This document shows positions 1 through 46,248 of a stretch of 46,248 bases of DNA, piece after piece. The notes below the pieces were generated by a model, which was given only the letters and a program-made list of their open reading frames with translations, did not search any database and was not told the DNA's origin. How positions within the stretch are numbered: the first letter of the stretch is position 1; each line of letters starts with the position of its first letter. The DNA comes from Nitrospirota bacterium (GTDB lineage: Bacteria > Nitrospirota > Thermodesulfovibrionia > Thermodesulfovibrionales > UBA1546), in contig JACRGY010000010.1 in the NCBI GenBank assembly GCA_016212165.1, positions 1 through 46,248 of the forward strand, read 5' to 3'. The position numbers were made by a program, and so were the translations under genes.

Positions 1-1214
1 CCGGAGAGCTTTCGCTTGATGGAAAGATAAAACCTGTCCGCGGCGCATTATCAATGGCCATCACTGCAAAAAATCTTGGATTAAAAGGAATAATACTTCC
101 GGAGGAAAACGCCTCTGAGGCAGCAGTCGTAAAAGGCGTGTCTGTATTCGGAATCAGCAACCTTCCGGAGGTCATAGACTTTTTAAAGAACGGCTCTTCT
201 CAAAAAGTATTTGTTACAGACGTTAAAAAGGTTATTGAAGAGAATTCCATTTATGAGGATGATTTCTCCGAGGTAAAAGGACAGGAGCATGCGAAAAGGG
301 CCTTGGAGGTTGCTGCATCAGGAGGGCACAATGTGCTTATGATTGGCCCGCCGGGCTCAGGAAAAACAATGCTTTCAAAAAGATTGCCTACAATACTTCC
401 CAAAATGACTTTTGATGAGGCCCTTGAAACAACCAAGATACACAGCGTTGCAGGTTTGTTGAAAACAGGACAGCCCCTGCTTGCCACACGCGCTTTCCGT
501 TCTCCTCATCATACTATTTCGGATGTTGCTTTAATTGGCGGCGGGCAGCTTCCAAAGCCCGGAGAAGTGAGCCTTTCGCATAACGGGGTTTTATTCCTTG
601 ATGAACTTCCGGAATTCAAAAGGAACGTGCTTGAGGTCCTGAGGCAGCCGCTTGAAAACGGAGAGGTGACTGTATCAAGGGCCGTAGCCTCAATAACATA
701 TCCTGCTAATTTCATGCTTGTTGCCGCAATGAACCCCTGTCCCTGCGGCTATCTCGGGGATTCAAGGCACCAGTGCACATGCACAACAGGCCAGATACAC
801 CGTTACAGGCACAAGGTTTCCGGCCCTTTGCTTGACAGGATTGACATACATATCGAAGTCCCTGCAGTGGCCTACAAGGAACTCTCAACAGAATATTCAG
901 GAGAAAAATCATCCGACATAATGCATAGGGTTATTGCTGCAAGGGATATACAGCTTGAGAGGTTTAAGGGCGATAAGATTTATTCAAACGGGCAGATGAA
1001 GACAAGGCATATCAAAAAATACTGCAAATTAAAACCTGATGCACAGTCGCTTCTGGAAAACGCCATGCAGAAGCTCGGGCTTTCTGCAAGGGCGTATGCG
1101 CGGATACTGAAGCTCTCAAGGACTATCGCTGATCTGGAAACTTCAGATGAGATTCACTCCCACCATATCTCAGAGGCAATTCAGTACAGGACCCTGGACA
1201 GGGAAGTGTTTTAA
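1..1214 (+). CDS. comM: YifB/ComM-family Mg-chelatase-like AAA+ ATPase, 5' truncated
   Basis: The reading frame is open from the first bases of the window; the residues before the first Met ([19 protein letters not shown]) are the typical YifB motif, so the gene starts outside the window and is not a 386-residue protein starting at 54. It has the Lon-protease-like N-terminal domain end, then a Mg-chelatase AAA+ core: Walker A GPPGSGKT, Walker [10 protein letters not shown], the cysteine-rich segment [10 protein letters not shown]...CTCT, the arginine-finger region [12 protein letters not shown], and the C-terminal lid. In naturally competent bacteria ComM is a hexameric helicase that promotes branch migration when incoming DNA is integrated; elsewhere its role is unclear. 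It ends 6 bp from the stop of the convergent membrane protein gene. Identity is secure; function in competence here is inferred. Confidence 0.93.
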
Positions 1215-1220
1215 ACCCGG

Positions 1221-1508
1221 TCAGCCTTCTTTTGTGAGCGTTGCAAAGAGGTGGGCAATCATTACAAGGAAGATTCCGCCTATGAGGGCCCCGAAGGCGC
1301 CGATAATCCCTATTACAAATATAACGCCTGCAATCACTATAAAATGGTCTTGCGGCAGGTGAGAGCCAAACAGATGATTCATGTCATTGGCCACTGCCTC
1401 GCTCCAGCCGCCGCCAAGACTTTTTCCGAGCAGGATGTCCATACTGAGGGCAACTGCAATGCCCAGGATGCAGCCTAAAACAAGCCCGATATAAAACGCC
1501 TTCTTCAC
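1221..1508 (-). CDS. Small two-helix membrane protein, unknown function
   Basis: This 95-residue protein has two hydrophobic stretches, about residues 5-25 and 57-88, the second rich in Gly and Ala, joined by a polar loop. It starts with GTG, and that GTG overlaps the TGA of the upstream response regulator gene (GTGA), so translation is probably coupled. It is the last gene of the kinase-regulator operon. I do not recognise the family. Being translated with the two-component genes suggests it helps in or is controlled by that signalling, but that is inference. It is clearly a real gene, given the overlap and the coherent membrane topology. Confidence 0.72.
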   Translation of the reverse strand: MKKAFYIGLVLGCILGIAVALSMDILLGKSLGGGWSEAVANDMNHLFGSHLPQDHFIVIAGVIFVIGIIGAFGALIGGIFLVMIAHLFATLTKEG

Positions 1509-2869
1509 TCTGTCTCGATGCCGTATTTTTTGAATTTCCTGTAAAGGGTTGCGAGGTCTATACCAAGTGCCTTTGCGGTTTCCTCTTTATCTTTGTTGTG
1601 TGCATTGTATATCTTCATAAGCAGATTTTTTTCATAATCGCCGAGATATGTTTTAAGCGACGAAGATGCCCCTGACGGCTCTTTTTCAGTGCCTGTATTC
1701 TTTATTTTATCCGGGAGGTCTTTCGGAGTTATATAATTCCCCCCGGTAAGCACTACGGACCTTTCGATTACATTCCTCAAGTCCCTTACATTGCCGGGCC
1801 AGGGGTATTCAATCAGCAGCGAGAGCGCCTGCTTGTCAATGCCTTTTATATCCTTTTTGTGTTCTTCCGTGTATGTATTCATGAAATGCGTTGCCAGCAT
1901 CTCTATGTCGTCTTTTCTCTCCCGGAGCGGCGGTATTTTTATCTCTATTACATTTAATCTCCAGTAGAGGTCTTCCCTGAATTTCCCGTTCTTCAGCCTG
2001 TTTTCTATGTCTACATTGGTTGCAGATATTATTCTTACATCAACGATTCTTGGTTTTGTGTCTCCAAGGGGATAAACCTCTCCTGTCTCCAGCACCTTTA
2101 ACAGCTTGGCCTGAAGGTTGGGGGGCATGTCGCCTATCTCATCCAGAAACAGCGTGCCCTGATGGGCCAGAGGGATAAGCCCCAACTTATCAGATACCGC
2201 TCCTGTAAAAGCGCCTTTCTTATAACCGAACAATTCGGATTCCAAAAGTCCTTCCGGGATTGCAGAGCAGTTTATGGAGATAAACGGCCTGTCCCTGCGC
2301 GGGCTGTTGCAATGGATAAGTTCTGCTATAAGCCCCTTGCCTGTTCCGCTTTCTCCAAGGATGATGATATTGCTTTTTGTCGGCACTATCTTTTCAATAG
2401 TCTCGGTTATCTTCAGCATGGACTCGGAGTTTGCAACAAAGTCCATACATGCCTCAATGCGCTGGCTGACCTGATGTTTTAAGGCAATGTTTTCAATAAG
2501 CAGTTTCTTTTGCTCCAGAATCTTTCGTATGGTGAGCCTTATCTCTTCGTTAAGAAAGGGCTTGACAATATAATCAACAGCGCCCCTTTTCATTGCATCT
2601 ACCGCAGACTCTATTGAGGCAAAGGCCGTCATGATTATTACCGCTGTGTCAGGGCTCAGCTCCTTTGCCTTTTCAAGCACTGTCATGCCGTCAACCCTGC
2701 CCATCTTGAGATCAGTAATCACAACATCAAAACTCTCTTCCCTGAGTTTTTTTATTGCGTCTTCACCGCTATGGACAGCGCTTACGGAGTAATCCTCCCT
2801 CTTAAGCAGGAATTCCAGCGCCTTGCAAATATCCCGCTCGTCATCAACAATTAATATCTTTGGTTTCAT
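1505..2869 (-). CDS. Sigma-54-dependent NtrC-family response regulator
   Basis: A 454-residue three-domain activator. The N-terminal receiver domain (about 4-117) has acidic residues DDE near position 10, phospho-acceptor D53 and K103. The AAA+ domain (about 143-365) has Walker A GESGTGKG (172-179), the sigma-54 contact loop GAFTGA (219-224) and Walker B LFLDEIGD (240-247). A Fis-type helix-turn-helix lies at the C-terminus (about 412-450, ETAKALGIDLATLYRKFKKYG). When phosphorylated, such proteins remodel sigma-54 RNA polymerase at -24/-12 promoters. The gene follows the histidine kinase gene on the same strand after a 39-bp gap containing a short repeat, so the kinase is its likely partner. 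The target genes are unknown. It closely resembles the AtoC/ZraR/HydG type. Confidence 0.94.
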   Translation of the reverse strand: MKPKILIVDDERDICKALEFLLKREDYSVSAVHSGEDAIKKLREESFDVVITDLKMGRVDGMTVLEKAKELSPDTAVIIMTAFASIESAVDAMKRGAVDYIVKPFLNEEIRLTIRKILEQKKLLIENIALKHQVSQRIEACMDFVANSESMLKITETIEKIVPTKSNIIILGESGTGKGLIAELIHCNSPRRDRPFISINCSAIPEGLLESELFGYKKGAFTGAVSDKLGLIPLAHQGTLFLDEIGDMPPNLQAKLLKVLETGEVYPLGDTKPRIVDVRIISATNVDIENRLKNGKFREDLYWRLNVIEIKIPPLRERKDDIEMLATHFMNTYTEEHKKDIKGIDKQALSLLIEYPWPGNVRDLRNVIERSVVLTGGNYITPKDLPDKIKNTGTEKEPSGASSSLKTYLGDYEKNLLMKIYNAHNKDKEETAKALGIDLATLYRKFKKYGIETE

Positions 2870-2879
2870 AGTTTTTATA

Positions 2880-2916
2880 TTTTACTGATGGCTGTTAGCT
2901 GATAGCTGTCAGCTTC
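2880..2916. repeat. Short dispersed repeat (AGCTGATAGCTG family) between kinase and regulator genes
   Basis: The gap between the kinase stop and the regulator start is largely made of GGCTGTTAGCTGATAGCTGT-type sequence. The same core occurs inside the ATP-grasp gene at 18238-18273. The copy extends into the last codons of the kinase. No promoter or terminator is obvious. Confidence 0.5.
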
Positions 2917-4945
2917 CGGCTGGTATTGTTATCGTAAATACGCTCCCCTTGCCGGCTTCGCTTTCAACGGTTAAGGTCCCGTTCATCTTTTTGATTATAT
3001 CATAACTCACGGCGAGCCCTAAGCCCGTGCCTTTTTCCTTGGTTGTATAAAACGGGTCGAATATTCGTTTCAGGTCTTCTTTTGAAATGCCCATGCCTGT
3101 ATCCTCAAACTGAATGACGATACCTTCTTCCTTTATAAGGCTTTTGACTGTGAGGGTCCCCACGTCAGGCATTGCATCTATGGCATTCAATGTAAGATTT
3201 ACAAATACCTGCGAGAGCATGTTGCCGTCACATGCTACCTCAGGCAGCGATGGCGAAAGCTCTTTTACAATGGATATATTCTTTGCCTTTTTGTCGTATT
3301 GGATAAGGTTTATAGACGTCTCTATAATCTCATTTATCTGACATTTCTTCAGCTCTCCTGCGGGCATCCTGGAAAAACCTGAAAGCTGCTTCAATATCTC
3401 GGAAATCCTGTTTATATGGAAGTAGATGGTCTCAAGGCTTTCCTTTTTGAAGTCATCCTGTTCCATCTCCCTGAGTATCTGGACAAAAGAGAATATGGAT
3501 GTGAGAGGATTCCCTATCTCATGGGCAATACCTGCTGCAAGCCTGCCGATGGAAGCGAGTTTTTCTGAATGGATTATCTGTTCTTCCATGTTTTTCATCT
3601 CGGTTACATCCTGCACAAGCCTTATATATCCGTGTATTTCACCATCCTCGCCTTTTACAGGCGCTGTAGTAACCTGGAAATATTTATCTTTCTGCCCGAA
3701 GAGGTTGGACAATATTATCGTATCAATATTGTCCTTTGCATATGATTCAGAGATAGCGCAGTCAGGGCAGACCTCCTCACAGGGCTTTCCTATGAGCTCT
3801 GTACCGGCCATGTATTTTATCATCTGATTGGCCCACTGAATTTCCCCTTTTTTATCTATAAGGATAATCCCTCCGCCTATAGCGCTTACAATGGTATCCA
3901 GTTTTTCCTTTTCGCTTGCAAGTTCTGTTGTCCTCTCGCTTACCTTGTTTTCCAGCTCAACCGCATATTTTTCCAGCTCCTGTTTTCTTTTTGCCACCTC
4001 TTCTGCCTGTATTCTTTTTTTGTTAAATACAATTAACAGCGCCGAAACAACGCTTGTTGTTATGAAAATGGAAATAATCAGCCAGGAATAAAGCTTCATG
4101 CTCTGCCTTGTGGCATATGTTACCTCTGAATACGGCGATGACACAGCGATTATCCATGAAATGCTTCCGCCGATATCGGCGGTGGAGAAAGCAATAATCT
4201 TGTCTTCTCCCGAAGCAGCAATGTATCTGCCGTACTTATCTGCCTTCCCCTCGACTATTCTTTTTTCAAGGTCGAAGCTTATATGACATTTAAAGCATGT
4301 GGCGTCAGCCTTGTACAGGTTTCTCCCTACCATTTCAGGCTGGGTCGGATGATAGAGCAGATTGCCGTCCTTGTCCATCATCCACGCATATCCCCTGGTG
4401 CCTGATTTAAGGTCCTTGAAAAATTGATTTGCAATGTCCTGAATTTCTGATGAGAAAAGCACTATCCGGGCCAGCTTGTTGTTTTTATATACAGGGGCTA
4501 TAACAGTAATCATCGGCTGCGTTTCCACTATCTTTGCATCCAGCGATTTTATATTGCCGGCCTCCTTTACCGCCTGAGGCACCAATTGCTTTATTAAAGC
4601 TTTATCCCCTCTGTAAAAAAGAATATTTCCCCCGGCATCGAGTATCCCGACATTTGTTTTTATCAGCCTCTTATGTTTCAATTCGTTGGCTATTAATACG
4701 TCAAAAGCGGTTTCATTTTCAATGCCTTTTTCCGGCAGTTCCCTGGCAAGTTCCACAATCTCTTCTTTAAGGAAGTAAAAATATGACTTTATGTTGTTTG
4801 CCGTGGATGTGGAGAGCAGGAGCTGGTGCTTGTTGAATTGTTCTGCTACCTCCATCTGCAGGGATTGCTGGAAAAAGATGTTAAGGGTAATGAGGGCAGA
4901 GATTATTAATATAAGGGTGCCGATTATCAGCAAATAACCTTTCAC
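2909..4945 (-). CDS. Membrane histidine kinase with Cache-like sensor carrying a c-type haem motif, plus PAS
   Basis: A 678-residue sensor kinase. One membrane helix (about 5-26) precedes a periplasmic Cache-like sensor region (about 35-275, with GYAWMMDKDGNLLYHP at 185-200); a second helix lies at about 286-307. The sensor contains CFKCH at 217-221, a CXXCH motif for covalent haem c attachment on the periplasmic side, so redox or gas sensing is plausible. After a coiled coil (about 315-350) comes a PAS domain (about 350-450) with three close cysteines (C389, C393, C396). HisKA has phospho-acceptor H475 in GIAHEIGNP; the HATPase has N, G1 and G2 boxes (VNLTLNAIDAM, DTGMGI, GTGLGLAVS). It is the first gene of a minus-strand operon with the sigma-54 regulator. 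Haem binding is inferred from the motif and its location. Confidence 0.93.
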   Translation of the reverse strand: MKGYLLIIGTLILIISALITLNIFFQQSLQMEVAEQFNKHQLLLSTSTANNIKSYFYFLKEEIVELARELPEKGIENETAFDVLIANELKHKRLIKTNVGILDAGGNILFYRGDKALIKQLVPQAVKEAGNIKSLDAKIVETQPMITVIAPVYKNNKLARIVLFSSEIQDIANQFFKDLKSGTRGYAWMMDKDGNLLYHPTQPEMVGRNLYKADATCFKCHISFDLEKRIVEGKADKYGRYIAASGEDKIIAFSTADIGGSISWIIAVSSPYSEVTYATRQSMKLYSWLIISIFITTSVVSALLIVFNKKRIQAEEVAKRKQELEKYAVELENKVSERTTELASEKEKLDTIVSAIGGGIILIDKKGEIQWANQMIKYMAGTELIGKPCEEVCPDCAISESYAKDNIDTIILSNLFGQKDKYFQVTTAPVKGEDGEIHGYIRLVQDVTEMKNMEEQIIHSEKLASIGRLAAGIAHEIGNPLTSIFSFVQILREMEQDDFKKESLETIYFHINRISEILKQLSGFSRMPAGELKKCQINEIIETSINLIQYDKKAKNISIVKELSPSLPEVACDGNMLSQVFVNLTLNAIDAMPDVGTLTVKSLIKEEGIVIQFEDTGMGISKEDLKRIFDPFYTTKEKGTGLGLAVSYDIIKKMNGTLTVESEAGKGSVFTITIPAGS

Positions 4946-4984
4946 TCTTAAATATAACAGAAAACAGGAGGTTTGATAAACTAT

Positions 4985-5190
4985 GGCTTAAAGGCGGTGC
5001 ATGGTATTTAAGCGGCTTTTTTGCCGATATTCCAATTCTATGCGTCATTGCCGCTTGGCCTACTTCGCCGAAGTGGCTACGAAGGCTGAATCGGCAATCC
5101 TTTTTCTGAAAGATTCCGGACAAGCCGGAATGACAAATACGAGATATGAACGGGGAGAGAATGAGCGAAAATATTATGCCCTGTCTGCCT
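4985..5190. repeat. Intergenic cluster of dispersed palindromic repeats
   Basis: The 261-bp gap upstream of the kinase gene contains repeat-like material and no credible gene. There is a segment running from TGCGTCATTGCCGC to GAATCGGCAATCC, an ATTCCGGACAAGCCGGAAT palindrome near 5112-5132, and, at about 5156-5180, a copy of the GAGAATGAGCGAAAAT element also seen at about 17709-17730 and 29294-29322. The kinase promoter must lie here but I could not pick it out. Confidence 0.6.
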
Positions 5191-5206
5191 TGCGTATTTT
5201 GAAGTA

Positions 5207-5611
5207 TTATTTTGCCTGAATCAGCTTGGAAGAGGCCTCGGCAATAACAGAGCCGTCACTTTGCAGCAAAAGGCGGGCAGATGCTTCAATGAGCCTGGGA
5301 CCTCTTTTTGTTATTTCCGCTTCCGCAATCACTTTTTCATCAACCAGCAGCGGTTTTTTAAATCTGATGTTTATCTCTGCGGTAACAGGGTTCAGGCCCT
5401 CTGCTATGGCAGCCTGTATCATTGCCTCGTCAAGTATGGTTGTTATTATTCCGCCGTGAGTTATGTCCTTGTAGCCCTGATGAATCTTTGAAGGCGTGAA
5501 TTCAGAAGTAAGCCTGCCCCCGGAATAATTAAAGGACAGTTTTAACCCGCAGGGATTTTCCTTGCCGCAGGCAAAACAGTATTTATCGTCTTCAAGCTTT
5601 AACTGGTCCAT
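5207..5611 (-). CDS. PaaI-family hotdog thioesterase
   Basis: A 134-residue single hotdog domain. The N-terminal CFACGKENPCGL segment (12-23) is typical of a widespread PaaI-like subfamily. THGGIITTILDEAM carries the HGG motif and the downstream acidic residue used by hotdog thioesterases to hydrolyse acyl-CoA. The beta strands are regular (AEINIRFKKPLLVDEKVIAEAEI). The substrate cannot be told from sequence. It is a single gene reading away from the HIT gene; the 105-bp gap between them holds the divergent promoters. Length is normal for the family. Confidence 0.88.
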   Translation of the reverse strand: MDQLKLEDDKYCFACGKENPCGLKLSFNYSGGRLTSEFTPSKIHQGYKDITHGGIITTILDEAMIQAAIAEGLNPVTAEINIRFKKPLLVDEKVIAEAEITKRGPRLIEASARLLLQSDGSVIAEASSKLIQAK

Positions 5612-5684
5612 AGTAAACAGAATATATCATTACACTGATTTATAAGGCAAGCCCATGTGCTTTATGGCAAGTTCAGTTTGGTGT

Positions 5685-5690
5685 TATAAT
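5685..5690 (+). promoter_or_regulatory. Probable -10 box for the HIT protein gene
   Basis: TATAAT lies 26 bp before the ATG and is followed by a good ribosome binding site (CCGGAGG). The -35 is weak (TTTATG at 5661-5666, 18-bp spacer). Confidence 0.4.
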
Positions 5691-5716
5691 TACTCAAAAA
5701 TAATCCGGAGGTTTTT

Positions 5717-6058
5717 ATGGGGTGCATTTTTTGTAATATTGTAGAGAAGAAAATACCTGCCAGGATAATTTACGAAGACGAGCTTGTTTTGGCCTTTGAG
5801 GATGTTAATCCGCAGGCGCCTGTGCATACCCTTGTGATTCCCAGAAAGCATATATCAACAAACCTTGATATTAAAAAGGAAGACGATGAACTTATCGGGC
5901 ACATGTTTCAGACAGCAAACAGGATTGCAAAAGATAAGGGTATAGCAGGCCGGGGTTTCAGGCTTGTGATGAACTGCAACCCTGAATCAGGGCAGACTGT
6001 TTTTCATATTCACCTGCATATCCTCGGCGGCCGCCATATGCACTGGCCACCGGGGTAA
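5717..6058 (+). CDS. HIT-family (HINT-like) purine nucleoside phosphoramidase
   Basis: A 113-residue protein with the full histidine-triad signature HIHLHILGGRHMHWPPG at the C-terminus, the zinc/cysteine-type N-terminus CIFCNIVEKKIPA and the conserved YEDELVLAFEDVNPQAPVHTLVIP strand. HINT proteins hydrolyse adenosine phosphoramidates and some aminoacyl adenylates in the cytoplasm. The start is supported by CCGGAGG eight bases upstream. It is monocistronic; a weak hairpin with a T-run follows the stop. Length and motif order match the family exactly. Confidence 0.95.
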   Translation: MGCIFCNIVEKKIPARIIYEDELVLAFEDVNPQAPVHTLVIPRKHISTNLDIKKEDDELIGHMFQTANRIAKDKGIAGRGFRLVMNCNPESGQTVFHIHLHILGGRHMHWPPG

Positions 6059-6075
6059 TCTCGGCGTAGAAAAAT

Positions 6076-6094
6076 GGGCGCTGCCCTGTTTTTT
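6076..6094 (+). terminator. Weak intrinsic terminator after the HIT gene
   Basis: GGGC-GCT-GCCC followed after two bases by six T residues, 17 bp after the stop. The stem is only 4 bp, so termination may be partial. Confidence 0.4.
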
Positions 6095-6095
6095 A

Positions 6096-6491
6096 TTACA
6101 GCAAGTCTATTTTAAAAAATCTCCTAATGTCTTTAAAATGCTCATCAAGGGTGAGTATTTTGCAATCGCTCTCATTCGCCAGAACCGCTATGTAACAATC
6201 CACAATATTCACCGTTGCCCCTTTTCTTTTCATCGAGAATGAAAGCCTGCCGGCATTAAGCCAGGTGTTTTCTGTCTGGTCAATGATATTGAATGCCTCG
6301 ACAAATTCTTCTATGACGGCAATCTCTTTTTCAGTCTTTGCGCCCTGAATAAGCTCTGCAATTACGACCCTTGGCACATAAACATCGCTGAACTTCAGGA
6401 CACTGTCAACCTTCTCGGCAATGTGGCTGTCCCTGCCTTTAAAATAAGCTATCCAGACAGAAGTATCTATTAAAACTCTGTTATCTCTCAC
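6096..6491 (-). CDS. vapC: VapC-type PIN-domain ribonuclease toxin
   Basis: A 131-residue PIN domain with the expected acidic residues: D9 (LIDTSVWIAYF), E46 (VIAELIQG), D98 (VDCYIAVLA) and D116 (LTLDEHF). VapC toxins are Mg-dependent RNases, often cutting tRNA or rRNA, and are held inactive by the cognate VapB. It starts with GTG, overlapping the end of the antitoxin gene by 11 bp, the usual antitoxin-first coupling. Length is normal and no catalytic residue is missing, so it is probably active. The RNA target cannot be predicted from sequence. Confidence 0.92.
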   Translation of the reverse strand: MRDNRVLIDTSVWIAYFKGRDSHIAEKVDSVLKFSDVYVPRVVIAELIQGAKTEKEIAVIEEFVEAFNIIDQTENTWLNAGRLSFSMKRKGATVNIVDCYIAVLANESDCKILTLDEHFKDIRRFFKIDLL

Positions 6492-6678
6492 GGTGCCTTA
6501 TCTCGTCCGCAGTCATGTCAAACTCAAGTTTTCCTCTCATGGATTTTATCTTTTCTATCTTCTTTTTCTTCAGGTATTCATTAATCGCAAGCTTCACCGC
6601 CGAGGCCTTGCTTCTGCTCTTTGTCTCCTTCATGAGTATATCCAGTTTGTCCTTCTCTATCGTCACTGTTGCACGCAT
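6481..6678 (-). CDS. vapB: VapB-type antitoxin (DUF2191-like ribbon-helix-helix)
   Basis: I place the start at the ATG at 6678, giving 65 residues beginning MRATVTIEKDKLDILM, because AGGAGG lies just upstream; an in-frame ATG 42 bp further upstream lacks such a site. The N-terminal half is a ribbon-helix-helix-type DNA-binding fold (strand ATVTI, then helices with SRSKASAVKLAINEYLKKKK); the C-terminal tail (KLEFDMTADEIRHRER) should wrap the toxin. The pair probably represses its own promoter, which should lie at about 6690-6740. It overlaps vapC by 11 bp. Confidence 0.87.
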   Translation of the reverse strand: MRATVTIEKDKLDILMKETKSRSKASAVKLAINEYLKKKKIEKIKSMRGKLEFDMTADEIRHRER

Positions 6679-6769
6679 TTTGCCTCCTTCCTGTGCACTA
6701 TATATGCACAAGTATAACATGATTTGCTGTGCAGAGGCAATGCGTTGAGGCGATTTTATAGAATTTTTA

Positions 6770-6798
6770 TTGACGGTTTATCCATTACTATATATAAT
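6770..6798 (+). promoter_or_regulatory. Sigma-70-type promoter for the 6832 gene
   Basis: TTGACG (6770-6775), a 17-bp spacer and TATAAT (6793-6798). A second TATAAT lies at 6821-6826, very close to the start codon. Confidence 0.6.
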
Positions 6799-6831
6799 CG
6801 ATTGAAATGCAGATGAGGTATATAATGTTAG

Positions 6832-7233
6832 ATGGGAAAAAGAATGGTGCACAAAATACACCGAGCTAAGATTAAACGCGAACTCAAGGCAGATGAAAAG
6901 ACGTTAATCACAAGTCTATTATCACATCTACCGAACCCTAATCCATATATCGAACAACTCGAAAATCTGCAAGTTGTTGGGCAATGCGATTGTGGATGCC
7001 CGACAATTGATCTGGCAATGAAAGAACAAAAAAATATATCTTCCGAAGTTCCCGAAATTCTCATAGAAGCTGATGGACGTTCTCCTGAAGGAATTCCTGT
7101 TGGTATTATCTTATGGGCTAAAGCTAGTTATCTCTCGGAAATGGAAGTTTATCCGTGGGAAGATACATTGAAATTCGGATTGCCAGAACCCAAAACACTC
7201 ACAAATTATGGAAATCGCGAAACAGACATCTAA
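6832..7233 (+). CDS. Small conserved-looking hypothetical protein with CXCXC motif
   Basis: A 133-residue (or 129-residue, from the ATG at 6844 preceded by GGGAAAAAG) soluble protein. The N-terminus is basic and helical. The centre has CDCGCPTIDL, and the C-terminal half reads ILIEADGRSPEGIPVGIILWAKA...LSEMEVYPW, a pattern I have seen in small uncharacterised bacterial proteins; I cannot give a function. It is more AT-rich than its neighbours and stands alone with its own promoter, suggesting acquisition. Its stop codon is embedded in ATCTAAC, which fits the integron core-site consensus RYYYAAC, but no partner GTTRRRY site was found downstream, so cassette origin is only a possibility. Confidence 0.68.
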   Translation: MGKRMVHKIHRAKIKRELKADEKTLITSLLSHLPNPNPYIEQLENLQVVGQCDCGCPTIDLAMKEQKNISSEVPEILIEADGRSPEGIPVGIILWAKASYLSEMEVYPWEDTLKFGLPEPKTLTNYGNRETDI

Positions 7234-7286
7234 CGACTCACTTCACTGGACGCGGCATTACCGTGCCCGTGATTTCAAGCATTCAC

Positions 7287-9014
7287 TCAGCCCTTCCCCC
7301 TCTTCCTCTCCAACACCTTCATAAGCTGCTCATATTTTAAGGTATTAAGCACATCTTTTTTCTCAAGCCACCCTCTTCTTGCTATTGAAACGCCATAGTG
7401 CATGAAATCAAACTGCGTTATGACATGCGTGTCTGTGCTGATTGCAAATTTAACGCCGAGTTCCTTTGCCTGTTTAACATAAACATCACTGAGGTCAAGT
7501 CTCAAAGGATATGCATTTATCTCAAGCGCAGTGCCTGTCTCGCTTGCCATATTAAGAACTTGCTCCATATCAATCTCATATGCATCTCTTTCTCCTATGA
7601 GCCTTCCTGTGGGATGGGCGATTATGGTGACATATGGATTTTTCATTGCAGAGACAATTCTTCTTGTAATCTGCTCTTTTGACTGCCTGAAACCGGAATG
7701 TATCGAGGCAACAACAATATCCATCTTCGAAAGGATAGCATCATCAAAATCCATCCTGCCGTCACTTCTTATATCAACCTCAATCCCCATGAGGAGCTTG
7801 AACCCCCTGAGTTTTTTGTTCAGGGCATCCACCTCTTTTTTTTCTTCCAGCAGCCTTTCTTCACTCAGTCCCCTTGCAATTCCAAGCCCCTTTGAATGGT
7901 CAGTGATTGCAATGTATTCATATCCCCTTGTCCTTGCTGCGTCAATAAGTTCTTCGAGAGTGTGGCTTCCGTCACTTTGGTTTGTATGCACATGGAGGTC
8001 TCCTTTTATATCGCCAGGTTCAACCAGACGCGGAAGAGCATTTTTTTGGGCAGCCTCTATCTCTCCCCTGTTCTCTCTCATTTCAGGCTGGACATATTGA
8101 AGCCCAAGTATTTTATAGACATCGTTCTCATCTTTGCCGCCGAGTTTTTTATTATCCTTCTCCCTGAATATCCCGTATTCATTTATCTTAAGCCCTTTTT
8201 TTACAGCCATTTCCCTTAATCGGATATTGTGCTCCTTGCTGCCCGTGAAATATGCGAGCGCAGCGCCATAAGATTCATCCTCAACAACTCTGAGGTCAAC
8301 CTGAAGCCCTTGTTTTATGACAATGCTGGATTTTGTATCCCCGTGCATTAACACCTCTTTTACCTGCGGAAGATGTACAAATGCCTTCATTGTATCATGC
8401 GGATTTTTTGATGCTGCAAGGATATCAATATCTTTTACTGTATCCTTCATTCTTCTCAGGCTTCCTGCAATGTTTATCTTTTCAATCTGAGTGGCTTTCC
8501 CCAGTTGTTCGGCAATTTCATATGCTATCGGCAGGGCCCTTCCCAAGGGCTGTCTCTCTTTGCCCCTCTTGAGCATCTCAATGCCTTTCAGGATATTTTC
8601 TTCTGTTTTTTCTTTTATTCCGGGAAGGCCGCTTAATTTATGTTCTCTTGCAAGTTTCTCAAGTTCATCCACATTTTTGATTTTTAATTTTTCATAGAGA
8701 AGCCTGGCTGTCTTTGGCCCAAGGCCCGGGACAGAAAGAAGCGCTGCAAGACCGCCAGGGACTTCTTCTTTGATATCCTCGAGGCTTTTAATCCTGCCTG
8801 TTTTTATATATTCCTGAATCTTCTCTGCAAGGTCATGCCCTATTCCCGGTATATCGAGGAGTTCTTCTCCGGAAAGCGCGGCAACATCCTTTGCAAGCCC
8901 TTCAAGATTCTGGCCGGCCCTTCTGTAGGCCCTGATGCGGAATGGATTTTCGCCCTTTATTTCAAGGAGGTCTGCTATTTCATTGAAGATATCCGCTATC
9001 TCCTGGTTTTTCAT
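7287..9014 (-). CDS. polX: Family X DNA polymerase with PHP domain (PolX)
   Basis: A 575-residue protein, the normal length for bacterial PolX. The N-terminal helix-hairpin-helix region includes DIPGIGHDLAEKI (54-66) and LSVPGLGPKTARLL (93-106). The nucleotidyltransferase motif AGSLRRMKDTVKDIDIL has catalytic D195 and D197, with a third Asp at D240. The C-terminal PHP domain (about 338-570) has metal ligands in HVHTNQSDG, ITDHSKG, GIEVDI, ASIHSGF, IIAHPTGR and ISTDTH. These enzymes fill short gaps in base-excision repair and have a Mn-dependent 3'-5' exonuclease and AP-endonuclease activity in the PHP domain. All catalytic residues look present. It is divergent from the PBP1A gene with a 75-bp shared upstream region. 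Confidence 0.95.
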   Translation of the reverse strand: MKNQEIADIFNEIADLLEIKGENPFRIRAYRRAGQNLEGLAKDVAALSGEELLDIPGIGHDLAEKIQEYIKTGRIKSLEDIKEEVPGGLAALLSVPGLGPKTARLLYEKLKIKNVDELEKLAREHKLSGLPGIKEKTEENILKGIEMLKRGKERQPLGRALPIAYEIAEQLGKATQIEKINIAGSLRRMKDTVKDIDILAASKNPHDTMKAFVHLPQVKEVLMHGDTKSSIVIKQGLQVDLRVVEDESYGAALAYFTGSKEHNIRLREMAVKKGLKINEYGIFREKDNKKLGGKDENDVYKILGLQYVQPEMRENRGEIEAAQKNALPRLVEPGDIKGDLHVHTNQSDGSHTLEELIDAARTRGYEYIAITDHSKGLGIARGLSEERLLEEKKEVDALNKKLRGFKLLMGIEVDIRSDGRMDFDDAILSKMDIVVASIHSGFRQSKEQITRRIVSAMKNPYVTIIAHPTGRLIGERDAYEIDMEQVLNMASETGTALEINAYPLRLDLSDVYVKQAKELGVKFAISTDTHVITQFDFMHYGVSIARRGWLEKKDVLNTLKYEQLMKVLERKRGKG

Positions 9015-9048
9015 AAGTAAAGTATAGCAGAAGATAAGCCGGGTATCT

Positions 9049-9078
9049 TTGACATGCCTTTCAAATCAGGGGTATAAT
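9049..9078 (+). promoter_or_regulatory. Consensus sigma-70 promoter of the PBP1A gene, likely leaderless
   Basis: TTGACA (9049-9054), 18-bp spacer, TATAAT (9073-9078). The ATG is at 9090, so transcription should begin within a few bases of the start codon. There is no Shine-Dalgarno sequence between. Confidence 0.8.
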
Positions 9079-9089
9079 ACTTTTCTAAA

Positions 9090-11399
9090 ATGAAATCAAG
9101 GGTTGTTATCTCTCTCATAATCATATCCATTGTTACCGGTGTATCTGTCGGAAGCTATCTTGCCATTGCAAGGGGAATTCCATCTATTGCTGAACTCAAG
9201 CAGTACAAGCCCACCACCGGCACAAAGATATATGCAGACGATGATGTGCTTATCGGGGAACTCAAGGTTGAAAAAGGCATATTTGTGCCTCTGGACAAAA
9301 TGCCGCAACATCTTATAGATGCAGTGATTGCTACCGAAGATTCAAGGTTCTGGAAACATAAGGGGATAGATTATGTTGCGATCGGCAGGGCTGTCCTCAA
9401 GGATATTATCCATATAGAACTTAAAGAGGGCGCCAGCACAATAACCCAGCAGCTTGCAAAGGTCGTGTTTCTTACGCCGGAAAAAACCCTTAAGAGAAAG
9501 ATCAGGGAGGCATCGCTTGCAATAAAAATAGAAAAGAACCTTGACAAGAAAGAGATACTGGAGCTTTATTTGAATAAGATATATTTTGGCCACGGCGCAT
9601 ACGGAGTGGAGATGGCGTCCCGCGTATATTTCGGCAAGTCCGTAAGAGACATAACACTGCCTGAGGCTGCCATGATAGCAGCCCTTATAAAGGCCCCTTC
9701 AACATATTCCCCATATAACAACCTTACAAAGGCAAAGGAAAGGCAGGACACGGTTCTTTTCCGGATGGAGGAAGAAGGGTACATTAAAAAATCAGAGAGA
9801 GAAAAAGCAGCAAAACAACCGCTATATTTATCGAGCCTTAGAAGAGGCATGGAGGCAAATAACTATTTTGTTGAATACATAAGGAAATATCTCGAAAGCA
9901 CCTACGGTGAAGAAACTGTATATAAAGGCGGGTTAAAGGTCTATACAACGCTTGACAGGAGAATGCAGCTATCTGCCCAGAAGGCATTGCAGGAAGGGCT
10001 GAGAGAGCTTGACAAAAGACGCGGCTGGAGGGGGCCGCTGGAACACAAGGAAATAGATATTAAAAAAGAGATGGAAAGCAAAGATGTATATAATTCCGTT
10101 ATCACGGACGGAAGCGAGATAACGTCAGGCCTGGTGCTCAAGGCCGGTGAAAAAGATGCTGTTATCAAGACAAGGGGAATTATCGGGAGGCTGTCTATAG
10201 AAGATGCACAGTGGGCGGGCATGGCCATAGACAAAAAAACAAAGAAGCCGGTTGCAGTTAAGGGCTTTAATCTTACGAAGATACTGGCCCCCGGTGATAT
10301 GGTTAAGGTGAGAATTAAAGGGGCAAAGGGCAAAGATATCAGCCTCTCTCTTGAACAGGAACCCGAGGTAGAAGGCGCTGTTGTTGCAATCGAACAGGGC
10401 ACAGGGTTTATCAGGGCCCTTGTGGGAGGTTACGACTTTACAAAGAGTGAATTTAACAGGGCCATTTATGCAAAACGCCAGCCGGGCTCTGCATTCAAGC
10501 CAATAATATACGCTGCTGCGATGGACAATGGGTTCACGCCGGCAAGCATAATAGACGATGAACCGGTTACTTATACGGGCGGCCCAAAAGGCGACTGGAA
10601 ACCGGAAAATTATGACCACAAACACTATGGGCCTACGCGGCTGAGGGATGCACTGGCATATTCCAGAAATGTTGTTACAGTAAAGCTTGTGGATGCAATG
10701 GGCGTTGGCAAGGTTATTGACTTTGCAAGGAGCATCGGCCTGGAAGGTAACATACCGCATAATTTAAGCATAGCCCTTGGCAGCTTAAGTGTAACACCGC
10801 TGGAACTTGCTTCAGGATACAGCGTCTTTGCCAACAGCGGGAATAAGATGAATCCAACGGCCATTAAATATATCACAGATTCAAAGGGCAGCATAGTTGC
10901 GAGCAATGAGCCCGGGAGCACCCAGGCAATAAGCCAGCAGACAGCGTTTCTTATAACGTCCATGATGCAGGACGTTATAAATTATGGGACAGGCTGGAGG
11001 ATAAAGGCGCTGGGCAGGCCTGCTGCAGGAAAGACAGGCACGACAAATGATTACAGGGATGCGTGGTTCGTGGGGTACACAACAGGCCTCACTGCCTGTG
11101 TATGGGTTGGGTTTGACGATATAAGGCCCCTCGGGTCCCAGGAAACAGGCGCAAAGGCAGCATCGCCAATATGGCTTAATTTCATGAGGTCTGCATCTAG
11201 CAGCGAAGAGCCTCTTGATTTCCCTGTGCCTGAAGGGATTGTACGATATGCGATAGACTCGGCCACAGGGCTTTTGGCAAAAGAAGAAATCCCCGGTGTT
11301 CTGAAAGAATATTTTAAGGAAGGCACCCAGCCGACACAATTTGCAAACGCGCCAATAATACCCGAGAAAAAAGATGCGGTGAATTTAGATTTTGATTAG
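9090..11399 (+). CDS. Class A penicillin-binding protein 1A
   Basis: A 769-residue bifunctional peptidoglycan synthase. A signal-anchor helix (about 5-27) is followed by a GT51 glycosyltransferase domain with the catalytic motif ATEDSRFWKHKG (E83) and TITQQL. An OB-like linker (about 330-430) precedes the transpeptidase with SXXK S467-A-F-K470, SXN S525-R-N527 and KTGT beginning at K648. It polymerises lipid II in the periplasm and cross-links stem peptides. All active-site residues are present. The start is fixed by the signal anchor and by the promoter position; the mRNA appears to lack a leader. Its stop lies 7 bp from the stop of the convergent MerR gene, leaving no room for a separate terminator. 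Confidence 0.96.
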   Translation: MKSRVVISLIIISIVTGVSVGSYLAIARGIPSIAELKQYKPTTGTKIYADDDVLIGELKVEKGIFVPLDKMPQHLIDAVIATEDSRFWKHKGIDYVAIGRAVLKDIIHIELKEGASTITQQLAKVVFLTPEKTLKRKIREASLAIKIEKNLDKKEILELYLNKIYFGHGAYGVEMASRVYFGKSVRDITLPEAAMIAALIKAPSTYSPYNNLTKAKERQDTVLFRMEEEGYIKKSEREKAAKQPLYLSSLRRGMEANNYFVEYIRKYLESTYGEETVYKGGLKVYTTLDRRMQLSAQKALQEGLRELDKRRGWRGPLEHKEIDIKKEMESKDVYNSVITDGSEITSGLVLKAGEKDAVIKTRGIIGRLSIEDAQWAGMAIDKKTKKPVAVKGFNLTKILAPGDMVKVRIKGAKGKDISLSLEQEPEVEGAVVAIEQGTGFIRALVGGYDFTKSEFNRAIYAKRQPGSAFKPIIYAAAMDNGFTPASIIDDEPVTYTGGPKGDWKPENYDHKHYGPTRLRDALAYSRNVVTVKLVDAMGVGKVIDFARSIGLEGNIPHNLSIALGSLSVTPLELASGYSVFANSGNKMNPTAIKYITDSKGSIVASNEPGSTQAISQQTAFLITSMMQDVINYGTGWRIKALGRPAAGKTGTTNDYRDAWFVGYTTGLTACVWVGFDDIRPLGSQETGAKAASPIWLNFMRSASSSEEPLDFPVPEGIVRYAIDSATGLLAKEEIPGVLKEYFKEGTQPTQFANAPIIPEKKDAVNLDFD

Positions 11400-11406
11400 G
11401 TTGCAG

Positions 11407-11829
11407 TTATTTTTTCTTGGTCTTTTTTGAGATATACACAATGCAGTCTTCGCATATCTTGCCGCTTTCCTTGTTGCATATCATTCTGTTGAGCTCCCAG
11501 CAGGGCTTTGTCTTGTCTATATAGGCAGAGCATTTATTCTTTCTCTCTTCAGAACATACTGTTATCTCCCAGCAGGGAGCATATTCGAGGAGTTTCTTTA
11601 TGCCTTCAATGCTTATTTTTTTGGTATGGATAAGCTCCCTTAAACATCTCAGCCACTTGATATCGTTTTCTGAATAAAATCTGTTTTTATTCCTGCGGGC
11701 AGGTTTCAGCAGCCCATGTTTTTCATAAAGCCTTAAGGTCTGGTCTGTTGTGCCTATTAATTCAGCCACTATGCCGATTGGGTACAGCGGCGCCTCTTTT
11801 TTTTCGTCTTCTGTCAGTTCCTTTTTCAT
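11407..11829 (-). CDS. MerR-family regulator with a cysteine-rich two-CW-like tail
   Basis: A 140-residue protein. Residues about 15-84 form a MerR winged helix-turn-helix (YPIGIVAELIGTTDQTLRLYEKHGL). The C-terminal 55 residues carry seven cysteines (86, 92, 100, 110, 118, 126, 129) arranged as two related PCWE...C...C units, resembling the two-CW cysteine motif found in sensory proteins of Deltaproteobacteria and Nitrospirota. This suggests metal or Fe-S/redox sensing instead of an organic ligand. A strong ribosome binding site (AGGAAGAGGG) precedes the ATG and a TATAAT lies further upstream near 11861-11866. No neighbouring target gene is evident; autoregulation is possible. HspR-like regulators are an alternative but lack this tail. 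Confidence 0.85.
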   Translation of the reverse strand: MKKELTEDEKKEAPLYPIGIVAELIGTTDQTLRLYEKHGLLKPARRNKNRFYSENDIKWLRCLRELIHTKKISIEGIKKLLEYAPCWEITVCSEERKNKCSAYIDKTKPCWELNRMICNKESGKICEDCIVYISKKTKKK

Positions 11830-12102
11830 GAGCCCTCTTCCTATAAGCCTTTAGCGTGGATTATACCATAACAATTAAGACATTTATTAATCCCAGTTAT
11901 TAAATATCATTTGAATTAAAAATGCAAGGAATTTATTATGGACTGGTACTAAAAACAACAGAGCCATCCTGCCGTGTCAAAAAACCCATGACAAGATCAA
12001 AACATGAAAGGTTCATTTGTCAGCTTAAAGAGTGACTGCTTCGTAACTCTCATATATCTTCGTTCCATTGAACAACTGAAGCAACAACTGTTATATTTAT
12101 CC

Positions 12103-14019
12103 ATGGGTAAGGCATCAAGAAAAAAGAGGCAACAAGAGTTGCAGTCTGAATATATATTAAATGGCAAGTCTTTAATATCAAGTGGCATACCTTCTAAATG
12201 GAGTTTATTCAATAAGCCGATTGTTCATTTTTTTCTTATAGCCATTGCCGGCTTTCTTGTTTACTCCAACACCTTCAATGCGCCATTTCAGTTTGATGAT
12301 ATAGATAATATTATTGAAAACTATAACTTAAGGGATTTAACTAATTTCTGGCCACCGTCAGGTTCAAGGTGGTTCGGGTTTCTCACGTTTGCCTTGAACT
12401 ATCATTTTGGAGGTTTGAACGTTACCGGCTATCACATAGTCAATCTTATAGTACATATCATTAATGCATTGCTTGTCTATTGGCTTGTGATTCTCAGCTT
12501 CAAGGCATTACAATCCATTCCTGCTGTCATTGCGAGGGGACAAAGTCCGCGAAGCAATCCAGTTAAATCAAGGAACTCAGACACGGAGATTGCCACGCCT
12601 TCGGCTCGCAATGACAAATACATAGCCTTTTTCTCTGCCTTGCTCTTTGCCTCCCATCCAATCCAGACACAGGCAGTAACATATATTGTTCAGAGATTCA
12701 CATCACTTGCAACAATGTTTTATCTGCTTTCATTGGCAGGTTATATAAGATCAAGACTCTCTACACTGCCCACTACACGCTATACGCTATATGCTGTCTC
12801 TCTCTTCTCTGCCATCCTTGCCATGAAGACAAAGGAAATCTCATTCACACTGCCGATAATTATTGTCCTTTATGAATTCATGTTCTTTGAGGGGAAGTTC
12901 AAGAAAAGGCTTTTATACTTAATCCCCCTGCTACTTATAATGTTTATCATTCCATTGAGCCTGATTGGAACAGATAAACCAATCGGAGCTGCGATTGGAG
13001 AAATAAGAGAGACCGTTCAGGAGACAGCGGAAATTCCACGATGGAGTTATCTCTTTACACAATTCAGGGTAATAGTTACATACATAAGACTTTTGTTTTT
13101 GCCGATAAACCAGAACCTCGATTATGACTATCCGTTATATCATTCATTCTTTAATCCAGAAGTGTTTTTATCATTTCTTTTTCTCTTAACAATTTTTTCT
13201 TTTGCTGCTTATCTTCTTTACACTACCCGCTACCCGCTACCCGCTTCACGTTTAATAGCCTTCGGCATTTTCTGGTTCTTCATAACCCTGTCTGTAGAAT
13301 CAAGTATCATTCCGATAAGAGATGTAATCTTTGAACACAGGTTATATCTGCCGGTTGTAGGTATTATTATTGTTTTTGTATCAGCCACGTTTTATATCCT
13401 TCAGGCTATGATTCAGAATCCAAAACGTTCCGTTTCTGCTTGCTGCTTACTACTTGCTACTGCTGTTATTGTTCTCTCAATTTCTACTTATCAGAGAAAC
13501 ATCGTATGGCAGAACGAGGTGACACTATGGGAAGATGCAGCAACGAAGAGCCCTGAAAAAGCAAGGGTGTATTATAACCTTGGCAAAATTTACAGCGCTA
13601 AGGGATGGGACGATAAAGCAATAGAAAATTATCAACTAGCTACAAGAATTAAGCCGGATTACATAGAAGCGCATAATAATCTTGGCAATGCATACAATAA
13701 AAAAGGATGGATTGATAAAGCTATTGAACATTACCAGATTGCTATATTATTAGGGCCAGATTTCATAGAAGCACATAATAACATAGGGAATGCCTATGCA
13801 GCTAAAGGATGGATTGATAAAGCTATTGAACATTACTGGCTTGCTTTAAGGCTAAAACCAAATTTCATAGAAGCGCACAATAATCTTGGGCTAGCATATG
13901 AAAGAAAAGGATTGCTGGAGGAAGCAATAAAAGAATATCAGACAGCGCTGATAATTAATCCGGAATTTAAGACGGCAAGGGAGAATTTAAATAGACTCCT
14001 TCGCATAAAGGGAAAGTAG
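12103..14019 (+). CDS. Multi-pass membrane protein with C-terminal TPRs (TMTC/PMT-like glycosyltransferase family)
   Basis: I place the start at the ATG at 12103 (638 residues, MGKASRKKRQQEL...), as this resembles the usual lysine-rich start before the first helix; an in-frame ATG at 12004 adds 33 atypical residues, and neither has a clear ribosome binding site. About ten membrane helices follow, with the first loop holding NTFNAPFQFDDIDNIIENY, whose DD pair matches GT-C-type glycosyltransferases. The last 150 residues hold four TPRs (YNLGKIYSAKGWDDKAIENY and repeats). The fold suggests transfer of a sugar from a lipid carrier at the membrane; substrate unknown. The gene is AT-rich and carries several in-frame repeat insertions (12525-12616, 12764-12803, 13216-13255, 13425-13470). 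A glycosyltransferase role is inferred from family resemblance. Confidence 0.8.
   Translation: MGKASRKKRQQELQSEYILNGKSLISSGIPSKWSLFNKPIVHFFLIAIAGFLVYSNTFNAPFQFDDIDNIIENYNLRDLTNFWPPSGSRWFGFLTFALNYHFGGLNVTGYHIVNLIVHIINALLVYWLVILSFKALQSIPAVIARGQSPRSNPVKSRNSDTEIATPSARNDKYIAFFSALLFASHPIQTQAVTYIVQRFTSLATMFYLLSLAGYIRSRLSTLPTTRYTLYAVSLFSAILAMKTKEISFTLPIIIVLYEFMFFEGKFKKRLLYLIPLLLIMFIIPLSLIGTDKPIGAAIGEIRETVQETAEIPRWSYLFTQFRVIVTYIRLLFLPINQNLDYDYPLYHSFFNPEVFLSFLFLLTIFSFAAYLLYTTRYPLPASRLIAFGIFWFFITLSVESSIIPIRDVIFEHRLYLPVVGIIIVFVSATFYILQAMIQNPKRSVSACCLLLATAVIVLSISTYQRNIVWQNEVTLWEDAATKSPEKARVYYNLGKIYSAKGWDDKAIENYQLATRIKPDYIEAHNNLGNAYNKKGWIDKAIEHYQIAILLGPDFIEAHNNIGNAYAAKGWIDKAIEHYWLALRLKPNFIEAHNNLGLAYERKGLLEEAIKEYQTALIINPEFKTARENLNRLLRIKGK
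12525..12616. repeat. Palindromic dispersed element inside the TPR glycosyltransferase gene
   Basis: A 92-bp element bounded by a perfect 12-bp inverted repeat (TGTCATTGCGAG / CTCGCAATGACA), with inner GAAGCAATC and GATTGC segments. It resembles the widespread non-coding GTCATTGCGAGG-type element of environmental bacterial genomes. Here it is translated as part of a loop before a membrane helix, without breaking the frame. Confidence 0.85.
13216..13255. repeat. Heptamer tandem repeat (CTACCCG) within coding sequence
   Basis: Three consecutive 7-bp CTACCCG units, in frame in the TPR glycosyltransferase gene. Related degenerate tracts lie at about 12764-12803 (ACGCTAT-type) and 13425-13470 (TGCTTGCTGCT-type). 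Confidence 0.6.
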
Positions 14020-14051
14020 GCCGAGTTAACCCCAACCTGCTTTCCCCGCAC

Positions 14052-14096
14052 TTCCCTTGTTTTCTCATCTTTGTGTCAAGGGGAATCTGAGTTTTT
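14052..14096 (+). terminator. Possible intrinsic terminator after the TPR gene
   Basis: TTCCCTTG (14052-14059) can pair with CAAGGGGAA (14077-14085) with one bulge, followed by a five-T run. The long loop makes this weak. Confidence 0.3.
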
Positions 14097-14108
14097 GTGA
14101 TGAACTCC

Positions 14109-15485
14109 TTATATAAAAATCTTTCCGGGATTCAGCAGGCCCTTGGGGTCAAAGATATTTTTTATGCCTTTCATCAAATCAAGCTCATGCTTTTTAATCT
14201 CCATGCCGATATAGGAGGCCTTTGTGATTCCCACGCCATGTTCCCCGGAGATTGTGCCCCCTAAATCAAGGGTCATGTTAAATATTTCCTTTACCAGCGC
14301 CTCTGCCTGCCGGTATCTTTCCGCATCATTCCTGTCAACCATGATATTTACATGGATATTGCCGTCCCCTGCATGCCCGAAGTTTACTATCTTTATGCCG
14401 CTTTCTTCAGAGAGCCTTTTAAGATACTTAAGCATATCAGGTATCTTGTTCCTCGGCACAACAATGTCCTCATTTATCTTTGTAGGGCTCAGGTTATACA
14501 GCGCAGGCGATACGGCCCGTCTTGCCTCCCATAACTTGGCCCTTGCAGCAGCATCTTCTGCCATCTTCACCTCGGCATTAAGCGAGGTGCAGATATCCGC
14601 TATTTTTGCTGCCTCTTTTGTTATGGCCGCAGGATGGCCGTCGAGCTCGATGAGCAGGAGCGCCTCAACCCCTTTTGGAATACCAACGGGCTTGAAGCTT
14701 TCAACTGCTGCAATTGTTTCTGCATCCATGAACTCAAGTGTCCTCGGTATTACCCCGGATGCTATTATTTTTGAAATTGCAGTGCCTGAGGCCTCAAGGT
14801 TATCAAACGTAACAAGCAGCGTAATGACCTCCTCCGGCAAAGGAAGTATCCTGAGGCGGATCTTTGTTATCACTGCAAGGGTTCCTTCTGAGCCCGTAAG
14901 CAGCCTTGTCAGATCATACCCGACAACCCCCTTAGGGGTCCTTACGCCTGTAGTTATAATCTCGCCATTGGGCAGGACTGCCTCAAGCTCCATCACATAA
15001 TCTTTAGTGACGCCGTATTTTAAGGCCCTTGGCCCGCCGGCATTTTCTGCAACATTCCCTCCGATTGTGCAGAAGTTCATGCTTGCAGGGTCAGGAGGAT
15101 AAAAGAATCCAAGGTATTCAAGCTCGCGCTGAAGCCTGCCGTTTATCATCCCCGGTTCTACTATTACATTAAGATTTTCAGTATCAAGCGCTATGAGCCT
15201 GTTCATTTTTTCACAGCTCAGTACAATAGACCCCTTCAATGGTATTGAGCCGCCTGTCATGCCTGTGCCTGCGCCTCTTGGCGTAACAGGGATTTCATTC
15301 TGCCAGGCATATCTCATTATCCTGACAACTTCCTCTGTATTTTTTGGCCAGGCTACTGCGGAGGGAACTCCTTCAAGCCCTGAGGCATCAAAGCCGTAAC
15401 AGACCAGGTCTTCAGGTTCTGTTGATATCTTTATATCAGGCAGTGCATCAGTGATTCTGCTTATAGTGTGGCCCGGTGTTATCAT
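14109..15485 (-). CDS. FAD-linked oxidase, GlcD-type (glycolate/D-lactate dehydrogenase subunit)
   Basis: A 458-residue protein with an N-terminal FAD_binding_4 (PCMH) domain, VTPRGAGTGMTGGSIPLKGSIVLS, and the C-terminal FAD-oxidase domain with the HAGDGNIHVNIM metal/substrate motif and the closing GTISGEHGVGITK...FDPKGLLNPGKIF. Such enzymes oxidise glycolate, D-lactate or a related 2-hydroxyacid and pass electrons to a partner Fe-S protein (GlcF) or an electron-transfer flavoprotein. No partner gene is in the window, so the substrate is undecided. Its ATG overlaps the TGA of ruvC (ATGA), making it the third gene of a gmhA-ruvC-glcD operon. Length and motifs are complete. Confidence 0.92.
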   Translation of the reverse strand: MITPGHTISRITDALPDIKISTEPEDLVCYGFDASGLEGVPSAVAWPKNTEEVVRIMRYAWQNEIPVTPRGAGTGMTGGSIPLKGSIVLSCEKMNRLIALDTENLNVIVEPGMINGRLQRELEYLGFFYPPDPASMNFCTIGGNVAENAGGPRALKYGVTKDYVMELEAVLPNGEIITTGVRTPKGVVGYDLTRLLTGSEGTLAVITKIRLRILPLPEEVITLLVTFDNLEASGTAISKIIASGVIPRTLEFMDAETIAAVESFKPVGIPKGVEALLLIELDGHPAAITKEAAKIADICTSLNAEVKMAEDAAARAKLWEARRAVSPALYNLSPTKINEDIVVPRNKIPDMLKYLKRLSEESGIKIVNFGHAGDGNIHVNIMVDRNDAERYRQAEALVKEIFNMTLDLGGTISGEHGVGITKASYIGMEIKKHELDLMKGIKNIFDPKGLLNPGKIFI

Positions 15486-16066
15486 GTAATCCGCAGGGTA
15501 TTCGTGTGGCAGAGGGCCAACGCCAGGGCATCTGCGCTATCCGCAGACAATTTGACCTTTAAATTCAGCACCATTGCAACCATCTCCTGAACCTGATGTT
15601 TTTCAGCCCTGCCATACCCTACAACTGCTTTTTTCACCTCAAGGGCGCTGTACTCATAAACAGGAATCCCGCGGGAAGCTGCTGCAACAAGCGCCGCGCC
15701 CCTTGCCTGCCCGAGCGTCAGAGCCGCCTTTATGCTCTTTGCGAAAAAAACCTTTTCAATTGCAACCTCATCAGGAGAATATTCTTTTATGATCTCTGAA
15801 AGGCCGTTATAAATTTCCCTGAGCCTTGCATCGAGAGGCTGTTTGGAAGAAAGCATTATCCTCCCGGATGCGACATAAGCTGGATTCAGCGCAAAGGTCC
15901 TGTCGGTTGCGACTCGACTCTCCGAGAAGTTCGAAGTGCCGGCCTTAAGGCCTTCCGTGCTTATGCGCCTTGGCGCTTCAGCGCTTATAATTCCATAACC
16001 ACAGACAATACTTCCCGGGTCTATGCCGAGTATGAGCTTTGGCCTATTTTTTTCGTGGCGCCTCAA
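15482..16066 (-). CDS. ruvC: Holliday junction endonuclease RuvC, with an in-frame insertion
   Basis: I choose the TTG at 16066 as start (194 residues, LRRHEKNRPKLILGIDPG) because GGAGGAG lies exactly seven bases upstream; a GTG or ATG further upstream would run deeper into gmhA. RuvC is the dimeric endonuclease that cuts Holliday junctions made by RuvAB. The catalytic acids are present: D16 in LGIDPGS, E in VAIEKVFFAKS, and the C-terminal SADALALALCHT. Between GYGII and LDARLREIY there are 50 residues where E. coli RuvC has about 25; the extra part (roughly 15866-15985) has palindromic sequence such as GAAGGCCTTAAGGCCGGC. It overlaps the gmhA stop by 23 bp and the glcD start by 4 bp. Confidence 0.92.
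   Translation of the reverse strand: MRRHEKNRPKLILGIDPGSIVCGYGIISAEAPRRISTEGLKAGTSNFSESRVATDRTFALNPAYVASGRIMLSSKQPLDARLREIYNGLSEIIKEYSPDEVAIEKVFFAKSIKAALTLGQARGAALVAAASRGIPVYEYSALEVKKAVVGYGRAEKHQVQEMVAMVLNLKVKLSADSADALALALCHTNTLRIT
15866..15985. repeat. Repeat-like insertion within ruvC
   Basis: This stretch encodes about 25 residues absent from ordinary RuvC proteins. It includes nested short palindromes (AAGGCCTTAAGGCC, AAGCGCTGAAGCGC, GCGCCAAGGCGC). The exact borders are approximate. Confidence 0.55.
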
Positions 16067-16628
16067 ATAGTATCTCCTCCACCATCTGGCAGAGGACATG
16101 GCCAAGCGTTATGTGGGTCTCCTGAATCCTCGGGGTATTATCAGACGGGACGATGAATGCATAGGTAGCCTTTGATGCAAACTTTTCTCCTTTAGCTCCC
16201 GTAAATGCTATTGACCTTAATTTCTTTTTCCTTGCCACGTCCATTGCCTTCAGAACATTAGCGGCGCTGCCGCTCGTGCTGATGGCAAGAACAATGTCGC
16301 CTTCAGACCCGATTGCCTTCAGCTGTTTTGCAAAGATATCCGAATAGTCATAATCATTGGCAATAGCTGTGATTATTGCCATGTCAGTGTTAAGCGCAAT
16401 GGCAGGGAGGCTCGGCCTCTCTTTTTTGAATCTGTTGACAAATTCAGCGGCTATATGGGAAGCATCTGTTGCGCTCCCTCCGTTACCGAAAAGGATAAGT
16501 TTCTTGCCGTCGTTAAAGGTGTCAGCTATGACCTTTGATACTTCTACTATGGCATCAATGTTGTCTTTTACAAACTTCTCTTTAACGCTGATGCTTTCTT
16601 CAAATGCCTTTAATATTTTTTCTTTCAT
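16044..16628 (-). CDS. gmhA: D-sedoheptulose-7-phosphate isomerase / SIS-domain protein
   Basis: I place the start at the ATG at 16628 (194 residues, MKEKILKAFEESISVKEKF), the usual GmhA start and length; an upstream ATG would add 24 unrelated residues. The SIS fold is clear: LILFGNGGSATDASHIAAEFVNRF, LAISTSGSAANVLKAMDVA, and the C-terminal IQETHITLGHVLCQMVEEILF. GmhA converts sedoheptulose 7-phosphate to D-glycero-D-manno-heptose 7-phosphate, the first step to ADP-heptose for the lipopolysaccharide inner core. That fits the KDO genes elsewhere in the window. First gene of the operon with ruvC and glcD, divergent from the Toprim gene. DiaA-like SIS proteins are a less likely alternative. Confidence 0.9.
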   Translation of the reverse strand: MKEKILKAFEESISVKEKFVKDNIDAIVEVSKVIADTFNDGKKLILFGNGGSATDASHIAAEFVNRFKKERPSLPAIALNTDMAIITAIANDYDYSDIFAKQLKAIGSEGDIVLAISTSGSAANVLKAMDVARKKKLRSIAFTGAKGEKFASKATYAFIVPSDNTPRIQETHITLGHVLCQMVEEILFEAPRKK

Positions 16629-16749
16629 GTCCAGGTTTTTTCCTTCGGAAAACAGAAGATTTATACAGATAGAATAATTCAACCGGACTTTACATGTCAA
16701 TTAAATTTTGGTTTAGTTTTATCCGGAATAGAGCTAAAATAGGAACACA

Positions 16750-17181
16750 ATGATAATCATCAGAAAAAATGGCCAGACGTCCGATAATATGGAAAGGGCG
16801 TCAAGATTGCGGGAGGTCTTTGAGGCCCTCTGCGAAAGGAACAAGAATGTCCCTGTTATTGTAGAAGGCAAAAGGGATGCAGCTGCCCTCAGAGAACTTG
16901 GCCTTGATGGCGAGATAATAACACTTCACAGCGGACAGAGCATTTATGATTTTTGCGAAGATATCGCTGAGAGATTCCACAGAGTAATAATACTCCTTGA
17001 CTGGGATGAAAAGGGGGAAAGCCTGAGCAAGGCACTGTGTAAACACCTGAACGGGCAGTGGGAGGAATTCTCAGCATTCAGGGAACTCCTGAAAATCCTC
17101 TGCCAGAAAGATATAAAGGACATCGAGGGGATACCAAAACTTCTGAGAAGGCTCGAGGCAGATGAAACTCCTTGGCAGTAA
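16750..17181 (+). CDS. Small stand-alone Toprim-domain protein
   Basis: A 143-residue protein whose core is a Toprim fold: PVIVEGKRDAAALRELG with the catalytic-type Glu, and VIILLDWDEKGE with the DXD. Small Toprim proteins of this type resemble RNase M5 and archaeal DUF orphan Toprims; a nuclease or primase-accessory role is possible but unproved. AGGAACACA precedes the ATG at 16750; an alternative ATG at 16792 lacks a ribosome binding site. The end overlaps the start of yraN by 20 bp, so they are one operon. Confidence 0.8.
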   Translation: MIIIRKNGQTSDNMERASRLREVFEALCERNKNVPVIVEGKRDAAALRELGLDGEIITLHSGQSIYDFCEDIAERFHRVIILLDWDEKGESLSKALCKHLNGQWEEFSAFRELLKILCQKDIKDIEGIPKLLRRLEADETPWQ

Positions 17182-17509
17182 GGGTGAAGACCTTGCCGCG
17201 GGATTTTTAAAGGAAAAAGGATATAGGATAATCTCAAGAAACTACAAGACGCCCATAGGCGAGGTGGATATTATTGCAGAAGATAAAGGCACAATCGTAT
17301 TTGTTGAAGTCAAGACGCGGACAAATGATTCTTACGGCTATCCCTTTGAAGCAGTTGATGCCAGAAAGCAGCGCAAGCTCAAAAACCTTGCCCTTTTTTA
17401 CATGAAACAAAAGAAAAAGGAATTTGCCGTCAGATTCGATGTCCTGAGCATACACATCAGCAATGGCCAAAAAGAGGTAGAACATATTATGGATGCATTC
17501 GAGGTTTAA
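17162..17509 (+). CDS. YraN/UPF0102 endonuclease-like protein
   Basis: A 115-residue protein with the full UPF0102 signature: [20 protein letters not shown], then [21 protein letters not shown], in which E, D and EXK form a restriction-endonuclease-like active-site pattern, and [12 protein letters not shown]. The role is not established; a nuclease linked to DNA processing is proposed from the fold. It is translated from within the Toprim gene (overlap 20 bp), and the pairing of two nuclease-like folds is notable. Confidence 0.93.
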
Positions 17510-17554
17510 GGCTAAGCACATTCCCTGATTTAACCGCGTATTCCGGTAACGTCC

Positions 17555-17581
17555 TTGAAATGATATTGATTTTTGTAATAC
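17555..17581 (+). promoter_or_regulatory. Possible promoter of tRNA-Leu
   Basis: TTGAAA (17555-17560) and TAATAC (17576-17581) with a short 15-bp spacer, ending 11 bp before the tRNA. Confidence 0.35.
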
Positions 17582-17592
17582 TATATCAGAAT

Positions 17593-17678
17593 GCCGAAGT
17601 GGTGGAACTTGGTAGACACGCACGTTTGAGGGGCGTGTGGGGTAACCCATGCGGGTTCGAGTCCCGCCTTCGGCACCA
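17593..17678 (+). tRNA. tRNA-Leu (anticodon GAG), CCA encoded
   Basis: The acceptor stem GCCGAAG (17593-17599) pairs with CTTCGGC (17668-17674), followed by discriminator A and an encoded CCA. The anticodon stem CACGT/GCGTG encloses the loop TTGAGGG, giving anticodon GAG. A long variable arm (GGGGTAACCC) and the T arm GCGGG-TTCGAGT-CCCGC fit class II tRNA-Leu. Confidence 0.97.
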
Positions 17679-17708
17679 TTCCTTAAAATTTTCGGGAAAC
17701 AAGGATGG

Positions 17709-17730
17709 ATATAGCATTTTCGCTCATCAC
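17709..17730. repeat. Copy of the ATAGCATTTTCGCTCAT element at the end of the ATP-grasp gene
   Basis: GATATAGCATTTTCGCTCAT is shared almost exactly with the element at 29294-29322 and, on the other strand, with 5156-5180. It ends at the TGA of the ATP-grasp gene, so the insertion may have set the stop codon. Confidence 0.65.
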
Positions 17731-18395
17731 AGGACCGACATCTTTGCATCAAGAATTATTGCGCCCTGAGGATAAAGCGAGACAGGATTTAAATCTATCT
17801 CTTCAACATTTCCTGATGAGATTATCTCTGATACAGCGAGGATTACCTTTATGAGAGCGCCCTTATCAACAGCAGGTTTTCCGCGAAAGCCTTCAATCAG
17901 TTTATACCCCTTTATCTGCTGAATAAGCCAGAGCGCGTCCTTCTCCTTCATCGGCGCCAGGGCAAAGGCAACATCTTTATACAACTCAACAAAAACTCCT
18001 CCAAGGCCGAACATCACAACAGGGCCGAACTGCTTGTCTATTATTCCTCCGGCAATAACTTCAAGCCCCTCCGGAGCCATTTCTTCGACAAGCACTCCTT
18101 CTGCATTCTCTATCCCAGAAAGTTCATTAACAGCATTTTTTAATTCATCCTCATTTTTAATCCCGAGCCTTATTCCTTTTGCATCAGTCTTTGACGTTAT
18201 CTTTGAAGAAGATATCTTGGCAACAAGGGGATACGTTAAAGCTGATAGCTGATGGCCGATAGCTGATGGCTGCATTCCTCTATATATAAAAATACCTTCC
18301 GGCACAGAAAGCCCGATGCTTTTCAGAAGCCCTTTGACTTCGTGTTCAGGAAAAATTCTCTTGCCTTTGTTCTTTTGGAAAAAAGCTTTTATCAT
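17727..18395 (-). CDS. ATP-grasp domain protein, acetyl-CoA synthetase (ADP-forming) beta-subunit type
   Basis: A 222-residue single ATP-grasp_5 domain, the size of stand-alone beta subunits of ADP-forming acetate/acyl-CoA synthetase. Visible features are [45 protein letters not shown] (nucleotide/phosphohistidine site region), [41 protein letters not shown], and the closing [20 protein letters not shown]. The enzyme would make ATP from acyl-CoA with an alpha subunit; no alpha gene lies in the window. Residues about 41-52 ([12 protein letters not shown]) are encoded by a dispersed repeat (18238-18273). It is convergent to the tRNA gene and divergent from the flavoprotein gene. Confidence 0.85.
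18238..18273. repeat. GCTGATAGCTGATGG repeat in the ATP-grasp coding sequence
   Basis: Tandem GATAGCTGATGGC units, in frame. It is the same family as the spacer at 2880-2916. Here it seems to replace, not lengthen, the normally variable stretch before YPLVAK. Confidence 0.6.
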
Positions 18396-18503
18396 TATGC
18401 CTTAATTATAGCCTGATTTTTTTGTCATTTCGAATAAATTATTACAGTACCACCAAAAAACATAAATACTTTAAGCTCTGAAGCCCATTATAATAAAGGC
18501 AGC

Positions 18504-19670
18504 ATGGAAAAAAATGTCATTATCATCGGGGCAGGGGCAGCAGGCCTGATGTGCGCTATCGAATCAGGAAAACGCGGTCGCTCTGTTTTAATTCTTGACC
18601 ATGCTAAAAAAACAGGGAGCAAGATACGCATCTCAGGCGGCGGGCATTGTAATTTTACGAATATAAATGCTTCCCCCGACAAATATCTCTCTTACAACCC
18701 TCACTTCTGTAAATCAGCCCTCAGCCGTTTTACACCGCATGATTTTATTTCCATGCTTGAAAAAAATGGCATCAAATATCATGAAAAAGAACCAGGCCAG
18801 CTATTCTGCAATGAAAGCTCTGCAGAGATTGTTAACATGCTACACAATGAATGTAAGGAAGCCGGCGTTGAAATACGCTTAAACTGCCATATTTCAGAGA
18901 TAAAAAAACAGGGTTCCTTTGTTATTTCAACAAATCTCGGCGCATTCCAGGCAGAATCACTGGTTATCGCAACAGGCGGCCTGTCCTATCCTGAACTTGG
19001 GACAACAGGTTTTGGCCACACTGTAGCCAGAAAATTCGGCATCAGGGTCACACCGGTAAAGCCTGCGCTGGTTCCGCTTACATTCAGCAAAAAAGACCTT
19101 GGCATTTTCGGAGAATTGAGCGGAGTCTCTATTAATGCATCTGTCAGTTGTAACAGGAGAGAGTTCCGCGGGGATATTCTTTTCACTCACCGCGGGCTCA
19201 GCGGGCCTACTGTCCTCCAAATCTCATCTTACTGGAACCATGGCGATTCCATCATCGTCAATCTGTTGCCGGCAACAGATGCCTATGAATTATTCGCGGC
19301 AAAGCGGCAGAGCAAAATGGAGATGAAAAATTTTCTGCCCCAATATCTGCCTAAGCGGTTTATTCAGAAATGGTGCGATTTATATATCCAGCTAAAACCA
19401 ATCTGCCAATACACAGACAGGGAGCTTAATAAGATTGCCCGGCAGCTCCACAACTGGGAGATTAAGCCTTCAGGGACCGAGGGATATAAAAAAGCCGAAG
19501 TTACTCTTGGCGGAATTGACACAGATGAATTATCATCTAAGACAATGGAAGCGAAAAAGGTTGCAGGGTTGTATTTTATAGGAGAGACTGTGGATGTTAC
19601 CGGGCAGTTGGGAGGGTACAACCTTCACTGGGCCTGGGCGTCAGGTTATGCTGCGGGGCAATATGCATAA
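18504..19670 (+). CDS. HI0933/YhiN-family FAD-dependent oxidoreductase
   Basis: A 388-residue flavoprotein with the Rossmann start VIIGAGAAGLMCAIESGKRG, the family motif KIRISGGGHCNFTN, ATGGLSYPELGTTGFGH, the inserted beta domain (LVPLTF...FTHRGLSGPTVLQISS), and the C-terminal FAD-contacting YFIGETVDVTGQLGGYNLHWAWASGYAAG. Members are often annotated NAD(P)/FAD-dependent oxidoreductase; related proteins such as BaiN act on bile acids, but the usual substrate is unknown. TATAAT lies at 18489-18494, only 9 bp before the ATG, with AAAGG also present. It overlaps the maf start by 8 bp and heads a three-gene run. Confidence 0.92.
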   Translation: MEKNVIIIGAGAAGLMCAIESGKRGRSVLILDHAKKTGSKIRISGGGHCNFTNINASPDKYLSYNPHFCKSALSRFTPHDFISMLEKNGIKYHEKEPGQLFCNESSAEIVNMLHNECKEAGVEIRLNCHISEIKKQGSFVISTNLGAFQAESLVIATGGLSYPELGTTGFGHTVARKFGIRVTPVKPALVPLTFSKKDLGIFGELSGVSINASVSCNRREFRGDILFTHRGLSGPTVLQISSYWNHGDSIIVNLLPATDAYELFAAKRQSKMEMKNFLPQYLPKRFIQKWCDLYIQLKPICQYTDRELNKIARQLHNWEIKPSGTEGYKKAEVTLGGIDTDELSSKTMEAKKVAGLYFIGETVDVTGQLGGYNLHWAWASGYAAGQYA

Positions 19671-20241
19671 GACAATAATTCTAGCCTCGGCATCTCCAAG
19701 GAGAAAAGAGCTGCTAAAGCTAACGCGCCTGAAGTTCCGGGTTGATGCAAGCAACTATGAAGAAAACCTGAACCTGAAATTAAAACCTCATAAACTTGCA
19801 AGGTTCCTGTCTAAACAAAAAGCAAAAACAATTGCCGGAAAATATAAAAATGCGATTATTATTGCAGCAGACACATTTATTGTCCTTAAAAACAGGTTGC
19901 TCGGCAAACCGCACACTGCCGCAGAAGCAAAAAAAATGCTCAAAACACTTAACAACAGGCCGCACTCCGTGATTACAGGCTTTACTGTCATGGATACCGG
20001 CAGCAATAAAACAATCTCAGGCTCAGTAGAGACAAAGGTCTATCTCAAAAAACTTTCTTCAAAAGAGATAGACGCCTATGTCAGGACAAAAGAACCTCTG
20101 GACAAGGCAGGGGCCTATGCTATTCAGGGGCTTGGCTCTGTCATCATCAAAAAAATCGAGGGAGATTATTTTAATGTAATCGGCCTTCCCTTAAGCGCCT
20201 TAACGGAAAGCCTTAAGAAATTCGGCATTCCCGTGTTATGA
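19663..20241 (+). CDS. maf: Maf-family nucleoside triphosphate pyrophosphatase
   Basis: The start is taken at the ATG at 19663 (192 residues, MHKTIILASASPRRKELL) since this is the conserved Maf N-terminus; an in-frame upstream ATG would lie inside the flavoprotein gene. Motifs: SASPRRKELL, AADTFIV with the catalytic Asp, and GAYAIQGLGSVIIKKIEGDYFNVIGLPL. Maf proteins hydrolyse dTTP/UTP and modified nucleotides to monophosphates, acting as house-cleaning enzymes, and are linked to septum inhibition. The stop overlaps the next start by 4 bp (ATGA). Confidence 0.95.
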   Translation: MHKTIILASASPRRKELLKLTRLKFRVDASNYEENLNLKLKPHKLARFLSKQKAKTIAGKYKNAIIIAADTFIVLKNRLLGKPHTAAEAKKMLKTLNNRPHSVITGFTVMDTGSNKTISGSVETKVYLKKLSSKEIDAYVRTKEPLDKAGAYAIQGLGSVIIKKIEGDYFNVIGLPLSALTESLKKFGIPVL

Positions 20242-20591
20242 GCGGAAAAGATACGCTAGTGGATAAACTGCTCGCTAATTATCGCTTTTGGAGCCTTGCT
20301 GCAATAGGCTCATTCATTATACTTGTTTCCCTTTTTTTAGCTGCTGTTTTCATTCAGAGGATAAACTTCTTAATGCTTGTGATGGTCCTGTTGTTTGGCT
20401 TTCTCTGGATAGGCGCGACCTCAATAAGCCGCCATTCCTTTGTCCTTCTTAAAAGGTATATCGGCAGGGAAGGAGAAATAAGTATTTTAGAGTTCCTTTC
20501 AACGCAGCTTGTTGTCTTTCTATTTCCCTTTGCTTACAGGAAGGTAAAAAAAGAAGCAGAATTATACAGGAAGAAAAATTCAGCGGACTAA
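20238..20591 (+). CDS. Small membrane protein, unknown function
   Basis: A 117-residue protein with hydrophobic segments at about 17-37 and 43-63 and a third at about 82-98, and basic ends. Translation is coupled to maf through an ATGA overlap. The C-terminus overlaps the stop of the convergent dusB gene by 12 bp. I do not recognise the family; no catalytic motif is visible. Confidence 0.75.
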   Translation: MSGKDTLVDKLLANYRFWSLAAIGSFIILVSLFLAAVFIQRINFLMLVMVLLFGFLWIGATSISRHSFVLLKRYIGREGEISILEFLSTQLVVFLFPFAYRKVKKEAELYRKKNSAD

Positions 20592-21566
20592 AACATCCTC
20601 TTTAGCCGCCTTTAGCTCATTAATGGTTTCTATCATCTGATCTTTTGTCTTTGCATGGAATGCCTTTTCTCTCAGCGGCTTAATATCTCTAAGCCCTTTT
20701 GTATACCATACAAAAAATTTGCGGAAAAGCTTAATCCCTATTGTCTCGCCGTGGTAATCACTGCATAAATTCAGGTGTGTGAGCATCGTGTTGACTATCT
20801 CATCCCTGCAGCGTCTCTGCGGTATCGTTCCGCTTCTCATGAATTTCTCCGCATCCTTAAATATCCAGGGATTCCCCAGCGCACCTCTTGCTATTACCAC
20901 ACCGTCACATCCTGTCTCATCGAACATCTTTTTAATCAACTGGGGGGACAGCACATCTCCGCTGGCGATGACCGGTATTGCAAGCGCCTCTTTTACCTTT
21001 CTGATTACCTGATAATCCACCCCTCCTTTATACCCCTGCTCCCTTGTTCTTCCATGGATGAATAACCCCTTTATTCCTGAATCCTGTGCATAAAGCGCCG
21101 CATCTCTGGCATTTATACAGGCCTCATCCCAGCCTGAACGTATCTTTACAGTGACAGGGACCCTGGAATTTTCAACCAGAACTTTAAGCAGTTCACTTAA
21201 TCTGCGCGGCTCCTTAAGCAGGCTTGCTCCTTCGCCCCTGTTTGTTACCTTGCTTACCGGGCAGGCTGCATTAAAATCTATAATATCGAAAATGTCGTAT
21301 TCACTCAGCACTTCCAGCGCGCCGCGTATAAACTCAGTATCATTACCGAGCAATTGTATCCCCAGAGGCCTGTCAGAAGGAATCGTTGAAAGCATATCCA
21401 GTGTCTTTTTGTTCCGGCTGACAAGGGCGCGGCAGCTTATCATCTCTGAAAACGCAAATTTACACCCGAAAGAACGGTTAATCATACGAAACGGCAGATC
21501 ACTTATCCCTGACAGCGGGGCCAGAATATACGGAGAAGGGAATGTTACGTTGCCGATCTTAAGCAC
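20580..21566 (-). CDS. dusB: tRNA-dihydrouridine synthase (DusB-type)
   Basis: A 328-residue TIM-barrel flavoprotein. It starts with the FMN-binding YILAPLSGISDLPFR; the active-site Cys is C102 in NAACPVSKVTNRGEGASLL. Further motifs are VTVKIRSGWDE, LFIHGRTREQGYKGGVDY, VIASGDV and CDGVVIARGALGNPWIF, then the C-terminal helical tRNA-binding domain. It reduces uridine in the tRNA D-loop using FMN and NADPH. It lies downstream of priA, separated by a hairpin element at 21611-21657. Confidence 0.95.
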   Translation of the reverse strand: MLKIGNVTFPSPYILAPLSGISDLPFRMINRSFGCKFAFSEMISCRALVSRNKKTLDMLSTIPSDRPLGIQLLGNDTEFIRGALEVLSEYDIFDIIDFNAACPVSKVTNRGEGASLLKEPRRLSELLKVLVENSRVPVTVKIRSGWDEACINARDAALYAQDSGIKGLFIHGRTREQGYKGGVDYQVIRKVKEALAIPVIASGDVLSPQLIKKMFDETGCDGVVIARGALGNPWIFKDAEKFMRSGTIPQRRCRDEIVNTMLTHLNLCSDYHGETIGIKLFRKFFVWYTKGLRDIKPLREKAFHAKTKDQMIETINELKAAKEDVLVR

Positions 21567-21610
21567 AGAAACTATTCTATATTTAAGCTTTGGGCTGCGT
21601 CAATCGTGCA

Positions 21611-21657
21611 TAATAAACCCCGTTAGGAGACATTCGCCCTTCTAACGGGGTTTATTA
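21611..21657. terminator. Perfect 16-bp inverted repeat between priA and dusB
   Basis: TAATAAACCCCGTTAG (21611-21626), a 15-base loop, CTAACGGGGTTTATTA (21642-21657). It follows priA by 10 bp on the minus strand and could act as a terminator. The CTAACGGGGT arm is shared with the element at 39072-39127, suggesting a dispersed family. Confidence 0.65.
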
Positions 21658-21666
21658 GATAAGCGC

Positions 21667-23592
21667 TCAGGGGTCAACAGCAATGCTTATTTTTAGATTC
21701 TTGCATCCTTCAGCAAGCTTTAAAAATTCTTTTGCGGAAGAATAAAGCTTTGTCTTTGATGTGGTTTTTATGAGCATTGAATGTTCCTTGCGGCCTTTTC
21801 TGCTCATTGAGACTGAAGGCCCTAGAATCTCCAGGCCATTATTATCTTCAACAAGCCTTTCTATAACCTCGGCCACCCTGTTATCATCGTAATCACTGCC
21901 TTTAAAGGTAATAAGCGCAATTTTTGAATGCGGAGGATATGACATTTCTTTTCTTTTTGAGAGTTCTTCCTCGCAAAATCCGGCATAATCATGGTTTCTG
22001 ATAAATTTAAACAAATAGTTTCTGGGCATTCTTGTCTGGATAAACACCCTGCCCATGGGCTTTATCTTGTCAGCTATGGCAGACAGTTCCTGATATGCCT
22101 TTTCTATTGCCCTGAAGTCAGGCAGGTTTATATATATATCAGCATTCAGGACAACTCCCATATCAAATCCGTCTTGTGACGTCAGTCTTTTCGTCATCAG
22201 TTTTGTCCCGAGGACTATGGTTTCGCCTTTTATCATCTCTGGGAGGCCGGCCTTCGCTGCCTTCTTTTCTATCCTGTCGCTGTCGAGCCTGACAGGGTCA
22301 ATATTGAAAAGTTTTTTTATATTCTCCTCAACTCTCTGTATGCCTGTGCCGATGAGCTCAATTTTGAAGCTGCCGCATTTTTTGCACTTTTCAGGAGGCA
22401 GAGAGATAAAACCGCAGTAATGGCACCTGAGAACCTTATCATCCTTATGGAAAATCAATGGAATACCGCAACTGTTGCAGGTTTCTGTATTATCGCATTC
22501 TTTGCAGGTGAGCAATGAATACCCTTTCCGGTTAATGACAAACATAATCCGCTCATTTTTTTTGATAGCATATGATGCTGCATCAATCACGGTCTTTGAT
22601 ATGTTCTGGACAGGCTGTTTTTCATTATACATATTCAATATTCTTATCTTTGGCCTCTGGACAGATGCCTCAGGCTTCAGGAATGCATACTTGTTCTGTT
22701 TTACATTATAGATTGACTCAAGAGACGGGCATATTGAGGATAATACAACTGTTGCCTTTTCAAGATAACCCCTCATTACAGCAATATCCCTTGCATTATA
22801 TCTCAACCCTTCTTCTGCCTTGTATGAACTGCTGTGTTCCTGCATTACTGCAATCATAGATACGTTTTTCATTGGAGCAAAGACAGCTGCCCTTGTTCCG
22901 AGCACTACATTGCATTCGCCGGAAAGGATTTTTTCGATTGTGGCTGAACGTTGGCCATGGCTCATAGCGCTATGAAGTATACAGAGCTTCTCACCGGCAA
23001 TTTCCCTTATTACTGGTTCAATGTGGCTTATGTGTACAATCTCAGGGGCAAGGATTATTGCGCTCCCCTGTTGGCGTGCTTGAAGGAGCTTCCTGATAAA
23101 TGATATTTCATAAAAAGACGTTGGCGCATGAAGAAGAAATGTTTTGTATTCTTTGTTTGCAACAGACCCGTTAATTGCTGAAATTATATTTTCTTCGATT
23201 TCATTCAACGGCCTCTGCTCTGTGCCCTCTGCCCTCTGCTCTCTGGCCTGAGCTTTCCTTGCCTTTACTTTCCTGAATGCCTCTTTCGGAAGCATATTTT
23301 TTAAAACAACGCCTTTATTTGCAATATAGTAATCTGACATCCAGTCAAGTAATTTTAATAAAGGCGGTTCAAACATTGGAGCTTCGCCATGGATGTCGCT
23401 TATATAGCGCAAAGCGTTCGGCGCAGAGCGTGCAGCGTGTGACGATTTACTTAAGATTATTCCCTTTGCTGTCTGGTTTTTAAGGGGCGCGGAAACAAGC
23501 ATTCCCGGCAGCGCTTTATCAATAAGATTGTCAGGGCATTTATAGATTAACGGACCGAGATTTATGGGGAAAAGCACGTCAATAAATTCCAT
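21667..23592 (-). CDS. priA: PriA replication-restart protein with degenerate helicase motifs
   Basis: I take the ATG at 23592 (641 residues, MEFIDVLFPINLG); a GTG 15 bp upstream is possible. The 3'-end-binding N-terminal domain and the zinc region with eight cysteines (CKECDNTETCNSC...CHYCG...CKKC) are intact. The helicase motifs are not: Walker A (usually GVTGSGKTE) reads HAPTSFYEIS at about 155-164, the DEEH box reads MQEH at 250-253, and motif VI (usually QVAGRAGR) reads AIADKIKP. The protein is also shorter than the usual ~730. It may recognise forks and load the replicative helicase without unwinding; loss of the Walker motifs is known for Deinococcus radiodurans PriA. A low-complexity in-frame repeat (about 23211-23258) encodes residues about 114-128. 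Confidence 0.9.
   Translation of the reverse strand: MEFIDVLFPINLGPLIYKCPDNLIDKALPGMLVSAPLKNQTAKGIILSKSSHAARSAPNALRYISDIHGEAPMFEPPLLKLLDWMSDYYIANKGVVLKNMLPKEAFRKVKARKAQAREQRAEGTEQRPLNEIEENIISAINGSVANKEYKTFLLHAPTSFYEISFIRKLLQARQQGSAIILAPEIVHISHIEPVIREIAGEKLCILHSAMSHGQRSATIEKILSGECNVVLGTRAAVFAPMKNVSMIAVMQEHSSSYKAEEGLRYNARDIAVMRGYLEKATVVLSSICPSLESIYNVKQNKYAFLKPEASVQRPKIRILNMYNEKQPVQNISKTVIDAASYAIKKNERIMFVINRKGYSLLTCKECDNTETCNSCGIPLIFHKDDKVLRCHYCGFISLPPEKCKKCGSFKIELIGTGIQRVEENIKKLFNIDPVRLDSDRIEKKAAKAGLPEMIKGETIVLGTKLMTKRLTSQDGFDMGVVLNADIYINLPDFRAIEKAYQELSAIADKIKPMGRVFIQTRMPRNYLFKFIRNHDYAGFCEEELSKRKEMSYPPHSKIALITFKGSDYDDNRVAEVIERLVEDNNGLEILGPSVSMSRKGRKEHSMLIKTTSKTKLYSSAKEFLKLAEGCKNLKISIAVDP
23211..23258. 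repeat. CCTCTGC heptamer tract within priA
   Basis: Degenerate 7-bp CCTCTGC/CTCTGTG units. In priA they encode Arg/Glu/Ala-rich sequence (AQAREQRAEGTEQRP) between the DNA-binding and helicase domains, without a frame break. Confidence 0.65.
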
Positions 23593-23607
23593 GTTGGATT
23601 TTAGCAC

Positions 23608-23787
23608 AGAAATAAATATTCAGATGGCTTTGGGGGTAATGAGGCAATGTGTGGGTTTGGCGCGCGGTTCATAGGCGACCAACACGCGCGCTGGTTAGAA
23701 TCAGCTTTCGAATTCACTTCGTTCTACCTACCCCACATGGTTTTAAACCAAAAGACCACTACATAAAAGCTTTACCAAGTCCATTCC
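23608..23787. other. Intergenic region with hairpin and a short open frame
   Basis: The 180-bp gap contains GCGCGC tracts around 23661-23692 that can pair. It also holds a 39-codon plus-strand frame (23647-23766) ending LPHMVLNQKTTT with no ribosome binding site. I see no convincing gene, attC site or terminator. Confidence 0.3.
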
Positions 23788-24360
23788 TTACAACGCATCA
23801 TCAGGTTCCAGGAATCGCTGCTTGGCTCTATCCTTTTCCAACCACTTTTTAAGATATGCTTCCTTTTTTTCAAGAACACTTGCCCTATTTTCTTTTGCCC
23901 ACTCATACGCTTCCGGTTTATTTTCGATCAGTTGAGACTCATTGATCCAGGTTTTGACCTTATCTATCTGCAGTTCTTCCTTTGTTATAGGTCCCAAAGA
24001 AAAACGGGCCCTCCATGCCCCCATCCTTGGAAAAACCTGCACATAATAAGTTTTGCCTGACAAAACGTTTGCGTCCATAAAGTCCGCTGCCTCCGATATC
24101 ACCATAAAGCGATGTTCACCGGGTGAAGCAAAGTACGGCAATCTTTTTTTATACGGAATAAAGCCTATAAATTCCTCACCATCATACACAGCAGCATTGA
24201 TCAGATAACCAAGAGGTTCAGGCCGGATAAAATAAATGAGTGCTTTATCCTGCTTTACTGCTATACTCATGTTTGAAGTTTGAGAAAGTTTCATGTTTGG
24301 TGTGGCACATCCAAAAAGGGACAGCGCAAAAAATACGTATATCATCTTTCTGAAAATCAT
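23788..24360 (-). CDS. Lipoprotein, DUF2846-like
   Basis: The start at 24360 (190 residues) is chosen because GAGGAGGGGG lies directly upstream and gives a clean lipoprotein signal peptide MIFRKMIYVFFALSLFGC, with Cys18 as the lipidation site. The body has KALIYFIRPEPLGYLINAAVYDGEEFIGFIPYKKRLPYFASPGEHRFMV, the DUF2846 pattern, followed by a charged helical tail. It should sit in a membrane facing the periplasm; the function is unknown. It follows the next lipoprotein gene on the same strand by 126 bp. Together they form an accessory patch next to an integrase remnant. Confidence 0.83.
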   Translation of the reverse strand: MIFRKMIYVFFALSLFGCATPNMKLSQTSNMSIAVKQDKALIYFIRPEPLGYLINAAVYDGEEFIGFIPYKKRLPYFASPGEHRFMVISEAADFMDANVLSGKTYYVQVFPRMGAWRARFSLGPITKEELQIDKVKTWINESQLIENKPEAYEWAKENRASVLEKKEAYLKKWLEKDRAKQRFLEPDDAL

Positions 24361-24486
24361 TTTCCCCCTCCTCTGTATATTGAATGAATCGGAAAGACCT
24401 ACATCCAAATAACACTCTCCCCGAGTGAACTAATAATACTGGTTTTAGCGAAGTTTCTGTCGATCCGCTATAAGCGCTGTTTCGTC

Positions 24487-24957
24487 TTATTTTGTTGGCT
24501 TGTAATTCTGCAACAGCTCGTCAATCACTGGACCTATCTTCGCCTCTGTTCCTTGCCATTTGAATAATGAAAACCCGCCATCTGCTATCAGGTGATACTC
24601 GGCCGACCCAATCAGAAGTCTGTTCCGGTATATGTAGATCTCCGCGTGCGTTAAATAGGTCCCTAAATCCCAATTCCTGAGTGCCGTATACTGCAGGGTA
24701 AAATCTTTCTCACCTGATGTATAGCCGTTAGTTACGACGGAAGTAGATATACCATGACGCGAGCAGCCATCAATCAGTACCGAAATAAAATCCTGGGCTG
24801 CGACCTTCTCGTTTTTCTGGATAAAGATATGAGACATGTCGAGGCCGGCGTCAACGGGCCGTACCTTGACTGACGTACATCCTGATGTAAGCATTGCGGC
24901 AAAGCATATCGCTGCGAATACAAACATCAATGCTCTCGGATTGCGTTTATTGATCAT
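24487..24957 (-). CDS. Lipoprotein, Sbal_3080-like
   Basis: A 156-residue protein with a signal peptide and lipobox LTSGC (Cys27). The mature part (HIFIQKNEKVAAQDFISVLIDGCSRHGISTSVV...LQYTALRNWDLGTYLTHAEIYIYRNRLLIGSAEYHL) resembles the Sbal_3080 lipoprotein family as I remember it; the function is unknown. TTAAGGAGGAATC gives an excellent ribosome binding site. It is downstream of a possible 39-codon gene (24985-25104). Assignment to the named family is from memory of the pattern, not a search. Confidence 0.82.
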   Translation of the reverse strand: MINKRNPRALMFVFAAICFAAMLTSGCTSVKVRPVDAGLDMSHIFIQKNEKVAAQDFISVLIDGCSRHGISTSVVTNGYTSGEKDFTLQYTALRNWDLGTYLTHAEIYIYRNRLLIGSAEYHLIADGGFSLFKWQGTEAKIGPVIDELLQNYKPTK

Positions 24958-24984
24958 GATTCCTCCTTAAGTTAGCGATGGCAT

Positions 24985-25104
24985 TCACGGGCTGGTACTT
25001 CCAAGGATTCCGATAGCACTGGTGATAAGTCCAACGGTAGCAGCCAGAAGTTGTAGCGTCCGAATCCGCTTTTTGCTGGGATAGGCGTAGGAATTATCAA
25101 CCAT
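24985..25104 (-). CDS. Possible 39-residue membrane peptide
   Basis: The frame reads MVDNSYAYPSKKRIRTLQLL followed by a hydrophobic, glycine-containing helix (AATVGLITSAIGILG) and stops at TGA 27 bp before the lipoprotein start. A positively charged patch before one helix is typical of small membrane proteins. Two tandem ATGs are present but no good ribosome binding site, so translation is uncertain. Confidence 0.35.
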   Translation of the reverse strand: MVDNSYAYPSKKRIRTLQLLAATVGLITSAIGILGSTSP

Positions 25105-25273
25105 CATTGGGAACTTAACTATATTATTACACACAACATTATTTTTATGCCGCATGCGTCTTTTTGGATAATTTTAGGGTAACCCATAGGTTCTGTCAAG
25201 AGAAATCTCTAAAACTATGAATGGTCAAGTCATTGAAAAGTAAAGCAACTAATTTTTAGTTGGATATAATATT

Positions 25274-25398
25274 ATGTCGCATACGCTAAGACACAGTTTT
25301 GCTACGCATCTTATTGAAAACGGTTATGAACAACTATAATTTATACTCATGTCGCTACAAAAAATATCCTCGGAGTGAGAAGTCCTCTTGATAAATAG
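25274..25398 (+). pseudogene. Remnant of an integron-type tyrosine recombinase (IntI-like) C-terminus
   Basis: One frame reads MSHTLRHSFATHLIENGYE, the box II LRHSFATHL motif with catalytic Arg and His. After a deletion and frame change, the next frame reads IYTHVATKNILGVRSPLDK, with the catalytic Tyr and the GVRSPLD ending typical of integron integrases. The missing part corresponds to the DIRTVQELLGH segment. Everything N-terminal to box II is absent. This is a dead relic. Confidence 0.82.
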
Positions 25399-25450
25399 TT
25401 ACATTAAATTCTTCTCCTGCTTTTTCATTTAAATTTTTTCCCAAATCATA

Positions 25451-25456
25451 TATAAT
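25451..25456 (+). promoter_or_regulatory. -10 box of kdsB, likely leaderless start
   Basis: TATAAT ends 11 bp before the kdsB ATG at 25468. No Shine-Dalgarno sequence and no clear -35 are present. Confidence 0.5.
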
Positions 25457-25467
25457 TATCCAAACGC

Positions 25468-27944
<2,477 letters not shown>

Positions 27945-27957
27945 CTATAGGATAACA

Positions 27958-28797
27958 ATGACCAGAGAAATAAGCATAGCAGGCGCAAAGGTTGGGGGAA
28001 ATAATCCTCCTTTAATCATGGCAGGCCCCTGTGTTATCGAGAACGAAGACATAACTTTTAATACAGCCAAAAAACTTAAAGAGCTATGTTCAGCAGCCGG
28101 CCTTTCGTTTGTTTTTAAAAGTTCTTACGATAAGGCCAACAGGACATCAATAAAATCTTTCAGAGGGCCCGGCATGGAAAAAGGCTTAAGGGTTCTTGCA
28201 GACATTAAAAGCAGGCTGGATATCCCCGTAATCACTGATGTCCATTCTATTGAAGAGATAAAACCTGCCTCAGAGGTCCTTGATGCAATTCAGATACCTG
28301 CCTTTTTATGCAGGCAAACGAACCTTATTCTTGCAGCAGCAAAAACAGGAAAGCCTGTTAATATCAAGAAAGGGCAGTTCCTTTCGCCATGGGACATTAA
28401 AAACATTATAGATAAATTTACATCAACCGGTAATCATAATCTTTCTATTACGGAACGGGGAACATCCTTCGGATATAACAACCTTGTTGTTGATTTTAGA
28501 GGGTTCCCTATTATGCGCTCATTTGGATATCCTGTGATTTTCGATGTAACACACAGCCTGCAACTTCCCGGCGGACAGGGGACTTCTTCAGGAGGCCAGA
28601 GGGAATTTGCCGAGCCGTTTGCCAGGGCAGCCGTAGCTGTGGGGGTTGATGGTTTATTCATGGAGGTTCATCCGGAGCCTTCAAAGGCATTGTGCGACGG
28701 GCCGAATATGATAAAGCTAGATGACGTTCAGGGCCTGCTGAATATAATAAAAGGTATTCACGGCCTGGTCTCAGGGCAAAAAGGAGGGAAAAGTTGA
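27958..28797 (+). CDS. kdsA: KDO-8-phosphate synthase
   Basis: I choose the ATG at 27958 (279 residues, MTREISIAGAKVGGNN) because AGGATAACA precedes it; an earlier in-frame ATG lies in the end of pyrG. Motifs: LIMAGPCVIEN, FVFKSSYDKANRTSIKSFRGPGMEKGL, VITDVHSIEEI, IPAFLCRQTNLILAAAKTGKPVNIKKGQFLSP, and PVIFDVTHSLQLPGG. It condenses phosphoenolpyruvate with arabinose 5-phosphate to KDO 8-phosphate. The Cys in MAGPCVIEN is the position that separates metal-dependent (Cys) from metal-independent (Asn) enzymes, so this one is probably metal-dependent. Its TGA overlaps the TTG of the next gene. Confidence 0.96.
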   Translation: MTREISIAGAKVGGNNPPLIMAGPCVIENEDITFNTAKKLKELCSAAGLSFVFKSSYDKANRTSIKSFRGPGMEKGLRVLADIKSRLDIPVITDVHSIEEIKPASEVLDAIQIPAFLCRQTNLILAAAKTGKPVNIKKGQFLSPWDIKNIIDKFTSTGNHNLSITERGTSFGYNNLVVDFRGFPIMRSFGYPVIFDVTHSLQLPGGQGTSSGGQREFAEPFARAAVAVGVDGLFMEVHPEPSKALCDGPNMIKLDDVQGLLNIIKGIHGLVSGQKGGKS

Positions 28798-29273
28798 AAA
28801 TATCCTCAGGGTCTTTATTCATTTTACTGCTGGTTGTTTCTGTTGGACTATTTTCCGGTTCTGCTTTTGGAGAGGATAAAAAAGAAGCGCCTGTTTACAC
28901 AAATCAGGATATTGAGAAATACAAAAGGCCTTCTGACAGCAAAACCGGGGTTGTAAAGACGGATAATGCAGAAAGGAAAAAAGAGAAATCACAAAAATCA
29001 AAGGAAGAGCACGAGAAAGAATACTGGTGCAAAACAGCAAGCTCTTATAAAAAGAAAATAGAAAAGGTAAAAGATGATATTGCAGAGGCTGAGAAGGAAC
29101 TTTCAGGAGAAAGCAGCATGAATGTTTCCTATAAAAAGAAAAAGACAATTCAAAATAAAATAACGAAATCAAAGAAGCAGCTAAGGTATGCTGAAAAGGA
29201 CCTGGGCGGACTTGAAGATGAAGCCCACAGGAAAGAAGTCCCTCCGGGATGGCTGAGGTGTCAGTTTGAGTAA
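28794..29273 (+). CDS. Exported lysine/glutamate-rich coiled-coil protein, unknown function
   Basis: A 159-residue protein starting at TTG (28794), overlapping the kdsA stop by 4 bp and preceded by AAGGAGGG. Residues 1-26 are a signal peptide (SLFILLLVVSVGLFSGSAFG), then a low-complexity K/E/D/S-rich region, and a coiled coil (about 80-145) with an isolated WCKTASSYKKKIEKVKDDI motif; it ends PPGWLRCQFE. It should be periplasmic. I do not recognise the family. Its place in the KDO operon suggests an envelope role, but this is inference. Confidence 0.78.
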   Translation: MKISSGSLFILLLVVSVGLFSGSAFGEDKKEAPVYTNQDIEKYKRPSDSKTGVVKTDNAERKKEKSQKSKEEHEKEYWCKTASSYKKKIEKVKDDIAEAEKELSGESSMNVSYKKKKTIQNKITKSKKQLRYAEKDLGGLEDEAHRKEVPPGWLRCQFE

Positions 29274-29292
29274 TAAATCAATAAAGCAAGGC

Positions 29293-29421
29293 CAGGACAT
29301 AGCATTTTCGCTCATTCTCGGGCTTCGCCCTCCGAGGTTTTGCCCGCTTTTATGTTTTGATTTTTACTGTGTGAATTGCGGGCAAAAAAACCGCTCAAAT
29401 ACTATGCCCCGGCCTGCAAGA
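29293..29421. repeat. Imperfect ~130-bp palindromic element between the 28794 gene and kdsD
   Basis: GGCCAGGACATAGCATTT at the left end matches the reverse complement of AAATACTATGCCCCGGCC at the right end (15 of 18). Inner arms are GGTTTTGCCCGC and GCGGGCAAAA, plus a GGGCTTCGCCC hairpin. The left end is the fullest copy of the element also seen at 5156-5180 and 17709-17730. Confidence 0.75.
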
Positions 29422-29433
29422 AAGCAGTTATAA

Positions 29434-30402
29434 ATGGAAAACATCATTGATATTGCAAAAAGAGTTTTAAAAATAGAGGCTGATGCTATTCTTGCCCTTA
29501 CAGATAAGCTCAACAGCAATTTTGAAGAGGCGGTCAATACTATCTTCAAAAGCAAAGGCCGGGTTGTTGTTACAGGGATGGGGAAGTCGGGCCTTGTCGG
29601 GAAAAAAATAGCAGCCACACTTGCTTCTACCGGCACTCCGGCGTTCTTTCTGCATCCTGCCGAGGCAATCCACGGGGACATCGGCATGGTAACAGCAGAT
29701 GACGTGATAATCGCCATCTCAAACAGCGGGGAGACAGAAGAGCTTGTCGGAATAATCCCATTCTTAAAAAGATTTAATGTGAGCCTGATTTCAATGACAG
29801 GCAATCCAAATTCTACTCTCTCAAAGGCAGCAGATATTACCCTTGATGTGTCTGTAAAAGAAGAGGCATGTCCTCTCGGTATTGTGCCGACCGCATCAAC
29901 AACTGCGACCCTGGCAATGGGTGATGCAATAGCAGTTGCGCTTTTAATGAAAAGGGGATATAAAGAAGAAGACTTTGCCTTTTTCCATCCAGGAGGCAGC
30001 CTCGGGAAAAAACTATTCATAAAGGTTAAAGATTTAATGCACACAGGAGATGCGCTCCCCCTGGTGTCACCCGATAAATCCATGACCAAGGCTGTTATGG
30101 AAATATCATCTAAAAGGCTTGGGGTTGCTATTGTTGTGGATTCTGATAAAAAAATACTCGGGGTCATTACAGACGGCGATCTGAGGCGCGGGATAGAAAA
30201 ATGGGGCAAGGCAGTATTCGATATGAAGGCAGGCGAGGTAATGACAAAAAATCCAAAGACCATTTCAGAAGACGAGCTTGCAGCAAAGGCGTTATCCATC
30301 ATGGAAAGCAAATCTATAACTTCTCTTGCAGTGCCTGATTCAGATGGAAAGGCAAAGGGCATAATCCATCTTCATGACATTTTGAGGAAGGGGATAGTGT
30401 GA
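29434..30402 (+). CDS. kdsD: Arabinose-5-phosphate isomerase (KpsF/GutQ family)
   Basis: A 322-residue protein with an N-terminal SIS domain (VVVTGMGKSGLVGKKIAATLASTGTPAFFLHPAEAIHGDIGM, IAISNSGETEELVGIIP) and two C-terminal CBS domains (about 205-320; DLMHTGDALPLV, VMTKNPKTISEDELAAKAL). It makes arabinose 5-phosphate from ribulose 5-phosphate for KdsA. It lies in the KDO cluster, after a palindromic element. Length is normal. Immediately downstream the operon is interrupted by the three-gene module at 30487-33628. Confidence 0.96.
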   Translation: MENIIDIAKRVLKIEADAILALTDKLNSNFEEAVNTIFKSKGRVVVTGMGKSGLVGKKIAATLASTGTPAFFLHPAEAIHGDIGMVTADDVIIAISNSGETEELVGIIPFLKRFNVSLISMTGNPNSTLSKAADITLDVSVKEEACPLGIVPTASTTATLAMGDAIAVALLMKRGYKEEDFAFFHPGGSLGKKLFIKVKDLMHTGDALPLVSPDKSMTKAVMEISSKRLGVAIVVDSDKKILGVITDGDLRRGIEKWGKAVFDMKAGEVMTKNPKTISEDELAAKALSIMESKSITSLAVPDSDGKAKGIIHLHDILRKGIV

Positions 30403-30486
30403 AAGGACATTTTTTGTGTAAAAGATAGTCTAATAGAAATTTAAACGGATTGTTTGTTGCATATATAAAGCCAGTAGCGAGATAAA

Positions 30487-32343
30487 ATGCGAATTAAGAA
30501 AATAACAATTGATAACTTCCGATCTATTAAGCATATCGAAATAAATTGCGAACCCCTAGGCATTTTTATAGGCCAAAATAATCATGGCAAGTCAAATATT
30601 TTCTTGGCTCTACAATTCTTTTTTGAATCTTCTTTCAGGGTTTCCGACGATGACTTTTTTAAACATGCAGATACCCCTAATGTCTTAAGTGTCGAACTCC
30701 AGTTCTTCGATTTAGAAGAGCAAGATAAAACCACTTTTAAAAAATACCTGCTTCCTGATCAGACAATCAGAATTTTGAAGACAGCCAAAACTGCTGAAGA
30801 TAAGAAAATCGAGTCATTTTATAATGGCTATATAAACGCTCCTCAGGAAGAATGGCTGGTTCCAGACAATGCAAGTAATTATACCAATAGAGATACTTTA
30901 ACTAGCCTACCATCTGAATTCATTAATCTTTTGCCCCCCACAGGAAGACTAACAAAATCTCATATTGAAGAAGCACAACTAAAATATATCGAAGCGTATA
31001 GGGATAACTTGTCTTTTGATGTCAGGATAGAAACAGGTCCATTCATGGGTGCAAAAACTTTTGCCTCTGGAATTCTAGGCGATTTTTATTTAATTCCTGC
31101 GGTTCGTGATATATCAGATGAAACCAAAGTGCAAGCAACTACCAATTTTGGGAAACTGCTGAATAATCTAATAAAAGAGATGTCCTTAAACAACCCAGAT
31201 TTTATTGAGATAAAAGAAAAACTTAGTAGGCTTCTTTCATCCTTAAATGTTGAAGGTGGCAAAAGACCTAAAGAGCTTTTTGAATTAGAAAAGTCTTTAG
31301 CGCAAGAATTAAAGCCATGGGAAGTTTCATTAGATATAGAAATTACACCGCCAGATATCGAAAAACTTTTTCAGCTTGGCACTTCTATATTTGTCAATGA
31401 CGGGATAAGAACCCCAATTGAAATGAAAGGACACGGTATACAGCGATCCCTTATCTTTGCATTATTTAAGGAATGGGCAAAAACCATAAGAAAAATGAGA
31501 GAGCAAACTACTGATATAGGTGTAAAGAAAAGCAGGTATGCATCTCAGTCCACATTTTTTGCTATCGAAGAGCCTGAATTATTTTTGCATCCTCAGGCTC
31601 AAAGACAAATAATGGTTTCTTTAGGGGAACTGTCAAATGCCCCTAATCATCAAGTCTTTTTATGTACACATTCAACATGGTTCGTGGATATGGACTTGTA
31701 TAGATCAATTACTGTTGTAAGAAAGCCATCTTCTGAAGCGGGAACGCTAATTGCACAATGTACAAAGGAACTCTTTGAAGGAGGAGAGCGGCCTGACAAG
31801 AAAAATCGCTTGAAAATGGCGTATTGGTTTAACCCAGACAGAAGCGAATTATTTTTTGCTAGGAAAGTTGTGCTGGTAGAAGGGGAAACCGAAAAAATTA
31901 TATTCCCTCTTTTAGCTCAAAGAATTGGCTGTTATGATGAAAATGTTTGCATCATAGATTGCGGCAGCAAATTCAATATTCCTCTTTACATAGAAGTACT
32001 AAATGCTTTTGGCATTCAATATTTTATAGCATATGATGAAGACCCTATGAGCGATGAACTGATAGAAAAAAACAAGAAAGGATTATTGGATGAGAAAGAG
32101 AAGTCAAAATTTGAAGCACAACAAAGGTGTTTTGCTGAAAACAAAAATATTGAAACCTTAGTAAGTTCTCCTGATAAAACATGGATGCTAACACCCGACT
32201 TTGAAAAAGTTTTCGGTATCTCCCGTTCCGCATCTGATAACAAAGGGAAGCCACTTGCGGCTATCGAAAAAATTAACAATGTTTTTGATATTTCTTCTGC
32301 CCTTGAAAAAAATATTCGTAAAATGTATGAATTAACACTATGA
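30487..32343 (+). CDS. OLD-family ATP-dependent endonuclease (ABC ATPase + Toprim)
   Basis: A 618-residue protein. The N-terminus reads MRIKKITIDNFRSIKHIEI with Walker A GQNNHGKSN (29-37). After a central helical and dimerisation part come an ABC-signature-like region EMKGHGIQRSL (312-322), Walker B FFAIEEPELFLHP (357-369) and the H-loop LCTHST (H395). The C-terminal Toprim has VVLVEGETEKIIFPLL (E465) and FIAYDEDP (D517, D519). These are nucleases seen alone (P2 Old) or with a helicase (Gabija GajA). Here no helicase follows; instead two small genes are translationally coupled (ATGA overlap). Base and codon use is more AT-rich than the flanking KDO genes. A role in phage defence is inferred from family and context. 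Confidence 0.9.
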   Translation: MRIKKITIDNFRSIKHIEINCEPLGIFIGQNNHGKSNIFLALQFFFESSFRVSDDDFFKHADTPNVLSVELQFFDLEEQDKTTFKKYLLPDQTIRILKTAKTAEDKKIESFYNGYINAPQEEWLVPDNASNYTNRDTLTSLPSEFINLLPPTGRLTKSHIEEAQLKYIEAYRDNLSFDVRIETGPFMGAKTFASGILGDFYLIPAVRDISDETKVQATTNFGKLLNNLIKEMSLNNPDFIEIKEKLSRLLSSLNVEGGKRPKELFELEKSLAQELKPWEVSLDIEITPPDIEKLFQLGTSIFVNDGIRTPIEMKGHGIQRSLIFALFKEWAKTIRKMREQTTDIGVKKSRYASQSTFFAIEEPELFLHPQAQRQIMVSLGELSNAPNHQVFLCTHSTWFVDMDLYRSITVVRKPSSEAGTLIAQCTKELFEGGERPDKKNRLKMAYWFNPDRSELFFARKVVLVEGETEKIIFPLLAQRIGCYDENVCIIDCGSKFNIPLYIEVLNAFGIQYFIAYDEDPMSDELIEKNKKGLLDEKEKSKFEAQQRCFAENKNIETLVSSPDKTWMLTPDFEKVFGISRSASDNKGKPLAAIEKINNVFDISSALEKNIRKMYELTL

Positions 32344-32858
32344 GAATCCTTACGGATGAAGAAATAGGTGCTTTAATCTCAGAGCCGAAGATTGTGCCTA
32401 CCAATTGGTTTTCACGATTAGAGACAAAAGACAAAACCCACTATCAGCACAAAGAAAAGGAAGCTGAAATTGAAGGGAACGGCGGCAATTTTTTTAGAAT
32501 AATCCTCAGACAAAACAAGCTTAATATTTTAGATTTTTCAATTATTCTCACAGTAAAAGAGAAGGATTCCACTCTGGAGTATATTTTGCTCAGATATAAC
32601 GGGAAGCATCCATCAAAGCATACTAATAAATGGGAAAAAGAAAATGGATTGCCCGACCACACATTTGCCCCAGCGTTTCATATTCATAAGGCAACTCAAA
32701 GATATCAGGAAGGCGGCTACAAAATCGATGGTCATGCCGAAGTCACAACAAAATACTCAGACTTCCATGCAGCAGTTGAGCAATTCTTGGTAGAATGTAA
32801 TGTAAAGCGTGAGGATGATAAACAGACATCTCTCTTTGAAGGAGGTGGTATCTCATGA
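32340..32858 (+). CDS. Small protein of unknown function, second gene of the OLD module (DUF6978-like)
   Basis: A 172-residue soluble protein. It starts RILTDEEIGALISEPKIV, has a beta-rich core (FFRIILRQNKLNILDFSIILTV, LEYILLRYNGKHPSKH) and then HTFAPAFHIHKATQRYQEGG with the HIH triplet, and ends in a helix. The pattern recalls the DUF6978 family, whose role is unknown; I am not certain of this. It overlaps both neighbours by 4 bp (ATGA on each side), so all three are co-translated. Several histidines (HKE, KHPSKH, HIH) could bind a metal, but I cannot identify a catalytic site. Confidence 0.82.
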   Translation: MRILTDEEIGALISEPKIVPTNWFSRLETKDKTHYQHKEKEAEIEGNGGNFFRIILRQNKLNILDFSIILTVKEKDSTLEYILLRYNGKHPSKHTNKWEKENGLPDHTFAPAFHIHKATQRYQEGGYKIDGHAEVTTKYSDFHAAVEQFLVECNVKREDDKQTSLFEGGGIS

Positions 32859-33628
32859 ATTTAGAGATTATAGAAAAAGAATTTAAGAGTAAGGTCTGCG
32901 ATGAAATAGCCTTGACACAGGAAGGTTTAAGCAGATTTATTGTCTTTAATCCTTTTATGTTTGATGATGGAGACCATCTTGTTGTTTTGCTAAAGGGCAC
33001 AGAAGGAAAATGGCGTTTCACTGATGAGGGCCACACATTTATGCATGTAAGCTATGATGACATTGACATTGATAAAGGAACAAGGAAAAAGGTTATTGAT
33101 AATGTGCTTGCGAGCTACGGAATAAAAAACCAGGAAGGAGAACTGATCTCTGAGGTTCCCAATAATCAGTTTGGAGACGCGCTATATAGTTATCTTCAAG
33201 GGTTGATAAAAATAACAGACATCAGCTATCTCTCCAGAGAGCGTGTAAGGTCAACTTTTATGGAAGATTTTAGGGCTTTATTAGAAGAAAAAGTTCCGTC
33301 GGAACGACGTATATTTAATTACTTTGATAAGCAACACGACCCTGACGGAAAATATATGATTGATTTCAGAATAAACGGTATGACACGTCCTCTTTTTGTT
33401 TTCGGCGTCTCTAATGATGATAAATGCAGAGACGTAACGATATCATGCCTGCAATACGAAAAATTTGGTGTGCCTTTCAGGACAATGACTATCTTCGAAG
33501 ATCAGGAATCAATAAACCGAAAGGTATTAGCTCGGTTCAGTGATGTTTGCGATAAACAGTTTTCAACATTAGCTACCAATAAAGATAGAATTAGCAAATA
33601 CCTTTCCGAGATTTTAGAAGGAAAATAA
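32855..33628 (+). CDS. DUF1828-domain protein, third gene of the OLD module
   Basis: A 257-residue protein. Residues about 25-70 (NPFMFDDGDHLVVLLKGTEGKWRFTDEGHTFMHVSYDD) match the DUF1828 pattern and the C-terminal half (MIDFRINGMTRPLFVFGVSNDDKCRDVTISCLQYEKFG) is DUF1829-like. DUF1828 proteins are uncharacterised and often lie in mobile or defence contexts. GGAGGTGG precedes its ATG, which overlaps the previous stop by 4 bp. There is no signal peptide and no membrane segment. It may act as a sensor, inhibitor or nuclease partner of the OLD protein; no function is asserted. Confidence 0.85.
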   Translation: MNLEIIEKEFKSKVCDEIALTQEGLSRFIVFNPFMFDDGDHLVVLLKGTEGKWRFTDEGHTFMHVSYDDIDIDKGTRKKVIDNVLASYGIKNQEGELISEVPNNQFGDALYSYLQGLIKITDISYLSRERVRSTFMEDFRALLEEKVPSERRIFNYFDKQHDPDGKYMIDFRINGMTRPLFVFGVSNDDKCRDVTISCLQYEKFGVPFRTMTIFEDQESINRKVLARFSDVCDKQFSTLATNKDRISKYLSEILEGK

Positions 33629-33640
33629 AATTGGATGTAA

Positions 33641-33760
33641 TTTCCGAAACATTGTCTCGGAAATCACTGAAAGTGAAAAAGGGCAGACACCGTCTGCCGA
33701 AATCATAGTGAAATCCCAGACGGTGTCTGGGAAATTTTAAAAAGCTACACACGGTGTAGC
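33641..33760. repeat. Run of five short hairpins downstream of the OLD module
   Basis: In order: TTTCCGA/TCGGAAA (9-base loop), TCACT-GAA-AGTGA, GGCAGAC-ACC-GTCTGCC, TCCCAGAC-GGT-GTCTGGGA and GCTACAC-ACG-GTGTAGC. The last four have three-base loops. The third and fourth contain CAGACACCGTCTG and its exact reverse complement, so they could also pair with each other. Confidence 0.8.
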
Positions 33761-33788
33761 GAATTGGAATCTAAGCAAAAAGGGCATT

Positions 33789-34328
33789 ATGAAAAAGACA
33801 AAAAAACAACTCGAAAAAATCGCTAAAAAGATAAAGCTCCTCATCCTTGATGTTGACGGGGTGCTTACTGATGGGAGCATTATCCTTGATAATGAAGGAA
33901 ATGAATTCAAGTCCTTCCATGTGCGTGACGGCCATGGGATAAAGATGCTCGTCAGGGCAGGTATTGTAGTTGCAATAATTACGGGAAGGCAGTCAAAGGT
34001 TGTTGAAAGAAGAGCTCAGGAACTCGGTATCGCAGAGGTCTTTCAGAGATGCCATGACAAACGGGTTGCCTATAATCAACTCATTGAAAAATATTCGGTT
34101 AAAGATGACGAGATAGCCTATATCGGTGACGATATAGTGGATATATCCCTTCTGAAAAAAGCAGGCCTTTCAGTGGCTGTTGCAGAAGCTGAGAACGAAG
34201 TTAAAAACGCTGCCATGATGGCAACAAAAAACAGAGGCGGAAGGGGAGCGGTCAGGGAGGTATGTGATTTTCTTCTTAAGGCAAAGGGGCTCTGGAAGGG
34301 CATCATAGATGAGTACTCCAAGACTTAA
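33789..34328 (+). CDS. kdsC: KDO-8-phosphate phosphatase
   Basis: A 179-residue HAD phosphatase. Motif I is LLILDVDGVLTDGS with nucleophile and acid Asp; ITGRQSKVVERRAQELGI and IAYIGDDIVDISLLKKAGL supply motifs II-IV. It removes phosphate from KDO 8-phosphate before KdsB acts. Together with kdsA, kdsB and kdsD the pathway from ribulose 5-phosphate to CMP-KDO is complete here. It overlaps pgsA by 20 bp. The gene starts at ATG 33789 after the hairpin array; no clear promoter was seen between the array and the start. Confidence 0.95.
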   Translation: MKKTKKQLEKIAKKIKLLILDVDGVLTDGSIILDNEGNEFKSFHVRDGHGIKMLVRAGIVVAIITGRQSKVVERRAQELGIAEVFQRCHDKRVAYNQLIEKYSVKDDEIAYIGDDIVDISLLKKAGLSVAVAEAENEVKNAAMMATKNRGGRGAVREVCDFLLKAKGLWKGIIDEYSKT

Positions 34329-34851
34329 TCTTCCTACTTTGCTCACCTTAAGCAGGATTATCCTTATCCCTGTATTTATTGCTGTTGTTTACCAGCATCC
34401 GTTCTGGGGCGCAATAATATTCGGCATTGCTTCTATAACGGATTTTCTTGACGGCTACTTTGCAAGGCGTTCCGGCCAGGTAACAAAGTTCGGCATTATC
34501 CTTGATCCTCTGGCAGATAAATTTCTTGTTATTTCAGCCCTTGTGGTTTTGGTAGATATGGCAAGGCTGTCTGCCTGGATGGCGATAATTATTATTGTCA
34601 GGGAATTTCTTATAACAGGCCTTCGGGTTGTTGCCCTTTCAAAAGATATAATCATCCCGGCTGAAATGGGCGGAAAATTAAAGATTGGCGCCCAGATAAC
34701 TGCTATATTATGCCTCATACTGGTGGGCAGTTTTTTTGACAATCTTCCGCTGGACTTATACGATATCGGCATTGCCTTTGTCTGGGTTGCCCTTGTCCTT
34801 TCTGTAATCTCAGGCATCCAATATACAGTCTCTTTCTGGAAAAAGATATGA
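34309..34851 (+). CDS. pgsA: CDP-diacylglycerol-glycerol-3-phosphate 3-phosphatidyltransferase
   Basis: A 180-residue membrane enzyme of the CDP-alcohol phosphotransferase family, with DFLDGYFARRSGQVTKFGIILDPLADK matching DG-x2-AR-x8-G-x3-D-x3-D. About five membrane helices are visible. It makes phosphatidylglycerophosphate, the precursor of phosphatidylglycerol. The ATG lies inside kdsC (20-bp overlap) and the end overlaps plsY by 4 bp, so all are one operon. Confidence 0.94.
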   Translation: MSTPRLNLPTLLTLSRIILIPVFIAVVYQHPFWGAIIFGIASITDFLDGYFARRSGQVTKFGIILDPLADKFLVISALVVLVDMARLSAWMAIIIIVREFLITGLRVVALSKDIIIPAEMGGKLKIGAQITAILCLILVGSFFDNLPLDLYDIGIAFVWVALVLSVISGIQYTVSFWKKI

Positions 34852-35438
34852 TAAAAATATCTCTGCTGATAATCTTTTCATTTATCCTCGGCTCGATTCC
34901 CTTTGGCGTTATAATCGCAAAGGCTAAAGGCATTGACCTGAAAAAGGTCGGAAGCGGGAACATAGGCGCAACAAATGTCCTTAGAACCTTAGGCAAAGGC
35001 TCTGCTGCCATGACACTGCTGGGTGATATGTTAAAGGGCGCCGCTGCCGCAGCAATCGGGGCTTACTTGTCTGTGGGAGCTGCTTACGAAGGGATAATGG
35101 GGATTTCCGCCATACTCGGCCACAATTTTTCTCTCTTCCTGGGATTCAGGGGCGGGAAAGGCGTTGCCACAGGTATTGGAGTTTTGTTAATTTATTCTCC
35201 ACAAATTGCTATACTTACACTTATAATATGGCTGGTAGCAGTGCTCATGACAAAATATTCTTCTTTGGGGGCAATTATGTCATTTGGGCTTTTGCCGGTA
35301 AATGTCTGGTTATTTGATTACTCAAAGGTGAAATTAATCACCTCGGCCGTAATTACAGTTTTAATCTTATCAAGGCATATTGGAAATATGGAGAGGCTTA
35401 TAAAAGGGACTGAAAAAAAGATTGGAGAGCGGTCTTGA
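34848..35438 (+). CDS. plsY: Glycerol-3-phosphate acyltransferase PlsY
   Basis: A 196-residue protein with five or six membrane helices and the PlsY motifs GSIPFGVIIAKAKGIDLKKVGSGNIGATNVLR, GDMLKGAAAA and GHNFSLFLGFRGGKGVATGIG. It transfers the acyl group from acyl-phosphate to glycerol 3-phosphate, the first step of phospholipid synthesis. ATGA overlap with pgsA; its stop overlaps the TTG start of the next gene. Confidence 0.95.
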   Translation: MIKISLLIIFSFILGSIPFGVIIAKAKGIDLKKVGSGNIGATNVLRTLGKGSAAMTLLGDMLKGAAAAAIGAYLSVGAAYEGIMGISAILGHNFSLFLGFRGGKGVATGIGVLLIYSPQIAILTLIIWLVAVLMTKYSSLGAIMSFGLLPVNVWLFDYSKVKLITSAVITVLILSRHIGNMERLIKGTEKKIGERS

Positions 35439-37138
35439 CAAAAAATAAGGTTATTTATCCCGTATCTTTGCTCTTTGCATTTCTTTTGGCATTATCTTTC
35501 CCTCTGCCCTCCTTTGCAGAAATCGCAGACCCGGCCCCGCGGGATGTTTATGAATCAAGGCTTAACAGCGGATTGAAAAACACCGAGCCATATTCTTATT
35601 CCTTAATTAAAAAAGCGCAGGCCGACCCATCCAATGCAAAACGCCTTTTAACAGAGGCAATAAAATATTCTCCGGATCTTCCGGCTGCATATTTTGAAAT
35701 GGCAAGGATAAGGTTCTCGCTTTCTCCTGAGGGCATATTTGAAGGACTCAATTATATGATAGAAGGCATCAGGGCGTATGAAAGAAATTTCTGGTGGCTG
35801 GTAAGCATCGCCGGGCTGTCATTTATCAGTCTTATATCGTCATTTATTCTTGTCTTTATAATGGTTGCGGTCATAAGATTTTTTACAGATTCACCACTCC
35901 TCTCTCATGACATTATAGAAGACAAGAAGAAGTTTTTAATTATCCTGTCTCTTGTCCCTCTTTCCCTGGCAGGCCCTTTATTTTTTATCGCAGGCACGAT
36001 ATGCCTCCTGGGGCTATATTTCAGCAAGGCGGATAAAGCCATTGTATATGGGGCCATATTATTCCTTTTATTATCGCCTTTTTTACTGCGCATAACAAAT
36101 ATTTTCCTTTCTGCAGCTTCTCCTGAACTCAGGGCCAGCGTTGCTGTAAATGAGAACAGGGACAACAAACATGCCCTCTCCGCCCTCAAGGGCAAGAATG
36201 ATTTTGTCTCTCTTTTTTCCTACGGGCTTGCGCTTAAAAGAGAAGGGCATTATGAAGAGGCAATAGCAGTTTATAAAAATATTTCACCATCCTCTCCTGA
36301 CCCTCGGGTTTATGTAAACCTCGGGAATTGTTATTACGCTATCAATGATATTGCTGCTGCTACAGATTTTTATAAAAAATCCCTGGAGATTAAACCGTCG
36401 GCTGAAGCATATTATAATCTGAGCCAGGTTTCCCGTGAAAGGTTTGATTTTGTAAAAGGTGAGGAGTATTTTATTGAAGCAACAAAATTAAACAGAGAAG
36501 CTGTATCAAGTTTTGCCGCAAACTCAAAAAGAACCCCAAACCGCTTTCTTATGGACGAGACCCTTCCATTATCTGTCTTATGGAAATACGCAGACAGCAG
36601 ACCCCGGGAATTGATAAAAATCTCCTTATTAAGCTCAGCCCTTACAGCTCTGGTTGCAATAAGCTTAATCGTGTTATTTTACCTGATTGCCTCCAGGGCA
36701 AAAGACAGGGCGTACAGATGCAAGAGGTGCAACACAATACTTTGCGGCAAATGCGGGAAAGAATTGCTCTGGGGGCAGATGTGCGCTCAATGCTATAAAT
36801 CTCTGGTTAAATTCGACGGGCTTGATTCAAGGGTGAGGGTAGCCAAATTGCTGGAGGTTCAGGAACTCCAGACAAAAAGAAGAACTATAATCAGGATTCT
36901 TTCATTAACTCTCCCTGGAATAGCTCATATCTACGCAGGAAAAATCCTGGGAGGAAGCCTGTTCCTGTGGTCATTCCTGTTCCTGCTGATTTTAATATTA
37001 CTGAACCCATTTTCCCGGACAGGCCTTTCCTTTTTCTCTCATGATTGGCTAACTATTCCGTCACTGGCATTGATGGCTGTCTTATTCTTTATTTCCGGCA
37101 TCGTTGTAAGAAGGAGGCTTAACAGAGGATGGCTTTAG
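35435..37138 (+). CDS. Membrane TPR protein with zinc-ribbon-like cysteines, unknown function
   Basis: A 567-residue protein starting at TTG (overlap with plsY 4 bp). A signal peptide (7-28) is followed by a TPR-like region, a block of membrane helices (about 123-150, 167-195, 203-225), cytoplasmic- or periplasmic-side TPRs (about 255-355), a helix at about 395-419, a six-cysteine zinc-ribbon-like segment (C429, C432, C437, C440, C450, C453), and C-terminal helices (about 485-525 and 538-557). It overlaps the next gene by 10 bp. No enzyme motif. It may organise an envelope complex, perhaps with the pseudopilin-like protein encoded next; that is inference. Confidence 0.82.
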   Translation: MTKNKVIYPVSLLFAFLLALSFPLPSFAEIADPAPRDVYESRLNSGLKNTEPYSYSLIKKAQADPSNAKRLLTEAIKYSPDLPAAYFEMARIRFSLSPEGIFEGLNYMIEGIRAYERNFWWLVSIAGLSFISLISSFILVFIMVAVIRFFTDSPLLSHDIIEDKKKFLIILSLVPLSLAGPLFFIAGTICLLGLYFSKADKAIVYGAILFLLLSPFLLRITNIFLSAASPELRASVAVNENRDNKHALSALKGKNDFVSLFSYGLALKREGHYEEAIAVYKNISPSSPDPRVYVNLGNCYYAINDIAAATDFYKKSLEIKPSAEAYYNLSQVSRERFDFVKGEEYFIEATKLNREAVSSFAANSKRTPNRFLMDETLPLSVLWKYADSRPRELIKISLLSSALTALVAISLIVLFYLIASRAKDRAYRCKRCNTILCGKCGKELLWGQMCAQCYKSLVKFDGLDSRVRVAKLLEVQELQTKRRTIIRILSLTLPGIAHIYAGKILGGSLFLWSFLFLLILILLNPFSRTGLSFFSHDWLTIPSLALMAVLFFISGIVVRRRLNRGWL

Positions 37139-38199
37139 AGGGGTCCTTAAAAGAGTTTGGTCTTGCAGACATATTACAGCTGATATATTTTCAGCGCAAG
37201 ACAGGCATTCTTACGCTTGAAGGCAGGATGGACAAGGTCCGCCTCCTGTTTTACGAAGGCAATATTGTGTCGGCAGAGTCAAAAAGAAGGGTCGAGGCAA
37301 ATCGTCTCGGCAAGGCACTTGTAAAAAAAGGGATATTAAAAGAGGAAGACCTTCAGAAAGTCCTCGAGGAACAGCAGTCTACAGGCATAAAGACCGGCAA
37401 TATCCTTATAAAAAATGGGCTCGTTGAAAAAGAACACATACAGGCGATTATCACTTCTCAGATAACCGAAACAGTAACCCAGCTTTTCGGGTGGAAAGAG
37501 GGGATGTACGAGTTTTCACCTCAGGGAGTCCCTGTTGACAAGGAAATACCTGTAACACTGGATACACAACATCTATTAATGGAAGGGCTCCGCATACTTG
37601 ACGAATGGTCGCTGATAGAAGGCAAGCTGACCCTTGATACTGTTTTTGAAAAGACAGGCAAGGAAGGCATTGAACTTACACCTGACGAAGAAGAGATATT
37701 CGGATTTGTTAATAGTGAAAGCGATGTAAGCACAATAATCGACAATAGCCAGATGGATAATTTTCAGGCATCCAAAGCCCTTGTTTCTCTTATGGAAAAA
37801 GGTGCAATTGAGCCCAAAGAGGCCATACCCATAGCGCCTGTGGCTGCCTTGCAGGAAGCAGCAGCGCCGGCAAAAAGAAAGCTATCCCTTACAAAATTTG
37901 TTACAGCAGTCGTTTTTTTAATCAGTTTTTTTATATCGTTGGTTCCGGTAATTCCGCTTTTACTCCAGGGAAACAACAACTTTGCCAAGATTAAAACATC
38001 GGAAGATATAGATGGCATCAGGTTCAGAATTGAAAAATACAGATACGAGAACGGTTCTTATCCGCCAGCAATAGAACAAATAACAAAGATGACTGACGGG
38101 TGGGGAAGGCCATTTATCTTTAAAGCAGAAGACAATAATTTTGTCCTTCTCAGCATGGGCCCTGATGGTAAAGAAGGGACAGAGGACGACATCTATTAA
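37129..38199 (+). CDS. DUF4388 protein fused to a GspG-like pseudopilin C-terminus
   Basis: A 356-residue protein. Residues 1-145 form the DUF4388 (PatA N-terminal) domain, [30 protein letters not shown], often found in regulators of gliding, pili and secretion. After a linker and a helical region, a single membrane helix (about 257-280) is followed by [25 protein letters not shown] and [12 protein letters not shown]...[18 protein letters not shown], which is the calcium-binding C-terminal signature of type II secretion major pseudopilins (GspG). No prepilin-peptidase signal is visible. The helix would place the GspG-like part in the periplasm. The combination seems unusual. It overlaps queC. 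Confidence 0.87.
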
Positions 38200-39073
38200 A
38201 AAGGGGGTTAGGGGTTCGGGGGTAGGGGTTAGAAGAAAAGACCAATCCCCAATCCCCAATCCCCAATTTCCAATTCCTAAGGCTGTTGTTCTCTTAAGCG
38301 GAGGGATTGACTCTTCGACCACGCTTGCTATTGCAAAATCAAAAGGCTACGAACTATATGCACTTAGTTTTGACTACAGCCAAAGACATAAAATAGAACT
38401 TGAATCAGCAAAAAAAATTGCACTGGCACTCGGTGTAAAAAAACATCTGACAATAAAATTTGACCTGAGAGAGATTGGCGGCTCGGCCCTGACATCAGGG
38501 ATGGAAGTGCCAAAATCAGGGGTTAGGGGTCAGGGGTTAGGGGTTAGTAGTAAGAACCAATCCCCAATCCCCAATCCCCAGTCCCCAATCCCTGTCACCT
38601 ACGTTCCTGCACGGAATACAATTTTCCTGTCTTTTGCCCTTTCATGGGCAGAGGTGCTTTCAGCGGAAAATATATTCATAGGCGCAAATGCAGTTGACTA
38701 TAGCGGGTATCCGGACTGCAGGCCGGAATATCTTAAGGCCTTTGAGGCTATGGCCAACCTTGCAACAAAGGCATCTGTTGAAGGGCAGATGAAATTCAGA
38801 ATCAATGCGCCTTTAATCAACATGACCAAGGCAGAGATTATTAAAAACGGGAAACATCTCGGCCTTGATTATTCGCTGACATGGAGTTGCTATGACCCGC
38901 AACCAAAGCAATTACAGGTTAAGGCTAAGGCTAAGGCTGAGGCTAAGGCTAAGGATTTCTCAACCTTAACCTCTACCTCAACCTTATTAATTCCCTGCGG
39001 CAGATGTGACAGCTGCCTTTTCAGGGCAAAGGGCTTTAAAGAGGCAAGAATAAAAGATCCCTTGCTGCGGTAA
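38165..39073 (+). CDS. queC: 7-cyano-7-deazaguanine synthase QueC with three in-frame repeat insertions
   Basis: The enzyme makes preQ0 from 7-carboxy-7-deazaguanine with ATP and ammonia, for queuosine. Motifs: [19 protein letters not shown] (PP-loop), [54 protein letters not shown] and the zinc site SCYDP...PCGRCDSC. Normally the Met sits directly before the PP-loop; here a repeat occupies that place and no ATG, GTG or TTG lies between the upstream stop and the PP-loop in frame. The nearest starts are the ATG at 38165 or TTG at 38141, both inside the preceding gene, adding a tail of about 38 or 46 residues. Two more inserts follow (38516-38592, and 38916-38987 inside the zinc site). The core residues are intact, so it may still work. 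Confidence 0.85.
38203..38277. repeat. GGGGTTA/CCCCAAT heptamer element, copy 1, at the start of queC
   Basis: A G-rich arm with four tracts of at least four G (38203-38232) and a C-rich arm of CCCCAAT heptamers (38242-38277) face each other as a loose palindrome. It is translated as Gly/Val/Arg and then Ser/Pro/Ile/Asn-rich sequence. Confidence 0.85.
38516..38592. repeat. GGGGTTA/CCCCAAT heptamer element, copy 2, inside queC
   Basis: The G-arm (38516-38547) has four GGGG tracts separated by three bases. The C-arm (38557-38592) repeats CCCCAAT. About 25 extra residues ([13 protein letters not shown]...PNPQSPIP) result between MEVP and VTYVPARN. Confidence 0.88.
38916..38987. repeat. GGCTAA/AACCTC tandem element inside the QueC zinc site
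   Basis: Five to six GGCTAA hexamers are followed by an AACCTC-type arm. It inserts a Lys/Ala-rich then Ser/Thr-rich stretch between TWSCYDPQ and PCGRCDSC. Confidence 0.8.
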
Positions 39074-39127
39074 ACCCCGCCCTTGTTTCTTAAACTGCCT
39101 GAAAGGCAGGGCTTTCTAACGGGGTAA
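39072..39127. terminator. Hairpin element after queC
   Basis: An outer stem AACCCCG/CGGGGT encloses CTGCCT-GAA-AGGCAG (39095-39109). It shares CTAACGGGGT with the priA-dusB element. It probably ends the long operon; no long T-run follows. Confidence 0.5.
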
Positions 39128-39158
39128 AATAAAAAATCCATGATTCCTGCTGAATGTG

Positions 39159-39164
39159 TATAAT
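39159..39164 (+). promoter_or_regulatory. -10 box upstream of the phosphorylase remnant
   Basis: TATAAT lies 12 bp before the ATG of the remnant at 39177. It could now drive the binding-protein/kinase operon. Confidence 0.45.
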
Positions 39165-39176
39165 AGATATGTTCAA

Positions 39177-39233
39177 ATGCGTACATACGATTTGATAAAG
39201 AAAAAACGCGACGGTATTGAACTTTCGATGTAA
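39177..39233 (+). pseudogene. Remnant of thymidine/pyrimidine-nucleoside phosphorylase start
   Basis: The 18-codon frame MRTYDLIKKKRDGIELSM matches the conserved N-terminus of thymidine phosphorylase (M-R-x-D-I-I-x-K-K-R-D-G-x-E-L-S/T) and then stops. Nothing further of the enzyme remains. The next gene begins 19 bp later. Confidence 0.6.
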
Positions 39234-39252
39234 TTATATGGCATGACAGCTT

Positions 39253-40086
39253 ATGAAAAATAAGACAGGCGCATATACAATATCACTATTAATCTTTTTG
39301 TTGGCATGGCTTGTAAACACGCCTGAGGCATATTCTGCACAGCTCATAGGGAGCGGATGTTCTGTAAGCAATGTGGGTTATCTGACAGAGCTTGCCAAAG
39401 AATACGAAAGACGGACAGGCGTCAAGGTATTTGTCCGCGGGGGAGGCACTGTCATAGGCATAGAGGACCTTCGGAACGGCAAGGTTGACTTTGCAGCTTC
39501 ATGCAGAACCAGGGAGGAAGGCGACCCTGAAGATATTGAGTTTATACAGGTTGCATGGGATGCGCTGGTATTTATCGTTCATAAAACAAATCCTGCCAGC
39601 AATATTTCTATAGAAGATGTCAGGGCCATATACGCAGGCAAGATAACCAACTGGAAAAAGCTGAAAGGCAAAGACGCACCAATAAAAATCTTTATATCAA
39701 GGCCCAGAAAAGGCCTTAGCGGTGTTGAGGCCTCAACAAAAGCGCTGGTCTTAAAGGGGCTCGACCCGGTTGAAACTCCGAATACCCTGTCTCTTGCCTC
39801 ATCAGGCATAGTTGAGCAGATGGTGGAAGAGACAGCCGATGGATTTGCAACAACCGGTTTTACAAGCGCAAGGAAAAGGGATGTCAAGATGCTGAAAATT
39901 AAGGGCGTCTATCCTACAAGCAAGAATATTATAAGTAAGAATTACCCGTTGAAAAGGCCGCTGTTTATTTTAATGCCTAAAAAACCGAGGCCAGAGGCAA
40001 AAAAATTTGTTGATTTTGTATTAAGCAGGGATGGGCAGAACTTTATCAGGACACAGGGTGTTGTAGCGCTTTCAGATGTAAAATGA
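39253..40086 (+). CDS. PstS-like phosphate/anion-binding periplasmic protein
   Basis: A 277-residue protein with a signal peptide (about 1-29). The mature part is a PBP-like domain: IGSGCSVSNVGYLTELAKEYERRTGVKVFVRGGGTVIGIEDLRNGKVDFAASCR, VAWDALVFIVHKTNPASNISIEDVRAIYAGKITNWKKL and ISKNYPLKRPLFILMPKK. It resembles PstS but may sense instead of transport: no permease genes follow and its stop overlaps the start of a sensor kinase (ATGA). I infer that it hands ligand information to that kinase. Phosphate as the ligand is a family default, not shown. Confidence 0.87.
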   Translation: MKNKTGAYTISLLIFLLAWLVNTPEAYSAQLIGSGCSVSNVGYLTELAKEYERRTGVKVFVRGGGTVIGIEDLRNGKVDFAASCRTREEGDPEDIEFIQVAWDALVFIVHKTNPASNISIEDVRAIYAGKITNWKKLKGKDAPIKIFISRPRKGLSGVEASTKALVLKGLDPVETPNTLSLASSGIVEQMVEETADGFATTGFTSARKRDVKMLKIKGVYPTSKNIISKNYPLKRPLFILMPKKPRPEAKKFVDFVLSRDGQNFIRTQGVVALSDVK

Positions 40087-42296
40087 GGGTATCCCTGCAA
40101 ATAAAGGTATCTATATTTATAGCGCTGATTATAATCCTTATCAGCGCTGTAAGCACATACCTCTTTACAACAGCCCACACCCGCAGCAAAGAGCAGGGCC
40201 GGATACTGAGAGGCACGGCGCTTTCCTATTCACTCTCCAAGGCAGCAGAGGAAGGGCTTATCAATGAAGACCTTGACCTCATTAAAAAGGCTTCATATAT
40301 TATTAAGTCGCCGGATGTAACCCTTGCACAGGTCTATTCAGATATATGGGAGGCTGTTGACGCCTATCCCTTTGAAAGATTAAAAGACCCTCCAAGCCCT
40401 GAAGCAGTCATGCATTTTAAGGGTGAATCATCGCCTTTTCAGGTAAAGATCAGCGATGGCTATGACTTTTACAGCCCCATATTTTTCAGGACATCCGAAG
40501 ATGCACCCCCCGTAATTATAGGGTTTGTAAGAATCATCCTGTCCTCGGCGGCCATACAAAAAGAACTCAGAGGAATAATTATTACCAATATCGTTGTATC
40601 AGCAATCATAACTCTCCTTGCAATTATATCTATCAATATACTTATAGGACGGCTCGTGATTAAGCCGGTGATGTCGCTTCACAGGGCTGCATCGCAGTTC
40701 AAAGACGGAATAATGCCTGATATGCTTCCGCAGCGCTCTGCAGATGAGATAGGAGAGCTTTCTCTGGAATTTAACAGAATGAGCCATGCAATTAAGGACA
40801 GGACCGATAAGCTGATTGAATCCGAGAAAAAAATAAAATCTATTTTTGAACGGGTTGAGCATGCTATTTTCAGGCTTGGCAAGGATGGCTCCGTAATAGA
40901 GGCCAACAGCAGATTTAAAGAAATGTTTGGAGAAGTAACAGGCCTTTGCGATATCCTGATTGGGGAAAAAACCGCTCCTGACTGCCTTAGAAAAGCGCTT
41001 ACTGAAAAAGGTTTTCATCTTGAAGACATGGCCATCGGGAAAACAGGAGATGAGATTATCATATCGCTCTCTTTATATCCTGAAACGGACAGCAGCGGCA
41101 GCATAACAGGTTTTGACGGGTATCTTATAAATATAACGGAAAAAAAGAGGATGGAAGAAAGGTTAATCAGGGCGCAGAAGATGGAAGCAGTTGGTACGCT
41201 TGCAGGGGGCATGGCGCATGACTTTAACAATCTCCTGACAGCCATTCTGGGATATGCCGAAATTATTTTATCAATGACACAGGAAGGAGATCCTTTTCAC
41301 AAACCGGCAACAATAATCCACGATGCTGCAAAAAGAGGAGCAGACTTTGGCAAAAAGATACTTACTATATCCCGTAAAGAAAAGATGGAAGCAAAATCCG
41401 TAGATATAAATGATATAGTTAAAAATTCCCTGGAACTGCTTCGAAGAAGCATACCTAAAAACATAGAAATAGCTACAAACCTTAAGGAGGGTATCCCGTA
41501 TACAAAGGCAGACTCATCCCAGTTACAGCAGGTTATCATTAACCTTGCGGTAAACGCCAGGGATGCAATGCCGGATGGCGGGAGGTTATTAATAGAAACA
41601 GCAACGGTCGGCATAGAAAATGGCGCTCCCGGCAATATACGTGCCGGGAAGAGCGGCTTTATAAAATTGTCTGTTTCAGATACAGGAGCAGGCATCGACA
41701 GGGTAACACAGAGAAAAATATTTGACCCGTTTTTTACAACAAAGGAAATAGGCAAGGGCACAGGGCTTGGACTCTATATAGTACATTCGATAATAAATAA
41801 TCATGGCGGATACATTAACCTTTACAGCGAAGCGCTCAAGGGGACTCAATTCAATATATATCTGCCTGTTACAAAGGAGACTGATATTGAAGAAGCGCCT
41901 CAGGACACCCAGGATATCAGGGGCTCGGGGCTAATCCTTGTCATAGATGATGAATCTGATGTCAGAGAATTATGCAGGGACATGCTGGAGCCGCTCGGCT
42001 ACACGGTCCTGCTTGCAGAAAGCGGAAGCGCTGGTATAAATATCTTCAGGCAGATGCAGGACAAGATAGCAATTGTCATAATGGACATGATTATGCCGAA
42101 GATGGGCGGCACAGAGGTGTTCCGTGCGTTAAAGACAATTGCCCCTGGAGTCAAGGTATTGCTTTGTTCGGGTTACAGTCAAAATGGTTTTGCAGGCATA
42201 GACGAGCTTTTAAAGCAAGGCGCAATCGGCTCTATTCAAAAACCTTTCTCGCGCCGGGAAATTGCAACTGCCATAAAAAAAGCGCTATCAGGATAA
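40083..42296 (+). CDS. Hybrid sensor histidine kinase with HAMP, PAS and receiver domains
   Basis: A 737-residue protein. Helices at about 8-28 and 163-188 enclose a periplasmic sensor (30-160); HAMP follows (about 188-240), then PAS (about 250-355), HisKA with H379 in GGMAHDFNNLLTAILGY, HATPase (about 480-597; VNARDAM, DTGAGID, GTGLGLYIV) and a C-terminal receiver with D668 in IVIMDMIMPKMGG. ATGA overlap with the binding-protein gene suggests a joint sensor. The output partner is not in the window, since the receiver is not linked to DNA binding. Confidence 0.93.
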   Translation: MRVSLQIKVSIFIALIIILISAVSTYLFTTAHTRSKEQGRILRGTALSYSLSKAAEEGLINEDLDLIKKASYIIKSPDVTLAQVYSDIWEAVDAYPFERLKDPPSPEAVMHFKGESSPFQVKISDGYDFYSPIFFRTSEDAPPVIIGFVRIILSSAAIQKELRGIIITNIVVSAIITLLAIISINILIGRLVIKPVMSLHRAASQFKDGIMPDMLPQRSADEIGELSLEFNRMSHAIKDRTDKLIESEKKIKSIFERVEHAIFRLGKDGSVIEANSRFKEMFGEVTGLCDILIGEKTAPDCLRKALTEKGFHLEDMAIGKTGDEIIISLSLYPETDSSGSITGFDGYLINITEKKRMEERLIRAQKMEAVGTLAGGMAHDFNNLLTAILGYAEIILSMTQEGDPFHKPATIIHDAAKRGADFGKKILTISRKEKMEAKSVDINDIVKNSLELLRRSIPKNIEIATNLKEGIPYTKADSSQLQQVIINLAVNARDAMPDGGRLLIETATVGIENGAPGNIRAGKSGFIKLSVSDTGAGIDRVTQRKIFDPFFTTKEIGKGTGLGLYIVHSIINNHGGYINLYSEALKGTQFNIYLPVTKETDIEEAPQDTQDIRGSGLILVIDDESDVRELCRDMLEPLGYTVLLAESGSAGINIFRQMQDKIAIVIMDMIMPKMGGTEVFRALKTIAPGVKVLLCSGYSQNGFAGIDELLKQGAIGSIQKPFSRREIATAIKKALSG

Positions 42297-42346
42297 AATG
42301 GCCTGATGCATAATGAAAATATCGGGAGCCGTTGCAAATAACCATG

Positions 42347-42375
42347 TTGACAAAGACTCCCTGAACCAATATATT
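42347..42375 (+). promoter_or_regulatory. Sigma-70 promoter of the TPR gene, likely leaderless
   Basis: TTGACA (42347-42352), 17-bp spacer, TATATT (42370-42375). The ATG is at 42384, only 8 bp further, with no ribosome binding site. Confidence 0.7.
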
Positions 42376-42383
42376 AAATAACA

Positions 42384-43091
42384 ATGGATTCAAAGATAAA
42401 TGAATTGTATGAGTTTGGCATGTCGCTGTTTCAGAATGGCAAATACTCTGAGGCAGAACCCATATTCAGGGACATCCTTAAAATAAATCCTAACTATGCA
42501 GATGTATTAAACAAGCTTGGCATTATAACTCACCTGAAAGGCAATACCAAAGAGGCGTCAGAGTATTTTGAAAGGGCCCTTGAACTGAACCCGAAATACA
42601 CAGAGGCTTCCCTTAACCTTGCCATAGCATACAATGACATGGGCGAATTCAAGAAGGCGCAGGAGGTATTTTCAAAGGCAGCTCAGATAGCCCGTCCAAC
42701 CCCTACGTCTCTGGACCCGTTCGCAGCAGGGAAGCTGGCAAACGAACATTATAAGATAGGCAACATTTACTTTGATTTCGCGATGTATGATGACGCCATA
42801 GAAGAATACTCCAAAGCGCTGAAGCTTCATCCATTGCTTGCTGATGTACGCACAAAACTCGGCATGTCCCTGAGAAGCAAGGGGCTCTATGAAGAAGCAA
42901 TAGTACATTTTACAAAGGCAAAGGAAATAAATCCCGGTTATGGACAGGCATGGGTCCAGCTGGGCCTGACCTATTATATGAAGGGCCTTGCAGGCCTTGC
43001 CTTTGAGGAGTGGGAAAGCGCCCTGAAACAAAATCCCAACCTGAAAGAAGCAAAGACGTATATCCAACTCCTTAAAAAAAAGGAACAGTAG
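42384..43091 (+). CDS. TPR protein
   Basis: A 235-residue soluble protein made of about six TPR units (for example YADVLNKLGIITHLKGNTKEASEYFERALELNPKY, with related units at about 70, 120, 155 and 190). There is no signal peptide or enzyme motif. TPRs bind partner proteins. It starts a run with the two peptide-transporter ATPase genes (6-bp gap to oppD), but a direct link is not obvious. Confidence 0.9.
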   Translation: MDSKINELYEFGMSLFQNGKYSEAEPIFRDILKINPNYADVLNKLGIITHLKGNTKEASEYFERALELNPKYTEASLNLAIAYNDMGEFKKAQEVFSKAAQIARPTPTSLDPFAAGKLANEHYKIGNIYFDFAMYDDAIEEYSKALKLHPLLADVRTKLGMSLRSKGLYEEAIVHFTKAKEINPGYGQAWVQLGLTYYMKGLAGLAFEEWESALKQNPNLKEAKTYIQLLKKKEQ

Positions 43092-43097
43092 CCAGCA

Positions 43098-44066
43098 GTG
43101 TCCCTTCTTGAAATAAGGGATCTTAACGTCTCATTCAGGACTAAGGCAAGTCCAATAAAAGTGGTCAGCAATCTTTCCCTGGATATTAAAGAGTCCGAGG
43201 TATTCGGGCTTGTCGGCGAAAGCGGTTGCGGCAAGAGCCTTACAGCGCTCTCTATAATGGGTATCCTCCCTCCTAATGCTTACGCCGAAGGCTTAATAAA
43301 TTTTAACGGCAAAGACCTGCTCATGCTTGACAGGGAATCCCTGCGCCGCCTCAGAGGCAGGGAGATAGCTATGATATTTCAGGAGCCAATGACATCCCTG
43401 AACCCGGTCCTGACCATTGGCTACCAGATATCTGAAGTTATGACTACACACCTTGGCCTTTCAAAAAAAGATGCCTTTGATAGGGCAGTGGATTTGCTTA
43501 GGGATGTAAAGATACCTTCACCTGAGATAAGGGTAAAGGAGTATCCGCATCAAATGTCAGGGGGCATGAGGCAGAGAGTGATGATAGCAATGGCAGTTGC
43601 ATGCAATCCTTCTCTCCTTATTGCCGATGAACCAACAACAGCGCTCGATGTGACTATACAGTCGCAAATACTTGAGCTTCTCCAGAAACTCAGGGAAGAA
43701 AGAAAAATGTCAATTCTCCTCATAACTCACGACCTGGGCATTATCGCAGAAAATGCCAAAAAGGCCGCGATAATGTATGCAGGAAGGATTGTAGAACTTG
43801 CAGAGGCAGGAGAATTATTTAACAATCCAGGGCATCCTTATACAATGGGACTGCTTGATTCTTTGCCAAAGGAAAAAGGGAAACCATTGAAACCGATTCC
43901 CGGGACGATCCCGCGCCCTGATAAGCTTCCTCAGGGATGCAAGTTTTCCGACAGGTGTAGGTTTGTGATGCCGAATTGCCGGGCTGAAGAGCCGGAACTA
44001 AAAGAAAATGCCGGCCGGCATCCTGTGAGGTGCATAAGGGCTGCGGAGATAAAATGGCCCTACTGA
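43098..44066 (+). CDS. Oligopeptide/dipeptide ABC transporter ATPase (OppD/DppD type)
   Basis: A 322-residue ATPase starting at GTG (43098) after AAGGAACAG. Walker A GESGCGKSLTA, Q-loop FQEPMTSLNP, signature MSGGMRQRVMIAMA, Walker B LLIADEPTTALDVTIQ and H-loop THDLG are all present. The C-terminal oligo/dipeptide domain has HPYTMGLLDSLP and a four-cysteine segment (GCKFSDRCRFVMPNC...CIRA) seen in this subfamily. It works as a heterodimer with the next gene product; permeases and binding protein are not in the window. It overlaps oppF by 13 bp. Confidence 0.93.
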   Translation: MSLLEIRDLNVSFRTKASPIKVVSNLSLDIKESEVFGLVGESGCGKSLTALSIMGILPPNAYAEGLINFNGKDLLMLDRESLRRLRGREIAMIFQEPMTSLNPVLTIGYQISEVMTTHLGLSKKDAFDRAVDLLRDVKIPSPEIRVKEYPHQMSGGMRQRVMIAMAVACNPSLLIADEPTTALDVTIQSQILELLQKLREERKMSILLITHDLGIIAENAKKAAIMYAGRIVELAEAGELFNNPGHPYTMGLLDSLPKEKGKPLKPIPGTIPRPDKLPQGCKFSDRCRFVMPNCRAEEPELKENAGRHPVRCIRAAEIKWPY

Positions 44067-45064
44067 AGGTTCAATCTCTTAAAAAACATTTTCCTGTTAA
44101 AAAAGCCTTTGGCGAAACAGCTCAATGGTTAAAGGCTGTTGACGGCATTGATTTTTCTGTTGATGAAAATAAGGTCTTTGCGCTTGTTGGTGAAAGCGGA
44201 TGCGGCAAATCAACGGTTGCCCGGCTGGTCCTCAGGCTTATAACCCCTACATCAGGGACAGTCCTTTTTGACGGCAAAGACATATTCGGACTTGACGGTG
44301 ATTCTTTAAAGGCATTCAGGAAGTCCGTGCAGATTGTATTTCAGGACCCTTTTGCTTCGCTGAACCCGAGAAAGACTGTCTTTGATACAATATCAGAGCC
44401 CTTAAAGATACACAGGATTACAGAGAAGAAGAACATGAAGGATGCGTGCGCAGAACTTTTAAAAAAGGTAGGGCTCGGCACTGATATCATGAACCGCTAT
44501 CCGCACGAATTCAGCGGTGGACAGCGACAGAGGATATGCATTGCAAGGGCGCTTGCAGTAAATCCAAAAATAATAGTTGCCGATGAACCGCTCTCAGCGC
44601 TTGATGTCTCGATACAGGCACAGATAATCAATCTTCTGCAGGACCTCAGAAAGGAAACAAAAATAGCATTTCTATTCATAAGCCATGACCTTAAGGTAGT
44701 CCATTATTTCAGCGATACTGTTGCGGTTATGTATCTGGGTAAAATTGTAGAACATGCAAAAACAGAGGAGCTTTTCGCTGAATCGCTCCACCCCTATACA
44801 GAAATCTTACTTGCATCAGCACCCCGTATTACCCATTCACCCACCTCGGCGGGCAAGCCCATTCACCCATTTACCCATTCACCAAAAGACATCGGCGAGG
44901 TCCCAAGCCCCATACACATTCCTTCCGGATGTCCTTTCCATCCGAGATGTCCAAAAAGGTTTGAGCCTTGCGATAAGATTATTCCTGAGTTGAAAGTTGT
45001 TGCAACTCGATTCCGAGAGGCAAAGGGAAGGCTTGTATCATGCCATCTGTGGAATCCGTATTAG
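44054..45064 (+). CDS. Oligopeptide/dipeptide ABC transporter ATPase (OppF/DppF type), with repeat insertion
   Basis: Start at ATG 44054 (336 residues, MALLKVQSLKKHFPVKK), supported by GGAG six bases upstream; an in-frame GTG at 44030 is less likely. Walker A GESGCGKSTVAR, Q-loop FQDPFASLNPRK, signature FSGGQRQRICIARA, Walker B IIVADEPLSALDVSIQ and H-loop SHDLK are intact. In the C-terminal domain the normally short linker before GEVPSPI is longer (ITHSPTSAGKPIHPFTHSPK) because of an ACCCATTC tandem repeat (44828-44883). The SGCPFHPRCP cysteine segment follows. It is the partner of the OppD-type protein. Confidence 0.93.
   Translation: MALLKVQSLKKHFPVKKAFGETAQWLKAVDGIDFSVDENKVFALVGESGCGKSTVARLVLRLITPTSGTVLFDGKDIFGLDGDSLKAFRKSVQIVFQDPFASLNPRKTVFDTISEPLKIHRITEKKNMKDACAELLKKVGLGTDIMNRYPHEFSGGQRQRICIARALAVNPKIIVADEPLSALDVSIQAQIINLLQDLRKETKIAFLFISHDLKVVHYFSDTVAVMYLGKIVEHAKTEELFAESLHPYTEILLASAPRITHSPTSAGKPIHPFTHSPKDIGEVPSPIHIPSGCPFHPRCPKRFEPCDKIIPELKVVATRFREAKGRLVSCHLWNPY
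44828..44883. repeat. ACCCATTC tandem repeat within the oppF-type gene
   Basis: CCCATTCACCC-type units occur three times around a CTCGGCGGGCAAG core. In frame; lengthens a linker in the C-terminal domain. Confidence 0.7.
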
Positions 45065-45131
45065 TCTTGTTTCTTTTCTTAAAAGGGATTATCTAAGGGG
45101 TTGAAAATGATATCGCAAGGCCTTCTGCCTG

Positions 45132-46248
45132 TTAGTATGCCGCCCTTCTCTTCCTCTGCCCGCGCTCAACAGCCACGCTGGGCCTGAAGGGCGCTCTTGC
45201 ACGAGGCGGACGTACAAACTCACGGTCCCGCGCAGGCGCAGGCTTCTTATAATCGAAACCTTCCATAAACCTGCGTTCTATTTTTTCACCCAGGACGCGC
45301 TCGATGCTGCGCACTGTTTCCCCGTCCTCATGTGTAATGAAGGTAAAGGCATCTCCTGTTTTTGCAGCACGGCCGGTTCTGCCGATACGGTGCGTATAGG
45401 CATCTACAGTGGCAGGAATATCGTAGTTGATAACATGAGATATGTTCGAGACATCTATGCCCCTGGCAGCAATATCAGTGGCAACGAGTATCTGGTACTT
45501 GCCGTCACGGAAACCATCGAGTGCAGCCTGCCGCCTATTCTGAGACAGATTTCCCTGTAATGATGACGCTCTGTAACCAGCCTTCTGCAGCTGCTCTCCA
45601 ACGCGCTTGGCCCGGTGCTTGGTGCGGGTGAAGACCAGTACTGATTCTGTATCTGTATGGCGCAGCAGTTCCATAAGAAGCGAGGTCTTCAGGTGCTGTT
45701 CTATTGGATATAAGGCATGAGATACTGTGTCTGCCGGAGCAGTATGCCCCACCTGAACTGTGACCGGATCGCTCAGTACATCTTTGGCAAGGCGGCGTAT
45801 CTCTTCCGGCATTGTGGCTGAAAAAAGCAGGGTCTGACGTTTCTTGGGGAGATGCTTAAGTATCCTCCGTATGTCCGGCAGAAAGCCCATATCAAACATA
45901 TGGTCTGCCTCATCAAGAACCAGCACCTCTGTCTGTGACAGGTCTACTGTGCCCTGGCCAATATGGTCGAGCAACCTGCCCGGGCATGCCACTATTATCT
46001 CTACGCCTCTGCGCAGTTTTTCAAATTGAGGATTTATGTTTACGCCGCCATATATGGTGACGCTGCGGAGGCCGGTCTTGCTGCCAAGTCCTGTAATATG
46101 TTCGTGTATCTGTTCGGCCAGTTCCCGGGTCGGGGCGATAACAAGGGCACGCACCTTCCGGCGTCCGCCCTGCATCAACTGGTGCAGGATAGGCAGCGCA
46201 AAGACAGCGGTCTTGACGGTGCCGGTCTGCGCCAGGCCCATAACAACA
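45132..46248 (-). CDS. DEAD-box RNA helicase (RhlE-like), 5' end outside the window
   Basis: The frame stays open to the right edge, so the N-terminus (Q motif) is missing. Visible motifs: Ia PTRELAEQ, II VLVLDEADHMFDMGF, III SATMPEEIRR, IV VLVFTRTKH, V TDIAARGIDVSNISHVINYD and VI HRIGRTGRA; a basic C-terminal tail (RAPFRPSVAVERGQRKRRAAY) follows. The Walker A reads AQTGTVKT where AQTGTGKT is expected: the Gly before the catalytic Lys is Val (GTC codon, 46215-46217). Such a change should harm ATP binding, unless it is a base-calling error at the contig end. Such helicases remodel rRNA and mRNA, often in the cold. Confidence 0.9.
   Translation of the reverse strand, partial: VVMGLAQTGTVKTAVFALPILHQLMQGGRRKVRALVIAPTRELAEQIHEHITGLGSKTGLRSVTIYGGVNINPQFEKLRRGVEIIVACPGRLLDHIGQGTVDLSQTEVLVLDEADHMFDMGFLPDIRRILKHLPKKRQTLLFSATMPEEIRRLAKDVLSDPVTVQVGHTAPADTVSHALYPIEQHLKTSLLMELLRHTDTESVLVFTRTKHRAKRVGEQLQKAGYRASSLQGNLSQNRRQAALDGFRDGKYQILVATDIAARGIDVSNISHVINYDIPATVDAYTHRIGRTGRAAKTGDAFTFITHEDGETVRSIERVLGEKIERRFMEGFDYKKPAPARDREFVRPPRARAPFRPSVAVERGQRKRRAAY

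What the first reader, a model, noticed from the sequence alone, without database searches (positions are those of the whole stretch)
22834..23133. PriA without helicase motifs
Walker A (HAPTSFYEIS), the DEEH box (MQEH) and motif VI (AIADKIKP) are all degenerate while the eight-cysteine zinc region and DNA-binding domain are kept. The gene is otherwise intact, so it probably acts as a fork-recognition and helicase-loading scaffold only. A parallel is known in Deinococcus radiodurans PriA.
Basis: partly seen in the sequence, partly recalled or inferred. Interest (0 to 1): 0.6.

Follow-up and report, generated by a model that had tools for sequence, protein, structure and literature searches.

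The report
Helicase-dead PriA across a bacterial order
The protein that restarts stalled DNA copying in this bacterium has lost every part needed to burn ATP and unwind DNA, and this holds for all relatives examined in its order of the phylum Nitrospirota, with a separate loss in another branch of the phylum, so the unwinding activity is dispensable in nature more often than has been published.

Summary
The gene at 21667-23607 (-) is a PriA ortholog with its 3'-DNA-binding domain and all eight zinc cysteines, but no Walker A (GVTGSGKTEV is replaced by APTSFYEISF), no Walker B/DEEH (MQEH) and no motif VI arginine (AIADKIKP). It is the only PriA in the genome. The loss is lineage-wide: 0 of 57 orthologs from 13 families of the order keep K+D+E, against 50 of 50 canonical orthologs, including all 13 from sister orders of the same class. 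A DNA pattern for the PriA P-loop hits 0 of 176 genomes of the order and 45 of 54 from the sister orders. A second set of Nitrospirota families (f27, f30, f35) lost the site too; one common origin is rejected (AU p = 0.016). Erosion is concentrated in nucleotide-binding motifs, and dN/dS is 0.12-0.15, so these are functional pseudohelicases, not decaying genes. Best reading: an ATP-independent fork-recognition and DnaB-recruitment scaffold, like Deinococcus radiodurans PriA, probably acting with DciA. No replacement restart helicase was found; RecG, PcrA and RecQ show no matching gain or loss. The pseudohelicase kind is known; its independent, order-wide fixation in Nitrospirota appears unreported.

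The parts
21667..23607 (-). priA ORF (646 aa from GTG; likely start ATG at 23592)
23287..23568 (-). 3'-DNA-binding domain (PF17764, 61 bits), retained
23101..23133 (-). former motif I/Walker A, LHAPTSFYEIS; the lysine position is Glu (Glu in 47 of 57 in the order)
22834..22848 (-). former motif II (DEEH), VMQEH; Mg-binding Asp and catalytic Glu lost, third-position Glu kept in 57 of 57
22771..22833 (-). loop SSSYKAEEGLRYNARDIAVMR after motif II, in the region of the PriA aromatic-rich fork-wedge loop; strongly retained (R272 and R278 57 of 57, Y261 56 of 57)
22717..22743 (-). former motif III (GSATPS -> SSICPS)
22375..22506 (-). cysteine-rich zinc region, eight Cys, all conserved 57 of 57
22180..22209 (-). 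former motif V (GTQMIAKG -> GTKLMTKR)
22057..22092 (-). former motif VI (QxxGRxGR -> QELSAIADKIKP), arginine finger lost
20580..21566 (-). dihydrouridine synthase (dus) 100 bp downstream on the same strand; neighbour only

Best explanation
This is an orthologous PriA that has become a pseudohelicase. It most likely recognises abandoned forks and D-loops through its 3'BD, helicase-fold lobes, retained fork-loop region and zinc region, and recruits DnaB without hydrolysing ATP, with DciA (present in every genome tested) as the probable loading partner. Forks with a double-stranded lagging arm would need another helicase or a nuclease to expose ssDNA. Shown here: orthology, single copy, loss of the ATP site, retention of the zinc and fork-loop residues, purifying selection, order-wide fixation and at least two losses in the phylum. 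Inferred: no ATPase, fork binding, DnaB or DciA contact.
For: PriA identity. One PriA in the genome. K+D+E triad 0 of 57 in the order and 0 of 19 in f27/f30/f35, against 50 of 50 canonical. P-loop DNA pattern 0 of 176 in the order, 45 of 54 in sister orders. Lost canonical positions concentrate in ATP-site motifs, 22 of 37 against 5 of 50 outside, Fisher p = 1e-6. Eight Cys 57 of 57 and 19 of 19. dN/dS 0.15 against the same-genus relative, 0.12-0.13 against two others, and 0.07-0.21 in the motif I-II stretch. DciA in 32 of 32 genomes, no DnaD or PriC in 26. Precedent: D. radiodurans PriA binds fork DNA and DnaB without ATPase, and K230R E. coli strains are viable (PMC4504706).
Against: No biochemistry. 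ATP could in principle be bound in a non-canonical way. The 2-sequence AlphaFold model was unusable, so there is no structural proof of a closed pocket. DnaB and DciA contacts are not testable here.
Confidence: 0.83

Rival explanations
1. The protein has left replication restart and serves another DNA-binding or structural role, while restart is done by a different system.
For: HD1 and HD2 are less conserved than in canonical PriA. Some families (f7, f9) are very divergent.
Against: Kept in 58 of 61 relatives and 55 of 56 good genomes. Fork-loop, zinc and C-terminal signatures are kept. No PriC or DnaD alternative was found.
Confidence: 0.08
2. The protein still binds or hydrolyses ATP through an unusual site, with the conserved HAP-S/T-x-x-Y/H-E sequence as a substitute P-loop.
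For: The former Walker A is not drifting freely: H, A, P and E are each found in 40-47 of 57.
Against: Every other nucleotide-contact motif (Q, Ia, II, III, V, VI) is lost together, Lys is mostly reversed to Glu, and a scan for a P-loop-like motif elsewhere in the proteins gave two isolated, non-conserved matches.
Confidence: 0.05
3. Decaying pseudogene, misassembly or contamination of a metagenome bin.
For: The genome is a 202-contig assembly with 8% estimated contamination.
Against: dN/dS about 0.15 or less, intact frame, and the same losses in 57 orthologs including single-contig genomes. A 93% identical gene lies on a 145 kb contig of a named Nitrospirae genome.
Confidence: 0.01

Closest known systems
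Deinococcus radiodurans PriA pseudohelicase (Lopper et al. 2015, PMC4504706)
   Same: PriA ortholog without a functional Walker A/B; DNA-binding and zinc regions kept; lineage-wide; no PriB/DnaT in D. radiodurans, no PriC or DnaD found here.
   Different: There Walker A has K->R and motif II is a poor match; here the P-loop is replaced altogether, Lys is usually Glu, and Q, Ia, III, V and VI are also gone. The Nitrospirota losses arose from canonical relatives inside the phylum.
Canonical PriA helicase (E. coli / K. pneumoniae, 8fak, 6dcr, 4nl4)
   Same: Domain order 3'BD-HD1-HD2 with inserted zinc region-CTD; fork-loop region and zinc cysteines conserved.
   Different: No ATPase motifs; winged-helix domain absent (also in most canonical sister-order PriAs).
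Actinobacterial PriA (from memory: annotated in public databases as lacking detectable helicase motifs)
   Same: Helicase motifs reported as missing.
   Different: Separate lineage with its own models (PRK14873 series; this protein scores only 71-162 bits there, against 230-413 for the best PRK05580 and TIGR00595 models). Not tested further here.
E. coli priA300 (K230R)
   Same: Helicase-dead PriA that supports restart in vivo (PMC4504706, PMC4752480).
   Different: A laboratory point mutant; here the whole active site is lost in nature.

Membership tests
PriA (primosomal protein N') | Sequence membership by curated model TIGR00595 | tested here: met
   345 bits against cut-off 230
PriA (primosomal protein N') | 3'BD domain | tested here: met
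   PF17764 E = 1e-16
PriA (primosomal protein N') | Eight-cysteine zinc region | tested here: met
   8 of 8 Cys, 57 of 57 in the order
PriA (primosomal protein N') | Active SF2 helicase motifs I, II, VI | tested here: not met
   All replaced; so it is a PriA ortholog but not a PriA helicase
PriA (primosomal protein N') | ATP-dependent 3'-5' unwinding | not testable with these tools
   Needs the purified protein
PriA pseudohelicase (as D. radiodurans) | Walker A lysine and Walker B acidic residues lost in an otherwise intact PriA | tested here: met
   Window: Lys->Glu, Asp->Met, Glu->Gln
PriA pseudohelicase (as D. radiodurans) | No other, canonical PriA in the genome | tested here: met
   One match in G000; no canonical P-loop in 176 order genomes
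PriA pseudohelicase (as D. radiodurans) | Binds ssDNA and forks, binds DnaB, no ATPase | not testable with these tools
   Shown for D. radiodurans in PMC4504706 only

The most novel reading that the evidence does not exclude
The former P-loop has been re-used. The order-specific, conserved H-A-P-[S/T]-x-x-[Y/H]-E motif, with a charge-reversing Lys->Glu at the catalytic lysine, may close the empty nucleotide pocket (for example by a salt bridge) and hold PriA permanently in the fork-bound, loader-recruiting conformation that E. coli PriA adopts only on forks with single-stranded lagging arms.
Probability: 0.15. Interest if true: 0.65.

Novelty: new member of a known kind. Interest (0 to 1): 0.5.

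Why it matters
PriA helicase motifs are described as well conserved across bacteria, with Deinococcus-Thermus as the exception (PMC4504706). At least two further losses inside one phylum, fixed across an order and next to canonical sister orders, make a natural experiment on what PriA unwinding is for, and separate its scaffold residues (zinc site, fork loop) from its motor residues. It also warns that automatic annotation as 'replication restart helicase PriA' is probably wrong about activity in these organisms.

Tried and rejected
(1) Compensation through RecG: helicase-dead PriA suppresses recG loss in E. coli (PMC4752480), so RecG might be missing here. It is present in 21 of 25 order genomes tested, missing only in f2 and two of three f3 genomes, and also missing in canonical f14: not linked. 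(2) A replacement 3'-5' helicase: PcrA/UvrD-like proteins occur in all groups, and RecQ is above its cut-off in only 1 of 13 order genomes: no gain seen. (3) DnaD or PriC as alternative restart proteins: none in 26 genomes. (4) One shared loss for both lineages: rejected by the tree and AU test. (5) Structure prediction: only two sequences were admissible, mean pLDDT 37, not used. (6) Winged-helix loss as part of the same event: the spacer is equally short in canonical sister orders.

Full report
What is there. The finding lies in a minus-strand ORF, 21667-23607 (646 aa from GTG; the conserved Met at 23592 is the likelier start). It is PriA: PF17764 3'BD, PriA zinc ribbon, TIGR00595 345 bits against a cut-off of 230, and 6dcr/8fak as closest solved structures. 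The stated coordinates run from the first base of motif I to the last base of the MQEH box; motif VI lies further downstream at 22057-22092.

The motifs. Against canonical PriA, Walker A GVTGSGKTEV reads APTSFYEISF, DEEH reads MQEH and QxxGRxGR reads QELSAIADKIKP. Of 87 positions at least 95% identical in 50 canonical Nitrospirota PriAs, 22 of 37 inside nucleotide-site motifs are lost in the order, against 5 of 50 elsewhere (Fisher p = 1e-6). So the erosion is targeted at ATP binding. By contrast, the eight zinc cysteines are 57 of 57, and the stretch after motif II, in the region of the aromatic-rich loop that PMC10175261 describes as wedged into the fork junction, is strongly kept (R272, R278 57 of 57; Y261 56 of 57). 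That the loop corresponds is read from sequence position, not from a structure.

How far it extends. The genome holds one PriA. A near relative at 93% identity is a named Nitrospirae bacterium (WPIF01000003.1). I read 57 orthologs from 13 families of the same order: none has K+D+E; 13 of 13 in sister orders of the class do, as do 37 of 37 in other canonical families of the phylum. TIGR00595 scores over the phylum show the same split: listed order genomes reach at most 377 bits, sister orders 572 or more. A DNA pattern for the PriA P-loop finds 0 of 176 order genomes and 45 of 54 sister-order genomes; most of the nine misses are incomplete genomes or family f18, whose sampled P-loop reads GIAGSGKTEV and falls outside the pattern.

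A second loss. Families f27, f30 and f35 of the same phylum also lack the site: 0 of 19 have the lysine (mostly Arg), though some keep the Asp or Asp-Glu. In a tree built without the motif columns, the order is one clade (SH-aLRT 100) and f27/f30 sit among canonical families. Holding all pseudohelicases together is rejected (p-AU 0.016). Whether f35 is a third loss is open. The tool does not name these families; genome sizes suggest Thermodesulfovibrio-like f9 and Nitrospira-like f27, which is a guess.

Is it functional. Nei-Gojobori dN/dS is 0.15 against the same-genus relative and 0.12-0.13 against two others (synonymous sites near saturation there), and 0.07-0.21 in the motif I-II stretch itself. 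The former P-loop shows new conservation: His 43, Ala 40, Pro 42 and Glu (at the lysine position) 47 of 57. This is selection on a working protein, not decay.

What it works with. DciA is in 32 of 32 genomes of all groups. DnaD-type and PriC proteins are absent. RecG, PcrA and RecQ do not track the loss. The simplest model is D. radiodurans-like: bind the fork, recruit DnaB, no unwinding (PMC4504706). In E. coli too, ATPase-dead PriA still assembles primosomes and the strains are viable (PMC4504706), and PMC10175261 cites helicase activity as not required for PriA-PriB restart in vivo.

Novelty. Paper searches for PriA pseudohelicases returned only the Deinococcus work, and none linking Nitrospirota to loss of PriA motifs; the library is partial. 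Helicase-less PriA in Actinobacteria is, from memory, noted in database annotation. So the kind is known; the independent, order-wide cases in Nitrospirota appear to be new.

Limits. ATPase loss is inferred from sequence. The structure model was too poor to use. Many genomes are metagenome bins, although single-contig genomes of the order (G019, G026, G028, G035) agree.

Noticed in passing
L095 (G222, family f18, same class): PriA with intact Walker A and B (GIAGSGKTEV, DEEQ) but degenerate motif VI (QLAEKVGTGE): possibly an early stage of helicase loss.
   Followed up: no
Families f1-f13, most of f14-f19, and f28: Spacer between 3'BD and motif I is only about 50-60 aa, too short for the winged-helix domain; canonical PriAs elsewhere in the phylum have a median of 117. 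Winged-helix loss appears older than, and independent of, helicase loss.
   Followed up: partly
Families f2, f3 (order) and f14 (class): G016, G028, G017, G029, G081, G213: No full-length RecG found; the best match is the Mfd-level hit, and G029 has a 515-aa partial RecG-like frame.
   Followed up: no
window 45132-46241 (-): ORF with a weak RecQ-model match typical of a DEAD-box helicase, near the contig end.
   Followed up: no
window 23788-24957 (-): Two ORFs upstream of priA with lipoprotein-like N-termini; one has only a sub-threshold DUF2846 match.
   Followed up: no

Follow-up and report, generated by a model that had tools for sequence, protein, structure and literature searches.

A Partner-Swapping DUF6978-DUF1828 Gene Pair Next to an OLD-Family Nuclease Gene in a Nitrospirota Bacterium

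Do an OLD-family nuclease gene and the two small genes that follow it form a defense system of their own? The question is raised by a locus of a Nitrospirota bacterium, in which three genes (OLD, P2, and P3) lie between kdsD and kdsC (Table 1). We analyzed a 46,248-nt stretch of DNA that contains the locus (the window) and compared it with related loci in other genomes and in viruses.

Table 1. Features of the kdsD-kdsC region of the window
Feature	Coordinates	Strand	Basis or remark
kdsD, arabinose-5-phosphate isomerase	29434..30402	+	ORF; left flank of insertion
OLD-family ATPase/Toprim nuclease, 618 aa, class 1-like	30487..32343	+	ORF, Pfam/PADLOC, TsOLD 6p74
P2, DUF6978-family protein, 172 aa, putative effector	32340..32858	+	ORF, profile matches, structure model
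P3, DUF1828 protein, 257 aa, putative partner or antitoxin	32855..33628	+	ORF, profiles, structure model
Spacer of short palindromes	33637..33765	+	Common to window and genome G008; possible relic
kdsC, KDO-8-phosphate phosphatase	33789..34328	+	ORF; right flank of insertion

An accessory insertion between kdsD and kdsC

The initial annotation described an AT-rich run of three genes joined by two ATGA overlaps, and the ORF list and GC count bear this out: all three ORFs are complete, both junctions overlap at ATGA, and GC content is 36 to 39% versus 44% (OLD, 35.6%; P2, 38.7%; P3, 36.6%; window, 43.6%). The flanking genes that the insertion was said to split are also confirmed. In four relatives the empty kdsD-kdsC junction measures 3 to 17 nt, and the two genes are therefore adjacent when the site is empty. 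The OLD-P2-P3 insertion is presumably transcribed with the KDO operon.

By its gene content in relatives, the gap between kdsD and kdsC is a defense hotspot in the window's family, a point that the initial annotation did not make. It holds one YhcG/DUF1016 nuclease gene in G001, a genome of the same genus (kdsD and kdsC 97% and 99% identical to those of the window), and a type IIG-like restriction-modification (R-M) protein in G005. The gap of G007, read as type III, encodes a methyltransferase, a UvrD-like helicase, and a Res-like protein, the last without a PADLOC match. In G008 (kdsD 87% identical at the amino acid level), a type IIG-like methylase and a 370-aa protein accompany the P2-P3 pair, and in G311, which belongs to a different family within the class, the pair follows a type I-like R-M system, with P3 overlapping the start of kdsC. 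A second recurrent site lies between yggS and proC. It is occupied in loci L007, L062, and L067 and retains a remnant in L171, and the right-hand neighbor in L063 is proC. Both hotspots are places to seek new defense genes in related genomes.

The spacer upstream of kdsC folds strongly (z = −6.4), and a similar spacer is found in G008. Short palindromes also occur within the coding sequence of the YhcG/DUF1016 gene that occupies the hotspot of G001 (L043, 4698-5915), and those of the spacer resemble them; the spacer is possibly a relic of an earlier occupant. A genome-wide repeat was ruled out, as a search allowing up to 3 mismatches places the palindromes only once in the genome.

The OLD protein matches the PADLOC Old model (1.6e−73) and the Pfam models AAA_15 (4.7e−40) and OLD-like_TOPRIM (1.6e−18), and it aligns with TsOLD at 2.1e−29. 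By its motifs it appears intact: a Walker A motif (G29-S36), LVEGE at 463 (E465), and YDEDP at 516 (D517 and D519). Its nearest relatives in the phylum come from five genomes (27 to 32% identity), and the P2-P3 pair is absent from the 1 to 1.5 kb of flanking DNA fetched for each of them. We do not regard OLD as a gene carried by a phage or plasmid: there is no phage match at 1e−20 and no relative on a viral contig, and its 26 plasmid matches are distant (23 to 37% identity).

An autonomous pair that changes partners

Scans of genomes and viruses with a P2 alignment, whose matches span bacteria, archaea, and phages, yielded 45 loci in genomes and 40 in viruses. P3 directly follows P2 in 84 of these 85 other loci (44/45 genome and 40/40 viral), and the one exception is cut by a contig end. 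OLD, in turn, lies directly upstream of the pair in a single locus (L062), where it is a fragment. The only other pair locus with an OLD homologue is L073, in which gajA is followed by gajB, that is, a true Gabija system beside the pair; the pair can thus join either kind of OLD. In L062, a 141-aa OLD tail (68% identical), located elsewhere in the chromosome, keeps the ATGA junction seen in the window, and the DNA is colinear with positions 31954 to 33629 of the window at 77%. Because the OLD tail and the same junction are kept at a different site, the OLD-P2-P3 combination has existed more than once, and we regard it as real but interchangeable.

Partners are swapped even among close relatives. 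In the P3 tree, the window's clade has eight members (support 100/100), and the genes upstream of the pair in it are OLD, a type IIG R-M gene, type I-like R-M genes (two cases), an S subunit gene, an AAA ATPase gene with BrxC/D similarity, the OLD fragment, and, in one case, none. The sister of the window's P3 is that of G008 (91% identity, support 99/96), whose partner is a IIG R-M gene. Since kdsC is only 74% identical between the same two genomes, the pair has probably moved between lineages. A frameshift splits P2 in G008 (L008, 6466-6985), where P3 is intact.

Pfam and PADLOC profiles extend the list of partners to Eco57I/IIG (L071, L076, and L085), MmeI (L098), type III Mod or Res (L068, L069, L073, L080, L092, and L095), GmrSD (L097), Methylase_S, and type I methyltransferase. 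In L166 (1981-6969; genome G349), the pair stands directly after a BrxC gene (PADLOC, 2,025 bits) in an apparent BREX-like island. R-M genes lie directly beside the pair in about 15 of the 45 genome loci, a raw count taken without a background rate, and this linkage may reflect the general clustering of genes in defense islands. The window's genome also carries a second, very distant DUF6978-like and DUF1828/DUF1829 pair (L049, 335-1614; G000:C194).

These comparisons change how the locus is read. The proposal of a defense-type accessory insertion holds up: P3 relatives (E ≤ 1e−25) occur in 17 of 396 genomes of the phylum, and relatives hold other defense genes at the same site. What does not hold is that OLD and these two partners define a system or are inherited as a unit, given that the pair nearly always occurs without OLD and the five nearest OLD relatives lack the pair. 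Such separate occurrence is what the initial annotation had named as refuting its proposal, and it is seen from the side of the pair as well as from that of OLD. Nor do the overlaps and co-translation mark a dedicated trio, as had been suggested, because such coupling is also seen with partners other than OLD, whose genes in L063, L067, and L069 stop only a few bases from the pair. A defense system cannot be defined from closely overlapping genes alone. The sequences show an autonomous, partner-swapping pair and its hotspot and phage contexts, and the functional unit appears to be this mobile P2-P3 pair rather than the trio. The value of the locus lies in the pair.

Predicted properties and function of the pair

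P2 scores 25.7 bits against Pfam DUF6978, below the cutoff of 29.6. The model is matched at E ≤ 1 by 53 of the 71 members of the P2 family (best, 7.3e−12), and P2 matches PHROG 27326 at 5.8e−18; P2 is, by these profiles, a likely divergent member of DUF6978. Eight residues are invariant in the family alignment (R57, R85, H94, N96, H114, H116, R121, and Y122), which suggests an active or binding site. The structure model (pLDDT 90.3) found no convincing fold match in PDB (best Z, 5.8) or BFVD, which does not prove that the fold is new.

P3 belongs with DUF1828 (6.7e−25) and aligns along most of its length to DUF1828/DUF1829 proteins (hhalign, 99.3%, 1.8e−20), while the Pfam DUF1829 model does not reach it. 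Its model has two domains (pLDDT 89.5), whose mutual placement is unsure in view of a pTM of 0.51. Residues 1 to 127 of the model resemble type III secretion chaperones and YbjN (Spa15, Z = 10.1, 111 aligned residues, 2.7 Å). Residues 130 to 257 resemble PD-(D/E)XK nucleases (PspGI, Z = 9.9; Cdn1, 9.3; Can2, 8.8), with scores that barely exceed those of unrelated entries at 7.9. Matches to response regulators (Z up to 7.9) were set aside as background below PspGI, Cdn1, and Can2. D170 is 94% conserved; the third strand reads RPLFVFGV, and the ExK motif is absent. The modeled PD-(D/E)XK-like part could nevertheless be an atypical active nuclease, which would make P3 the effector. We discarded a hit between P3 and a CRISPR-associated protein (E = 0.0055) as probably due to chance.

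In viruses, the pair sits near phage repressors. A local iterative profile detects a CI-type repressor within 1.8 kb upstream and on the same strand in 35 of 41 viral loci, a count that includes some near-identical loci, and Pfam detects Peptidase_S24 in 28 of 47 upstream proteins. In Pseudomonas phage 5399, cI is followed by a small gene and then by the pair. Temperate phages often keep genes for superinfection immunity beside the repressor.

We favor, with modest confidence, the explanation that the partner-swapping pair is a toxin-antitoxin-like abortive-infection module and that a class 1-like OLD occupies the variable slot upstream of it, inside the kdsD-kdsC hotspot. The pair would be a mobile accessory of DNA-targeting defense genes and of temperate-phage repressor regions. 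OLD would form a first layer, acting on phage DNA independently of the pair. P2 would be the effector by means of its invariant His/Arg site, and P3 would hold P2 inactive until infection or until the first-line defense fails. A role in defense, toxicity, and the division of roles between P2 and P3 are what we infer. The toxin-antitoxin reading draws on the kinship of P3 with DUF1828/DUF1829 proteins, on HipAD, and on the HipA_2 operon of L050 (both described below), and it is by this analogy that P2 is assigned the effector role and P3 that of a restraint or sensor. Several points weigh against this explanation: P2 has no recognizable enzyme fold, so that the term "effector" depends on the invariant polar residues; in G008 it is P2 that is frameshifted and P3 that is intact; and, as noted above, P3 may itself be the nuclease and the R-M linkage may stem from island clustering.

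Alternatively, the pair may be a phage-derived lysogeny or superinfection-immunity module that was captured by bacterial hotspots and is not specifically tied to the function of its partners. The CI-type repressors that adjoin most viral loci, phage 5399 included, agree with such an origin, but in the P3 tree the bacterial clade closest to the window lies apart from the main viral clade and is associated with R-M, and we consider this origin unlikely. Somewhat less likely still is that the pair guards its neighbors, sensing inhibition of an adjacent R-M system or nuclease by phage anti-restriction and triggering cell arrest, for which PrrC with type I R-M is the model. The tight adjacency of the pair to type I, IIG, III, and MmeI R-M, GmrSD, Gabija, BrxC, and OLD genes would be expected of a guard, yet many copies stand alone (L007) or beside phage repressors, and it is difficult to imagine one sensor serving partners so different from one another. 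A dedicated system of OLD and two obligate partners in one complex is improbable: the ATGA-overlapping operon and the identical overlap and colinear DNA at the second site of L062 speak for it, but pair and OLD mostly occur apart, the partner differs even in the sister with 91% identity, and in L062 it is OLD that has decayed, with the pair retained.

The abortive-infection explanation can be carried further, if doubtfully: DUF6978-DUF1828 could be a general second layer for type I, IIG, and III R-M, OLD, Gabija, BREX, and prophage repressors, mounting an abortive response through a new P2 fold when the first layer fails. That a catalogued but uncharacterized pair is mobile, swaps among most major DNA-targeting defenses, and lies beside phage repressors points to a shared function.

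Comparison with known systems

Similar to class 1 OLD proteins (T. scotoductus OLD and P2 Old), the window's OLD combines an AAA_15 ATPase and a Toprim domain in one chain, with conserved catalytic acids and no adjacent helicase. Class 1 OLD genes have been described as standing alone (PMC10568477), whereas the window's OLD is coupled translationally to P2-P3 by an ATGA overlap. The locus shares an OLD-type nuclease with Gabija, but no GajB/UvrD-like helicase lies beside OLD, which is flanked by the DUF6978 and DUF1828 genes downstream and kdsD upstream. As for a retron (class 3 OLD), there is no reverse transcriptase among the ORFs adjoining OLD, and the retron Eco8 effector model scores 65.5 bits against OLD, below the cutoff of 250.

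HipAD, which was validated against phage and newly implicated DUF1829 in defense in 2026, consists of a HipA-like kinase and a DUF3037+DUF1829 partner; the study describing it suggests that it works in a toxin-antitoxin mode (PMC13092281). P2-P3 likewise comprises two genes, and P3 is related to DUF1828/DUF1829 proteins. However, the locus has neither a kinase (no Pfam kinase match for OLD, P2, or P3) nor DUF3037, and its first gene is DUF6978; HipAD is best taken as an analogy at the domain level only. In L050 (3203-5641; G007), a HipA_2 kinase, DUF3037, and DUF1828/DUF1829 each have their own gene, and a DUF1016-like gene comes after the three, an arrangement that resembles HipAD with its partner protein split.

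The closest match is the PADLOC phage defense candidate PDC-M24, to which the initial annotation did not refer and which likewise has two adjacent genes in one operon, DUF6978-like and then DUF1828. P3 matches PDC-M24B at 1.3e−22, whereas P2 matches PDC-M24A weakly (0.013). A literature search returned nothing functional on DUF1828, DUF6978, or PDC-M24 and no paper naming PDC-M24. The catalogue already names the pair, and the present analysis adds its association with OLD, R-M, Gabija, and BrxC genes as partners.
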